Both the position numbers and the translations under genes were made by a program. From positions 614 through 64,613 of the forward strand of contig PLZF01000031.1 in NCBI GenBank assembly GCA_003152015.1: a stretch of 64,000 bases of DNA, read 5' to 3'. Shown here one piece after another: positions 1 through 64,000 of this stretch (position 1 is its first letter; every line of letters begins with the position of its first letter). Origin of the DNA: Acidimicrobiaceae bacterium (GTDB taxonomy: Bacteria > Actinomycetota > Acidimicrobiia > Acidimicrobiales > RAAP-2). The notes beneath the pieces were generated by a model. It was not told where the DNA came from, made no database searches, and saw nothing but the letters and a program-made list of their open reading frames with translations.

Positions 1-77
1 CGGTGGATCATGGAGCGCTCGCCACTCGAACGCCCGAGCCCGAGTCCGTGTCGAACCGGACACCTGCGAACAGCAGT

Positions 78-947
78 TCAGCCCTCGGCGGTGCCCAAGC
101 CCAGCGCACCGTAGATCTCACGGGTCGCGCTCGACCGGTTGAGCGTATAGAAGTGAAGCCCGGGCACCCCGGCATCGAGCAGTTTCCGGCACAGTTCGGT
201 GGCAATCACCACCCCTTCGCGGCGCACGGCATCGGCACCACCGGTTCCGTCGGCATTCTCCAGACGCTCCACCATCCAGGCGGGCACGGCCGCACCCATG
301 GTGGCCATGCGGGGAACCGACTTGAGGTTGGTCACCGGCATGATGCCCGGAAGCACCGGCGTCTCCACGCCACGGGCAGCAAGGTCGGCCACCAGTCCGA
401 GGTACTCCTCGGCCTCGAAAAAGAACTGGGTCACGCCGAAGTCGGCCATGCGCAATTTCTCGGCCAGTCGATCGCGGTCGAACGCCATATCCGGTGACAA
501 CGGATGACCAGCAGGTTGGGCGGCCACCCCGATGGAGAAACCACCGATGGCGTGGGCCAGTTCGACCAATTCGGAGGCGTGGGCCAGTTCTCCCACCCCT
601 TCGCCTGGGTCAGAGGGCGGATCGCCGCCCAGCGCCATCAGGTTCTCCACCCCCGCCTTCCGGTAGGCCACCAGAATCTCCGCCAGCTCCAATCGGGTGT
701 GCGCCACACAGATGAGGTGGGCCATCGGCACCAGTGTGGTGGTTCGCAGCATGCCGGTCACCAGGTCGTAGGTCCGCTGCCGTGACTCGGCGCCACCCCG
801 ATAGGTGACCGACACAAAGGATGGGCCCAACGGCTCGAGATCGCGCAGCGTCTTCACCAGGGTGGCCTGCTCGGCGTCGTTCTTGGGGGGAAAGAACTCG
901 AACGAGTAGGTCGGCCCTTTCGACAACAGGTCGGCGATCCGCGTCAT
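78..947 (-). CDS. metF: Methylenetetrahydrofolate reductase
   Basis: 289 aa ORF with MetF N-terminus (YSFEFFPPKND), FVSVTYRGG and NLMALGGDPP motifs. Confidence 0.95.
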   Translation of the reverse strand: MTRIADLLSKGPTYSFEFFPPKNDAEQATLVKTLRDLEPLGPSFVSVTYRGGAESRQRTYDLVTGMLRTTTLVPMAHLICVAHTRLELAEILVAYRKAGVENLMALGGDPPSDPGEGVGELAHASELVELAHAIGGFSIGVAAQPAGHPLSPDMAFDRDRLAEKLRMADFGVTQFFFEAEEYLGLVADLAARGVETPVLPGIMPVTNLKSVPRMATMGAAVPAWMVERLENADGTGGADAVRREGVVIATELCRKLLDAGVPGLHFYTLNRSSATREIYGALGLGTAEG

Positions 948-1003
948 AACCCAGGCATCCTACTGCGAGCGGTCGATCCGGATCCGGGAGTCGCCGCTCG
1001 ACC

Positions 1004-1855
1004 TCAGCGGGACGGGCGCCTCGATGATGCCGCCCCGAAATGGGAAGAGAGACGCGCCAGCGCGGCATCGAGTTCGGAGAGTCGTGAGCGGCGGGCCTCG
1101 TCGGTCTCGGCCAACTGCATGCCCGACGGGGAACCGGCTCCATGACGGAGGAGCCGGTCCGCCTCGATGGCGAAGGCCAGGCCGCGCAGTGATCCGGCCA
1201 CCGCGTCGGTGGCGTTCTGGGCCTGTTCGTCGGGTGCATGCCGGGAGGCATGTTCGAGAGCCTGTGCGGCTCTGTCGACCTGGATGTCCACCGATCCCCG
1301 CAGCTCAGGATTGTCGGAGGTGGCGTTGCCCGACAGCAGCGACTCGCGGGCCAGCCGGGCATCGACAACCGCCGGCAGGACTGAGCCGCGCCAGTAGGTG
1401 ACCGCCTGCCGTTTTGTCCGGCGTTGGAACAACACCACCAGCAGGATCACGGCCACCACCAACAAGATGGCGAGCACGATCAACGCCACCGCCGTTCCCG
1501 TCAATCCACCACTCTTCGTTGCCGTCGGTGTGGTGGTGGTAGTGGTGGCCTTCGGAGCGGTCGTCGTGGTTGAGGTGGTGCGGGGAACGGTGGTGGTCGT
1601 GGTGGGTTGAGTCGTCGAGGTGGTGGTGGTCGACGTCGACGTTGACGTGGTCGGGGGAACGGTGGTGGTCGTCACCGGGACCGTGGTTGTGGTGGCCGCC
1701 CAGGCCGGGCCGACCGCGGCGACGGTAAAAGCACCCACCACCAGCGCGGTTCCCGCTACCGCCCTTCCGACCCGAACCAACAGGCCCCGAACGTACCGGA
1801 CGACAGGTTGTCGGCCCGGCACCGAACCGCACTGCCCCCGGCCAGCCCGTGCCAT
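1004..1855 (-). CDS. Secreted/membrane-anchored protein: signal peptide, Thr/Pro/Val-rich linker, one TM helix, C-terminal cytoplasmic region
   Basis: Hydrophobic N-terminus ending AWA, TTTTVPVTTTTVPP...TTTT linker, TM segment VALIVLAILLVVAVILLVVLF; exact start uncertain. Confidence 0.7.
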   Translation of the reverse strand: MARAGRGQCGSVPGRQPVVRYVRGLLVRVGRAVAGTALVVGAFTVAAVGPAWAATTTTVPVTTTTVPPTTSTSTSTTTTSTTQPTTTTTVPRTTSTTTTAPKATTTTTTPTATKSGGLTGTAVALIVLAILLVVAVILLVVLFQRRTKRQAVTYWRGSVLPAVVDARLARESLLSGNATSDNPELRGSVDIQVDRAAQALEHASRHAPDEQAQNATDAVAGSLRGLAFAIEADRLLRHGAGSPSGMQLAETDEARRSRLSELDAALARLSSHFGAASSRRPSR

Positions 1856-2013
1856 GACCGAACGCCTCAGACGGCCGGTGGCGACGTCGCTGCGATCAGG
1901 TTCCCGACCATGCCGTGTACCTCCGCTCGTCTGTCGCCCCGCATGGGCGGCATCACCCTAATCTGGGGCGGCACCCGCATGCTGGGATGACGACCGGCTA
2001 CGCCCGATACATC

Positions 2014-2388
2014 TCAGGTACCGGCGCGGCCGTAATCATCTTCGAGGCGGACGATGTCGTCCTCACCGAAGTACTCGCCGTGTTGGATCTCCACAAACAC
2101 CACGTCGGCATCTGTCGGATTCTCGATCCGGTGATTGGTCCCGACCGGGATGTCCACTGACTCACCCGCGGTGAACTCGGTCTGGGTCCCGTCCAGGGTG
2201 ACCAGGGCGGTGCCGGCCACGATGAACCAGTGCTCTGACCGTCGGGCGTGCCGCTGATAGCTCAGCCGCTTTCCCGGCAGCACCACTATCCGCTTGACCT
2301 TGTGGGACCCATCGTCATCGAGGACCGTATAGCTTCCCCACGGTCGGTGGTCCGTCTTCGGTGCACTGGATTGGCCCGAGAGGCTCAC
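2014..2388 (-). CDS. Stand-alone cupin, mannose-6-phosphate isomerase type II C-terminal family
   Basis: DHRPWGSYTVLDD...KRIVVLPGKRLSYQRHARRSEHWFIVAGTALVTLDG...IPVGTNHRIENP; GTG start overlaps folD stop (GTGA). Confidence 0.85.
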   Translation of the reverse strand: MSLSGQSSAPKTDHRPWGSYTVLDDDGSHKVKRIVVLPGKRLSYQRHARRSEHWFIVAGTALVTLDGTQTEFTAGESVDIPVGTNHRIENPTDADVVFVEIQHGEYFGEDDIVRLEDDYGRAGT

Positions 2389-3239
2389 GATGCCCGCTCC
2401 GCGGCTCTCACCGTGTTGCGCAACAACATGGCCCGGGTCATCGGGCCCACTCCGCCGATGCGGGGGGTGATCCACCCCGCCACCTCGGCTACTGACTCAT
2501 CGACATCGGACAACAGCTTCTTCCCTTCCCATGAGGTACCGGCACCGACCACTGCAGCACCGGGTTTGATCATCTCGGGCGTCACGAGACCGGCGCGACC
2601 GGCCGCGGCCACCACCACGTCACCTTGGCGGACCAGAGGTGTCATATCCCTGACGCCGGTATGAACCACCGTGACTGCGGCGTTGCACCCTTGTCGCTTG
2701 GTGGCCAACAAGAGGGACAGGGGACGCCCGATGGTCAGCCCCCGCCCGATCACCACCACATGTTTGCCCTCAACCGGGACGTCGTTGGCATGAAGCAGTT
2801 CGACGATCCCGGCCGGGGTACAGGGCAGAGGACCATTGGCTCCCATCACCAGGCGTCCCAGGTTCACCGGGTGCAGCCCGTCTACGTCCTTCTCCGGGTC
2901 CACCGCCAGCAGTACCTGCTCCTCGTCGAGCCCGGCCGGCAACGGAAGCTGCACCAGATAGGCGTGGACCTGGGGATCGGCATTGAACCGCGCCACCGCG
3001 GCGGCAAGCTCGGCCTGGGACACATCGGCGGGCAGGTGCTGGTGGGCCGAGTGAATGCCGACTTCGGCGCAGTCGGCGTGCTTCATGGCCACGTACCGCG
3101 AGCTCGGGCCATCGTCCCCCACCAAAATGGTCCCCAGCCCTACGGCCACTCCGGCGCTGGCCAGGCGGGCGACACGATCGGTGACTTCGGCCCGGATCCG
3201 GGCGGCCAGGAGTTCCCCATCGAGCAAGGTGGCGGTCAT
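2385..3239 (-). CDS. folD: Bifunctional methylenetetrahydrofolate dehydrogenase / methenyltetrahydrofolate cyclohydrolase
   Basis: [19 protein letters not shown]..., [58 protein letters not shown]; start refined inside the longer ORF. Confidence 0.95.
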
Positions 3240-3249
3240 CGACGTCTCC

Positions 3250-4770
3250 TCAGTGCCGGAAGTGGCGTTCGCCACCGGCCATGACCACCGCGATACCGGC
3301 CTCATCAGCCGCCGCGGTGACCTCTCCGTCACGAATGGAGCCTCCCGGTTGTACCACTGCCGACACGCCCGCGTTGGCCAGCACTTCGAGGCCGTCGGGG
3401 AAAGGGAAGAAGGCATCACTGGCCGCCGCCCCACCTTGAGCTCGTGACCCCGCCTTGGATGAGGCGATTTCTGCCGCCACCACCCGCGAGGACTGACCAG
3501 CCCCCACGCCGACCGCCTGTCCGTTGTTGACAATGGCGATGGCATTGGAGGTGGTCCGGGCACAGATTTTCCAGGCCAGGGCCAGATCACGCCACTGGGC
3601 ATCGGTGGGCGGCACCTTGGTGGCCACCTCCCAGGTCGACGGATCGAGGAGAAACCGGTCGGCATCCTGGACGAGCACGCTCGATCCCATCCCCCGGTAC
3701 TGGCGCACGATGGGCTCGGGCGAAGGGGCGGAGAGCAGGCGGGTGGCCTTCCTCTTCGATGACAGCAGGTCCAGCGCCTCGTCGTCGTAGGACGGGGCGA
3801 TGATCACATCGGCCTGAGGGCCGCTTCCGATCGCCACGGCCACGGCCACGGTGACCCGGCCCCCGATGGCCACGACTCCGCCGAACGCCGAGAGAGGATC
3901 GCCTTCGAGGGCACGCTGATAGGCGGTGGTCAGGTCGTCGGCGACCGATGCGCCGCAAGGATTGGCGTGCTTGATAATGGTGACGGCCACCTCGGAAGCA
4001 CCATCGGCGGGTAGTTCGTGGACGAGGCGCCAGGCCGCGTCGGCGTCGAACAGATTGAGGTAGGACAGCTCCTTCCCGCCATGTTGCACGACGTCGTCCC
4101 ACCACGAGTGCTCGCCGGCGATCCGGTAGCGGGCCCCGTGCTGGTGGGGATTCTCCCCGTAGCGGAGTGAACCGGCCCGCTCCAGGGTCAGGTGGATGGT
4201 GGGAGGCAGCATGGCGGTGTCGGCCTCCTGGTCGAACCAACCCACGATGGCACCGTCGTAGGCGGCGGTGTGAGCGAAGGCGTCACGGGCCAGCCGGCGG
4301 CGGGTCGGGTCGGACAGGGACCCGTGCTCTCTGAGCTCGGCCAGGACGACGTCATAGTCGGCGGGGTCGACCACGACTCCCACGTGAGAGTGGTTCTTGG
4401 CCGCCGCCCTCACCATGGTGGGTCCACCCACGTCGATCAACTCGATGGAGGGATCCGACCTGAAGGGATACAGGTTGCACACCACCAGATCGATGAGGCC
4501 AATGCCCTGGTTCTCGATGTCGGCCAGATGTTCGGGCACGGATCTGTCGGCCAAGATGCCACCGTGGATGACCGGATGGAGGGTCTTGACCCTCCCGCCG
4601 AGCATCTCGGGCGCGCCCGTCAACTCGGCCACTTCGACGTGGGCGATGCCGGCCGAGGCGAGCGCCGAGGAAGTTCCCCCACTGGAGATCAGCTCCCACC
4701 CCAGCTCGGAAAGCCCGCGGGCCAGCTCTTCGAGACCTGTCTTGTCGTATACGGACAGCAACGCCTTCAT
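3250..4770 (-). CDS. purH: Bifunctional AICAR formyltransferase / IMP cyclohydrolase
   Basis: [78 protein letters not shown]. Confidence 0.96.
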
Positions 4771-5414
4771 TCCTTGACCTCCAGTGGTGATCCTCGCTCA
4801 TCTACGACTGGAACCGCCAGCTTGTCGATGAAGGTACGGATGGTGTCGGGGTAGAGGGTCCGCTCCACCGCCTTGATGCGTTCGTGCAGCGTCGCCACGG
4901 TGTCGTCCGGATACACCGGCACCGCCTGTTGGGCGAGGATCGGCCCGTCGTCCATGGCCAGGGTGGCCACGTGCACGGTGGTGCCGGTTTCCGCCACTCC
5001 GGCGGCCAGGGCGTCCTCCACGGCGTGCCAACCCGGGAAGGCCGGCAGCAGCGCCGGGTGGGTATTGAGGATACGGCCGGGAAAGGCGGTATGGATCGGC
5101 TGATCGAGCACCGTCCCGAATCCGGCCATCACCACCACGCCGATGTGGTGCCGGAGCAGTACGTCGACGACCGCCCGAGTGTAACCCAGGCGGTCAAACC
5201 CGGGGCTGAATCCACCATAGGCGGCCCGATCGACAAGGGAGGTCGCCAATCCTGCGTCCGAGGCGATCCCGAGGGCACGACACTTTCGGTCGGCCACCAC
5301 CAGCGAGACCGGAAGCCCGGAGGTGACGATGGCCTCGAGAATGGTGCCGCTGCCCGATACCAATACCCCGATCGGTACCGGAAAGGCACGACCGGGAGAG
5401 GAAGCGGCGACCAC
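4767..5414 (-). CDS. purN: Phosphoribosylglycinamide formyltransferase
   Basis: IGVLVSGSGTILEAI, ILNTHPALLPAFPG, TVHVATLAMDDGPILAQ; ATGA overlap with purH. Confidence 0.93.
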   Translation of the reverse strand: MVAASSPGRAFPVPIGVLVSGSGTILEAIVTSGLPVSLVVADRKCRALGIASDAGLATSLVDRAAYGGFSPGFDRLGYTRAVVDVLLRHHIGVVVMAGFGTVLDQPIHTAFPGRILNTHPALLPAFPGWHAVEDALAAGVAETGTTVHVATLAMDDGPILAQQAVPVYPDDTVATLHERIKAVERTLYPDTIRTFIDKLAVPVVDERGSPLEVKE

Positions 5415-5489
5415 GGCCGCAGGCTAGCAGCGGGGCTCTGCCCACCCTGCCGACCGGTGCCGACCGGAGTGTCTATGACCGAGGAGGGC

Positions 5490-6446
5490 TCACTCTCCGA
5501 CTGAGGGTGCTCCCACTGCCGCCGGCTCGCGGCGCGGGGTGTTGCCCTCGGCCATCTCGTCCATCCCGATCGGGCCGGCGAGGTCGGCGTTCAGAAATTG
5601 ATGGATGACCGGGTCGTCGGAGTCGAACATCTCGTCCTTGGGGGCGAACCGCACAAGTCGCGATTGGTACAGCATGCCCAGGTAATCAGCGGTTCGCATC
5701 ACCGAGGGGATGTTGTGGGTGATGATGAAGATGGTGGCCCCGGTCTCGCGTTGCACGTCGAGCACCAGTTCGTCGAGGAAGGCCACCCGGACCGGATCGA
5801 GCCCGGAGTCGGGCTCGTCGAAGAGGACGATCTCGGGGTCGAGGACCAGCGCACGCGCCAATCCGGCCCGCTTCTTCATACCGCCGGACACCTCGCCGGG
5901 AAGCTTGCGTAGGTGGTCCATGAGCCCGACCAACTCGGCATTCTTGTGCACGATCTTGCGGATGTCCCCTTCGTTCTTCTTGGTGTGCTCACGAAGGGGA
6001 AAGGCGATGTTCTCGTAGAGGCTCATCGAGCCGAAGAGAGCCCCGTCCTGAAACAGCACACCGAACTTGCGCCTGATCCGGAACAGATCCTTCTGGTTGA
6101 GAGCACTGATGAGTTCCCCGTCGATATAGACCCCGCCGTTATCGGGCTTCAGCAGTCCGATGATGACCTTGAGCAACACCGACTTTCCCGTTCCCGACGG
6201 CCCGAGTACCGCGGTGATGGCCCCACGAGGCACGTCGAAGCTCATGTCCTGGAGGACGGTATGGGAACCGAACGACTTGGTCACGTTCTGGATGGAGATG
6301 ACGGCATCGACCGGGGGCAATGACGGTACCGGGGCCCCCTGCGGCTGGGCCGAAACCGCCAGGGTGCGAAGGTCCGGGACCGCCGATGGACCTCCAAGCG
6401 GATCAGCCATGCCGTTCATACTCGCACCTTCCGGTTCTCCCCGCAC
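5490..6446 (-). CDS. ABC transporter ATPase, Mce/Mla type (MlaF/MceG-like)
   Basis: Walker A GPSGTGKSVLLK, signature VSGGMKKRAGLARAL, Walker B EIVLFDEPDSGLDPV; next to yrbE/mce genes. Confidence 0.92.
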   Translation of the reverse strand: MRGEPEGASMNGMADPLGGPSAVPDLRTLAVSAQPQGAPVPSLPPVDAVISIQNVTKSFGSHTVLQDMSFDVPRGAITAVLGPSGTGKSVLLKVIIGLLKPDNGGVYIDGELISALNQKDLFRIRRKFGVLFQDGALFGSMSLYENIAFPLREHTKKNEGDIRKIVHKNAELVGLMDHLRKLPGEVSGGMKKRAGLARALVLDPEIVLFDEPDSGLDPVRVAFLDELVLDVQRETGATIFIITHNIPSVMRTADYLGMLYQSRLVRFAPKDEMFDSDDPVIHQFLNADLAGPIGMDEMAEGNTPRREPAAVGAPSVGE

Positions 6447-6497
6447 ACCGGTGCACGGGTTCTACCCATACGTAACTGGTCGGCACCGGTAACCTTG

Positions 6498-6524
6498 CGG
6501 AGTCGGAGTCGGAGTCGGTGTCGG
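6498..6524. repeat. Hexanucleotide tandem repeat in divergent ATPase/yrbE intergenic region
   Basis: cggagt x3 followed by degenerate cggtgt cgg. Confidence 0.85.
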
Positions 6525-6678
6525 GACGGGCATTGGAGATGCCATGATTATCGCAAGATCCGGCCATCCGGTAAGTTCCCCAATCAGTTAAGAGAGCGTC
6601 AGAGCAGCGCCGGACGATTGTCTGGGCGGGGGGTTGCTGGATGTAATTTCGTTCAGAAGCAGCGGCATCGGAGACTGT

Positions 6679-7608
6679 GTGACGGAACAACTAGGGCGCG
6701 ACCGGAGCGTGACCGGCAACGCGGACGACACCGCCCAGGTGCGCGTGATCACCCAGGACGGCCCGGCGACCCAAAAGGTCCCCCGGGTGCCGCCCACCTC
6801 GGTCATGCCCCGCCACCGGGTGTCCCGGCCTCCCGTCTTCCCGAAAATTTCCTGGTTCCTCGAAGAGGTCGGCGCCATGTTCGCCTCGGGGTTCGAGGCC
6901 ATTCGCCTCGGTTTCCGCCTGGGCGTGCCGGTCGGTGAGTTTCTCGACCAATGTTGGTTTCTGGCCAAGGTCACCACGCTTCCCTTGATCCTCATCTCCG
7001 TCCCCTTTGGTGCGGTCATCGCCCTCGAAGTGGGAGGTCTCCTCCAACAGATCGGTGCCCAGTCCCAACTCGGAGCCGCCATGGTCCTGGCCGTGGTGCG
7101 GGAGCAGGCCCCGTTGGCCACCGCTCTACTCATTGCCGGGGCGGGTGGATCCGCCATGTGCGCGGATATCGGTTCCCGAAAGATCCGTGACGAGATCTCG
7201 GCCATGGAGGTGATGGGTGTCCAGCCATTGCAGCGCCTGGTCCTCCCCAGGCTGCTGGCCTGCATGTTGGTGGCGTTGCTCCTCGACAGCATCGTGTCGG
7301 TCGCGGGCATTGCCGGTGGCCTGTACTTCGGCACCCAGTCCATCCACATCACCGCCTCCAGCTTCTTTGCCACCTTCGGTGAGCTCAGCCAACTGGCGGA
7401 TCTGGCTATGGCCCTGCTCAAGGCGGTCGTCTTCGGATTCATCGCCGCCATGGTGGCCTGTTACAAGGGCATGACGGCCAAGGGTGGCCCCAAGGGCGTC
7501 GGGGACGCGGTGAACCAGGCGGTGGTGATCACCTTCATGGTGTCGTTCTTCATCAACTTCGTGTTGACGGTCATCTACTTCAACTTCATTCCCCAGCGGG
7601 GGATCTAG
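6679..7608 (+). CDS. YrbE/MlaE-family permease (first of pair)
   Basis: MlaE features (AAMVLAVVREQAPLATALLIAGAGGSAMCADIGSRKIRDEISAMEVMGVQPLQRLVLPRLLA); GTG start at 6679 preferred over the 6634 ORF start. Confidence 0.9.
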   Translation: MTEQLGRDRSVTGNADDTAQVRVITQDGPATQKVPRVPPTSVMPRHRVSRPPVFPKISWFLEEVGAMFASGFEAIRLGFRLGVPVGEFLDQCWFLAKVTTLPLILISVPFGAVIALEVGGLLQQIGAQSQLGAAMVLAVVREQAPLATALLIAGAGGSAMCADIGSRKIRDEISAMEVMGVQPLQRLVLPRLLACMLVALLLDSIVSVAGIAGGLYFGTQSIHITASSFFATFGELSQLADLAMALLKAVVFGFIAAMVACYKGMTAKGGPKGVGDAVNQAVVITFMVSFFINFVLTVIYFNFIPQRGI

Positions 7609-8421
7609 ATGGCTACCACCACCGTCGCCGGTCCGGTCAGCCTCCTCTACAAGCAGATGCGCTTTGGGCTGCGCACCATCCGCTCCCTTCCGAGTGCCCT
7701 CCAGTACCGCCGGGAGATCACCCTGCTGGTATCCGACATCACCGTCGGCGCCGGGGCCCTGGTGGTCGGGGGCGGCATGTTCTTCGTGGTGGTGGGAATC
7801 GCCTTCTTCACCGGCACCGAAGTGGGCCTGGAGGGCTTCACCGGACTGTCCCAGATCGGGGCCCAGGCCTTCACCGGTGTCATCTCGTCGTTGGCCAACG
7901 TTCGTGAAATCACCCCTCTGGTGGCCGGGGTGGCGTTCGCCGCCCAGGTGGGCGCCGGTTTCACCGCCCAACTCGGGGCCATGCGGGTCTCCGAGGAGAT
8001 CGATGCCCTCGAGGTGATCGGGGTGGACAGCGTCACCTACCTGGTCGGCACCCGGGTGTGGGCGGCGCTGATCACCATGATTCCCCTCTATCTCGCCGCC
8101 CTGTTCGCCAGCTTCATCGCCTCCCAGTTGATGGTCACCGACTTCTTCCACCTGTCGCCGGGCACCTATCACCACTACGTCCAGCTGTTCCTCCCCCCGC
8201 TCGATGTCCTCTACTCGTTCTTGAAGGCGATGGTCTTCATCGTGGCGGTGACCTTCGTCCACTGCTACTACGGGTATTCGGCCGAGGGAGGACCGGCGGG
8301 CGTGGGTGTCGCCGCGGGCCGGGCCATTCGGCTCTCACTCATCGTGGTGGTGGTGCTCAACTTCTTGTTGTCGACCATTCTCTTCAGTGGCGCCTCGTCC
8401 ACTGCCAGGTTGGTGGGATGA
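7609..8421 (+). CDS. YrbE/MlaE-family permease (second of pair)
   Basis: GVAFAAQVGAGFTAQLGAMRVSEEIDALEVIGVDSVTYLVGTRVWAALI; directly follows first permease. Confidence 0.92.
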   Translation: MATTTVAGPVSLLYKQMRFGLRTIRSLPSALQYRREITLLVSDITVGAGALVVGGGMFFVVVGIAFFTGTEVGLEGFTGLSQIGAQAFTGVISSLANVREITPLVAGVAFAAQVGAGFTAQLGAMRVSEEIDALEVIGVDSVTYLVGTRVWAALITMIPLYLAALFASFIASQLMVTDFFHLSPGTYHHYVQLFLPPLDVLYSFLKAMVFIVAVTFVHCYYGYSAEGGPAGVGVAAGRAIRLSLIVVVVLNFLLSTILFSGASSTARLVG

Positions 8422-9680
8422 GACGGCTCTCCAGCCTGGGGCGCACCGCAGTTGTGCTGATTGTGATCGTCGTCGTGGTAGCCGGAGTGTCAGTGATCGA
8501 AAAGACGGTGAACGGGGCGTACAGCGGGAACCACCAGGTGGTCGGCCGCTTCTCCGGTGCCGGGCAGGGCCTTCACGCCGGCTCCGAGGTCGATTACGCC
8601 GGCGTACAGGTCGGAAAGGTCTCGTCCATCTCACTGATGGACCGGGCGGCCCAGGTGGCGCTGAGCCTGTATCCGACCTTTCACTTTCCGGCCGATGGGA
8701 CCGCCACCATTCAGCCCCAGAACCTGTTCGGAGCCGACGAGGTCAACATCACCTCGCCCACCGGCCGACGAGGCCCATCGCTGAGGCCCGGGTCCACCAT
8801 CCCCCACACCAAAGTGGCAAGCGAGCTCACTGATCTGCTGGCGGTGGCCGACCCCCTGCTCCAGCAGGTGGACACCACCGACCTGTCGCTCACCGTGTCC
8901 GAGTTGAACCAGGCCACCAACGGCGCCGGTGCCCAGATCGCCGCCGGGATCACCGAAGGATCCAAGCTGGGGACGCTGCTGAGCGCCACCCTCGGTGCCC
9001 AACTCACCGCCCTCGACTCGCTGTCGGCCTTTTCTGCCGCTCTGGTGCCCGCCGCCCCACAGCTGAATACCGTCTCGCAGTCCGCCAATGCGGCCCTGCC
9101 GGCCATCAACCGGGCCCAGGACGACTTCCAGCGCCTGTTGGAGTCGATCAACCCGTTGGCAGAGAACCTGGCCCAGTTCCTCAGCCTGTACCACCCTGAT
9201 ATCGCCACAATGTTGACCACCGGCGACAACGTGACCCGGGTGCTCATCACCCATCAGGCCAATATCGAGCAGACGGTGAGTGGGCTCTACCACTACGTCT
9301 ACAAGTTCGCCGCCGCTCCGGCGGACACCCTTCCGGACGGATCGAGAATCGGCTACTTCCAGAACTTCATCAACTTCTCCGACGTGAACAACCTAGTCTG
9401 CAGCCTGATCGCCCCGGCCAGCGGTGGCCTTGCCGCTCTGGCCCCGCTGCAGGCGGCCCTGGGCAGCGCCGGCAGTTCGTTCGACTGCTCGTCCCAGATG
9501 TCCACGTTCAAGACGTTGAACCCGCCGGCGACCACCGTCCCCATCGCAACCTCCACCGCTCAACAGGGCTCCAAAGTGGCCCAGCAGGTCTACCAGGCCC
9601 TCGGGACCCCCCAGGCGCCCGCGTCGTCCCAGCCCCAGTCCCTCGGTGGCTACCTCTCCATGTTGCTCGGTGGCCACTGA
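8418..9680 (+). CDS. MCE family protein (MceA position)
   Basis: N-terminal TM then MlaD-type domain (GRFSGAGQGLHAGSEVDYAGVQVGKVSSI); ATGA overlap with upstream permease. Confidence 0.92.
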   Translation: MRRLSSLGRTAVVLIVIVVVVAGVSVIEKTVNGAYSGNHQVVGRFSGAGQGLHAGSEVDYAGVQVGKVSSISLMDRAAQVALSLYPTFHFPADGTATIQPQNLFGADEVNITSPTGRRGPSLRPGSTIPHTKVASELTDLLAVADPLLQQVDTTDLSLTVSELNQATNGAGAQIAAGITEGSKLGTLLSATLGAQLTALDSLSAFSAALVPAAPQLNTVSQSANAALPAINRAQDDFQRLLESINPLAENLAQFLSLYHPDIATMLTTGDNVTRVLITHQANIEQTVSGLYHYVYKFAAAPADTLPDGSRIGYFQNFINFSDVNNLVCSLIAPASGGLAALAPLQAALGSAGSSFDCSSQMSTFKTLNPPATTVPIATSTAQQGSKVAQQVYQALGTPQAPASSQPQSLGGYLSMLLGGH

Positions 9681-10876
9681 TGGCGCGCTTGCGGTTGCGT
9701 CGGCGCTCCTCGGGTCGCAAAGGCCACCTGGGCACGTTGCTCAAATTCGGCATCTTCACCGGCATCAGCCTCGTCCTGCTGGTGGCACTGGCCATTCGGG
9801 TGGGGAACATCTCTCTGTTCACCCATCGGACCACCTACCAGGCCCAGCTGGCCGACGTCACCGGGTTGCACCCCAACAACGACGTGAAGATCGCCGGAGT
9901 CACCGTGGGTCAGGTGACCGGTATCGCCGTCCAACGTGACCATGCCCTGGTGACCTTTTCGGTCAACAACTCGGTGCACCTGCGCTCGAGTACCAAGTCC
10001 GGACTTCAGCAGAACAACGTCCTCGGCCAGCAATTCCTCTACCTGTATCCGGGATCGACCGGAGCCGACATCCGGGCCGGTGGCGTGATCCCGCTTTCCC
10101 AGTCCATCTCCAACCCCGGGGTGGGCGCCTTTCTGAACGCGCTCGGCCCATTTTTGTCGGCCGTCAACCCGGCCCAGGCCAATACCTTTGTCCAGAGCGT
10201 GCTGGCTGCCCTGCAGGGAAACCAGGACAAGGTCGACCAGCTCATCAACGACTCGGCCACCGTCTCCCAAACTGTCGGCTCGCTCGACACCCAGGTCGGA
10301 CAAGTGATCAGCGCCCTCGATCAGGTACTCACCGCGCTGGCCCAGCGCAGTTCCGACGTCGGGACCCTGCTCGACAATCTGCAGACGGTCTCCCAGACGC
10401 TTGCCTCCCATAACGACCTCCTCGACACGGTGGTGACCAATCTCTCCAAGTTCACCGGGGAGATCGCCGGAGTAGTCCAGTCCAACCAGGGCAACCTGGC
10501 CCAGACCATCAGCGACCTGCAGTCGGTGACCTCAGTGGTCCAGGACCACGAGCAGAACCTGGCCGCCGGGCTGTCCACCCTGGGGTCCGGATTCAATCCG
10601 TATTTGCTCATCTCCAACTACGGAGAGTGGTTCCAGGTGAAGTCGGTCTATACCTGCATGGCCGCAGAGACCAGTTGCTCCTACAACAACGGGGGCAACC
10701 CGCCGGCCGGTTCAGGAACCTTTGGCAACGCCCCTCCGTCGTCGGGCGGGGCCAGCACCGGAACGTCGAGTGCCTCGACCCCGTCGAGTCCGTCGAGTCC
10801 GTCGAATGCCTCAAGCGTGGGGACCTCGCCGGCGGCCATGCTCCAGATGGTGGCCGGGGCCGGAGGTCAGCCGTGA
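9680..10876 (+). CDS. MCE family protein (MceB position)
   Basis: TYQAQLADVTGLHPNNDVKIAGVTVGQVTGIAVQRDHALVTF MlaD domain, C-terminal Ser/Pro-rich tail. Confidence 0.92.
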   Translation: MARLRLRRRSSGRKGHLGTLLKFGIFTGISLVLLVALAIRVGNISLFTHRTTYQAQLADVTGLHPNNDVKIAGVTVGQVTGIAVQRDHALVTFSVNNSVHLRSSTKSGLQQNNVLGQQFLYLYPGSTGADIRAGGVIPLSQSISNPGVGAFLNALGPFLSAVNPAQANTFVQSVLAALQGNQDKVDQLINDSATVSQTVGSLDTQVGQVISALDQVLTALAQRSSDVGTLLDNLQTVSQTLASHNDLLDTVVTNLSKFTGEIAGVVQSNQGNLAQTISDLQSVTSVVQDHEQNLAAGLSTLGSGFNPYLLISNYGEWFQVKSVYTCMAAETSCSYNNGGNPPAGSGTFGNAPPSSGGASTGTSSASTPSSPSSPSNASSVGTSPAAMLQMVAGAGGQP

Positions 10877-12144
10877 AGGCGTTCACCGATCGCAATCCGC
10901 GCCGCATCGGCCTGGTGATGCTCATCGTTACGGCAGTGGCCGTTGTGTCGGTGTTCACCTTCAACCAGAACACCTTTTCCTCGGGATACAGGGTGAAGGC
11001 CACGTTTTCCAACGCCGCCGGGCTGGGCCCCAATGCCAGCGTGCTCCTGGCCGGGGTGAATATCGGCAAAGTGAGCGCCGTGCACCTCAATGGCAATCAC
11101 GTGACGGTAGACATGACAGTCGACCAGGGAGTGGTGCTGCCGAGCGATACCACCGCGGCCATCAGCGTGGAAACTCTTCTCGGCCAGTTGGTGGTGGACC
11201 TGAAACCGATCAACGGATGGAGCCATCCGTTACACAATGGGGCGCTGTTGACCAACACCAGTGTCCCGGTCGAGTTCCAAAATATTCAGAACGAAGCGGG
11301 CGGGTTGCTGACCAAATCCGACGCCTCCGCCATCAACCAGCTCATCCAGTCCTTGGCGGCGATCACCCAGGGCAAGCAACAGCAGGTGGCACAGATCGTC
11401 AACGGCCTGAATGGGTTCACCGGGGTGATCAACCAACGCCAAACCCAGGTGAGCCAACTCATCGACGCGGCCAACACCCTGTCCCAGTCGGTGGCCAACC
11501 ATGACACCCAACTGGGCTCGGCCATTGACAATCTCTCCACGGTGATCAACGGATTGGCCCAACGAGGAACCGATCTCGGCAACCTCATCGACAACACCCA
11601 GCAAGCTTCCGGTCAGATCAACACATTGGTCACCAACAATCGCCCACAGCTCCAGGCGCTGGTGGTCCAACTCCAGTCGGTGCTCGGGGTCCTCTCCAAA
11701 CACCAGCTGGACCTGGCCCAGGGAATCTCGAGCGCGGCATCAGCCATCACCGGGTTTTCCTCCATCGGCTATTCGGGGTCGCCGGCGACCCCGGTGAGCT
11801 GGGGCAATATCTATTTCAACACGATCGGCTCCTCCCCACTGGACGGGGTCCTGGGTAGCTGTGGAACATTCGACCTGGTCCTGACCCAGGCGTTGGGCCC
11901 CGACCCCCTCCCCTGCAGCCAGCAGAACGGGCCGTTGATCAGCGACCCGGGGGCCACGCCGCCGGCCACCGGCGCCACCACCGCACCCAAAGCGGCGGGG
12001 ACCAACTCCAACACCTCCGCGCCATTATCTGCCGGTAACGGGATCGCCGGCATCCTGGGTCTGCCGAACCTTGGATCTCAGCCGAGCTCATCGGGCTCGG
12101 GTAGCGCCGGCCTGCTTCCCTCGCCGCTCGGGGGGGGGTCGTGA
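10873..12144 (+). CDS. MCE family protein (MceC position)
   Basis: GTG start VKAFTDRNPRRIGLVMLIV; RVKATFSNAAGLGPNASVLLAGVNIGKVSAVHL. Confidence 0.92.
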   Translation: MKAFTDRNPRRIGLVMLIVTAVAVVSVFTFNQNTFSSGYRVKATFSNAAGLGPNASVLLAGVNIGKVSAVHLNGNHVTVDMTVDQGVVLPSDTTAAISVETLLGQLVVDLKPINGWSHPLHNGALLTNTSVPVEFQNIQNEAGGLLTKSDASAINQLIQSLAAITQGKQQQVAQIVNGLNGFTGVINQRQTQVSQLIDAANTLSQSVANHDTQLGSAIDNLSTVINGLAQRGTDLGNLIDNTQQASGQINTLVTNNRPQLQALVVQLQSVLGVLSKHQLDLAQGISSAASAITGFSSIGYSGSPATPVSWGNIYFNTIGSSPLDGVLGSCGTFDLVLTQALGPDPLPCSQQNGPLISDPGATPPATGATTAPKAAGTNSNTSAPLSAGNGIAGILGLPNLGSQPSSSGSGSAGLLPSPLGGGS

Positions 12145-13517
12145 GACGCCGGGTCATCACGTTCACGGCTGTCGCCGTGGCGGTGGTCATCGCCGCCGTC
12201 TCGGTCACCGTGCTACGCTCCACACCCTCCTATCGGATGCGAGCGGTCTTCGCCAGCGCCAACGGGCTGTTTCCCGGGAACTCCGTCGAAATGCTGGGCG
12301 CCCCCGTGGGTGTCGTGACCGACGTTGTCAACACCGGCGACACCGTCCTGGTGACCATGAAGGTCCAGAAGCAGTTTCCGATACCGGCCGCAGTGCAGGC
12401 AGCGCTGGTGTCGCCCCAGGTGCTCGGCGAGCCCTCCATCGAGCTGTCCCCCGGGTACATCGGTGGGCCCACCATGGCGCCGGGCCAGACCATTCCCGAG
12501 TCGCGGACCATGGTTCCGGTGTCGACTGATCAACTCCTCAAGGACGTCCAGAGCTTCCTGTCCCAGATCAATCCCCAAGCCACCGGCGATCTGATCACCA
12601 ATCTCTCCCAGGATCTGACCGGCCAGGGCGCCGGGCTCAACCAACTGTTGGGGAACGCGGCGGGCACCATCCAACTGCTGGCCCAAAAAGGGAACAGCCT
12701 CGGCCAGCTCACCAGCTCGTTGGCTCAGATCACCGCCACCCTGCAGAGCCGTACCAGCACCCTCTCCAACCTGATCCGGGACTACAACACCGTGTCGTCC
12801 GTTGTGGCTTCCCATCAGAGCCAGTTGGGGACAGCCATCACCGATCTGGCCGGTGCCACTAATCAACTCTCCAACTTCTTAGGGCCAAATCTGGTGCCGC
12901 TGGAAAACGACGTGGCCGGCATCACCCAGGTGGGGCGCACGGTGTCGGGCAATCTCGCCAACCTCGACACACTGCTCAACTCCACCAATCTGCTCTTTGC
13001 CGCAGCCGGGCGCGGCTACGACCCCTCCCACAACTGGCTCAACCTGAACCTGGCCCTACCGGCCGGTGCCAATGGCTCATTGGTATCCGGTCTCATCCGC
13101 GACCGGCTGGCCGGCATCTGTCGCCGCCTGGATGCCAATCACTCTCAAGGCCTGCCCGCCGCGACGATCCAGACTCTGGTCAGCTGTGGCGATCCCAACT
13201 CCGGATTCTTCAATCCGCTGTTGGCGATCATCCCGTCGATCCTGGACACGCTGACCAGTGGGCCCGGAGGGGGTCCATCGGCCACCGCCCTGGCGGCCCT
13301 GATCGCCAAAGGAATGACCATGATCCCCGGAGCCGCCGACATCCAGGCTCCAGCCACCGCGGCCCCGCCCGCACCGACCGCATCGACGACCCCGCCAGCA
13401 CCGTCTCTTTCCACGCCGGGAGCCTCACAACTCGCACCCATGCCCCCGGTGCAAAGTTCCCCGTCATCCGGCGGCGGGCTGGGTGGGCTATTCAAGGGCC
13501 TCCTGGGGGGTCTCTGA
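12141..13517 (+). CDS. MCE family protein (MceD position)
   Basis: YRMRAVFASANGLFPGNSVEMLGAPVGVVTDVVNTGDTVLVTMKV. Confidence 0.92.
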   Translation: MRRRVITFTAVAVAVVIAAVSVTVLRSTPSYRMRAVFASANGLFPGNSVEMLGAPVGVVTDVVNTGDTVLVTMKVQKQFPIPAAVQAALVSPQVLGEPSIELSPGYIGGPTMAPGQTIPESRTMVPVSTDQLLKDVQSFLSQINPQATGDLITNLSQDLTGQGAGLNQLLGNAAGTIQLLAQKGNSLGQLTSSLAQITATLQSRTSTLSNLIRDYNTVSSVVASHQSQLGTAITDLAGATNQLSNFLGPNLVPLENDVAGITQVGRTVSGNLANLDTLLNSTNLLFAAAGRGYDPSHNWLNLNLALPAGANGSLVSGLIRDRLAGICRRLDANHSQGLPAATIQTLVSCGDPNSGFFNPLLAIIPSILDTLTSGPGGGPSATALAALIAKGMTMIPGAADIQAPATAAPPAPTASTTPPAPSLSTPGASQLAPMPPVQSSPSSGGGLGGLFKGLLGGL

Positions 13518-13518
13518 G

Positions 13519-14580
13519 ATGACCTGTCCTCGCAAGCTCCTCAATGCCCTGATCCGTGCCATCTCAGACGTCGGGCGATTCGCTGCGGTGTCTCTGGGCC
13601 GGAGGGGTCAACGTCTCGCTCTGGTTGTGCTGGTCGGGAGTGGTCTGGCCCTCACCGGATGCAACCTCCCCTTCACCGGTCAACCGCCCCTCACCGCGTC
13701 GGCGGTGTTCAGCGACGTCGCCGATCTGGCCAATGGGGCATCGGTGGAGATGGCCGACATCCCGGTGGGTCGCGTAACCTCCATCACCCTCCGTGGCACC
13801 CAGGCCCGGGTCACCATGGTGCTCAACCGGTCCGCCGACATTCCCCAGAACGTGTCAGCCCAGCTGCGGCGAACCTCCCTCCTGGGTGAGCGGTTCATCG
13901 ATCTCATCCCCGACAGAGCGCTCCCGGGCGGTCCATTCCCCAACGGTGAGGTCATCGGCGATACGTCGGTGCAACCCGGTATCCAAGAGCTCCTCTCGTC
14001 GGGGGCATCGGTGATCGGGGCAATCAACAGCACCGAGTTGGCCAACCTGGTGGCCACTCAAGCCCAGGGATTTGCCGGTCAGGGTCAGAACCTGCGCCAA
14101 CTGCTCGACAGTCTGAGCACGGTGGTCCACGGCTACTCCGGACGAACAGCCACCATTCAGTCCCTCATCACCAACGTGGATCAGCTCAGCTCGACCCTGG
14201 CGCCAGAGGCATCCCAAAATGCACAGGCAATTACCACGCTGTCCCAGACCACCGGGGTACTGGCCAACCAATCGGCCCGCTTGGACACTCTGCTCCAGTC
14301 CCTCAATGACCTGTCCGTCCAGAGCCGGAACATCCTGGAGTCCTACACGCCACAGATCAACTATGAGTTGTCCGGGTTGGCATCGACAGCACAGGCCCTG
14401 CAGGTAAGCGAGGGCGCCCTCGGGAACTTCCTCAATTTCCTGCCCGGCCACAACGCCGCCCTGGTCGAGCTCACTCGGGACAACCAGTTGCAGATCCTCT
14501 CCGACATCATCGTGTGCGGCCTGCCCGGCGGCGGATCCAATTCGGCCATCCCGTCACAGACATGCGCGGGATCGAAATGA
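13519..14580 (+). CDS. MCE family lipoprotein (MceE/LprK position)
   Basis: Lipobox-like LTGC after a hydrophobic stretch; LTASAVFSDVADLANGASVEMADIPVGRVTSITL. Confidence 0.9.
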   Translation: MTCPRKLLNALIRAISDVGRFAAVSLGRRGQRLALVVLVGSGLALTGCNLPFTGQPPLTASAVFSDVADLANGASVEMADIPVGRVTSITLRGTQARVTMVLNRSADIPQNVSAQLRRTSLLGERFIDLIPDRALPGGPFPNGEVIGDTSVQPGIQELLSSGASVIGAINSTELANLVATQAQGFAGQGQNLRQLLDSLSTVVHGYSGRTATIQSLITNVDQLSSTLAPEASQNAQAITTLSQTTGVLANQSARLDTLLQSLNDLSVQSRNILESYTPQINYELSGLASTAQALQVSEGALGNFLNFLPGHNAALVELTRDNQLQILSDIIVCGLPGGGSNSAIPSQTCAGSK

Positions 14581-15929
14581 TCACCCGCCGGATCATCGTC
14601 AACCTCTTCGCATTCTTCGGCGTCGCCGTCCTGTTGATCGTGCTCGGTCTGATCAACCTCTTGGGCAACCCATTCCAATCGTCGATGCCGGTGTCGGCAC
14701 TCCTCCCCAACGCCTACGGGGTCTATTCCAACTTTTCGGTGACGCTCAACGGGGTCCAAGTCGGGTCGGTGCGTTCGGTCTCCCTCACCCCGACCGGGGC
14801 ACGGGTGGACATGGCCATCGACCATGGGGTGAAGATCCCCGGTGACGTGGCCGCCCAGGTTGAGATCGCCAATACCTTGGGCGAACAGCAGATCGACCTG
14901 GTGCCTCAGCATGGGGGCACCGCCCCTCCGCTGGTGGCGGGAGCCCAGATTCCGGTCTCGACCGGCGGAGCGCCGGCTGACATCGGACAGGTCATCGCCA
15001 CTGCCACCCAGTTCCTGAAGGCCATTCCGGTCAACGACCTCAACAACCTGCTCCACCAGACGGCGGTGGCCCTCAACGGTCGTGGTGCGGATGTCCACAC
15101 CATCATCACGTCGGGGACACAGTTCGCGCAGGAGTTCCTGGCCTATCAACAGGCGTTCAAGTCCCTGCTGGCCAGCAGCCCGCCGGTGCTCGACTCGGTG
15201 ACCGCATCAGCTCCGCAGCTCACCACCGCCCTCGCCAATACCGCGGTGATGCTGAATGTGTTGTCCAATCGGCAAGGGGACTTCTTGAATCTCCTCCACA
15301 GCGGCAGTGATGCATCCCAACTCTTCAATCAGCTCGTGGTGGCCGAACGTCCGAACCTGGCGTGTTTGGTGCACGACCTGGGCGCCACCACCACCAACCT
15401 GTCCCAGCCCACCAACCTCAACAATCTGGCCACCGACTTGGCCACCAACCGGCAGTTCTTCGGAGCCATCGATGGGTTGGCGCCAATGGGTCCCGCTCGG
15501 CAGTTGACGGCCAGCGAACCGGCTCGTACCAACCAGTTATGGCTGCGGACCCGCCTCCTTTTCCCCCCAGTGACCTCACCGGCCGCGGTCGCTTACTCAC
15601 CTCCCCGCACGCTTTCCCCCATTATCCCGGCCGCCGGATGTTCCACCGAATTCGGCAACGGCGTGAGCGCCGCCTCCCAGCCCGGGTTTGTTCCTGCCGC
15701 ACCGGTCGCCATTGACACCCCCCCGGCGGCAGCATCCCAGGTGCGTGGGGGGGGGACTCCGATAGCGGGTTCCCCCCTCACCACGACGACCGCCTCCAGC
15801 CACAAGCAGTCCCCCTACCCACCGGCGCCGACGACGGTGCTGCCGCTAATGGGTGCAGCGATACTGTTACAAAGCCCGGTCAGGCGCCGCCTGCGGAATC
15901 GGCACCGTCGACAGGAGACGACTGAATGA
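14577..15929 (+). CDS. MCE family protein (MceF position)
   Basis: VSALLPNAYGVYSNFSVTLNGVQVGSVRSVSLTPTGARVDMAI; ATGA overlap with previous gene. Confidence 0.9.
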   Translation: MITRRIIVNLFAFFGVAVLLIVLGLINLLGNPFQSSMPVSALLPNAYGVYSNFSVTLNGVQVGSVRSVSLTPTGARVDMAIDHGVKIPGDVAAQVEIANTLGEQQIDLVPQHGGTAPPLVAGAQIPVSTGGAPADIGQVIATATQFLKAIPVNDLNNLLHQTAVALNGRGADVHTIITSGTQFAQEFLAYQQAFKSLLASSPPVLDSVTASAPQLTTALANTAVMLNVLSNRQGDFLNLLHSGSDASQLFNQLVVAERPNLACLVHDLGATTTNLSQPTNLNNLATDLATNRQFFGAIDGLAPMGPARQLTASEPARTNQLWLRTRLLFPPVTSPAAVAYSPPRTLSPIIPAAGCSTEFGNGVSAASQPGFVPAAPVAIDTPPAAASQVRGGGTPIAGSPLTTTTASSHKQSPYPPAPTTVLPLMGAAILLQSPVRRRLRNRHRRQETTE

Positions 15930-16786
15930 CGGAGAAGCAGGACCGCAAGGCCTACAAAGTGTCAGTGGTCGACCGCGATACCGGAAGTACCCGGCCCAGT
16001 CGTCGGACCTCCGGTGCGGCGGCCCCTTCCGGATCGTCGGAGGCCGACAAGGCCGATGACGCCGACGCCAAGGACGCCGGCAATGGCAACGCCGATGCGG
16101 CCGACGTGGCCGATGCGGCCGACGCCGGGACGCCGGGAGCCGTAGAGAAACGTGTCGGACCGGGCGATAGCGGAACGCCGGCCACAGGAGGGCGCCGTTG
16201 GCCGCCTCGAACCTTGGGGCGGAAGGGCCGGGTGGTGCTGTGGTGCATCGCCATCCTCGGAGTGATCGGAACCGCGGTGTTCGGTTACGAATGGGCGTCG
16301 CTGAATGGCCAACTCGGACAACAAGCCCAGGTGCGCGCCGTGACGAGTAATTTCCTGACAGCCCTGACCAATTTCGACTCCAAGAACGTCGACGCCGACT
16401 TCAACCGCATCCAGAGCTACGCCACCGGGGACTTTGCCAAGCAGTCGAACCAGTTCTTCGGATCAACCATCCGTAGCCAGCTCGAGGCCGCCCTGGCTTC
16501 GTCTCGCGGTCAGATCCGCAGCCAGTACGTGCAGTCGATCAACGGCACCAACGCCACCGTGTACTCGGTTGTCGACCAGACGTACATCAACGACAAGATG
16601 AAGTCGCCGTCCGCCGATGAGCTCCGGATCGTCACCGACCTCACCTTGCAGGGATCCACCTGGAAGGTATCCAACGTGACGGTGCTCAATAACAGTGGCA
16701 CCGGCTCGAGTAGCTCGACCGGATCCACTCCATCGACGAGCACGAGCACGCCCACGAGTACTCCGACCAGCACGAGTACTCCGTAA
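15926..16786 (+). CDS. Mce-associated membrane protein
   Basis: Charged/Ala-Asp-rich N-terminus, TM VLWCIAILGVIGTAVFGYEWA, Mam-type C-terminal domain; last gene of mce operon, ATGA overlap. Confidence 0.8.
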   Translation: MTEKQDRKAYKVSVVDRDTGSTRPSRRTSGAAAPSGSSEADKADDADAKDAGNGNADAADVADAADAGTPGAVEKRVGPGDSGTPATGGRRWPPRTLGRKGRVVLWCIAILGVIGTAVFGYEWASLNGQLGQQAQVRAVTSNFLTALTNFDSKNVDADFNRIQSYATGDFAKQSNQFFGSTIRSQLEAALASSRGQIRSQYVQSINGTNATVYSVVDQTYINDKMKSPSADELRIVTDLTLQGSTWKVSNVTVLNNSGTGSSSSTGSTPSTSTSTPTSTPTSTSTP

Positions 16787-17111
16787 GGAACCTCCGGCAC
16801 CCGCACATCGTCGGGTTCGGGAAAATCGTCACGCACAAGACGGTGAGGCGAACGCCTTCATGAAGAGAACTGACGCGCCCCGCCTGAGGTGGATCCCGTG
16901 CGGGCGCCGTTGCCCGACCGAGCCATCCCCGGGCGGGCAACGCGTCCCGTTCCCCTCACACCGGTCCCATCGTCCCGGTTCCCCGTTTCAAATACATATA
17001 TCGACAGGTCCATCCCATTAACTGAGGGCCAATCTGAAATTTATTGGGATCGGCCACGGAGCGTGTTCAGCAGGCACCAACTGGACGAAGATTTCGCGCA
17101 AATAGTGACCA

Positions 17112-17759
17112 TCAACCCTGCAGCGAGCGCAACAACTCCTCGTCGAAGCCGTGGAGCGAGTCCAGAAGGGCGTCGCAAAACCCCCAGCGGGCCGATCCAA
17201 CCGCTGACATCTCGGGGACGGCCACCACCCTCATACGGGCGGCTTTGGCCGAGATGGCCCCATTGAACGAGTCCTCCACCGCCAGGCAGTCGGTGGGCTC
17301 GACGCCGAGCTTGGCCGCCGTCGAGAGGTAGGAACCCGGGTGGGGCTTGCCAACGGGCTCCCACTCAGCGGAGTGCCACAGGGTGACCTCCGATTCGACC
17401 CCCAGACGGCGCAGGGCGGCCGCGATGACCACCGCATACGATCCCGAGCACACCGCCACCGGAAGCGACAGGCGACCGCAGAGAGCCACGGCATCGAGCG
17501 CTCCGGGCATCGGTTCACCCCCGAAGGCAATCAACTCGGCCACCCGGTGAGTCGTCGCCCGCTCTACTTCCACCGGGGTCATACCCTCCCACGGGCGGCG
17601 ATCCCACCAGTGGCGAACGGCGTCGTCGATCCGCAGGCCCATGGTCTGGCGGGTATCCCTCTCTGACAGGTGCACTCCCACCGAGGCGAACACCTCAATT
17701 TCGGCCTGGCGCCAGAACGGCTCCGAGTCGATGAGCAGACCGTCGAGGTCGAAGATCAC
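17112..17759 (-). CDS. HAD-superfamily sugar-phosphate phosphatase / beta-phosphoglucomutase-like
   Basis: MIFDLDGLLIDSEPFW, KPHPGSYLSTAAKLGVEPTDCLAVEDSFNGAISAKAARM. Confidence 0.88.
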   Translation of the reverse strand: MIFDLDGLLIDSEPFWRQAEIEVFASVGVHLSERDTRQTMGLRIDDAVRHWWDRRPWEGMTPVEVERATTHRVAELIAFGGEPMPGALDAVALCGRLSLPVAVCSGSYAVVIAAALRRLGVESEVTLWHSAEWEPVGKPHPGSYLSTAAKLGVEPTDCLAVEDSFNGAISAKAARMRVVAVPEMSAVGSARWGFCDALLDSLHGFDEELLRSLQG

Positions 17760-17809
17760 CGCGGCGATGGGTCGCCCGGCATGGGCTTCTGCTGACGGGA
17801 CTCCGGTGC

Positions 17810-18700
17810 TCAGGCGAGCTCCTTCACGACGTCGACCATCGCCTCACCGGCTTCGCTCAGGTTCTGTGCCACCGTGACCCCGGCTGCCGACAACGCGTCC
17901 ATCTTGGCCTGGGCGGTGCCTTTGGAACCGGAGATGATGGCCCCGGCGTGCCCCATCTTCCGTCCGGGCGGGGCTGTGACCCCGGCCACGTAGGAAACGA
18001 CCGGCTTGGTGACCGACGAGGCGATGAACTCCGCCGCCTCCTCTTCAGCCGATCCGCCGATCTCCCCGATCATCATGATGGCGCGGGTGTCCGGATCGGC
18101 TTCGAAGGCCCGGAGACAGTCGATGAAGCTGGTGCCCGGCACCGGGTCGCCTCCGATACCCACGCAGGAGGTCTGCCCGACCCCATGCTGAGAGAGCTCA
18201 TGGAGTGCCTGGTAGGTCAGAGTGCCCGACCGGGAGACGATCCCCACCGGGCCACCAGCCATGGCGATGTCGCCCGACGTGATGCCGATGTTGCACTTTC
18301 CCGGAGAGATGATCCCGGGGCAGTTCGGCCCCAGAAGCCGGGTGGATGGGAAATCGCGGATCAGCCGGTTGTAGGTCAGGGCCTCGTCGATGGCCGGAAT
18401 ACCCTCGGTGATACACACCACGAATGGCACTCCGGCTGCCGCCGCCTCGATGATGGCGTCGGCGGCGAACTTGGGTGGGACGGAGATGAATGACGCGTTG
18501 GCGCCGGTGGCCTTCACCGCCTCGGCAACGGTGGCGAAGATCGGAATACCCTCGATCTCTTCGCCGCCCCGCTTCGGGTTGGTGCCGGCAACCACCTGGG
18601 TACCGTAGGCCCGGTTACGGAGGCCGTGGTACAGGCCCTGGCTGGTCGGGCTGATGCCCTGGACCACCACTTTGGTGTTCTCGTCTACGAAGATGCTCAC
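17810..18700 (-). CDS. sucD: Succinate-CoA ligase, alpha subunit
   Basis: VQGISPTSQGLYHGLRNRAYGTQVVAGTNPKRGG, RLLGPNCPGIISPGKCNIGI, GHAGAIISG. Confidence 0.95.
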   Translation of the reverse strand: MSIFVDENTKVVVQGISPTSQGLYHGLRNRAYGTQVVAGTNPKRGGEEIEGIPIFATVAEAVKATGANASFISVPPKFAADAIIEAAAAGVPFVVCITEGIPAIDEALTYNRLIRDFPSTRLLGPNCPGIISPGKCNIGITSGDIAMAGGPVGIVSRSGTLTYQALHELSQHGVGQTSCVGIGGDPVPGTSFIDCLRAFEADPDTRAIMMIGEIGGSAEEEAAEFIASSVTKPVVSYVAGVTAPPGRKMGHAGAIISGSKGTAQAKMDALSAAGVTVAQNLSEAGEAMVDVVKELA

Positions 18701-19845
18701 GACTGGCCTCCGGCTAGGGCAACCACACGGCGTGCGGCGTCGAGCATGGTCGGCTCGGCGACCAGGCGATCGGACAGATGGTCGGCCAGGATCTCCCGGC
18801 CGGCGACGGCGTTGGTGCCGTCCAACCTCAGCACGATGGGCGAGTGGATCTCCACCCGCTCCAGGGCTTCGAGAATCCCCTTGGCCACCTCGTCCACCAG
18901 GGTGATTCCTCCGAAGATATTGACGAAAATGGAGCGCACCGCCGGATCGGAGTTGATGACCTCCAAGGCGGCGGCCATGACGTCAGCGTTGGCGCCACCC
19001 CCGATATCCAAGAAGTTGGCTGCCGATCCTCCGCACTGGTTGACCACGTCGAGGGTACTCATGGCCAAGCCGGCACCATTGGCGATGATGCCCACCGAAC
19101 CGTCGAGGCCTATGTAGTTGAGGCCCCGTTCCTTGGCCCGGGCCTCGCGTTCGTCTTGGACATCGGCTCCGGCGAACTCCTCCCACTCGGGATGCCGGTA
19201 GGCGGCGTTGTCGTCGAGGGTGACTTTGGCATCGAGAGCGTGGACCTTTCCCTCCGGTGTGAGGATCAGCGGGTTGATCTCGGCCAGGTCGCAATCGCCT
19301 TCGGTGTAACAGGTATAGAGCTTCACCAGCAGCTCGGCCGCCTGGGCCCGGGCCGGTTCATCGAGGTTGGCTCGGTCCACCCACTCACGGGCCGCCTCGA
19401 GACTGAGACCGTCCACCGGGTCGACGTGAATCAGGGCGATGGCATCAGGATTGGTCACGGCCACCTCCTCGATCTCGACACCTCCCTCGGCCGACAACAT
19501 TCCGAGGTGCTTCTTGGCGCTGCGATCGAGCGTGAAGCTGGCGTAGTACTCGCGCTCGATATCCGAGGCGTGCTCGATCCAGAGTCGTTTCACGACGTGG
19601 CCCTTGATATCGAGGCCGAGGATGTTCCCGGCATGGGTCCTCACCTCATCGGCGTCATTGGCCAGCTTCACCCCGCCTGCCTTACCGCGGCCTCCCACCT
19701 TGACCTGTGCCTTGACCACCACCGGGTAGCCGGCCTGACCGGCCTGGACCACGGCTTCGTCGACTGTGTCCGCCACCCCTCCTTTGGAAATAGGGATGCC
19801 GAACCGGGCGAAGTACTGCTTGCCCTGGTACTCGAAGAGATCCAC
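18697..19845 (-). CDS. sucC: ADP-forming succinate-CoA ligase, beta subunit
   Basis: VDLFEYQGKQYFARFGIPISKG, VVKAQVKVGGRGKAGGVK, LAEINPLILTPEGKVHALDAKVTLDDNA; GTG start at 19845. Confidence 0.94.
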   Translation of the reverse strand: MDLFEYQGKQYFARFGIPISKGGVADTVDEAVVQAGQAGYPVVVKAQVKVGGRGKAGGVKLANDADEVRTHAGNILGLDIKGHVVKRLWIEHASDIEREYYASFTLDRSAKKHLGMLSAEGGVEIEEVAVTNPDAIALIHVDPVDGLSLEAAREWVDRANLDEPARAQAAELLVKLYTCYTEGDCDLAEINPLILTPEGKVHALDAKVTLDDNAAYRHPEWEEFAGADVQDEREARAKERGLNYIGLDGSVGIIANGAGLAMSTLDVVNQCGGSAANFLDIGGGANADVMAAALEVINSDPAVRSIFVNIFGGITLVDEVAKGILEALERVEIHSPIVLRLDGTNAVAGREILADHLSDRLVAEPTMLDAARRVVALAGGQS

Positions 19846-19877
19846 CGGATCCGTTCCTCTCTGTTGGTGATAACGGT

Positions 19878-19940
19878 TCTGACTACGTCTGACTACATGG
19901 CTGTGTGGCTGCATTGCTGTGTGGCTGCATTGCTGTGTGG
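19878..19940. repeat. Two adjacent short tandem-repeat tracts upstream of sucC
   Basis: tctgactac(g/a) x2 at 19878-19897; ctgtgtggctgcattg x2.5 at 19901-19940, exact copies. Confidence 0.9.
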
Positions 19941-19975
19941 AACTACGGCCCATGCGGGCCGACTTGGGTTGGCCT

Positions 19976-20383
19976 TCAGCCACCTTCTCGGGCGTCGAGC
20001 GCTTCGGCCAACCAGGCCCCGATGGCCGGCAACGGCGCACCCGGGGTGAAGACCTCGGCGACGCCCTGTTCTTTCAACACCGGGATGTCGGCCTCGGGGA
20101 TGATCCCTCCGACCAGGACCAGCACATCGTCTCGACCCTGCTCTTTGAGGCTTTCCATAACCCGGGGGACGAGGGTGAGATGCGCTCCGGAGAGGAGTGA
20201 CAGCCCCACCGCATCTGCATCCTCCTGGATCACGGCCTGAACCACCTGCTCGGGTGTCTGATGGAGCCCGGTGTAGATGACCTCGAACCCGGCGTCGCGC
20301 AGGGCCCTGGCAATCACCTTGGCGCCGCGGTCGTGCCCGTCCAGCCCGGGTTTGGCCACGACCACTCGATATGGTCGTTTCAC
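19976..20383 (-). CDS. Stand-alone cobalamin-binding domain protein, methylmalonyl-CoA mutase C-terminal type
   Basis: [48 protein letters not shown]: DxHxxG B12-binding motif; [17 protein letters not shown]. Confidence 0.92.
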
Positions 20384-20561
20384 GGAGGCCGATACTAAAC
20401 GCTGACGGACCATCAGGCGCCAAACGGCCCTCACCGACCCCGGGCGATGCCTGACAATTGGCCACAGGAGCCTGGGGCCGGAAATGGGCGCTGACGCCTG
20501 AAATGCCGTGGTACGTTCGGCCTGATTCCCTCGATACGACCCCCCCGATTCGGAGGACGCC

Positions 20562-21515
20562 GTGCCCACGCCGGCTGAAGCCGTGGATCCATCCAACCAA
20601 TACGCCTCACACTCGTCACCGTCTTCGTCGCGGCTGGGGGGCTTGGTACAGGTCGCCCGACCTCGTCAATGGATCAAGAACCTCTTGGTGTTCGTGGCAC
20701 CGGCAGTGGCCGGAGTCCTCTTCCACCAGCACGCCCTGCTGCGTAGCGCGGCGGCATTCGGCATGTTCTGCATTGCCGCCAGCGGCGCCTATTTTCTGAA
20801 CGACTCCCTTGATGCGGAGGCCGATCGGGCTCATCCGGTGAAACGCCTCAGACCGATTGCCGCCGGAGTCGTGCCGGTTGGGGCGGGACTCGGGATAGGT
20901 GTCGGGCTCCTGATCGTCTCGGTCGCCCTCGGCTCCCTGTTGGCCGGTTGGCACATGGCTGTCGTCATGGTCACCTACGGCATCGTCAACACCGTGTACT
21001 CATTGGGGCTGAAGAATGAGCCCATCCTCGACCTGGCCGCGGTGAGCTCGGGGTTTGTGCTCCGGGCGGTTGCCGGCGGCGTCGCCGTCGGTGTGCCCTT
21101 GTCCAATTGGTTCCTCATCGTGGCATCGTTCGGATCGTTGCTCATCGTGACCGGTAAGCGATCCGGTGAGAAGCAACTGCTCGCCGATCACCTGACCGAT
21201 CACACTGATGTGCGACAGACTCTCGGTCTGTACACCGTCTCATTTCTGCAGACGGTCCGCACGCTGTCGGCCGCCGTATCGGTGACCGCCTACTGCCTGT
21301 GGGCCTTCGAACGTGCGAGCCAGGTTCACCCCGGACACGACCCCGTGTGGTTTCAGCTGACCATCGTGCCGTTCGTGATCGGCTTGCTCCACGTGGTGCG
21401 TATTCTCGACTCCGGCCAGGGGGCCGTGCCGGAAGAACTGGCCATCCACGACCATCGTTTGCAGATCTACGGCGTGGTGTGGGTCGCCTTGTTCGCAGTT
21501 GGAATCTACGGATGA
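20562..21515 (+). CDS. Decaprenyl-phosphate phosphoribosyltransferase (UbiA superfamily)
   Basis: [40 protein letters not shown] (NDxxDxxxD), [28 protein letters not shown]. Confidence 0.9.
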
Positions 21516-23041
21516 TGCGCACACGACTCGGTCGACAGGCCCTCCTCACCGGCTGGGGACGCACGGCCCCTTCCTCGGCCGATGTAGTCCACGCCGTCCA
21601 TCCCGACGTAGTGGACCAGGCCATGAGAATCGCGGCCTCGGAGCCTTCGGCGGGACGCGGGATGATTGCCCGCGGTCTCGGTCGCAGTTACGGCGATGCC
21701 GCCCAGAACGCCGGGGGGATCGTGGTGGATGCCACCTGGCTTGATGCAATCCACCACGTGGATTTCGAAAACGGGATGATCACCGTGGGTGCCGGGGTAA
21801 GCCTCGAAACCCTGATGGAGCGGTTCGTCCCCATGGGCTGGTTCGTGCCGGTAACCCCGGGCACCCGGATGGTCACGGTCGGCGGGGCCATTGCCGCTGA
21901 CATCCACGGGAAGAATCATCATCGAGATGGCAGTTTCTGCTCCCACGTCACCCGGATGACCCTGGTGACACCCACCGGGTCGTTTGAACTGTCAGCCCAA
22001 TCAGACCCTGATCTCTTTTGGGCGACAGCCGGCGGCATGGGGCTCACCGGGGTGATCACCGATGCCACCCTGCAGATGATTCCTGTCGAGACCAGCTACA
22101 TGTTGGTGGACACGGAGCGAGCTACCGATCTCGACGACGTGATGGACAAGATGGTCTCCGGCGACGATGGCTACCGATACTCGGTGGCGTGGATCGACTG
22201 CCAGTCGACTGGCAGTCGGCTCGGACGCTCGGTACTGACCCGGGGCGACCATGCCCGCCTCGAAGACCTGCCCGCCCGACTCCAACAGGATCCGGACAAG
22301 GCTCGGGCCTTTCATCCCCGCACCCTCATCACGGTGCCCATCACCCCACCCAGCGGCCTGCTCAATCCACTCACGGTCGGGGCTTTCAACGAACTGTGGT
22401 TCCGCAAGGCACCCAAGCATCAGACGGCCAAACCGCATCATATGACGGGGTTCTTCCATCCCCTCGACGGGGTCGGATCGTGGAACCGGCTCTACGGCCG
22501 AAAAGGGTTCCTCCAGTACCAATTCGTCGTCGCCGACCGATACGGCGAAACGGTGCGCCGGGTTATCGAACGGCTCACCTCGTTGAAGTTGGCATCGTTC
22601 CTTGCCGTCTTGAAGCGCTTCGGTCCCGGGGACCCGGGACCCCTCTCGTTCCCGATGGCCGGGTGGACCCTGGCCCTCGACCTGCCCGTCGGCTACCACC
22701 TTCTCGACTCCCTTCTCGATGAGCTCGATCAGTTGGTCATGGGAGTGGGTGGACGGATCTACCTGGCCAAAGACTCGCGGGTATCACCCGAGAACTTCGC
22801 GGCCATGTACCCACGGCTCGACGAGTGGCGGGCTGTCCGCCACCGGGTCGATCCCGATGGCCTCCTGCGCTCTGACCTCGGACGCCGACTCGGCCTCTGC
22901 AGCGACGTCAACACCGAACCGGGACATCTCCGGCCTGGGCCTGGGTCTGGCGAACCAGCACCGAAGAAGAAACGTGCCCCGGGCAAGAAACGGGCGCTCT
23001 CCACTCCCATCCCCCGACAGAACGGACGTCTTCATGATTGA
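21512..23041 (+). CDS. dprE1: Decaprenylphosphoryl-beta-D-ribose 2'-oxidase (FAD-dependent)
   Basis: GWGRTAPSSADV, ARGLGRSYGDAAQNAGG, GWFVPVTPGTRMVTVGGAIAADIHGKNHHRDGSF, GGRIYLAKDSR..FAAMYPRLDEWRAVRHRVDP. Confidence 0.92.
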   Translation: MMRTRLGRQALLTGWGRTAPSSADVVHAVHPDVVDQAMRIAASEPSAGRGMIARGLGRSYGDAAQNAGGIVVDATWLDAIHHVDFENGMITVGAGVSLETLMERFVPMGWFVPVTPGTRMVTVGGAIAADIHGKNHHRDGSFCSHVTRMTLVTPTGSFELSAQSDPDLFWATAGGMGLTGVITDATLQMIPVETSYMLVDTERATDLDDVMDKMVSGDDGYRYSVAWIDCQSTGSRLGRSVLTRGDHARLEDLPARLQQDPDKARAFHPRTLITVPITPPSGLLNPLTVGAFNELWFRKAPKHQTAKPHHMTGFFHPLDGVGSWNRLYGRKGFLQYQFVVADRYGETVRRVIERLTSLKLASFLAVLKRFGPGDPGPLSFPMAGWTLALDLPVGYHLLDSLLDELDQLVMGVGGRIYLAKDSRVSPENFAAMYPRLDEWRAVRHRVDPDGLLRSDLGRRLGLCSDVNTEPGHLRPGPGSGEPAPKKKRAPGKKRALSTPIPRQNGRLHD

Positions 23042-23795
23042 CGCCATCGGCAGACCGCAATCACTCCTGGTGCTCGGAGGATCGTCTGAGATCGCCCAAT
23101 CCATCGTGGCCAAGATGGCGCCGGCCCGGTGCCGCACGGTCATCCTGGCCGGACGGAATGGACCCCGCCTCTCTGCGGCCGCCGACCTTGCCAGAGCCGC
23201 AGGGGCCGAAGTGGTCGAGACGGTCGCCTTCGATGCGACCGACACCGCGAACCACGTCGCATTCGCCGATGGCGTGTTCGACCGGTTCGGCGATATCGAC
23301 GTGGTGCTGGTGGCCGCGGGCGTGCTGGGGGATCAGAGCGTCGACGAGCACAATCCGGTAGCCGCAGCCGAGGTGATCGCCACCAATTTCGGCGGATTGG
23401 CCTCCGCCATGCTGGCAGTCACTGACCGGCTGAGGCGCCAGGGGCATGGTCGTCTGGTTGTGCTGTCGTCGGTAGCCGGGCAGCGGGCCCGGAAGGCCAA
23501 CTTCATCTACGGGGCTTCAAAAGCCGGCCTCGATGCCTTCTCCCAGGGTCTGGGTGACTCGTTGGAGGGAAGCGGCGTCCGGGTCATGATTGTCCGTCCG
23601 GGGTTTGTGGTCGGCCGGATGACCGAAGGGATGAACCCTGCGCCGTTCTCGACTACTCCCGATGCGGTGGCTGACGCGGTGGCCCATGGGATCGAGTCGG
23701 GGACGACGGTGGTCTACGTGCCTTCCGTCCTGCGGTGGGTGTTCGCAGTCATGCGCCATCTGCCTGGCTGGCTCTGGCGACGCATGCCGGGTTGA
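23034..23795 (+). CDS. dprE2: Decaprenylphosphoryl-2-keto-ribose reductase (SDR)
   Basis: SLLVLGGSSEIAQSIV, VVLSSVAGQRARKANFIYGASKAGLDAFSQGL; start overlaps dprE1 end. Confidence 0.9.
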   Translation: MIDAIGRPQSLLVLGGSSEIAQSIVAKMAPARCRTVILAGRNGPRLSAAADLARAAGAEVVETVAFDATDTANHVAFADGVFDRFGDIDVVLVAAGVLGDQSVDEHNPVAAAEVIATNFGGLASAMLAVTDRLRRQGHGRLVVLSSVAGQRARKANFIYGASKAGLDAFSQGLGDSLEGSGVRVMIVRPGFVVGRMTEGMNPAPFSTTPDAVADAVAHGIESGTTVVYVPSVLRWVFAVMRHLPGWLWRRMPG

Positions 23796-23805
23796 GGCCG
23801 GATGC

Positions 23806-23978
23806 GCCGCCGGACCTGACCGTCCAGAACCCGGCGCCGCCGTCGATCGGCTGATCCAGGGGTGTCTCCCTCAGCGAACCCAAGTTGGGCGCATCGCCGA
23901 AGTCGAACACTCCACCATCGGAACCGAAGAGCCAACAGCCGCACCGCTCGGCGTCGCCGGCATGGACACGATGGTGGA
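23806..23978 (-). pseudogene. Frameshifted relic of 'GYWLVASDGGIFSFGDA' repeat protein
   Basis: STIVSMPATPSG in one frame (23943-23978), then one base out of frame GCWLFGSDGGVFDFGDAPNLGSLRETPLDQPI...GAGFWTVRSGG (23806-23940). Confidence 0.6.
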
Positions 23979-24074
23979 GTTCAGGAGTTCCGCAGGCATT
24001 CATGACCCCGCTCGGCCTGAGCATCGTGACGCGCCAAGTCATTGGCGGGCATGGCGATCGGACGCGGATCGACC

Positions 24075-25796
24075 TCAGTTTCCAGGTGCTCCCGGCTCGC
24101 TCCCGTCATCGCCCCTCATGGTCGAGTCAGCCACCGAGGGGGGCAGTGGCTCTACGAACGTGATGGTCGTCGGCACATCACCAACCGAATAGGTCTGCGA
24201 CAGTCCGGCGGAACCAGGTGGGGTTCCCGGAATCCCGTCGGTCAGCACCAGTTGGGCCCGGGGTGCCGAGCTCGCCACGTACGGCTTGGTGAACATGAAC
24301 TCCCACTCCCTGGTCACTGTCGGGTGATAGCCGTCTCGGGCGAGCTGAAGGACAAGCCCACTGGCTTCGGGCCATCGGTCGGCGTTTCCCATGACAACCA
24401 GGACGCTCCTGTCCGGAACCGACCTCAGGTGGGCGATGGCGAAGGCGCTGAGTTGTCCGATCTCCGTATTCCCGTCCGATTCGATGGCCGCGGAGCCGCG
24501 GGCCAACTGCCGACCCACGAAGACGGCGGGGACGATGGAGACGATGGCCATTGCCCACACGAGCGGCGCACGCCACCAGGTCGGTGACGGCGACATCGTG
24601 CGTTCCCGCAGACTCTCTACCGACAACACCCCGATCGCGATTGCTCCGGGTGCGGGCACCAATGCCATCCAATACGTCAGGTAGTCCCCGATCGGCCCCA
24701 CGATGCGCTCCACCGAAATGACCGACACCACCAGGCCCACGAGAGAGGTGACACTCAGGCCAAGAGCGAACCACCGACGGGAACAACCAGCCCAGATCAT
24801 TCCCGCCAGGGCCAGACAACCCCAGAACACGAGTGTCTCCTGTCTCCCCATGGCGGCAGTGGTCATCGATGCGGAGGCCGAGAAGTTGCCCCAGGGGACA
24901 GCTGTCGTCGAGTTGGCGACTGTCGCCCAGGCGGCCGATAGGCCATGGGTAGATCCGAATTTGGCGGCGGTGACCGACGGCTTGGTGAAGAAATCGTAGA
25001 GAGCCGAGAGGTTCCCCGGGTGGCCGGCAAACTCCTGTACCAACGGAGGAATCCAGGCGAAGATCAGAACCACCAGTCCCAGGATGCCCAACATGGCAGG
25101 GGTAAGCCCGCGCTCCCGATGGTCCACCTCGCGGTGGTGACGGCGTCGTATCCCTGCCTGCGTCAGATAGCCGCTGATGGAACAAACAGCCATCACCCCA
25201 ACCAGGGGGGCGGTGCCGACGTCCGTCTGAACCACATAGGAGCCCACCACTGCCATCCAGACGACCGAGAGTCCCGACCCCGAGATCGCCCCGGCAGTCA
25301 ACACCATGACCAGCAGGACGGCGGGAGCCTCGAGGCTAGGATTCCAGAACGTCTCGATGGCATTGGCACCCAGGGCCAGGAGGGCCACGCCCACCACCGC
25401 CACCGCCCAGCGTGTCGACCATTCACCGGCGAATCGATGGACCACCATCAACGTGGCCACTATGCAGACCCCGTTGATGAGAAGCGAACCGGCAAGGAGT
25501 GAACGCGGGTTGTTGCCCGAGAGGCTGTACACGGGAGCCAGCAGATAGAACAAGGCCGGCCCGGGATGACTCCAGCCAAACCGAGAGTAGGGCCCGACTT
25601 CCGCATGAAATCTCATGGCATCACCCACCCGGAGTGCCAGGATGGCCTGATCGCCGTAGTGGTAGTACGGGCGCCCATAGGTCGTCACCACCTTGACCAG
25701 ACCCACGACGAAAGCCAGCGACGGAACCACGATGCTGAGCGGCCACGCCGTCCACGACGAGCGCCGTCGATGGCTGGCCGGCTGCGCCCCGCTCAT
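24075..25796 (-). CDS. Polytopic membrane protein, GT-C glycosyltransferase-like
   Basis: About 573 aa with many TM segments; YGDQAILALRVGDAM, GWSHPGPALFYLLAPVYSLSGNNPRSL. Confidence 0.65.
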   Translation of the reverse strand: MSGAQPASHRRRSSWTAWPLSIVVPSLAFVVGLVKVVTTYGRPYYHYGDQAILALRVGDAMRFHAEVGPYSRFGWSHPGPALFYLLAPVYSLSGNNPRSLLAGSLLINGVCIVATLMVVHRFAGEWSTRWAVAVVGVALLALGANAIETFWNPSLEAPAVLLVMVLTAGAISGSGLSVVWMAVVGSYVVQTDVGTAPLVGVMAVCSISGYLTQAGIRRRHHREVDHRERGLTPAMLGILGLVVLIFAWIPPLVQEFAGHPGNLSALYDFFTKPSVTAAKFGSTHGLSAAWATVANSTTAVPWGNFSASASMTTAAMGRQETLVFWGCLALAGMIWAGCSRRWFALGLSVTSLVGLVVSVISVERIVGPIGDYLTYWMALVPAPGAIAIGVLSVESLRERTMSPSPTWWRAPLVWAMAIVSIVPAVFVGRQLARGSAAIESDGNTEIGQLSAFAIAHLRSVPDRSVLVVMGNADRWPEASGLVLQLARDGYHPTVTREWEFMFTKPYVASSAPRAQLVLTDGIPGTPPGSAGLSQTYSVGDVPTTITFVEPLPPSVADSTMRGDDGSEPGAPGN

Positions 25797-25807
25797 CTGA
25801 CCACTTA

Positions 25808-28315
25808 TTACGCTCGCTTCAGCGGTGCCATGCGGAGGAGCAGCTTCTTGCGACCGACACTCCCGAACTGCACTTCGGCCTCCAGGTCGTCGCCGGTACC
25901 CCCGGTGCCGATGACGTTCCCCTCGCCCCAGACGCCATGGACCACCTTTTCCCCGATGTTCAACCCGAGCAGTTCAGCTCCGGTGGTTGCCGATACCCGC
26001 CCCTTTCCAGATCCGGACCCTGGATCTGAATGGGCGACCCCGCGGCCGAACACCGAGCGCCCCGGGGTCCCGGCGTCATCAACGCCGCGCCGCTCGCTGC
26101 GACCGAAGGATCCCTGCACTCCGCTTCGGGTGCCCCGGTTCGATCCATACTCGGCAGCGCTACTACCGACGTCGCGGATCAGTTCGGGTGGGATCTCATT
26201 CAAAAACCGGCTGGGGATGTTGCTGCTCATATTGCCCCACAGCATCCGGCTCCACGCGTGCGAGACGAACAGAAAACGCTCCGCCCGGGTGATGCCGACG
26301 TAACAAAGCCGTCGTTCCTCCTCGAGTTCGACCGGATCTCCGAGAGACCGGAAGTGAGGGAAGATCCCGTCCTCCATTCCCACCATGAACACGGCCGGGA
26401 ACTCGAGCCCCTTGGCGATGTGCATGGTCATCAGGGACACCTGGCTCCCGTCATCACCCAGCTCGTCGGAGCCTGCAATCAATGCCGTCGCCTCGAGAAA
26501 CTCCGCCAACGTGGCGTACTGGGAGGCATTGCCGGCCAACTCGTCGACATTCTCCACCCGTCCGAGTGCCTCGATACTCCCATCGGCGAGGAGCTCATTC
26601 CGGTATCCGGTCTGCTCGAGGATGGCCACCACCAGTTCCCCCGGGCCTAGCATGGCACCCGCCTCGACGAGTTCGTCACCCGACGACGCCAGCGCCTCGT
26701 CGGGGGAGGCCCCTGGCACTGGCAGCTGGTCTCCGGGGGCGATGATCCCACCGGGGGCGATGGCCTCGCCGTCTTCGTCGGTCAACACGGGAACAAGCAT
26801 CACCAGGCGCAGCTTCTCGAGCAGGGCAGCCAAGCCGATCAACGCCTTGGCTGCCCTTCCCCCTACTCCGGCCTCAACCGCGTGAGCCACTGCTGTGCCG
26901 AATGACTCTCCGTTCTGGTTGGCCCAGATCGCCAACCGGGCGACCGAGGTGTCGCCCACTCCGCGTTTGGGAACGTTGACAATCCGGCGCCAGCTCACTT
27001 CGTCGTCGGGATTGACCAACACCCGCAGGTAGGCGAGGACGTCTTTTACCTCGCGCCGGTCGTAGAACTTGGTGCCACCCACCACCTGGTAGGGCACCTC
27101 TGACCTGACCATTGCCTCTTCGAGTGCCCGACTCTGTGCGTTCGTGCGGTAGAAGACCGCCACGTCGCCCCAGGCCAGATGGTGCTCACGGTGAAGGCGG
27201 CCGATCTCATGGGCCACCCACGAGGCCTCGTCGTGTTCGTCCTCGGCCCGATACCGGGTGATTCGCTCGCCGACCCCGCGATCAGTCCATAACGTCTTCG
27301 GCTTGCGGGACACGTTGTTGGCAATGACCGAGTTGGCGGCATCGAGGATGGTCTGGGTGGATCGGAAGTTCTGGTCGAGGGTCACTACCGTCGAATCAGG
27401 GAAGGCCTCCTCAAAAGCGAGGATGTTGGTGATATCGGCTCCCCTGAACCGGTAGACCGACTGGTCGCTGTCCCCGACGACAACGATATTGCGGTGCTCG
27501 TCTGCCAACAGCACCGCCAGGGCATTCTGGACGGCGTTGGTGTCTTGGTACTCATCGATGAGCACATGGGTGAACCGCGCCCGGTAGTGGTCGAGCACAT
27601 CGGGGTGTTGGCGGAACAGGCGCACGGTGTTGAGCAGCAAATCGTCGAAGTCCATGGCGTTGGCTGCCACCATGCGTTGCTGATAGATGTCGAACACGTC
27701 AGCGATGCGGCGGTCGAAAATGGTGGCAGCCGCGGCTCGGTACTCAGCCGGTCCCTGCTGTCGCGACTTGGCTTGGCTGATCTGGCCGAGGATGGAGCGG
27801 GGAGGAAGCTTCTTCGTATCAACGTCCAGCTCGCGACAGATGATTTCCACCAATCGACGGGAATCGGCATCGTCATAGATGGTGAACGAGCCTTTGTAGC
27901 CGAGGCGGTCGCCGTGGGCCCGAAGAATGCGGACACCGGCGGAGTGGAAGGTGGAAACCCACATTCGTTTCCCACGTTCCCCGACCGACTCCACCACCCG
28001 CCGGCGCATTTCGTCCGCGGCTTTGTTGGTAAAGGTGATGGCGAGGATCTGCCAAGGTGCCGCATCGCCGCTGGCGATCAGGTGGGCAATGCGCCGGGTG
28101 AGTACCCTCGTCTTCCCCGATCCGGCACCCGCAACTATCAACAGTGGGCCGCCGCGATGCACCACTGAGTCGCGTTGGGGCGGAGTCAAACCCGTCACCA
28201 AAGCGTCAGGGTCGATCATCCCATCTATCCGATGGTGGCCGGGTGTCCCCGGATGCGAAGGGTCGTCGTGATCGAAGAGCAATCCGGCGCTCCCGTGCGT
28301 CACAGTCACTCCCAT
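25808..28315 (-). CDS. pcrA: UvrD/PcrA-family ATP-dependent DNA helicase
   Basis: [94 protein letters not shown]. Confidence 0.94.
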
Positions 28316-29910
28316 TCGATGGTACCGGGAGGCTTGGACGTGATGTCCAGTGCCACCCGGTTGACGCCCTCGACCTCATTGATGATGCGTGAGGAGAGGC
28401 GTTCCAACACGTCGTAGGGCAGGCGAGCCCAGTCGGCCGTCATGGCGTCGTCACTGGTGACGGCGCGAATTACAATGGGATAGGCATACGTGCGTCCATC
28501 ACCCATGACCCCGACGGTGCGCACCGCGGGCATCACCGCGAAGCTCTGCCACAGGTCGCGGTAGAGGCCGGCCCGACGGATCTCCTCGACGACAATGGCG
28601 TCGGCGGCCCGGAGTATCTCCGCACGATCCGGCGTGACTTCACCCACGATCCGGACGGCCAGGCCCGGTCCTGGGAACGGCTGGCGCCACACGATGTCGT
28701 GGGGAAGCCCCAGTTCTTCACCGACTGCCCGCACTTCATCCTTGAACAGGAGACGCAATGGCTCTACCAGTTCAAAGGTCAGGTCGTCAGGAAGTCCTCC
28801 CACATTGTGATGGGACTTGATCTTGGCGGCGCTGTCCGAGCCCGACTCGATCACGTCGGGATACAGGGTTCCCTGCACCAGGTAGTCCACCGCTCCGGGA
28901 TCGGTCGTGTCACCTGGCTCTCCGGTGCTGGCTTCGAGGTCGCGCGCCACTTCTTCGAATACCCGGATGAACAACTCCCCGATGATTTTGCGCTTTGCCT
29001 CCGGATCGGTCACTCCCGCCAGAGCCCCGAAGAATCGGTCGGATGCTTTGGCGTGCACCAGGTTGACGTGGAACTGGCGACGGAAGGTTTCCTCTACCTG
29101 CTCTCCTTCGCCTGACCGCATCAGGCCGGTGTCGACGAACACGCAGGTCAGCTGGTCGCCGATCGCCTTGTGGACCAGCGCGGCCGCCACCGCTGAGTCC
29201 ACCCCACCCGAGAGGGCGCAAAGGACTCGTGACGAGCCGACCTGGGCCCGAATCTTCTCCACCTGGGACTCGATGATCGAGGTATGGGTCCATGAAGGCG
29301 GACAACCGCAGACATCGTAGAGAAAGCGCTCGAGCAGATCGCGTCCTCGCTCGGTATGAACCACCTCGGGATGGAACTGCACCCCGTAGATCCGACGATT
29401 GGCGTCGTGGAGAGCGGCCACCTTGGCATCAGGGCTTTGGGCGGTCGGAACGAAACCCTCGGGCACCACTGTGATGGCGTCGCCGTGACTCATCCACACT
29501 TCAGCATCGCCGGGCCAGTCGACGAAGATCGGAGACCGCTCCGTGAGGGTCAGGGGGGTGCGACCGTACTCGCCGCGTCCAGTACGAGCCACTTCCCCGC
29601 CCAGTTGCAGGGCAAGCAGCTGGGCGCCGTAACAGATACCGAGTATCGGAATGCCGGTGCCATAGATAGCCGGGTCGATCTGTGGAGCCGGAGTTTCGTT
29701 GACCGACTTGGGCCCTCCCGACAGAATGATGCCCTGCGGTCTCCGGGCCACCATCTCGGCGGCCGAGATCGTGTGCGAGACGATCTCCGAATAGACGTGG
29801 GCTTCCCGCACCCGCCGAGCGATGAGCTGCGCATACTGGGCACCGAAGTCGACGACCAGAACCGGTCCGTCGACGAGAGGACCAGCCGCGCTCGGCGGGG
29901 AAGGGCTCAA
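28306..29910 (-). CDS. guaA: GMP synthase (glutamine-hydrolysing)
   Basis: [88 protein letters not shown]. Confidence 0.96.
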
Positions 29911-31070
29911 TGGCCCATGCCGACACCCTGCGCACGCTGCAGGTCTTTGCCCTCTGTCTGCAAGGCCGGAGCCACCATCACCTCGGCTTTTTGAAACTCC
30001 TTGACCGTCTCATACCCGCATGTCGCCATGGCGGTACTCAACGCTCCGAACAGGTTCATGCGCCCGTCGTTCTCGTGGGCAGGGCCGAGGAGAATTTCAC
30101 GGAGCGTGCCCCGGGTGGTCGTCTTGACCCGAGCTCCCCGAGGCAGCGTGGGATGGAAGGTTGCCATGCCCCAGTGGTAGCCGCGGGCCGGTGCCTCCAC
30201 CGCAGAGGACAGGGGCGAACCCAACATCACTGCATCGGCACCGCAAGCGATGGCCTTGGCGATGTCACCACCCTTGGACATACCACCGTCGGCGATCACG
30301 TGGCAGTAGACCCCGGTCTCGTCGAGGTGGCGCATCCGGGCACCGGCCACGTCGGCAATGGCGGTGGCCTGCGGAACTCCAATGCCCAGGACACCCCGGG
30401 TGGTGCAGGCGTTGCCGGGCCCGACTCCGACCAACACACCCACCGCGCCGGTGCGCATCAGGTGGAGGCCGGCTTGGTACGAGGCGCACCCGCCTACGAT
30501 CACCGGGATCTCGAACTCGCGGATGAAGCGCTTCAAGTTGAGTGGCTCGACGGTCTTCGAAACGTGCTCCGCTGACACCACCGTGCCTTGGATCACCAAC
30601 AGGTCCAACTCTGCAGCCAGCAGGGCCGGGGCGAACAGCTCCGTCTTCTGGGGGGTGACCGAGGCAGCGGTGGTGACGCCAGCCGCGCTCATCTCTTTGA
30701 TCCTCTCGGTGACCAATCCCATCTTCACCGGCTCGGCGTACATCTGTTGCATGCGAGCTGTTGCCTTCTCGGTCGGCAACTCCCGAATCTCATCGAACAG
30801 GTTGGTGGGATCCTCGTAGCGGGTCCATAAACCCTCCAGATTCAAGACGCCGAGCCCACCGAGGCGTCCGATCTCAATGGCAGTCGCCGGGCTGACTACG
30901 CCGTCCATGGCCGAGGCCATAAGTGGTAGTTCAAAGCGGTAGGCGTCGATCTCCCAACTGATGTCGACATCCTCAGGGTCCCGGGTTCTCCGACTGGGAA
31001 CGATGGCGATGTCGTCGAACCCATAGGCCCTCCGCCCTGATTTGAAGATGCCAATCTCTAATTCAGCCAC
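29907..31070 (-). CDS. guaB3: GuaB3-family IMP dehydrogenase-related protein
   Basis: [78 protein letters not shown] active-site loop. Confidence 0.88.
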
Positions 31071-31205
31071 GTCTCTATCCTCCGGCCCATGGGTGCGATT
31101 CCTCGAACGACCGCTCGGCAACTCTCCACAAACCTTGCCGATCAGCTTCCCCCTAGGATACCGCTTGGCGTCCCTCCTCCCGGCGAGGGTTGGCGGGAAT
31201 TCTGC

Positions 31206-31979
31206 TCACCACGAGAAGGGGCCGGGTAACCCCAGGGTGAGGCAGAGCAACTCCACCAGAACCCTGGCCGTGGCACCCCAGATGATCTCCCCGCCCGAAT
31301 GGAAAAACCAGACCGGAAACTCACTCCCGGGCGATCCTCCAAAAACCGGCCGACCAGGGACGGACCACCACTCCTCCACAAAAACGCCCTCTTCCAACAA
31401 CTCGGACAGGGCTACATCGAAGATCCGGGCCACCTCGTCGGGCCCGGCGAACAGGGTCGGGCGCTTGGCGAGAATGGCCACGACCGGTGTCATCATTGTG
31501 TTGGATGAAACGGTGGGCATGGCGGCGAGGTGGCCGATGATGTCGACCGAAGTCGGATCGAGCCGAATCTCCTCGTAGGCCTCGCGCCGAGCACCCTCAT
31601 CCACGGATTCACCGGCGTCGAGGCGACCACCCGGAAACGCCACTTCTCCCTGGTGGGAACGGAGCCGACTGGATCGCACTGTCAGAATCACCCGTGCCTC
31701 ACCATCCTCTTCGAACAGACTGACCAGGACGGCCGCCGGATTCGCGTCGATGGCAATTCCCGAGATGGATCGGATGGATTCGGCGATCTCGCGGTCACCG
31801 CTCGTACCGACATCGTTCGATGCATGACCCTCGATCACCCCCCTCACCCGATCGAGTGTGAGGTGGCGGCGAGCCTGGTGTGATAATTCCGCCCATGGGG
31901 CGGGACCGCCGAGACGAGCGGCCGGCGGGCGGGGAATGACCTGGGGACCCGATGGTGGACCGGAGGGAGATAAGGACAT
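31206..31979 (-). CDS. NUDIX hydrolase, CoA-pyrophosphatase-like
   Basis: Nudix box GGRLDAGESVDEGARREAYEEIRLD preceded by LRSHQGEVAFPGG. Confidence 0.9.
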   Translation of the reverse strand: MSLSPSGPPSGPQVIPRPPAARLGGPAPWAELSHQARRHLTLDRVRGVIEGHASNDVGTSGDREIAESIRSISGIAIDANPAAVLVSLFEEDGEARVILTVRSSRLRSHQGEVAFPGGRLDAGESVDEGARREAYEEIRLDPTSVDIIGHLAAMPTVSSNTMMTPVVAILAKRPTLFAGPDEVARIFDVALSELLEEGVFVEEWWSVPGRPVFGGSPGSEFPVWFFHSGGEIIWGATARVLVELLCLTLGLPGPFSW

Positions 31980-32088
31980 GCGCGCCCAAGGTTACGGGTA
32001 GACCATGCGCAGCCGTCCGGATCCCGGTAGCGTGACGACACTGACACCCACCGGGCGCCACGAGTGAACAACCTGCGGGAGGCAACTA

Positions 32089-32454
32089 ATGGCAGAGGAT
32101 GAACCACAGTACGGGCAGGCCGGGGTGGCGCAGTTCCCGATCACTACTGCGCTCGAGTTTCCCGAGTGGCCCGTCCAGCGGAGCCTGGGCATGGTCTTCG
32201 GCGTGGTGGTCCGGTCCATGGGGATGGCCAAAGGTATCACCGCCGGGTTCAAGGCCATGGCCGGAGGTGAAGTGAAGCAGTACACCAGGCTCGTCGAAGA
32301 CAGCCGGCGGCACGCCATGGATCGCATGATCGAAAATGCCCGACTTCTCGGCGCCAATGGCATCATCTCCATGCGATTCGACTCGTCTGAGGTGGGCCAG
32401 TCACTGACCGAGATCGTCGCCTACGGCACCGCGGTCATCGTCGGCGCTGGATAA
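32089..32454 (+). CDS. YbjQ/UPF0145-family protein
   Basis: SLGMVFGVVVRSMGMAKGITAGFKAMAGGEVKQYTRLVEDSRRHAMDRMIENARLLGANGIISMRFDSSEVG...EIVAYGTAVIV. Confidence 0.88.
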   Translation: MAEDEPQYGQAGVAQFPITTALEFPEWPVQRSLGMVFGVVVRSMGMAKGITAGFKAMAGGEVKQYTRLVEDSRRHAMDRMIENARLLGANGIISMRFDSSEVGQSLTEIVAYGTAVIVGAG

Positions 32455-32471
32455 GCCCGGGTAGGGCCAAC

Positions 32472-32690
32472 GTGGTCGTGATCTTCATACTTATCGGGCT
32501 CGCCGTGATCGGAGTGGTGATCTACAGCATCTTTCTCCGTCGCCATGGCGAGACCGACCAACCTCAACCCGACTGGCGACCGACCGACGAGGTGTTCAAC
32601 GACCCTTCCACCAATCGGGTCATGCGGGTGTGGTTGGACGGGTCAGGTGAGCGTCGCTATGTGGCGGAAGCAGATCGTCCGGCCACCTGA
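32472..32690 (+). CDS. Small single-TM membrane protein
   Basis: 72 aa, N-terminal TM VVIFILIGLAVIGVVIYSIFLRR, follows UPF0145 gene. Confidence 0.6.
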   Translation: MVVIFILIGLAVIGVVIYSIFLRRHGETDQPQPDWRPTDEVFNDPSTNRVMRVWLDGSGERRYVAEADRPAT

Positions 32691-32789
32691 ACCGGCCATC
32701 TGAACCGGCCACCTGAGCGCCCGACCCGTCCGCAGTCCCGGGTCCCCGGTCCGGTATTCCGGCCCGCGTGAGTAGGCGCTGGGGCATGT

Positions 32790-32820
32790 CAAAGGCCGGG
32801 CCCACAGGGCCCGGCCTTTG
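32790..32820. terminator. Strong hairpin between convergent genes (probable bidirectional terminator)
   Basis: Perfect 14-bp stem CAAAGGCCGGGCCC-ACA-GGGCCCGGCCTTTG between the + gene ending 32690 and groEL (-). Confidence 0.8.
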
Positions 32821-32860
32821 ATGAGACACCTGCCGCCGGAGCGGCACCCGTGTCGGGGTG

Positions 32861-34815
<1,955 letters not shown>

Positions 34816-34840
34816 GTGATCGGGCCTCCTGTGGCACGTA

Positions 34841-34867
34841 TTAGCACTCTAGGGTTGCGAGTGCCAA
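34841..34867 (-). promoter_or_regulatory. CIRCE element upstream of groESL
   Basis: TTAGCACTC-N9-GAGTGCCAA, one mismatch from the canonical TTAGCACTC-N9-GAGTGCTAA inverted repeat, 25 bp upstream of the groES start. Confidence 0.93.
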
Positions 34868-34941
34868 CGATAGCGACCCGCCCGGCCTGAGGCAACATCG
34901 CCAGCCGAATTGACACCTACCAGGGAGAATGCCCGATCAGA

Positions 34942-35973
34942 TCAGGCGGTCGGCACCAACCGGAGGTTGGGATCTGCCCCGAGAGTCAGCGGACTGGCCC
35001 CGACATTCGCCAGCCGCCACCACCCGGCGGCGGCCACCATTGCCGCGTTGTCGGTGCACAGGGCACGGGTGGGGAGGAACGCTCCGATCCCGTCCTCGGC
35101 GCACGCCTGTTCCACTCGTTGGCGTAGCAGCGAGTTGGCGGCCACCCCTCCAGCCAGGCACAGCGCCTTGGCCCCGACATCGCGTGCGGCCCGGCGGGCT
35201 TTGGCCACCAAAACGTCTACCACCGCTTGGCGGAATGATGCCGCCACGTCCTCGGTGGCGGCATCGGGATGCTTGCGCACCGTATTCACCACCGATGTCT
35301 TCAACCCGCTGAACGAGAAGTCGTATCCCTCGGCCATAAAGGCTCGGGGGAAGGCGAATGCCTGTGGGTCGCCATCTACGGCGATGGCGTCGATGGCCGG
35401 TCCACCCGGGTAGCCGAGGCCGAGGAACCTGGCCACCTTGTCGAAGGCCTCACCGGCGGCGTCATCGACAGTGCCCCCGATGAGCCGATAACGACCGGGA
35501 CCGGACACCTCCACCAACAAGGTGTGGCCACCCGAGACCAGCAATACCACCAACGGCCATCCCAGGTCGGGCTGTTCGAGCAACGAGGCGAACAGGTGGG
35601 CTTCGAGGTGGTTGACGCCGACGAAGGGCACGTCCCAGGCCAGCGCCAATGCTTTGGCTTCGGCCACCCCCACCAGAAGGGAGCCGATCAAGCCCGGGCC
35701 GTAGGTCACGGCGATGGCATCGATTCCGGTCCCCGAGGTGCCGCATCCCGCTGCCTCCAAGGCCTCGGCCAACACCGGCGTCAGGAGTTCCACGTGGGCT
35801 CTCCCGGCCAGTTCGGGCACCACACCCCCATAGCGGGCATGGAGGTCGATCTGGCTACTCACGATGGACGAGACGATGACCGCGCCGCCGTCGACCACCG
35901 CGGCGGCAGTCTCATCGCACGACGTCTCGATACCCAACACCCGGTGGATGCGAGGGATCGGGTCAGGGGTCAT
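34942..35973 (-). CDS. tsaD: tRNA N6-threonylcarbamoyladenosine transferase TsaD
   Basis: VLGIETSCDETAAAVVDGG, GGVVPELAGRAHVE, VNHLEAHLFASLLE, VSGGHTLLVEV, CLAGGVAANSLLRQRV. Confidence 0.96.
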   Translation of the reverse strand: MTPDPIPRIHRVLGIETSCDETAAAVVDGGAVIVSSIVSSQIDLHARYGGVVPELAGRAHVELLTPVLAEALEAAGCGTSGTGIDAIAVTYGPGLIGSLLVGVAEAKALALAWDVPFVGVNHLEAHLFASLLEQPDLGWPLVVLLVSGGHTLLVEVSGPGRYRLIGGTVDDAAGEAFDKVARFLGLGYPGGPAIDAIAVDGDPQAFAFPRAFMAEGYDFSFSGLKTSVVNTVRKHPDAATEDVAASFRQAVVDVLVAKARRAARDVGAKALCLAGGVAANSLLRQRVEQACAEDGIGAFLPTRALCTDNAAMVAAAGWWRLANVGASPLTLGADPNLRLVPTA

Positions 35974-36037
35974 GGGGGGGAGGATACCGAGGTGGTGGCC
36001 ACCCGGGCCCCGGATGGCGCCGGGGTGGGTCTCGTGA

Positions 36038-36604
36038 TCATCGTCGTGAGGTCACGGCCAGGTCATCGGGAAGGGCTGCCTCGATCTTCGCCAATCGTTC
36101 GCCGTACGCCTCCGAGTCGATGTCGCGTACCCACATGATCAGGGCGTCCTCGCCCGTCTCGGGGTAGTAGTTCGGACGCACTCCGACCGGGGCCATTCCG
36201 AACCGCCGGTACAACGCGATGGCGGTTTCATTCCCCACCCTGACCTCGAGAGTCATGTGGCGGGTCCCGAGCTCGAGTGCGACGCAGGTCATGTCAAGGA
36301 GAATCAGGCTTCCGAGCCCACGCCCCTGCCACCGGGGATCGACGGCAATGTTGTTGACATGGGCTTCATCGTCAATCAGCATCAGACCGGCGAAGCCAAC
36401 GATGTCGGCACCGATCCATGCGGCGCGGTAAGCGCGAGACTTGCGTTGAGCCAATTCCTCCACGAACAGCCGGTGCGACCAGGGGTGTGGGAACACCGCT
36501 TCTTCGATCCGCAGCACACCACGGAGATCTTTCGTCCGCATGGGCGCCATGACTACCTGATGTCGCTCGTGTCGGATCGGCGGTGGGTCAGCGCTCACGG
36601 TCAT
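36038..36604 (-). CDS. rimI: Ribosomal-protein-alanine N-acetyltransferase
   Basis: GNAT fold: EEAVFPHPWSHRLFVEEL, VNNIAVDPRWQGRGLGSLIL, LEVRVGNETAIALYRRFGM. Confidence 0.9.
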   Translation of the reverse strand: MTVSADPPPIRHERHQVVMAPMRTKDLRGVLRIEEAVFPHPWSHRLFVEELAQRKSRAYRAAWIGADIVGFAGLMLIDDEAHVNNIAVDPRWQGRGLGSLILLDMTCVALELGTRHMTLEVRVGNETAIALYRRFGMAPVGVRPNYYPETGEDALIMWVRDIDSEAYGERLAKIEAALPDDLAVTSRR

Positions 36605-37379
36605 GGCCAGGTGTCCCGGGGGGAGGGATCCGCTGCTCCCAGTTGATCCGGGCGTCGGCCTCTCGCCGGTAGTCGGGCAACAGGTCGGACGGAGCGGACG
36701 GTTCGGCGCCAGCCGCCATGCGGCGGAGCGCCAGCCGGGCGAGGGTCACCGGTGACGGTGACGAGAGGTGCTCGGCCAGACCCAGATCGGCAGCCGGGAC
36801 ACCTGCCAACAATTGGCGGTATCTGACGGCGCCGTCGCCGACAATGAGAAGGCTCTCGCCGGGGCCGCGATCCCTATCGGCCAACGATTCTGCCAGGCCA
36901 CCAGGGGTGACCAGTTCGGGGGGCGCCTGCCGGGCCAGCGCCGGATCGACGGCCTGGTGTATGCCCGCCACCGCATCATCGAAGTGGTACTGGGAAGCAA
37001 ACACCTCCCCCCGACGGGCGTCGACCACCACCACAACCGTCCGGGCCCCACCTGGGCCGGCTTCCTCCTGAGCTCCGGCGGCCAGAATGTCCAGACTGCT
37101 GACGGCCAGGACGCCCAGCCCCAATCCTTGGGCCAAGGCCTTGGCGGTAGCTACCCCGACCCGCAGACCGGTAAATAGACCGGGCCCGATATCGACGGCG
37201 ATGGCATCGATGTCTCGGACCGTGAGTCCCGAGAGGGCGCAGACCTCCGCGATGGCGGGAGCCAACGATTCGGCGTGCATGCGGCCGCCCTGATGGCTCC
37301 GTTCGGCGGCCGAGCCCCCATCGGTGACCAGAGCGGCACCGACCAGGTTGGTCGCTGACTCGATGGCGAGCAGATTCAT
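36588..37379 (-). CDS. tsaB: tRNA threonylcarbamoyladenosine biosynthesis protein TsaB
   Basis: MNLLAIESATNLVGAAL, DIGPGLFTGLRVGVATAKALAQGLGLGVLAVSSLD. Confidence 0.93.
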   Translation of the reverse strand: MNLLAIESATNLVGAALVTDGGSAAERSHQGGRMHAESLAPAIAEVCALSGLTVRDIDAIAVDIGPGLFTGLRVGVATAKALAQGLGLGVLAVSSLDILAAGAQEEAGPGGARTVVVVVDARRGEVFASQYHFDDAVAGIHQAVDPALARQAPPELVTPGGLAESLADRDRGPGESLLIVGDGAVRYRQLLAGVPAADLGLAEHLSSPSPVTLARLALRRMAAGAEPSAPSDLLPDYRREADARINWEQRIPPPGTPGHDRER

Positions 37380-37930
37380 CCATCCACCGCCCACGGCTGT
37401 AAGACCTCAGCCAACCGGGCCCAGCGATCCGCCCACCTCGGACCCGACCGCCCGATCGTCACGGTGCGGCGGTCGTCGAGGTCTCCGGGGTTGCCGTTCC
37501 CGGAGTGGGCGTCGAGCCTCAGAGACAACGACCCGTCGCCGAGGACCGGCTCGGCCACGTCTCCCCATTCGACAAGGGCAACCGCTCCGTCCTCGACCAG
37601 CTCGCCGAGGCCCAGGTCGACAATCTCGCCAAGGGAATCGAGCCGGTAGACGTCGGCATGCAACAGGGTCTTCAGCGGCTGGCCCGCCGCAGCATGGACC
37701 GCGCCGTCGAGCTCATACTGCCTGACCAGTGTGAATGTCGGACTGGTGATGGGGTCCACGATACCGAGCGCCCGACCGAAGCCCTGAGCGAAGGTGGTCT
37801 TGCCACTTCCCAGGTCCCCGGCCAGGAGCAGCACATCCCCGGGCACGCAGAGCGGGGCGATGGCCCCGGCCACCGCCCGCGTCTCCTCGGCGGACGAAGT
37901 CGAAACGACGATGGCCGACGCCTGGGTCAT
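37376..37930 (-). CDS. tsaE: tRNA threonylcarbamoyladenosine biosynthesis ATPase TsaE
   Basis: LLLAGDLGSGKTTFAQGFGRALGI, SPTFTLVRQYEL, HADVYRLDSLGEI, ALVEWGD. Confidence 0.92.
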   Translation of the reverse strand: MTQASAIVVSTSSAEETRAVAGAIAPLCVPGDVLLLAGDLGSGKTTFAQGFGRALGIVDPITSPTFTLVRQYELDGAVHAAAGQPLKTLLHADVYRLDSLGEIVDLGLGELVEDGAVALVEWGDVAEPVLGDGSLSLRLDAHSGNGNPGDLDDRRTVTIGRSGPRWADRWARLAEVLQPWAVDG

Positions 37931-38487
37931 CACGACCAGCCCAGCAGCTGCTTGGCCCGGACCAGGTCGGACCGCATCTGAGCCACCACCGCCCCTCCCG
38001 ACCGCAACGCCGCGGCGGGATGGTAGGTCGGCACCAGGTGGGAGCGGCCGAACGAATAGGCCTTCCCCCTCACCTGGGTTATGCCCTTGTCCGTCTCGAG
38101 CAGCAGTTTGGTGGCGAAGTTCCCCAGGGTCACCACCACCACGGGTTGGATCAGATCGAGTTGGGAGACCAGATAGGGCCGGCACGCCTCGATCTCTTCC
38201 GGCCTCGGATTGCGGTTGTCCGGTGGCCTGCACTTGACCACATTGGCGATGTAGCACTGGCGGCGATCGATACCCAGCTCTTCGGCCATCAACCGGTCGA
38301 GGAGCTTGCCCGAGCGTCCGACGAACGGTTCACCCTGCAGGTCTTCGTCACGCCCGGGTGCTTCGCCCACGAAGAGTAGATCGGCGTCGGGATCGCCGAC
38401 ACCGAACACCACCTGGGTACGTCGGGCCGACAGCGCACACTTGGTGCACCCGGCCGCCTCCCGGGCGAGATAGGCCAGTCCGGTCAT
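37930..38487 (-). CDS. Uracil-DNA glycosylase, family 4 (Fe-S)
   Basis: [75 protein letters not shown], four cluster cysteines. Confidence 0.93.
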
Positions 38488-38572
38488 CTCAGCCACCGCC
38501 GAATGGTACCGCCCGCCAGCACACCGCCCATTGCGTTCGTCAAGTGATCCGTGACGCGGCAAACTGAGACCC

Positions 38573-39874
38573 GTGACCGACGGGATCGAACCATCTGAGG
38601 GCGCCGAAGACACCCGTGCCCCGGCAAGCGACCCTCCCACCCAGCCGCACAGGGAGGTCACCCAGCGGGTGGCGGACGCCGACCGCGATCGGACGGTGAC
38701 GTCCCTCCGCGAGCACGTCGTTGTCGGAAGGTTGACGCTGGACGAATTCTCCGAGCGGGTCGACAACGCGCTCGTCGCCCGCACCCAGGGTGACCTCGAT
38801 GCACTCGTTGCCGACCTCCCGGCCCGAGCGGTACCCGAACCGGAGGCGACCCGCCGGCGCGCCCGGCGACGGGTCATTGCCGTCATGGGTGGGTCGAGAG
38901 CCAAGGGTCGGTGGCGGGCCAGTGGGCACACCACCGCCATCGCCGTCATGGGCGGCTGCCAACTCGATCTCCGACAGGCCGAGATCGAGGGATCCGAAGT
39001 GGTGATCAGCGCCTTTTCCATCATGGGCGGGATCGAAATAGTGGTGCCCGAAGGCATCGACGTTGAACTGGCCGGATTCTCCATCATGGGCGGGCGCCAC
39101 CTGAAGATCCGTGACGTCCCGGTGATCCCGGGATCCCCTCGGATCATCGTTCGAGCCTTCCCGATCATGGGCGGGGTGGAAGTCAAGAGTGCTCCGAACC
39201 GTCATGGCCGTGGACTGCCATCACACCTCGACGGCACGTCCCTCGACGCGGGGACCGGGTCACCGGTGCTGAGCGAGGGACCCGCTGGCCGGACTCCGCC
39301 CGATCGGACCCCGGAGACCATGTCCGGGGAGCCACATCCGGAAGAAGCCCCATCCCTTGCCGGTGACCGCACAGTGACAATTCTCTTTATCGACATGGTC
39401 GATTACTCAGGGATCACCGAGCGTCTCGGGGACCGTCTGGCCCATGCCCTGGTGACCGAGCACCACCGGATCGTTCGTTCCCTCCTCACCGGTCACGGGG
39501 GGCGTGAGGTCAAGGCGCAGGGTGACGGGTTCATGGTCGCATTCGGAGGAGCGGCCCGTGCTCTGCGTTGTGCCGCCGCCATGCAGCGCTCCTTTCGCGA
39601 GCACACCTTGGCCCACCCCGACCAGCCGATTCGGGTCCACATCGGGTTGCACACCGGGGAGGCCACCGAAACCGATGACGACTTCTTTGGTCACACGGTC
39701 ATTGTGGCCAGTCGCATCGCCGACATGGCCGGTCCCGACGAAATCCTGGTGTCTTCACTGTCCGAACAGTTGGTGGCGGGCACCGGAGAATTCCACTTCG
39801 GTGAACAACGGGAGGTGGTGCTCAAAGGGATGAGCCGCCTCCAACGTGTTGCCCCGCTCATCTGGGCCAACTGA
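38573..39874 (+). CDS. DUF1707 + LiaF-like C-terminal beta-repeat + class III adenylate/guanylate cyclase homology domain fusion
   Basis: DUF1707 (RVADADRDRTVTSLREHVVVGRLTLDEFSERVDNALVARTQGDLDALVADLP), five I/V-MGG repeats, then FIDMVDYSGITERLGD...EVKAQGDGFMVAFG...FGHTVIVASRIADMAGPDEILVSS. Confidence 0.85.
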   Translation: MTDGIEPSEGAEDTRAPASDPPTQPHREVTQRVADADRDRTVTSLREHVVVGRLTLDEFSERVDNALVARTQGDLDALVADLPARAVPEPEATRRRARRRVIAVMGGSRAKGRWRASGHTTAIAVMGGCQLDLRQAEIEGSEVVISAFSIMGGIEIVVPEGIDVELAGFSIMGGRHLKIRDVPVIPGSPRIIVRAFPIMGGVEVKSAPNRHGRGLPSHLDGTSLDAGTGSPVLSEGPAGRTPPDRTPETMSGEPHPEEAPSLAGDRTVTILFIDMVDYSGITERLGDRLAHALVTEHHRIVRSLLTGHGGREVKAQGDGFMVAFGGAARALRCAAAMQRSFREHTLAHPDQPIRVHIGLHTGEATETDDDFFGHTVIVASRIADMAGPDEILVSSLSEQLVAGTGEFHFGEQREVVLKGMSRLQRVAPLIWAN

Positions 39875-39884
39875 GTGACAGCGG

Positions 39885-41114
39885 TCAGCTGGTGGGCGGC
39901 GCGAATCTCCCCGCCGAGGTAGGGCCGGACGAGGATGGCGACTCCGCCATTGACGGCGGCGGTGACGGCGGGTCCATCCACGTGGCGAGATAGGGGCCGG
40001 TGGGGCCGAAACCGATACGGGTCATGGCCACCGGTCGAGGGGGGATGTCGAGATTGGGCGAATCGGAGTGCCAGGGGGTGTACAGCAACCACGCGCCGGT
40101 CGGGTCGGAGTAGACGGATTCCTCCCCGGGACCCTTACCCTGAGCGTTGGATGCCACCAGAGGTACCGATGAGGAGTCGGCACACGGTCCCATCGGACCC
40201 GCACAGCGCGCCGCTCCGATGGCGTAGTCCGGCGAATTGAACCAATTGCCCGAGTAGAACAACCAGTAGGTCCCGAGCACCTTCACCATGTCGGGCGATT
40301 CGACGATAGTGCCCTGCCAGGGCTCGTCGGGCTGCAGAATGGCCTTCGGCTTGGCGGTGAAGGCCATGCCGTCGCCGGTGAGTGGCGCTGACCAGATCAT
40401 TGTCGGTGTGGAAGACCCTCCGATGTTCTGGTCCGACTTCCAGATCATCCACATGGTCCCGTTGTCATCGGTGAACACCCGGGGGTCGATGGAACCACCC
40501 TGGCTGACCTGACAGATATACGGCTTGGCCATGGGGATGAACGGGCCGGTGGGAGACGACCCGGTGGCGGCTCCTATGCATTCCATGGCCGGGGAGGTCG
40601 ACTTCACCAGGGCGGTGAAGTACAACACGAATGTCGATCCGAAGCGGTGGAGGTCAGGTGCCCAGGTGAAGCCGGGCGCTGCCCATGGCGGCAACGTCGG
40701 CATGACATCGGTGATCGCTCCCCACTGGCCTACCGCGGTTCCCGATACCACCGGAACGTTCATGGTCGCCCCTGCACCACCCTCGCTGAGGATGAGGTCG
40801 TAACGACCCTTCCCGACGGTGAGGAACGGGTCGGACACATCGTGACCGACGTCATAGATCCGGGCCGGCGCCGACCGCATGGTGGTCGCGGGTGGGTCGT
40901 AGGCGTGGACGGGTGACGTGGGCATAGGAGCCACCCCCGCCCCACCCGCGGCCCCGTTCGGCGTCGACGCCCGATGGGCAGTCGCACTCGCCGAGGTGCA
41001 GGCGGACGCGGCAGTGGCCACCACCACCAGACCGACCATCATGGCGAACAGGCGGCGCGGCGGCCTCGGAACCACCGACGACCGGACGGCAGGACATCCG
41101 AGGTTTGGTTTCAT
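39885..41114 (-). CDS. Secreted/lipoprotein glycoside hydrolase family 43-like protein
   Basis: Signal/lipobox-like TAASAC; GH43 triad candidates VSDPF, SIDPRVFTDDNG, VESPDMVKVLGTYWLFYSGN. Confidence 0.85.
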   Translation of the reverse strand: MKPNLGCPAVRSSVVPRPPRRLFAMMVGLVVVATAASACTSASATAHRASTPNGAAGGAGVAPMPTSPVHAYDPPATTMRSAPARIYDVGHDVSDPFLTVGKGRYDLILSEGGAGATMNVPVVSGTAVGQWGAITDVMPTLPPWAAPGFTWAPDLHRFGSTFVLYFTALVKSTSPAMECIGAATGSSPTGPFIPMAKPYICQVSQGGSIDPRVFTDDNGTMWMIWKSDQNIGGSSTPTMIWSAPLTGDGMAFTAKPKAILQPDEPWQGTIVESPDMVKVLGTYWLFYSGNWFNSPDYAIGAARCAGPMGPCADSSSVPLVASNAQGKGPGEESVYSDPTGAWLLYTPWHSDSPNLDIPPRPVAMTRIGFGPTGPYLATWMDPPSPPPSMAESPSSSGPTSAGRFAPPTS

Positions 41115-41187
41115 GGGGACAGTCGACTCCGATACGACGCTCGGGAGTATCGCGGGACGACGACCCCCGCGACGGACAGGCTTCAGA

Positions 41188-42423
41188 TTACCGCTTCCCG
41201 TCGAGGTCGGATAACGCAGACCCGATTTCATGATCGGCCGAATCGCCCGTCAGGTCATCCCCGTTGACGAGGACCCGCGGGACCCGGGGACCGATGCCAC
41301 ACACCACCTCGTAGTTGATGGTGCCGAGCCGGTCGGCCCACTCGGTGGCGGTGATCTCTTCGCGTCCCTGCCGCCCGATGAGGACCACCTCGTCGCCCAC
41401 GGTGACGGGGGGAACGTCGGCCGGTCCGCAATCAACCAGGATCTGGTCCATCGTCACCACCCCGGCCAGCGGGCGCCTGACCCCTCCGATGAGCACCTCA
41501 CCGCCGGTGTCGAACAGCCGGCGGGGCACGCCGTCTGCATAGCCGATGGGAATCGTGGCCACTGTCGAGCGTTCCGCCAGCGGGCGTCGGCGCCCGTAGG
41601 ACGGCCGCTCCCCCTTGTCGAGCCAGCGGACAAACGACACCTCGGCCCGCAATGACAGCACCGGCTCGACCCGCCCTCCCCCGGTGGCCTGTGACAATTG
41701 GGTGGCCAACTCGGGGGTGGGGCACAGCCCGTAGAGGGCAATGCCGCACCTGACCATGTCCCTGCGAGCCGCCGGGAAGGCAATGGAGCCGGCCGAGTTG
41801 GCCACGTGGGTGAGAGGAGGCCGGAGTCCGGCAATGGTCAGATCGTCGAGAACCAGCCTGAACCGATCGAGTTGGGTGCGGGTGAACTCGATGTCGGTCG
41901 GGCCAACCCCATCGGCCACCGCCAGATGGGTCCACAGGGCCCCGAGCCGGAGCCGGGGATCGGCGGCAATGGCGGTGGCCAGGCTCACCGCCTCAGCCGG
42001 GTCGACCCCTACCCGGTGCATGCCGGTATCCACCTTGAGGTGGACGTCGACCGGGGACGCGTCTTCGGCGGCCACCACCCGTTTCAAGGCCTGAACTCCG
42101 GCATGGGTGTAGACCGTCGGCACCAATCGGCGAGCCACCGCTTCCTCCATGGCATCAACCGGGGGCTCGGACAGGAGCAGAATCGGGACGTCGATCCCAA
42201 CCTCTCGAAGGAGCACCCCTTCCTCCACCAGTGCCACCGCCAGCCACGTCGCCCCCCCGGCCAGTGCGGCCCTGGCCATGGGGAGGGAACCGTGCCCATA
42301 CCCATCGGCCTTGACCACGGCACAGAGCGCGGAGGAACCCACCATGCCGTTGAGAACCGACGCATTGCGCCGGGCGGCACCCACGTCGATCTCGGCCCAC
42401 ACCGGTCGCAGGCGATCAACCAT
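41188..42423 (-). CDS. alr: Alanine racemase
   Basis: RPVWAEIDVGAARRNASVLN, AVVKADGYGHG, HLKVDTGMHRVGV, THVANSAG, MDQILVDCG. Confidence 0.95.
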   Translation of the reverse strand: MVDRLRPVWAEIDVGAARRNASVLNGMVGSSALCAVVKADGYGHGSLPMARAALAGGATWLAVALVEEGVLLREVGIDVPILLLSEPPVDAMEEAVARRLVPTVYTHAGVQALKRVVAAEDASPVDVHLKVDTGMHRVGVDPAEAVSLATAIAADPRLRLGALWTHLAVADGVGPTDIEFTRTQLDRFRLVLDDLTIAGLRPPLTHVANSAGSIAFPAARRDMVRCGIALYGLCPTPELATQLSQATGGGRVEPVLSLRAEVSFVRWLDKGERPSYGRRRPLAERSTVATIPIGYADGVPRRLFDTGGEVLIGGVRRPLAGVVTMDQILVDCGPADVPPVTVGDEVVLIGRQGREEITATEWADRLGTINYEVVCGIGPRVPRVLVNGDDLTGDSADHEIGSALSDLDGKR

Positions 42424-43819
42424 CGAGGCTCCACCGAGGCTCATCGGAACCACTGAGGTCAGAGAGGACCGATGACACCAGGACGGGAAGGTCACCGGCC
42501 ATCAGCCCCTGCCCAGGGCCCCGATCTGCCGCCCGGCCATGAACGTGGGCGGCCAGGGCAGCCGCCTCGAGGGGTGCCATCCCCCGAGCCAACATGGCGC
42601 CGATGATGCCCGAGAGCACGTCACCGGTACCGGCGGTGGCCAATCGGGGCGATCCTGCCATCGCCACCAGGCAGCGGCCCGACGGATCGGCCGTCGCGGT
42701 GGTGGATCCCTTTACCAAAACCACGACTCCCGACGCCCTGGACAGCCGCCGTGCCGCCTCGATCCGGTCGGCTCCCGCCGGCTTGCCCATCAACCGTTCG
42801 TACTCGCCGTCGTGTGGTGTCAGTACCACCGGCGCCTTGTGGCCGAGGGGATGAGTGCCATCCAGGCAGCCCAGAGCGAACAACCCATCTGCGTCCACCA
42901 CCACCGGGATGTCCGAGGAACTCACCAGCCTTTGCACCTCTTCCACCGTCGACGGGTCGCGCCCGAGCCCCGGGCCGACCACCACGGCCGAGCATCGGCG
43001 GGACATGTCCAGAGCCACATCGGACCAACCCCGGTCCGGCAGCGGCACACTCACGCTTTCGGATGGGCCCGCGTCGGCCACATCCTCCCCGGGCACACCG
43101 AGCCGAACCATCCCCGCTCCGGTCCGAAAGGCCGCCCGGGCGCACATCCCAGCGGCACCGGTCATCCCGGGAGAACCGGCCACCACCAGTACCGCAGAGC
43201 TCCACTTGTGATCGTTTCGGCCACGAGATGGAAGGAGTGCTGCCACGTCCCGGTCCTCCATCACACTGAGTCGGGGGTGACCGACCGGGATGCCTATGTC
43301 GGCCACGGTGACCCGGCCGGCCAGACCGACCCCGTCGCCCTGTAGGAGACCCGGCTTGAGTGCCACGAAGGTCACCGTCCGATCGGCCCGGAGCGGGCGA
43401 CCGGAACCTTCACCCGTGTCACCATTCACCCCCGACGGGATGTCGACCGCCAACACCGGAGTCCCAGGATGCACCACAGGCGCCATGTACTCGCCACGGA
43501 ACCCCGTTCCGTACGCCGCGTCGATCACCAGATCGAGGTCCACGCCGCCGTCCACGCCGCCGTCCACGCCCCCGGCTTCGACCACCGTGACCCGGGCACC
43601 ACGACGTCGAAGCTTTCCGGCCGCGATCCGGCCATCGGCACCGTTGTTCCCCTTCCCCGCCACCACCAAGACACGGCGTCCGTACGCTCCACCCATCATC
43701 TCGAGGGCCACCAATGCCACCGCGTGGCCGGCCCGTTCGACCAGCACGTCCAGTGGCGTCGACGCCTGGACCGCAGCATCAACGGCCTGCATCTCAGAGA
43801 CGGTGAGGACCGGTCGCAC
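42416..43819 (-). CDS. Bifunctional NAD(P)H-hydrate epimerase / ADP-dependent dehydratase
   Basis: YjeF_N (VLVVAGKGNNGADGRIAAGKLRRRG) plus carbohydrate-kinase-like C-terminus (VLTPHDGEYERLMG, ATAGTGDVLSGIIGAML). Confidence 0.93.
   Translation of the reverse strand: MRPVLTVSEMQAVDAAVQASTPLDVLVERAGHAVALVALEMMGGAYGRRVLVVAGKGNNGADGRIAAGKLRRRGARVTVVEAGGVDGGVDGGVDLDLVIDAAYGTGFRGEYMAPVVHPGTPVLAVDIPSGVNGDTGEGSGRPLRADRTVTFVALKPGLLQGDGVGLAGRVTVADIGIPVGHPRLSVMEDRDVAALLPSRGRNDHKWSSAVLVVAGSPGMTGAAGMCARAAFRTGAGMVRLGVPGEDVADAGPSESVSVPLPDRGWSDVALDMSRRCSAVVVGPGLGRDPSTVEEVQRLVSSSDIPVVVDADGLFALGCLDGTHPLGHKAPVVLTPHDGEYERLMGKPAGADRIEAARRLSRASGVVVLVKGSTTATADPSGRCLVAMAGSPRLATAGTGDVLSGIIGAMLARGMAPLEAAALAAHVHGRAADRGPGQGLMAGDLPVLVSSVLSDLSGSDEPRWSLDG
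43538..43573. repeat. In-frame 12-bp tandem repeat, 3 copies, inside the NAD(P)HX epimerase/dehydratase gene
   Basis: gtccacgccgcc x2 plus gtccacgccccc; encodes GGVDGGVDGGVD. Confidence 0.9.
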
Positions 43820-43828
43820 AGGTCGACG

Positions 43829-44275
43829 CTACGACGCAGTCCCGGCCCGTGCTGATCCACGGGCCGGGGCCACATATTCGGCCACCACGAACGCCATGGC
43901 CATCTGGTCGGTATGGGTCAGCGAGAGGTGCCAACCGGTGACCTCGGATCGCCGCGCCAGATCGGCGGCAGCATGGTGAAGCAGGAGGGTGGGGGCACCC
44001 AGGCCGACCCGGACCACCTCCACGTCGGTGAATCGGAAGGCCCCGAGCCCGACGCCGAGTGCCTTCATGGTGGCCTCCTTGGCGGCGAACCGGGTGGCCA
44101 TCCGCGGAATCGGGTCGGTGGCCCGGGTGGCATAGGCCAATTCCGACTCGGTGAACAGCCGTTCGGCCATGGAGGGCCGTCGAGCCAGTAGCTCTCGCAG
44201 GCGGGCGACTTCCACCCCATCCACCCCGATGCCGACCAGCCTGCAGCCGCCGACCGTCCCGGTGCCCGTATCCAT
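43829..44275 (-). CDS. acpS: Holo-[acyl-carrier-protein] synthase
   Basis: VGIGVDGVEVARLRELL, RFAAKEATMKALGVGLG, WHLSLTHTDQMAMAFVV. Confidence 0.93.
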   Translation of the reverse strand: MDTGTGTVGGCRLVGIGVDGVEVARLRELLARRPSMAERLFTESELAYATRATDPIPRMATRFAAKEATMKALGVGLGAFRFTDVEVVRVGLGAPTLLLHHAAADLARRSEVTGWHLSLTHTDQMAMAFVVAEYVAPARGSARAGTAS

Positions 44276-44291
44276 TACCTGACAGATACCT

Positions 44292-46148
44292 TCACTCGAC
44301 GGTGACTACCTTGGCCAGGTTGCGGGGACGATCAACGTCGAGACCGTGCAGCCGGGCCATCGAATAGGCGAACAATTGCAGCGGTACCACGTCGACGATG
44401 GGGGAGAACAGCTGGTGGGTCTCTGGAACCCACAGGACGGCATCCGCTTGCCGCTCCGTCTCTTCGTCACCGTCGTTGGCCACCAACACCACGGTGGCGC
44501 CGCGACTTTTCACCTCCGCCACGTTGGCCATCATTTTTTCCCACAGGTGGGTGCGGGTGGCGACCCCGATCACCACTGTTCCCGGTTCCACCACCGCGAT
44601 GGGACCGTGCTTCAGCTCACCGGCGGGAAACCCCTCGGCCCATAGGTACGAGAGCTCTTTCAGCTTGAGCGCGCCTTCCAGCGCCACCGGATAACCGACA
44701 TGGCGTCCGAGGAAGATGAATGACGGCGAGGCCCGATAAGCGGTGGCGACCACCTCGACGTCGGCCGCCCTCTCCAATGCGGTCTCCACCTTGTCGGGCA
44801 ACGCACCCATGGCGTCGAGAAACTCCCGGGCTTCGTGGGGGTAGAGCGTTCCCCGGGTCTGAGCCAGGTAGAGAGCCAGGATCTCCAGCGCGGTGATCTG
44901 GGCGAGGTGGGTCTTGGTCGACGCCACCCCTATCTCCGGCCCGGCCCGGGTGTAGAGCACCGCGTCGGCTTCCCGGGTCATGGACGAATCCACCACGTTG
45001 GAGATGACCAGCACCTTGGCATTCCATCTCCGGGCTTCCCGCAGGGCCTGCAAGGTATCGACGGTCTCGCCGGATTGGCTCACCCCGATCACCAGCGTCC
45101 GGGAGTCGAGGACCGGATCGCGATAGCGGAACTCGCTGGAGATGTCGATTTCGACCGGCAGCCTCGCCCAATGCTCGATGGCGTATTTGGCCATGAGCCC
45201 GGCGTGGTAGCTACTCCCGCAGGCCACGATGAACACCTTGTCGATGGAGCGAAGTTCATCGTCGGAGATGCGGACCTCGTCGAGCGCCAGGGTGCCGTCG
45301 GGGAGCAACCGGTCGAGCAGGGTGTTGGCCACCGCCATCGGTTGCTCGTGCATCTCCTTGCTCATGTAGTCAGGGTAACCGTCCTTCCGGGCGGCATCGA
45401 GGTCGTAGTCCACCGTGCGCAGGGGTGGGATGACCTCGGTACCATCGAGGGTGGTCACCCTGATCGATCCCGGACGCAGCTCGGCGATCTGATCGTCCTC
45501 GAGGAGCAGGAACGAGCGGGTACGCCCGAGCAGGGCGGGGATATCCGAGGCCAGCATTGCCTCCGTCTCGGTGAGTCCCATGACCAACGGGGATACCCGG
45601 CGGGCCGCAACGATCAGGTCGGGCTCACCGGAGTGGATCACGGCGATGGCGAAGTAGCCGCGGACCCGTCGGAGGGTCTCTCGTACCGCACCGACCAAAC
45701 CAGCCTCGGGGTGGGTTCCAAGTTCGGATTCGATCAGATGGGCCAGGACCTCGGTGTCGGTGTCCGATTCCAGGTGGTGGCCGGCCAGGACCAACTCGTC
45801 GCTGAGCTCGAGGTGATTCTCGATGATCCCGTTGTGGACCAGGGCCAGCTGGCCGGTGCAGTCGACGTGGGGGTGGGCATTGGCTTCGGAGGGGCGACCA
45901 TGGGTGGCCCACCGAGTGTGACCGATACCTGTGGACGAGCCCGGCGGGGCATCCTCGGTCCGCTTGACCAAGTCCTCGAGCGACCGGGTGCCGTTGGCGG
46001 CCCGGGCCCGCCACAGCGGGCCACCGTCGGTGGCCGGGAGAACCGCCAGTCCGGCGGAGTCGTACCCCCGGTACTCGAGTCGGGCAAGGCCCTCGAGAAG
46101 AACGTCAAGCGTCTCTTCGCCTCCGGTGATCCCGATGATGCCGCACAT
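44292..46148 (-). CDS. glmS: Glutamine-fructose-6-phosphate aminotransferase
   Basis: MCGIIGITGG, LARLEYRGYDSAGLAVL, GHTRWATHGRPSEANAHPH, CGSSYHAGLMAKYAIE, PRNLAKVVTVE. Confidence 0.97.
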   Translation of the reverse strand: MCGIIGITGGEETLDVLLEGLARLEYRGYDSAGLAVLPATDGGPLWRARAANGTRSLEDLVKRTEDAPPGSSTGIGHTRWATHGRPSEANAHPHVDCTGQLALVHNGIIENHLELSDELVLAGHHLESDTDTEVLAHLIESELGTHPEAGLVGAVRETLRRVRGYFAIAVIHSGEPDLIVAARRVSPLVMGLTETEAMLASDIPALLGRTRSFLLLEDDQIAELRPGSIRVTTLDGTEVIPPLRTVDYDLDAARKDGYPDYMSKEMHEQPMAVANTLLDRLLPDGTLALDEVRISDDELRSIDKVFIVACGSSYHAGLMAKYAIEHWARLPVEIDISSEFRYRDPVLDSRTLVIGVSQSGETVDTLQALREARRWNAKVLVISNVVDSSMTREADAVLYTRAGPEIGVASTKTHLAQITALEILALYLAQTRGTLYPHEAREFLDAMGALPDKVETALERAADVEVVATAYRASPSFIFLGRHVGYPVALEGALKLKELSYLWAEGFPAGELKHGPIAVVEPGTVVIGVATRTHLWEKMMANVAEVKSRGATVVLVANDGDEETERQADAVLWVPETHQLFSPIVDVVPLQLFAYSMARLHGLDVDRPRNLAKVVTVE

Positions 46149-46159
46149 TGGGGTCGAGG

Positions 46160-47536
46160 CTAGTTGCCCGACTGGCTCAGGGACGCCGCCGCGTGCAACT
46201 CGTGCCTGACCAGTGCGCTCAACCGCTGCGCCACCTCCTCGGCCACCCCGTTGCCCGGCGCCTCCACCATGACCCGCACCAAGGTCTCCGTCCCACTGGG
46301 CCGCAACAGGACCCGCCCCTGCTCACCCAGTCGCGTCTCCTCTTCGGCCACGGCCGACCACACCGCATCAGCCGCCGCCAACAGACCGGGGTCGGGAACC
46401 TGGACATTCACCAGAACCTGGGGAACTCGGGTCACCAAGCCGTCGAGCAGTTCGGCCAGTGGCTTCTTCGACCTCGCCATCAGGTCGGCCAGGATCAGCC
46501 CGGTGAGGAGCCCGTCCCCGGTGGTGGCCATCCGCCGGAAGATGATGTGCCCGGACTGCTCGCCCCCCAGTGCCAACCCATCGGCATCGAGGGCTGCCAG
46601 GACGTGGCGGTCGCCCACCGGGGTCTCCTTCACCGTGATCCCCCGGTGCTCCATGGCCAGCTTGAACCCCAGGTTGGTCATGACGGTCACCACCACCGTA
46701 TTGCCGGCCAACTGGCCGCGCTCAGCCAGATCGACGGTGAACAGGGCAAGCAGTTCGTCACCACCGATGGTCGCCCCGGCGGCGTCGACCGCCAACAGTC
46801 GGTCGGCGTCCCCGTCCAGGGCGAGCCCCAGATCGGCTCCGTGTTCGACCACTGCGGCAGCCAACGTGTCGGTGTGGGTGGATCCGCAGCCGGAATTGAT
46901 ATTGGACCCGTCCGGCTCACACCCGATGGCGACCACCTCGGCTCCCACCTCTTCGTACAGGCGGGCGGCGATCTCCGCCGCGGCCCCGTTGGCCCCATCG
47001 ACCACCAGCCGCAGGCCGTCCAGACGACGACCCTCGAGCAGTGAGACCAGGTGGGCGAGGTAGGCATCGGCGGCGCCCGGCTCGCTCACCACCCGGCCGA
47101 CACCAAAGCCCTCGGGACTGCGGGGCCCCCGGACACCGGGGTCGAGGACCTGATCCAACTCCTCTTCGATGGCCGTCTCTGTCTCCACCGACAGCTTGGT
47201 CCCACCTCGGGCGAACAGCTTGATGCCATTGTCGGCGAAGGGGTTGTGCGATGCCGAGATCACCGCCCCGGGAATGTCCCGAACGGCGGACAACCAGGCA
47301 ATGGCCGGGGTAGGAAGAATCCCTACGTCAATGACGTCCGCCCCCTCCCCGGCAAGACCGGCGGAGAGCGCTGCCTGGAGCATGGGGCCCGAACGGCGGG
47401 TATCCCTGCCGACCACAAAGGAGGTCGCCAATAGTTTCCGCGCCGTGGCCCGCCCGATGGCCAGCACCAGTTCCGGCGAAAGCTCGGCGTTGGCAACTCC
47501 CCGAACACCATCAGTGCCGAACCGTGCGCGCCCCAT
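46160..47536 (-). CDS. glmM: Phosphoglucosamine mutase
   Basis: RARFGTDGVRGVANAELSPE, VISASHNPFADNGIKLF, LDGDADRLLAVD, RPSGTETLVRVMVEA. Confidence 0.97.
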   Translation of the reverse strand: MGRARFGTDGVRGVANAELSPELVLAIGRATARKLLATSFVVGRDTRRSGPMLQAALSAGLAGEGADVIDVGILPTPAIAWLSAVRDIPGAVISASHNPFADNGIKLFARGGTKLSVETETAIEEELDQVLDPGVRGPRSPEGFGVGRVVSEPGAADAYLAHLVSLLEGRRLDGLRLVVDGANGAAAEIAARLYEEVGAEVVAIGCEPDGSNINSGCGSTHTDTLAAAVVEHGADLGLALDGDADRLLAVDAAGATIGGDELLALFTVDLAERGQLAGNTVVVTVMTNLGFKLAMEHRGITVKETPVGDRHVLAALDADGLALGGEQSGHIIFRRMATTGDGLLTGLILADLMARSKKPLAELLDGLVTRVPQVLVNVQVPDPGLLAAADAVWSAVAEEETRLGEQGRVLLRPSGTETLVRVMVEAPGNGVAEEVAQRLSALVRHELHAAASLSQSGN

Positions 47537-47540
47537 CGGA

Positions 47541-47939
47541 CTACCGCTTGGAGTACTGAGGAGCCTTGCGGGCCTTCTTGAGGCCGTACTTCTTCGATTC
47601 CTTCTCGCGGGAGTCGCGGGTAAGGAAGCCGGCCTTCTTCAACGCTCCCCGGAGCTCGGGGTCCATATGGATCAGTGCCCGGGCGATCCCCATACGGAAG
47701 GCACCTGCCTGACCGGATACGCCACCGCCATCGATGGTGACGTCGATGTTCCACGACTCAGCCGTCTCGGTCAGCCGCAGCGGCTCGGTCACCAACATGC
47801 GGTGGGTGGCCGACGTGAAGTACTCCTCGAACTTGAGCTTATTGACGGTGATGGTGCCCTGGCCCGGGCGGAAGCGCACGCGCGCCACCGCTCGCTTGCG
47901 TCGTCCGGTGGTCTGGCAGAGTGGGGCGGCGTTGGCCAC
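47541..47939 (-). CDS. rpsI: Ribosomal protein S9
   Basis: [24 protein letters not shown] ... [24 protein letters not shown]. Confidence 0.98.
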
Positions 47940-47988
47940 GAAATGCTCCTAGTCGTCGATTCGTTCTATCGGCCTGATGAGTTGGCGA

Positions 47989-48456
47989 TCACGCACCGCT
48001 CCGGACGGACACCGTTCGGCGTGCACCCGGAAACTCCAAAGGCTCGGGGGACTGTGCTGCATGCGGATGCTCGGGGCCGTTGTAGACCTTGAGCTTGTCG
48101 ATCATCTGACGGCCCAGGCGGTTCCTCGGGAGCATGCCCCGAATCGCATTCCGGACCACTTCGTCGGCACGCTCCACCATCAGGTCGGCATAGGCGGTCG
48201 ACCGAAGACCTCCCGGGTAGCCACTGTGGCGGTAGGCCAACTTGGTTTCGGCCTTACCCGCCGTCAACACCACTTTGTCGGCGTTGATCACGATCACGTG
48301 ATCGCCGGTGTCCACGTGGGGAGCAAAGATGGGCTTGTGTTTGCCCCGGAGGATGGATGCCACCTCAGTGGACAACCGGCCGAGTACGAGGCCGTCGGCG
48401 TCCACCACATGCCAGGCACGGGTGATATCACTGGGCTTGGGAGAGAACGTGCGCAC
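47989..48456 (-). CDS. rplM: Ribosomal protein L13
   Basis: VRTFSPKPSDITRAWHVVDADGLVLGRLSTEVASILRGKHKP, GMLPRNRLGRQMIDKLKVYNGPEHPH; GTG start. Confidence 0.97.
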   Translation of the reverse strand: MRTFSPKPSDITRAWHVVDADGLVLGRLSTEVASILRGKHKPIFAPHVDTGDHVIVINADKVVLTAGKAETKLAYRHSGYPGGLRSTAYADLMVERADEVVRNAIRGMLPRNRLGRQMIDKLKVYNGPEHPHAAQSPEPLEFPGARRTVSVRSGA

Positions 48457-48602
48457 AAGAAGTCCTTGGTTCGGTAAGGCCGGGCTGAAGATCCCGCGGG
48501 TGCAGGACCAATCCCACCGACAACCGGTGGGCTCCTCTGTGTGACCACAGGGAAGGTGTCCGTGGACGGCCACGCCCAGCGGGTTACCACGATACGACGA
48601 AA

Positions 48603-49466
48603 TCACCCTGGTGAGCAAGCCGGACCTGCGTCGTAACGCACGGCCATCAGAGTCAGCCCACCCGGTGGGGCTGGTTGCGAGGCCTGCTGGCGATCGGCGG
48701 AACGCAGTATCCAGGTGATATCTGAGGGTCGCTTCTTCCCCCGACCCACGTCGACGAGGGTCCCCACCAGGGATCGGACCATCTGGTGGCAGAAGGCATT
48801 GGCGTCGATCTCGAAGGCCAGCAGACGCCCGTCCACCGGGAGCAGTGCCTTTCCCTTTGAGCCATCCACCAGCGACCAGCGCGCATCGAAGACCCGCCGC
48901 ACGATCGGGTCGTCGGCGGTCGTCCCGGGAGCTCGCCGGCAGAAGGCCCGGAAGTCGTGCTCGCCCAGAATGGCATCGGCGGCGGCGGACATGGTGCGCA
49001 CATCGAGCGGTTCGGTGACGTGCCAGGCCAAATGGGCCAGCAGCGGATCGGAGGTCGGACCATTGACGACCAGGTACCGATATCGTCGCCCGGTAGCGGA
49101 GCGGCGGGCGCTGAACGAAAGCGGCACCGGCCCCGCCTCCCTGATCACAATGGACGGGCCCAACTGTCGGTTACAGGAGCGCATCACCGCGGCCGGGTCG
49201 AGTCTCGAAGCCACCGAGGTGGGAAGGTCGAAGTGGACGACCTGATCGAGGGCGTGCACGCCGGCATCGGTGCGTCCCGCACAGGTGAGGGCGACGTCCA
49301 CCCGTGTCACCAGGCTGAGTGCCTCACATAGGGCACCGGCCACGGTGACCTGCCCGCTCTGGGCGGCAAACCCCCGGAATCTCGATCCGTCGTATGCGAG
49401 CCGAAGACGCCAGCGGACGACCTCAGGGTTGGTTCCCTCAGCGGGGGGAACCACTCCAGCAGTCAC
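48603..49466 (-). CDS. truA: tRNA pseudouridine(38-40) synthase
   Basis: [60 protein letters not shown]. Confidence 0.95.
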
Positions 49467-49816
49467 ACCAATTCGATACGGGCCATTGGGGCGTTGTCAC
49501 CCGCACGGTTGCCCAGCTTCAGGATGCGGGTATACCCACCCGGCCGTTCGACATAGCGAGGGCCGATCTCCTCGAACAGCTTGTGCGCCATGTCCTTGTC
49601 ACGGATGAACCCGACCACATGGCGATGACGAGCGATGCCCCCCTTGGCGGCGGCGGTGATGACCTTCTCGGCCACCGGACGCAGCGCCTTGGCTTTGGCC
49701 TCGGTCGTCACCAGGTACTCAGCCGCTATCAACGAGGCGACCAAGTTTCCCATCATCGCCTTCTGATGGGCAGAGCTACCGCCGAACCGGCGGCCCTTCT
49801 TCGGAGTGCCGAGCAT
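49463..49816 (-). CDS. rplQ: Ribosomal protein L17
   Basis: [55 protein letters not shown]-type sequence. Confidence 0.97.
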
Positions 49817-49821
49817 GCCGA

Positions 49822-50760
49822 TCAGTCCTTGACCCGCAGGGCGAGGCCCCGCTCATCGAGCTTCTGGAGCACTTCATCGAGCGACTTCTGTCCGAAGTTG
49901 GTGATGTTCAACAAGTCGTCGAGCGTGCGCTCGACCAACTCACCGATGGTGTTGATCTGCGCCCGCTTGAGGCAGTTGCGGGGACGCTCGGTGAGATCGA
50001 GGTCCTCGATGCGAAGGTCGAGATCAGGCGAACCGGCGCCGACCGCGCCCACTTCCCCGAGCTCGAGGCCTTGGGGCTCGTCCTCGAGATCGGCGACTAG
50101 CCCGACCAAGGTGCGGAGGGTGTCGCCGGCCGATGCCAACGCCTCCCGGGGGGTCAGCGACCCGTCAGTTTCGATGTCGAGGACCAGACGGTCGAAGTCG
50201 GTGGACTGCTCGACCCGGACCGGCTCGACGGTGAAGGCCACCCGGCGGACCGGCGAGAAAATGGCATCGATCGGGATGACGCCGATGGTCGAAGACCGCT
50301 TGTTCTTGTCAGCTGAGGCGTAACCACGGCCGCGCTCCACGGTGAGATCTACCGCCAGGCGACCCTTGGCATTCAACGAGGCGATGTGCTGGGTCGGGCT
50401 GAGGACCTCGACGTCGGAAGACAGCTGGAGATCACCGGCGGTGGCGTCACCGGGCCCGCGCTTGTCAAGGCGCACGGTGACCGGCTCATCGCTGTGCACC
50501 CGGATCAGGATGTCTTTGAGGTTGAGGATGAGGTCGGTGATGTCCTCCTTCACGCCCGGGAGGGTGGTGAACTCGTGGAGGGCTTCGTCGAATCGCACCT
50601 GGGTGATGGCGGCGCCCGGAATCGACGACAGCAGCGTGCGGCGCAGCGAATTGCCAAGCGTATGGCCGAAGCCGGGGTCGAGCGGGCCTACGGCGAACCG
50701 TTGGCGGTTGTCTTCTTCTTCACCGATCGCTTCGACGGTGGGACGCTGGATGATGAGCAT
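49822..50760 (-). CDS. rpoA: RNA polymerase alpha subunit
   Basis: [32 protein letters not shown], alpha-[41 protein letters not shown]. Confidence 0.98.
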
Positions 50761-50849
50761 GCAGATCGTGGCTCCTCGGCTGTGATGCGCAGGGTTGGTG
50801 TTGGTTCGGATGAGGCAGTTACTGCGGTAATGCGAATGTCCGGATGGGA

Positions 50850-51497
50850 CTACTTCGAGTACAGCTCGACAATGAGTTGCTCTTGGACGGGCTCGTCGAT
50901 GTGCTCGCGCAGGGGCAGCGAGAACACCTTCACCTGAAAGCGGTCACCCTCGGCCTCCAACCACGGCGGCAGTTGGCGATCGAGCGTGTCCATATTCCGG
51001 CGGACGTGGAACATTTCGCGGGACGACTGCTTCAGCGCCACCACATCGTGCTGACGAACCCGGTAGCTGGGAATGGTGACCCGCTTCCCGTTGACCAGGA
51101 CGTGGCCATGCCGGACGAACTGGCGGGCCTGGGACCGGCTGGCGCCCCATCCGGCCCGGAAGGCCACATTGTCGAGACGCTGCTCGAGCATGCGGAGCAG
51201 GTTCTCACCGGTGATACCCGGGGCCCGGCTCGCCTCGACATAGAGATTATGGAACTGCCGTTCGAGCAGGCCATAGATGCGGCGTGCCTTCTGCTTCTCG
51301 CGGAGCTGAGCCAGGTATTCCGAACCCTGGCGCATGCGATCGCGACCGTGCTCACCCGGTGGGTAGGCGCGGCTATGACGATCGGTGACCGCTTCCGATA
51401 CCGGGCATTTCATCGAATAGCAGCGCTCACCCTTCAAAAAGAGCTTGGTGCGCTCCCGGCGGCACAGCCGGCAAACAGGTCCTGTGTAACGAGCCAT
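50850..51497 (-). CDS. rpsD: Ribosomal protein S4
   Basis: ARYTGPVCRLCRRERTKLFLKGERCYS, S4 domain ASRSQARQFVRHGHVLVNGKRVTIPSYRVRQHDVV. Confidence 0.98.
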   Translation of the reverse strand: MARYTGPVCRLCRRERTKLFLKGERCYSMKCPVSEAVTDRHSRAYPPGEHGRDRMRQGSEYLAQLREKQKARRIYGLLERQFHNLYVEASRAPGITGENLLRMLEQRLDNVAFRAGWGASRSQARQFVRHGHVLVNGKRVTIPSYRVRQHDVVALKQSSREMFHVRRNMDTLDRQLPPWLEAEGDRFQVKVFSLPLREHIDEPVQEQLIVELYSK

Positions 51498-51528
51498 GTG
51501 TCTTCCTTACGTCCTTTGTTCCCCGGCC

Positions 51529-51933
51529 TCAGACCCGACGGCGCTTCTTCGGGCGGCAACCATTGTGCGGAATCGGGGTTACGTCCTTGATGCCGGCCAC
51601 TTCGATGCCGGCGGCGGCCAGTGACCTGATGGCGGTCTCCCGGCCGGAGCCCGGACCTCGCACCAGCACGTCGACCCGTCGCACCCCGTGCTCCATGGCC
51701 CTCTTGGCGCACTGTTCGGCAGCCAACTGGGCGGCGAAAGGGGTGGACTTCCGCGAGCCTTTGAATCCCACATTGCCGGCCGAGGCCCACGCCAGGACGT
51801 TGCCCTCAGGATCGGCGATGGAGACGATGGTGTTGTTGAAGGAACTCTTGATGTGGGCGATGCCGTAGGTGACGTTCTTCCGCTCGCGGCGGCGGGGCCG
51901 ACGCGCGGCAGTCGGCTTGGTGGTCTTGGCCAT
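51529..51933 (-). CDS. rpsK: Ribosomal protein S11
   Basis: [65 protein letters not shown]. Confidence 0.98.
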
Positions 51934-52310
51934 TACTTGCGGACCTTCTTCTTCCCGGCGACCGTCTTCTTCGGTCCCTTACGTGTGCGAGCGTTGGTAT
52001 GGGTGCGTTGGCCATGGACCGGCAGGCCCTTGCGGTGTCGGATGCCCTGGTAACAGCCGATCTCCATTTTGCGTTTGATGTCCTGGGACACGTCGCGTCG
52101 CAGGTCTCCCTCGACGGCGAAGTTGGCATCGATGTAGGTACGGAGTTGGGTGACCTCTTCGTCGGTCAGGTCGCGGACCCGGGTGTCGCGACTCGTCCCG
52201 GTGGAGTCGCAGATCCGCTGCGACGACGTCAGTCCGATGCCATAGATATAGGTAAGCGAGATCTCCAACCGCTTTTCGCGGGGGATGTCTACGCCTGAGA
52301 TGCGGGCCAC
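51933..52310 (-). CDS. rpsM: Ribosomal protein S13
   Basis: [75 protein letters not shown] start at 52310. Confidence 0.97.
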
Positions 52311-52348
52311 AGTGCCTTCCTTCTTCTTCCTTGCCTGGTCCGCGAGCC

Positions 52349-52462
52349 CTAACCCTGCCGCTGCTTGTGGCGGGGGTTCTCGCAGATGACTACAACCCGC
52401 CGATGACGGCGGATCACTTTGCACTTCTCACACATCGGCTTGACACTGGGTCGAACCTTCAC
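52349..52462 (-). CDS. rpmJ: Ribosomal protein L36
   Basis: Read directly (absent from ORF track because short): [40 protein letters not shown] start. Confidence 0.96.
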
Positions 52463-52550
52463 GTTTCCGTCCTTGTCTCGTACTGCCCGCACTTAACCTG
52501 TTGTCCACGCCGGTGTGCCGGCTCCGATGGCTGGTCCCGAACCGGTCCCG

Positions 52551-52775
52551 TCACTTGTAGCGGTAGGTGATCCGTCCTCGGGCCAGGTCATAGGGGGTGA
52601 TCTCCACCTGCACACGATCCCCAGGGAGAATCCGGATACGGTGCATCCGCATCTTCCCCGAGCTGTGCGCCAGCACCTTGTGGCCATTTTCCAGTTCGAC
52701 CCGGAACATGGCATTGGGAAGCGGTTCGACGACCGTTCCCTCTAACACGATGGCGTCTTCCTTGGGTTTGGGCAG
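52551..52775 (-). CDS. infA: Translation initiation factor IF-1 (probable CTG start)
   Basis: [L][73 protein letters not shown]; conserved N-terminus lies upstream of the only in-frame GTG (52748). Confidence 0.9.
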
Positions 52776-53029
52776 GTGAATCTCCTCGATACTCAGTCAT
52801 TCTTGTCCGCTCGCCCAAAAGGCCAGCGTGCAGCACAGATCGCTGGTAGCCGTCTGTCCGCACCGCCGTCGGACGCACACCAGGTGGGGCACGACCAGAA
52901 GCGGGGTCGACCCGCCATCACACACCGGCGGCGAGCCGAATGACTATTCTAGCTGTTCGGCGACAAATTGCCAGTTCGATTGGGCCCGGGCATGATTCGG
53001 GCCACATTCCGGCGGCATTGGGAGCACGC

Positions 53030-53773
53030 TCACAACACCGTGAACACTTCGGGTCCATCGTCGGTTACCGCGATGGTGTGCTCGAAATGGGCCGAAAGTC
53101 GCCCATCGGCCGTCACCACACTCCATCCGTCCTCGAGCTGTTCGGTATCGGGTCCCCCGGCGTTGACCATCGGCTCCACTGCGAAGACCATGCCGGTTTT
53201 GAGCATCGGTCCCGGGCTACCGGGCCAGTAGTTGGGGACCTGGGGATCCTCGTGCATGGCCGTACCGATGCCATGACCGACGTATTCGCGGACCACCGAG
53301 AATCCGGCCGCCTCGGCCACCCGCTGCACGGCCCGGCCCACCTCGTGGAGCCGGTTCCCGTCCGTAAGCTGATCGATCCCGGCGAACAGGCTGCGCTCGG
53401 TCACTTCCATCAAGCGGGAGGCTTCCGCCGACACCTCCCCCACCCCCACCGTATAGGCGGCATCGCCGTGGTAGCCCTCGATGATGGCTCCGCAATCGAT
53501 CGAGATGATGTCGCCCTCAACCAGCACCACCTCGGGTGAGGGTATGCCGTGGACGATCATCGAGTTGGGTGATGTACATACCACGGCGGGAAAGCCGTGA
53601 TAGTTGAGAAAGTTCGACTTGGCATCCCGGCGTTCGAGAACGCCCCGGGCCACGCGGTCGATGTCCTCGGTGGTCACCCCGGGCCGGATGATGGCCCGGG
53701 TGGCCTCGTGGATCTCTGCCACCACTCGGCCTGCCCGGCGCATTTTGGCCAGTTCGTCGCTAGTGCGTCTCAT
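53030..53773 (-). CDS. map: Methionine aminopeptidase, type I
   Basis: SNFLNYHGFPAVVCTSPNSMIVHGIP, GDIISIDCGAIIEGYHGDAAYT, YVGHGIGTAMHEDPQVPNY, TGMVFAVEPMVN. Confidence 0.96.
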   Translation of the reverse strand: MRRTSDELAKMRRAGRVVAEIHEATRAIIRPGVTTEDIDRVARGVLERRDAKSNFLNYHGFPAVVCTSPNSMIVHGIPSPEVVLVEGDIISIDCGAIIEGYHGDAAYTVGVGEVSAEASRLMEVTERSLFAGIDQLTDGNRLHEVGRAVQRVAEAAGFSVVREYVGHGIGTAMHEDPQVPNYWPGSPGPMLKTGMVFAVEPMVNAGGPDTEQLEDGWSVVTADGRLSAHFEHTIAVTDDGPEVFTVL

Positions 53774-53786
53774 CAAATGCCGTTTC

Positions 53787-54467
53787 TCACGTGAGCCGGC
53801 CACCCTTGCGGTCGCGCCGGTCCTCGATCGCCTTGATCACCCGACGGGTCACCGAGTCGGGTGCTCCGGTCCCGCTCACCACGGCCAGCTGATCTCGCGC
53901 CTTGTACCAGTCGATGAGCGGCGCTGTCTGGCGTTCATAGAGCTCGAGGCGACGGGTAATCGCCTCTTCCCGATCGTCTTCACGCTGAATGACCTCACCG
54001 CCGCAGACGTCACAGGTCCGGTTGATCAGCGGCGGTGCCGAGACCGAGGAGTTGGCCCCGCAGTCGACGCAGACTCGTCTCGCCGCCAGGCGCCGGAGCA
54101 CCTGTGCGGTCGGCACCTCGATATCGACGGCCAGATCGAGATCCACCGGGTTGAGGAAGGCAGCCAGTTGTTCCGCCTGGACCACCGTGCGGGGGCAACC
54201 GTCAAGCACAAATCCCCGGGCCCGCACGTCACTCTCGTCGAGCCGGGCGGCGACCATCTCCATAATGAGATCGTCGCTCAGCAACTCACCCCGATCCATC
54301 TGGTCCTTGGCCTTCAGGCCCAGGGGAGTCCTTTGTTTCGCAGCTGCCCGCAGCATGTCACCGGTCGAGATGTGCGGCACGACGTAGTGGTGGGAGAGGC
54401 GCACACACTGCGTCCCCTTGCCTGCCCCCTGCTTGCCGAGGACAATGAGCCTGGCGCCGGGTACCAC
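53787..54467 (-). CDS. adk: Adenylate kinase (zinc-lid type)
   Basis: RLIVLGKQGAGKGTQCVRLSHHYVVPHISTGDMLRAA, GFVLDGCPRTVVQAEQL, lid CVDCG...CDVCGG. Confidence 0.94.
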   Translation of the reverse strand: MVPGARLIVLGKQGAGKGTQCVRLSHHYVVPHISTGDMLRAAAKQRTPLGLKAKDQMDRGELLSDDLIMEMVAARLDESDVRARGFVLDGCPRTVVQAEQLAAFLNPVDLDLAVDIEVPTAQVLRRLAARRVCVDCGANSSVSAPPLINRTCDVCGGEVIQREDDREEAITRRLELYERQTAPLIDWYKARDQLAVVSGTGAPDSVTRRVIKAIEDRRDRKGGRLT

Positions 54468-55760
54468 CTACTTGAGGAAGCCCTCGTAGTTTCGCATCAT
54501 GAGCTGGCTGTCGATCTGCTTCATCGTCTCCAATGCCACGCCCACTGCGATCAAGAGAGTGACCCCAAAGAAAGGGTAACTGTTGATGTTCCATGCCGCC
54601 ATCAACAACGACGGCACCACGGCTACACCGCCGAGAAAGATGGCGCCGGGCCACGTGATCCGGTTGAGGATGTGGGCCAGATACTTCTCGGTCTGCTGCC
54701 CGGGCCGGATACCGGGGATGAACCCACCCTGCTTCCGGATGATGTCCGCCTGCTGGTGGGGATCAAAGGCCACGTACACGTAGAAGAAGGTGAACAACAG
54801 GATGAAAATGAAATAGCTCGCGATATAGAAAAGGCTGGTCGGAGTGACGTTGTGGTTCACCCAGGTACGGAACCAGGCGGAGGGGACGATGTTCGACAAC
54901 AACACGGGGATATAGAGCACCGAACTGGCGAAGATGATCGGGATGACTCCGGCCTGATTCACCTTCAAGGGGATATAGGTGCTCGACCCTCCGTACATCT
55001 TGCGCCCGACGACCCGCTTGGCGAAGGTCACCGGGATACGTCGCTGGCCCTGGTCAACGAAGACGATGACCACCAGCAGCACAAGCGAGACGGCAATAAT
55101 GACCCCGAACTTGATTTTCCCGCCCTCTTGGAGCACGGCATTCATGCCGGTGGGGATACCGGCCACGACATTGGCGAAGATGAGGATGGACATTCCCTGG
55201 CCGATACCACGCTGGGTGATGAGCTCGCCCAGCCACATGACAAAGGCGGTCCCGGCGGTGAGAGTGAGGACGATGAAACCGGCCCGCCAAATCGAGTAGT
55301 GGAGGATGAGGTCGATGCTGGAGCTCGAACCAAACAGCCCGCCCCCACCCTTGTGGAACAGGTAGACCAGACCGGTGGACTGCATCAGGGCCAGGGCCAC
55401 CGTCAGGTACCGGGTGGTCTGGGTCAGCTTCTTCTGGCCGATGGCACCCTGGTCGCGCCACTGCTCCAGCTTCGGGATCACGGTCGCCAGCAACTGAATG
55501 ATGATGCTGGAGGTGATGTACGGCATGATGCCCAGTCCGAACACCGCCATACGGGTGAGCGCACCACCCGAAAACAGGTTGAGGAAGCCCAACACGCCAG
55601 ATGACTTGGATGCCGCTGTCAGCTGTTGGATCTTCGAGAAGTCGACATACGGCGACGGAATGTTGGCGCCGAATTGATAAATGGCAATAACGACCAACGT
55701 AAAGAGAACCTTCTTACGAAGGTCGGGTATCCGAAAAATGTTTGCCAAACTGGCGAGCAT
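54468..55760 (-). CDS. secY: Preprotein translocase subunit SecY
   Basis: NIFRIPDLRKKVLFTLVVIAIYQFGANIPSPYVD, GIMPYITSSIIIQLL, FVDQGQRRIPVTFAKRVVGRKMYGG, GFIPGIRPGQQTEKYL. Confidence 0.98.
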   Translation of the reverse strand: MLASLANIFRIPDLRKKVLFTLVVIAIYQFGANIPSPYVDFSKIQQLTAASKSSGVLGFLNLFSGGALTRMAVFGLGIMPYITSSIIIQLLATVIPKLEQWRDQGAIGQKKLTQTTRYLTVALALMQSTGLVYLFHKGGGGLFGSSSSIDLILHYSIWRAGFIVLTLTAGTAFVMWLGELITQRGIGQGMSILIFANVVAGIPTGMNAVLQEGGKIKFGVIIAVSLVLLVVIVFVDQGQRRIPVTFAKRVVGRKMYGGSSTYIPLKVNQAGVIPIIFASSVLYIPVLLSNIVPSAWFRTWVNHNVTPTSLFYIASYFIFILLFTFFYVYVAFDPHQQADIIRKQGGFIPGIRPGQQTEKYLAHILNRITWPGAIFLGGVAVVPSLLMAAWNINSYPFFGVTLLIAVGVALETMKQIDSQLMMRNYEGFLK

Positions 55761-55793
55761 GGTCGCTCCTCGACGCCGGGTGGTCGGCCGATG

Positions 55794-56282
55794 CTACCGG
55801 TTCATGAGGGCATTGCCCTGCGCGGGCGGTCGACCGTGGCCGAACGGCAACGGGATCACGGTGATCGAACCACCAGAAGCCGTTATGGCGGCCTCCGCCG
55901 TTTTGGAGAACGCGTGCGCCTCGACCCGAAGGGCGCGGTTCAGCTCCCCACCACCCAGGATCTTTACCAGCGCGCCCTTGCGGACAAGCCCTCCGGCGAT
56001 CAACGCGGCCAGGTCGACCGTGTCACCCTCAATCCCTTCGAGCGCACCCACGTTGACCGGGGTGTAGTCGATGCGGAAGGGGTTCTTGAAGCCGCGCAGC
56101 TTCGGGATGCGCTGCATCAACGGCAGCTGCCCACCCTCGAAACCCATGGGGATCGTGTCGCGGGCGCCCTGGCCCTTGGTGCCACGGCCGGCTGTCTTTC
56201 CGCCTTTGCCTCCGATGCCGCGTCCTACCCGGCGACGGGGTCGCGTCGAACCGGCCGGTGGGCGGAGCTCGTGGACCTTCAT
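55794..56282 (-). CDS. rplO: Ribosomal protein L15
   Basis: LRPPAGSTRPRRRVGRGIGGKGGKTAGRGTKGQGAR, GFEGGQLPLMQRIPKLRGFKN. Confidence 0.97.
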   Translation of the reverse strand: MKVHELRPPAGSTRPRRRVGRGIGGKGGKTAGRGTKGQGARDTIPMGFEGGQLPLMQRIPKLRGFKNPFRIDYTPVNVGALEGIEGDTVDLAALIAGGLVRKGALVKILGGGELNRALRVEAHAFSKTAEAAITASGGSITVIPLPFGHGRPPAQGNALMNR

Positions 56283-56518
56283 CGTGAACCTCTTTCGTCC
56301 TCACCCGCGGGGGTGACATCGATCAGATGGGGTACCCGCGCGATCATCCCGCGGATCTCGGGGCGATCGGGCAGTACGTTGGTGCGACCGATCCCGCGCA
56401 GTCCGAGGGCGCGAAGCGTGCCCCGGTGCTTGGGCTTGGTGCCGATGCCCGAGCGGACCTGGGTCACCCGCAACCAGCCGGTCGTCGTCGACTTGTCAGA
56501 CGTGGAAGCGGCGGCCAT
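56279..56518 (-). CDS. rpmD: Ribosomal protein L30
   Basis: WLRVTQVRSGIGTKPKHRGTLRALGLRGIGRTNVLPDRPEIRGMIARVPHLIDV. Confidence 0.95.
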   Translation of the reverse strand: MAAASTSDKSTTTGWLRVTQVRSGIGTKPKHRGTLRALGLRGIGRTNVLPDRPEIRGMIARVPHLIDVTPAGEDERGSR

Positions 56519-56519
56519 C

Positions 56520-57068
56520 TCAATTCACCTCCGTGAACACATCGCCCTGGCGTTGCCGCTCGCGGTATGCACGCAGGACACCGCCGGGAATGATCTCTTC
56601 GGCTGGCTTGCCCCGGAGGGCGGCGATCTCATCGGGGCGCTTGAGCGACTTGAGCCCGGCGATGGTGGCGTGGGCGACGTTGATGCCGTTGGACGAACCC
56701 AGGGACTTCGACAAAATATCGCGGATCCCGGCCATCTCTAAGATGGCTCGGGCGGCTCCACCGGCAATGACCCCGGTACCCGGAGCGGCCGGCTTCAACA
56801 TCACTCGGCCCGCGCCACTCTCCCCGAGAACCGGATGGGTGATGGTGGTGCCGGCCAGGGGAACGTCGAAGATGTTCTTGCGAGCCTCTTCGATACCCTT
56901 TTGGACAGCCAGCCCGGCCTCTTTGGCCTTGCCATAGCCCAACCCGACCTTGCCGTTGCCGTCACCGACGACCATCAGCGCCGCGAAGCTGAATCGGCGA
57001 CCGCCTTTGACCACCTTGGACACCCGGTTCACCCGGATGGTGCGCTCTTCGTACTGCAGCTCGGTCAT
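56520..57068 (-). CDS. rpsE: Ribosomal protein S5
   Basis: [70 protein letters not shown]; start refined to 57068. Confidence 0.97.
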
Positions 57069-57072
57069 ATCC

Positions 57073-57438
57073 TCAGAACTCCAGTCCTTCGGCACGGGCG
57101 GCATCGGCCAATGCGGCCACCCGCCCGTGATAGGTGAATCCCCCGCGGTCGAAGACCACAGTGGTGATGCCGGCAGCCTTGGCACGGGTGGCCACCAGTG
57201 TGCCCACCGCCTGGGCCGCGCCGATGTTGCCCCCGGGCTTGCCTCGCAGGTCCGATTCGACCGTCGATGCCGATACCAGCGTATGGCCGGCGTCGTCGTC
57301 GACAATCTGGGCGGTGATGTGCTTGCTCGACCGGAAGACAGCCAGGCGCGGCCGGGCAGAGGTCCCGGCCAGGCGACGGCGAACCCGCTTGTGCCGACGG
57401 ATACGAAGCTCGAGTTTGTGATCGGTTGCGGTTCCCAT
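57073..57438 (-). CDS. rplR: Ribosomal protein L18
   Basis: [68 protein letters not shown]. Confidence 0.97.
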
Positions 57439-57980
57439 TACTTCGCTGCCTTTCCGGCCTTGCGGAGGACCCGCTCACCGGCGTATCGGATACCCTTGCC
57501 CTTGTAGGGCTCGGGCTTACGTATCTTGCGGATGTCGGCGGCCACCTGGCCGACTTTTTCCTTGTCAATCCCCTTGATAATGATGCGGGTGGGGGTCGGG
57601 ACCTCAAAGGTGACGCCATCCGGAGCATTCACATTGACCGGGTGCGAGAAACCGAGCGCCAACTCCAGCACGCCCGGGCCTTTCGGGATCGCCCGATAGC
57701 CCACTCCCACTATTTCTAGCTCCTTGGAGAAGCCTTGGGTTACCCCGTCGACCATATTGGCGACCAATGTGCGGGTCAGCCCGTGGAGTGCACGGTTCTG
57801 CCGCTGATCGTCAGGGCGCTCGACCACCACGACATCCCCGTCGGCGCGAATGTTCATGGCGGCGGGAACCGAGCGGGTGAGTTCACCCTGCGGTCCTTTC
57901 ACCACCACGATGTTGTTGTCGTCGACGGCCACCGATACCCCCGCGGGTACCGAGATGGGAGATCGTCCGATGCGCGACAT
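57438..57980 (-). CDS. rplF: Ribosomal protein L6
   Basis: [63 protein letters not shown]. Confidence 0.98.
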
Positions 57981-58028
57981 CAGCGATCACCGCCCGGGTG
58001 ACATTCGGTGATGCGACCAATGGTGCGC

Positions 58029-58433
58029 TTACCAGACATAACAGAGCACCTCGCCTCCCACGCGACGCTTTCGGGCCTCGCGGTCAGTCATCAGCCCTTT
58101 GGATGTCGATACCACGGCCACACCCATGCCGCCCAGGACCCGCGGTATCTTGTCGGCGCGGGCGTAGATCCGAAGACCCGGCTTGGAGACCCGCTTGATT
58201 CCGGAGATGGTCCGGGCACGGTCCGGCGCGTACTTCATGACGATCTCCAAGGTGTTACCGGGGGAGGTCACGCTGTCGTCCACTGTGAATCCGGAGATGT
58301 AGCCCTCACTCACCAGAATGGCAGCCAGGGACTCCTTCAGCTTCGAGCCGGGCATTTTGACAGTATCAAAGTGGGCCGTATTGGCATTGCGGATACGGGT
58401 GAGCATGTCGGCAATCGGGTCGGTCATTGTCAT
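58029..58433 (-). CDS. rpsH: Ribosomal protein S8
   Basis: [72 protein letters not shown]. Confidence 0.97.
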
Positions 58434-58449
58434 CGGTTGTCGTCTCCCC

Positions 58450-58635
58450 TCACCAGCTGGCCTTGGTCACACCGGGAATTTCACCGGCGTGCACCATGAC
58501 TCGCAGACAGATACGACACAGGCCGAACTTGCGGTAGACGGCCTTGGGCCGGCCGCACCGGCGGCACCGTGTGTAGCCGCGCACTTTGAACTTGGGTGTG
58601 CGCTGTTGCTTTTCGATCAAAGCCTTTTTCGCCAT
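58450..58635 (-). CDS. rpsN: Ribosomal protein S14, zinc-binding type
   Basis: [61 protein letters not shown] (CxxC...CxxC). Confidence 0.97.
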
Positions 58636-58639
58636 GGGG

Positions 58640-59209
58640 TTACTGGTTCTCCTTGCGGAACGGGAAGCCGAACGCGGCCAGGAGTCCCCGGCCCTCGTCG
58701 TCGGTACGTGCGGTCGTGACGATGGTGATGTCCATCCCCCGAGTGGTGTCGATGCGGTCATAATCGATCTCGGGGAAGATGAGCTGCTCGGTCACCCCGA
58801 AGGTGTAGTTGCCGTGTCCGTCAAATGAGCGCGGGGAGAGCCCGCGGAAGTCACGGATACGGGGAATGGCCATGGCCACCAGCCGATCGAGGAACTCCCA
58901 GGCCCGGTCGCCCCGGAGGGTGACCTTGGCCCCGATCTCCTGACCTTCACGCAGCTTGAAGCCGGCGATCGACTGCTTGGCCCGAGTCACGATCGGCTTT
59001 TGGCCGCTGATGATCTCGAGGTCGCGCATGGCCCCCTCGATGAGGGACTTCTGCTGGGTAGCCCGACCGACACCCATGTTGATAACGATCTTGGTGAGCC
59101 GGGGAGCCTGCATGATGTTGTCGAGTCCCAGGGACTCCTGAAGTTGGGGCCGGATCTCCTCGTCATATCGCTTCTTCAGGCGGGGACGGGTGCGGGTGGC
59201 GGTGGCCAT
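58640..59209 (-). CDS. rplE: Ribosomal protein L5
   Basis: [63 protein letters not shown]. Confidence 0.98.
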
Positions 59210-59514
59210 TACAGGTCACCCCCACACTTGCGGCAGACCCGGAGCTTGCGACCCTGCTCGTCGATCCGGGTGCCGATGCGGGTAGGCCCGCACGAGCCGC
59301 ACACGATCGCGACCGAGGACACCGCAACCGGCATGAACTTGTCGATGACGCCGCCCTGCATGGTGGCGCGGGTCGGCTTGGCGTGACGCTTGGCCACGTG
59401 GACACCTTCGACAATGACCCGGCCTTCAGACGGAATGGCCCGAATGACCTCGGCCTGCTTGCCCCGGTCCTTGCCGTTCAGTACCTGGACTTTGTCTCCC
59501 TTGCGAATACGCAT
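59209..59514 (-). CDS. rplX: Ribosomal protein L24
   Basis: [46 protein letters not shown]. Confidence 0.97.
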
Positions 59515-59883
59515 CTACAACACCTCCGGTGCCAACGAGACGATTCGCATGAAGCGCTTGTCGCGCAACTCTCGGCCGACTGGCCCGAAGATGCGGGTCC
59601 CGCGTGGTTGTTGCTGGTCGTTGATCAACACAGCGGCGTTCTCGTCGAAGCGGATATAGCTGCCGTCGGGACGGCGCTTCTCCTTCTTCGTGCGGACGAC
59701 GACGCACTTGACGACTTCGCCCTTCTTCACCGCTGCGCCGGGAATGGCATCTTTCACCGTGGCTACGAAGACGTCCCCGATCGAGGCATAGCGACGGCGT
59801 GATCCGCCGAGCACCTTGATGCACAGAACTTCCTTGGCCCCGGAATTGTCGGCCACCCTGAGTCGAGACTCTTGTTGAATCAT
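59515..59883 (-). CDS. rplN: Ribosomal protein L14
   Basis: [87 protein letters not shown]. Confidence 0.98.
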
Positions 59884-60173
59884 CGGGCACGCTCAAGGAT
59901 CTCCATGAGGCGCCAGCGCTTCAGCTTCGACAGCGGGCGGGTCTCGATCACCCGGATCCGGTCGCCGACCTTGGCCTCATTCTGCTCGTCGTGGACGTAG
60001 AGGCGCTTGGTCCGCTGCACGGTTTTTCCGTAGCGGGGATGCCGGACACGTTCGACCACAGCCACAATGACTGTCGCCTGCATGGCGTCGGAGACAACCA
60101 TGCCCTCCCGGACCTTGCGGCGGTTGATCCGTTCTTCGGTCCCTGTTTCGGTGGTGTGTTCCTCAGCCATCAT
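59880..60173 (-). CDS. rpsQ: Ribosomal protein S17
   Basis: [73 protein letters not shown]. Confidence 0.97.
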
Positions 60174-60652
60174 CCCTCCTCCTGCTCGTCAGAGGCGGCG
60201 TTGTCAGAGGCAGCATCGTCAGAAACTTCATCATCGGTGGCCTCGGCGCCGGCGCCGGACTCATCAACTGCGGCGTGGTCCTCGACCTTGGCCTCTTCGA
60301 CCTTGGCCTCGTCAGCATCGGCCGCTTCCCGCTCGGTCTTGGCTGCCGTCCGGCGCTCGGCGGCGGTGGTCCGGGTGCGTCCCAGCGCATCATCCTCGGA
60401 TCGGAGGCGAGCGGCGGCGCGGTGAGCCGGAATCTCTTCCGCGGCCAGGCCCTCTGCCTCGGCGATCTCCCGGGCCCTCAGCTCCGTCATCATCCGGGCG
60501 ACATCCTTGCGAACGTGGTTCAGCCTCGAGAAGTTGTCCAGCCGGCCGGTGGCCAGTTGAAAGCGGAGGTTGAACAGTTCCCGACGCGTCTCCGAAAGCT
60601 GGGTCTCCAGCTCTTCGATGTCGTACTCGGCAATCTCTACGGAGGTGGCCAT
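60170..60652 (-). CDS. rpmC: Ribosomal protein L29 with long acidic C-terminal extension
   Basis: L29 core [49 protein letters not shown], then about 80 aa A/E/D-rich tail. Confidence 0.94.
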
Positions 60653-61089
60653 CAGACCTGCACCTCCGACGTCCCGTGCGTACCGGGACGGATCACGAAA
60701 CGAGCCTTGAAGGGCAGCTTCTGAATGGCACGATCCATGGCCTCCTTGGCCAGTTCGGGCTCCACTCCTGCCAGCTCAAAGAGGATGCGGCCGGGCTTGA
60801 CCACTGCCACCCAGTGCTCGGGATTGCCCTTGCCCGAGCCCATACGGGTCTCGGCCGGCTTCTGGGTGACAGGGCGATCCGGGAAGACCCGAATCCACAC
60901 TTTCCCACCCCGCTTCACGTGACGGGTCATGGCAATACGGGCAGCCTCGATCTGACGCGCTGTCAACCAGGCCGGTTCCATGGCCTGGATTCCGAAGTCA
61001 CCAAAGGTCACGGAGCTACCGCCCTTGGCCTTGCCACTCATCCGACCGCGCTGTTGTTTGCGGTGCTTGACCTTACGGGGCATCAGCAT
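60652..61089 (-). CDS. rplP: Ribosomal protein L16
   Basis: [75 protein letters not shown]. Confidence 0.98.
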
Positions 61090-62054
61090 CAGTCGACCTC
61101 CTTGCGGAAGTGGGGTGTCTCGTGGTGCTCACGGGTCCGGCGCTCGATCTCTTCATCCTCGGTGAGGATGCGCTCGAGCTCGTCGGGGACCGCCGGAGTG
61201 GCCACGATGTCGGCGGTGGATTGGTCGACCAAGCCCTCCGGGACCTCGGTCCCCTCGGGGGCTTCGTCGACAGGGACCACGCTGCCCGGAGCACCCTGCT
61301 CGGCCCGACGACGACCGCCTCCGGCGGTGATCAAGCGGCGCGGAGCCTCTCCACCCTGGCCCGACGTTTCGCCCACGGCCATGGCGGCTTCGCGGGTGAT
61401 CTTGTCATCAGTCGAGATCTTGTAGGGCAGGACATCGCCCTTGTAGATCCACACCTTCACGCCGATGCGGCCGAAGGTGGTCTTGGCCTCACGGAAGCCG
61501 TAGTCGATGTCGGCCCGCAAGGTATGCAACGGAACCCGACCCTCGCGGTACGACTCCCTTCGGGCCATCTCGGATCCACCCAGGCGGCCCGAGCACTGCA
61601 CGCGGACACCGAGGGCGCCGGCCTTCTGTACGGTCTGGATGGCACGCTTCATGGCCCGGCGGAACGCCACCCGGCGGGCGAGTTGATCGCAGATGCCCTG
61701 GGCAATGAGAGCGGCATCGAGTTCAGGCTGCTTGATCTCTTGGATATTGAGCTGAATTCGATTGTTCAGACCAGTGATCTCTTCGATCTTCTTCTTCAGG
61801 CGGTCGGCTTCGGATCCACGACGGCCAATCACGATGCCCGGGCGGGCGGTGTGGATATCCACCCGGAGACGGTCACGGGTGCGCTCAACCTCAATACGGC
61901 TGACGGCGGCTGACTCCAGTTGCGACATGAGGTAATCGCGGATCTTCCAATCCTCGATCACGCAGTTCTGATAGTTCTTCTCTTCGAACCATCGCGACTT
62001 CCAGTCAGTCGTGATGCCCAGCCGGAACCCGTAGGGATTGACCTTCTGGCCCAT
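61089..62054 (-). CDS. rpsC: Ribosomal protein S3 with C-terminal extension
   Basis: [25 protein letters not shown] domain [55 protein letters not shown]. Confidence 0.97.
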
Positions 62055-62732
62055 CTACTTGCCCTTCTCTTTGGCGGAATCGACGTTCGTTTCATCGCTG
62101 GCGTCGGTGTCAGCGTCCGCTTCACTCACCGGGTCAGCCTCGCCCTCGGCCGATTCGGTATCTGCTTCGGCGCTGGTGTCCGCTCCGGTGGCGTCGGTCT
62201 CCACGTCGGCCGGCTCGATGTCATCATTGCCGATCGGCGTCTCTTCGATTTCGGTCTCCGTCGCCTTCGACACGGCGGGAGCCGCCTCGGTCTTCCGGGT
62301 ACGCCTCGATCCGGCCACCCGGCGCGAGCGCTGAGCTCCGGTGGCACTCTGCTTGGCCCGCCGGCGGGCGATGCGATCCTCGGGAAGGCGGCTCACGATG
62401 ATCGTGACGTGACAGGTCCGCTTCCGGATTCGGGTAGCCCGACCACGGGCCCGGGGGCGCCAACGCTTCAGCGTGCTCCCCTCGTCGGCATAACAGGCGG
62501 ATACGAAGAGCTCGTCGGGGTCGAGGCCGTCGTTGTGGACGGCGTTGGCCACGGCCGAGGCCAGGACCTTGCCGATGACTGCGGCGGCCTCCCGGTCACC
62601 GAGTGCCAGTGTCTCGAGGGCGCGGTCGGCGTCAAGGCCGCGAATCTGGTCGAGGACCTGGCGAGCCTTGTACGCCGACATGCGGCTGTGATGCAACACG
62701 GCTCGGGTTCCCTCACGCTCATTGGTCTTCAC
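62055..62732 (-). CDS. rplV: Ribosomal protein L22 with long acidic C-terminal extension
   Basis: VKTNEREGTRAVLHHSRMSAYKARQVLDQIRGL, WRPRARGRATRIRKRTCHVTIIVS, then about 95 aa acidic tail; GTG start at 62732 avoids overlap with rpsS. Confidence 0.94.
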   Translation of the reverse strand: MKTNEREGTRAVLHHSRMSAYKARQVLDQIRGLDADRALETLALGDREAAAVIGKVLASAVANAVHNDGLDPDELFVSACYADEGSTLKRWRPRARGRATRIRKRTCHVTIIVSRLPEDRIARRRAKQSATGAQRSRRVAGSRRTRKTEAAPAVSKATETEIEETPIGNDDIEPADVETDATGADTSAEADTESAEGEADPVSEADADTDASDETNVDSAKEKGK

Positions 62733-62742
62733 GCCGGGCACC

Positions 62743-63021
62743 TCAGCGCCTCCCCGCCCGCTCTTGGCCGGCATGGAACTTGAACGTCCGGGTGGGTGCG
62801 AACTCACCCAACTTGTGACCGACCATCGACTCGGTGACGTACACCGGTATGTGTTTCCTCCCATCGTGGACGGCAATGGTGTGGCCGACCATGTCCGGAA
62901 TGATGGTGGAGCGACGGGACCACGTCTTGATGACCTTCTTGTCCCCGGCCGCGTTGAGGACATCCACCTTCTTGATGAGGTGGTCGTCGACGAACGGACC
63001 TTTTTTCAGGCTGCGAGGCAT
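62743..63021 (-). CDS. rpsS: Ribosomal protein S19
   Basis: [80 protein letters not shown]. Confidence 0.98.
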
Positions 63022-63044
63022 GGTGTGGCGTTCCCTCTGTTTCC

Positions 63045-63881
63045 CTACCGGCGGGCACCGCGGGTGCGGCGCCTGCGGACGATCATCTTGTCGGATTCCT
63101 TGCCACGGGACCGGGTGCGGCCCTCGGGCTTGCCCCATGGCGACACCGGATGGCGGCCACCGGACGACTTGCCTTCGCCGCCGCCCAACGGGTGGTCGAC
63201 GGGGTTCATGGCCACACCACGGGTCTGCGGGCGCTTGCCCTTCCAGCGGTTGCGGCCCGCCTTGCCGATCTTGATCAGCTCGGCCTCCGAGTTGCCCACC
63301 GTGCCGAGGGTGCCCCGGCAGTCAATGGACACCCGGCGCATCTCGGTGGAAGGCAGGCGCAGGGTGGCGTAGACGCCTTCCTTGGCCACCAGTTGGATGC
63401 TCATGCCCGCGCCGCGTCCCATCTTCCCGCCACCACCGGGGCGGAGCTCCACGTTGTGGATCACCGATCCGACCGGGATGTAGCGGAGTGGCAACGCATT
63501 GCCGGGGCGGATGTCGGCTCCCTGACCCGACTGCAACAGGTCGCCCACCTTCACTTGGGCCGGAGCCAGGATGTAGCGCTTCTCACCGTCGAGATAGTGG
63601 AGCAGGGCAATACGGGCGTTGCGATTGGGGTCGTACTCGATCGAAGCGACCTTGGCCGGAATCCCGTCCTTGTCGCGTTTGAAGTCGATGATCCGGTACT
63701 GCTGCTTGTGGCCGCCGCCGCGGTGACGGGCAGTCTTGCGGCCGTGAGTGTTCCGGCCACCGGTGGAGGGTTTGGGGGCCAGGAGCGACTTCTCGGGGCG
63801 GTCAGTGGTGATCTCGGCAAAATCCGAGACAGTCTGGAACCGGCGGCCGGGGCTGGTGGGCTTGCGTGAACGGAGCGGCAT
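63045..63881 (-). CDS. rplB: Ribosomal protein L2
   Basis: [114 protein letters not shown]. Confidence 0.98.
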
Positions 63882-63894
63882 GATCCTCGGTCCC

Positions 63895-63999
63895 TCAGTT
63901 CTCGAACAGGTCGATCGAGTCACCCTCGTGGAGGGTGACGATGGCCCGCTTGGTATCCGAACGGTGGCCCAGAGTGTTGCTCTTCCGGTTCCGCTTCGT
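63895..63999 (-). CDS. rplW: Ribosomal protein L23, C-terminal part (truncated by window edge)
   Basis: Reverse strand reads [35 protein letters not shown]23 C-terminus directly upstream of rplB. Confidence 0.88.
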
Positions 64000-64000
64000 C

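Follow-up and report, generated by a model that had tools for sequence, protein, structure and literature searches.

A DUF1707-Toastrack scaffold fused to a class III nucleotidyl cyclase homology domain in Acidimicrobiales

A single open reading frame in the window, the 64,000-nucleotide stretch of an Acidimicrobiaceae genome analysed here, appeared to join a DUF1707 domain, a LiaF-like β-repeat and a class III cyclase domain, raising the question of whether such a protein is genuine and what its enzyme might be coupled to. The frame starts with GTG and runs from 38573 to 39874 (+), encoding 433 amino acids, and the arrangement DUF1707-Toastrack-linker-class III cyclase over the whole gene is supported by Pfam and full-length homologues. 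The DUF1707 (SHOCT-like) domain occupies residues 32-83 (38666-38821, +; PF08044, E 2.3e-19, 69.6 bits against a curated cut-off of 27.6). The predicted LiaF_C/Toastrack-like β-helix follows at residues ~98-210 (38864-39202, +), where LiaF-like_C (PF09922) matches residues 119-174 with an E value of 9.2e-8 and a score of 32.4 bits, above its cut-off of 29. Its five [IV]MGG turns lie at residues 104, 125, 150, 171 and 198 (DNA 38882, 38945, 39020, 39083 and 39164), two bases or less from the positions in the original prediction. A linker of residues 211-263 (39203-39361, +) connects this half to the cyclase homology domain of residues about 264-433 (39362-39871, +), which was delimited by Pfam, phmmer, Foldseek and invariant columns and contains the Guanylate_cyc match (PF00211, residues 267-421, E 4.5e-17, above the curated cut-off). 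The predicted presence of all three domains in one frame is borne out, since each exceeds its Pfam cut-off, and so is the predicted lack of a transmembrane segment: none was convincing in the 433 residues, where the highest 19-residue Kyte-Doolittle mean was 1.62 at residues 140-158, a stretch modelled as β strands of the scaffold. Pfam recognised no ligand-binding domain in the protein.

The AlphaFold2 model, built on a 13-sequence alignment, follows the same layout. It has helices at residues 35-80 (35-50, 56-68 and 72-80, within DUF1707), an all-β region at residues ~98-210 with strands at 100-207, a disordered segment at 211-263 with pLDDT below 50 and a cyclase fold at about 265-431. The whole-chain pTM was 0.43, and the model gives low confidence in the arrangement of the domains towards one another. 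When the N-terminal half was modelled alone, its top fold match in the PDB was 4QRK, with a probability of 0.98 but an E value of 0.053 and a TM-score of ~0.35; 4QRK is one of the Toastrack structures named by Ravi et al. (PMC11237479). No significant sequence match to this half was found in the PDB.

Could two neighbouring ORFs have been fused by an assembly or sequencing error? A join between 39190 and 39370 had been raised as a possibility, and that region turned out to be the linker, whose low complexity is all that speaks for an artefact. The same 433-residue protein recurs at 92-94% identity in a further two genomes from the genus, and at least 20 genomes of the order, from 11 families, encode both halves as an uninterrupted frame. 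This continuity in independent assemblies of the same genus and in more distant genomes rules out an assembly or sequencing join, and we give an artefact practically no probability. A match at E <= 1e-40 was found in 27 of 398 genomes of the order, these 20 or more among them; in the window's own family, no sampled member from another genus has the fusion. The samples from the class and the phylum contained no full fusion outside the order; there, the cyclase half turned up joined to different partners, and the scaffold half on its own. The fusion is conserved across one order of Actinobacteria. Two loci deserve separate mention. L005, labelled Acidobacteriota, agrees in coordinates and percent identities with the order genome G205 and is probably a mislabelled MAG. 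In L110 (G038), the frame of the scaffold half differs from that of the cyclase half, reflecting a frameshift or a sequencing error.

The domains and the segments between them have evolved differently. We compared the window gene with L001 or L002, whose percent identities equal those of the two same-genus genomes and which may be the same genomes; with 28-36 nonsynonymous changes in all, the counts behind these ratios are small. The dN/dS values were 0.06-0.36 for DUF1707, 0.10-0.34 for the Toastrack region and 0.11-0.21 for the cyclase domain, 1-2 for the first 29 residues and 1.1-3.3 for the linker, which also differs in sequence and length among relatives. These ratios, calculated from the gene sequences, indicate three domains under purifying selection joined by an unconstrained tether.

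We then asked whether the two halves were joined once or repeatedly. In the cyclase-domain tree, 20 fusions fall in one clade (SH-aLRT 93), with the cyclases of G003/G063 and G059/G132 outside this main clade. In the N-terminal-half tree, only three label changes are needed between fusions and stand-alone forms. The trees hint at several independent origins, although the AU test does not reject one common origin (p 0.156). The stand-alone scaffold gene of G242 (L113) groups with the window clade with support of 98/90, and no cyclase remnant was found near it; to judge from its sequence, this close relative, which ends after Toastrack, is a probable case of secondary cyclase loss. Retention of the scaffold without the cyclase in G242 implies that the scaffold also serves some purpose by itself. 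Other stand-alone genes were also seen. In L115 (G010), a stand-alone DUF1707-Toastrack gene (2489-3136) lies directly upstream of the fusion gene on the same strand and pairs in the tree with the stand-alone gene of G623, a genome sharing only the phylum. The stand-alone scaffold ORFs of L088, L089 and L073, from other Actinomycetota, carry a second partial scaffold match, perhaps a duplicated Toastrack. The window genome itself (G000) has a sole other DUF1707 protein, on contig C67 at about 69309-69461 (L023); it contains the hydrophobic stretch KLIILLVVVVVMFVALSIY, which resembles a transmembrane helix, and no Toastrack domain by eye.

Whether the cyclase domain can be expected to work was judged from its catalytic residues. 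In the alignment of 13 sequences, the metal-binding D274 and D318, the ATP-specifying pair K314 and D370 and the transition-state R381 are invariant. At the site usually held by the transition-state Asn, the window protein has Ile; most fusions have I, V or T there, and L111 has Asn. The closest solved relative is Ma1120, a class III adenylyl cyclase of Mycobacterium avium (PDB 4wp3, 4wp9, 5d0e and 5d15), with ~37% identity and the same fold; the phmmer E value for the cyclase domain was 5e-31, and the cyclase model matched the Ma1120 structure 5d0h with a Foldseek E value of 6.8e-18 and a TM-score of 0.96 by target length. Like the window protein, Ma1120 has the Lys/Asp pair that specifies ATP, keeps the Arg and lacks the canonical Asn; unlike it, Ma1120 has Ala rather than Ile at that position, and its solved and assayed constructs carry neither DUF1707 nor Toastrack. 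Ma1120 is active and makes cAMP despite Ala at the Asn site (A164), and its A164N mutant lost most of the activity (PMC4215837). The Ile is therefore not evidence of a dead enzyme. Because the metal-binding Asp residues, the Lys/Asp pair and the Arg are kept, and the Asn is also absent from the active Ma1120, the window cyclase is probably a functional adenylyl cyclase, and the residues lead us to expect cAMP as its product.

How the fusion relates to known systems depends on the half considered. By Pfam, it shares LiaF_C/Toastrack homology with Bacillus subtilis LiaF and the VraT-like proteins of Staphylococcus aureus. Those proteins have transmembrane helices and act via a two-component system, unlike the fusion, which has no transmembrane segment and no histidine kinase gene nearby. 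Nearer to its N-terminal half are the stand-alone DUF1707-Toastrack homologues of 180-300 residues found across Actinomycetota. Ravi et al. unified DUF2154, DUF4097 and DUF2807 as Toastrack and described, N-terminal to it, SHOCT-like domains that the DUF1707 model picks up in part; they inferred an intracellular location for SHOCT-like plus Toastrack and proposed a sub-membrane assembly, with a role that includes the membrane localisation of "disparate catalytic" activities (PMC11237479). The SHOCT-like (DUF1707)-Toastrack proteins that they place with PSP systems have the same N-terminal half, likewise with no transmembrane segment, and no catalytic domain; the main text of that paper does not mention a cyclase. 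Rv0966c of Mycobacterium tuberculosis, whose mutants alter fatty acid import (PMC6368401), also shares DUF1707, whereas the catalytic domain is present only in the fusion; in M. avium, strains that have lost the homologue tolerate drugs and antibiotics better (PMC8557931). On the catalytic side, other actinobacterial and chloroflexotal class III fusions belong to the same cyclase subfamily, with the motifs VKAQGDGFM and LKG, and carry varied N-terminal modules that differ from the present one (FHA, SnoaL-like and kinase/ATPase, as read by eye from the sequence). In the literature searched, we found no paper combining DUF1707 or Toastrack with a cyclase, in line with the original statement that the architecture was not known as a described signalling protein. 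The pairing of DUF1707 with Toastrack is already described, and the cyclase fusion is the new part; the whole is apparently an undescribed architecture assembled from known modules.

The neighbourhood of the gene was examined for clues to its role. The window copy is an orphan between a divergent uracil-DNA glycosylase gene (tsaE/UDG by Pfam) and a convergent GH43 gene. The GH43 protein (39885-41231, -; Pfam 1.7e-33) has a lipoprotein-like ACTSAS near its N terminus. This neighbourhood is common to the same genus only and is not more widely conserved, so the UDG and GH43 genes carry little functional information. Among order-mates, a different setting recurs: 11 of them (L098, L102-L110 and L112, of which L105 is partial) carry the fusion within the same-strand series coxL-coxM-coxD-coxE-xdhC-[fusion]-mocA-coxG-ppx-aminotransferase, whose genes were assigned with Pfam and NCBIfam on L106 and, in the case of mocA, on L098. 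Where measured, the spacing between the stop codon of xdhC and the start of the fusion was 4, 4, 4, 6, -20, -20, 67 and 78 bp. The CoxL motif AYRGAGR could be read in L106, L108, L109 and L110, and we assign these clusters to form II. The enzymes of that form probably act on a substrate other than CO (PMC6794299). A cyclase gene is an unexpected member of a form-II CO-dehydrogenase-like cluster, here with xdhC on one side and mocA/coxG on the other. In G342, a cyclase-less scaffold occupies the same slot, and in G003, G018 and G056, ppx was seen as the sole neighbour from the cluster. About half of the fusions lie outside cox clusters. The window genome gave no COXG match and a single VWA_CoxE match, whose type recurs in almost every relative checked; lack of COXG rules out the association as a universal one. 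None of 14 stand-alone DUF1707-Toastrack genes in other Actinomycetota was near cox genes, so the association looks order-specific. Within the order it is genuine, yet the fusion can do without the cluster.

The gene also seems to carry a promoter of its own. Comparison of homologues pointed to CAAACT at 38560-38565 (+), 7 nt before the start codon, as a -10-like element. Of 23 homologues, 17 have A.ACT at 4-12 nt ahead of the start, with a spacing of exactly 6-7 nt in most, and its conserved form is NANACTga; a naive binomial test gives p 1e-32, a value that ignores the relatedness of the homologues. The element is rare ahead of other starts in the window, and it is kept in unrelated flanks and even inside the cox cluster. 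The pattern suggests the -10 box of a leaderless actinobacterial transcript, and the fusion gene is probably expressed from this putative promoter.

What might such a protein do? We favour, with about even confidence, a peripheral module in which a flexible linker holds a soluble adenylyl cyclase to a scaffold of SHOCT-like and Toastrack domains, producing cAMP near the membrane under the control of assembly. On the inner side of the membrane, the DUF1707/Toastrack half would assemble, by self-association or with a partner, raising the local concentration of cyclase domains and promoting their pairing. The active sites of class III cyclases form at the dimer interface, so that pairing by the scaffold would switch on cAMP synthesis. 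The cAMP may then be read by CRP-like proteins, for which four cNMP-binding domains in the genome are candidates. The anatomy is better matched by assembly-driven pairing across a floppy linker than by rigid transmission of a signal, and we also count the clade of 20 that holds most fusion cyclase domains in favour of this explanation. Against it weigh the retention of the scaffold alone in G242, the statistically weak Toastrack fold match and the low whole-chain pTM. The same long neutral linker that argues against rigid transmission means, however, that the scaffold might only localise the enzyme, and a constitutive or weakly active cyclase merely held at the membrane, with no sensing, would suit the variable linker, the Ile in place of the catalytic Asn and the lack of a recognised ligand-binding domain. 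We consider this quite improbable, since the other catalytic residues are all invariant in the family and replacement of the Asn is compatible with activity in Ma1120.

The original prediction was an envelope-stress-to-second-messenger sensor, in which DUF1707/Toastrack would sense membrane damage and signal it through cAMP. Toastrack domains do belong to Lia/PSP systems (PMC11237479), and the phenotypes of the Rv0966c mutants and the M. avium homologue point in the same direction. However, soluble, membrane-proximal proteins that pair DUF1707 with Toastrack are already known (PMC11237479), so the domains alone do not indicate stress. No two-component genes and no PSP or Lia genes, including pspA, pspC and liaRS-like genes, stand beside the fusion in the window or the relatives examined; the conserved neighbourhood in relatives is instead the molybdenum-hydroxylase/CoxDEG maturation cluster. 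The gene context thus gives the prediction no support, and we hold an envelope-stress role, for which nothing specific speaks here, to be rather unlikely. A link to the molybdenum hydroxylase (form-II CO-dehydrogenase-like) seems to us similarly doubtful. The scaffold would then join CoxDEF/CoxG in maturation and membrane docking, and the cyclase would report the state of the enzyme or quinone-linked respiration as cAMP. The position of the fusion between xdhC and mocA-coxG in the 11 order-mates, often 4 bp from xdhC, the cyclase-less form in the same slot of G342 and the view that CoxG docks CODH at the membrane (PMC4240915) all favour this link. Against it, the fusion is under selection in a window genome that has no COXG and only the widespread type of VWA_CoxE, about half of the fusions are outside clusters, the gene keeps its own -10-like element even inside them, and the co-conservation of ppx and the aminotransferase indicates that the block may be plain synteny. 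Given its frequent home in the molybdenum-hydroxylase operon of relatives, redox or energy state is at least as good a guess for the trigger as cell-wall damage.

In the order-mates, a signalling gene has been added to a form-II CO-dehydrogenase-like cluster. We tentatively suggest, as a rather unlikely possibility, that in Acidimicrobiales a Toastrack scaffold lying close to the membrane switches a soluble adenylyl cyclase directly through its assembly and converts the state of a membrane-associated molybdenum enzyme or of respiration into cAMP within one protein, with no transmembrane receptor. Known Toastrack and DUF1707 proteins have no easily measured output; here they are fused to an enzyme with a simple assay, for cAMP, and the fusion could act as a reporter of what the scaffold responds to.
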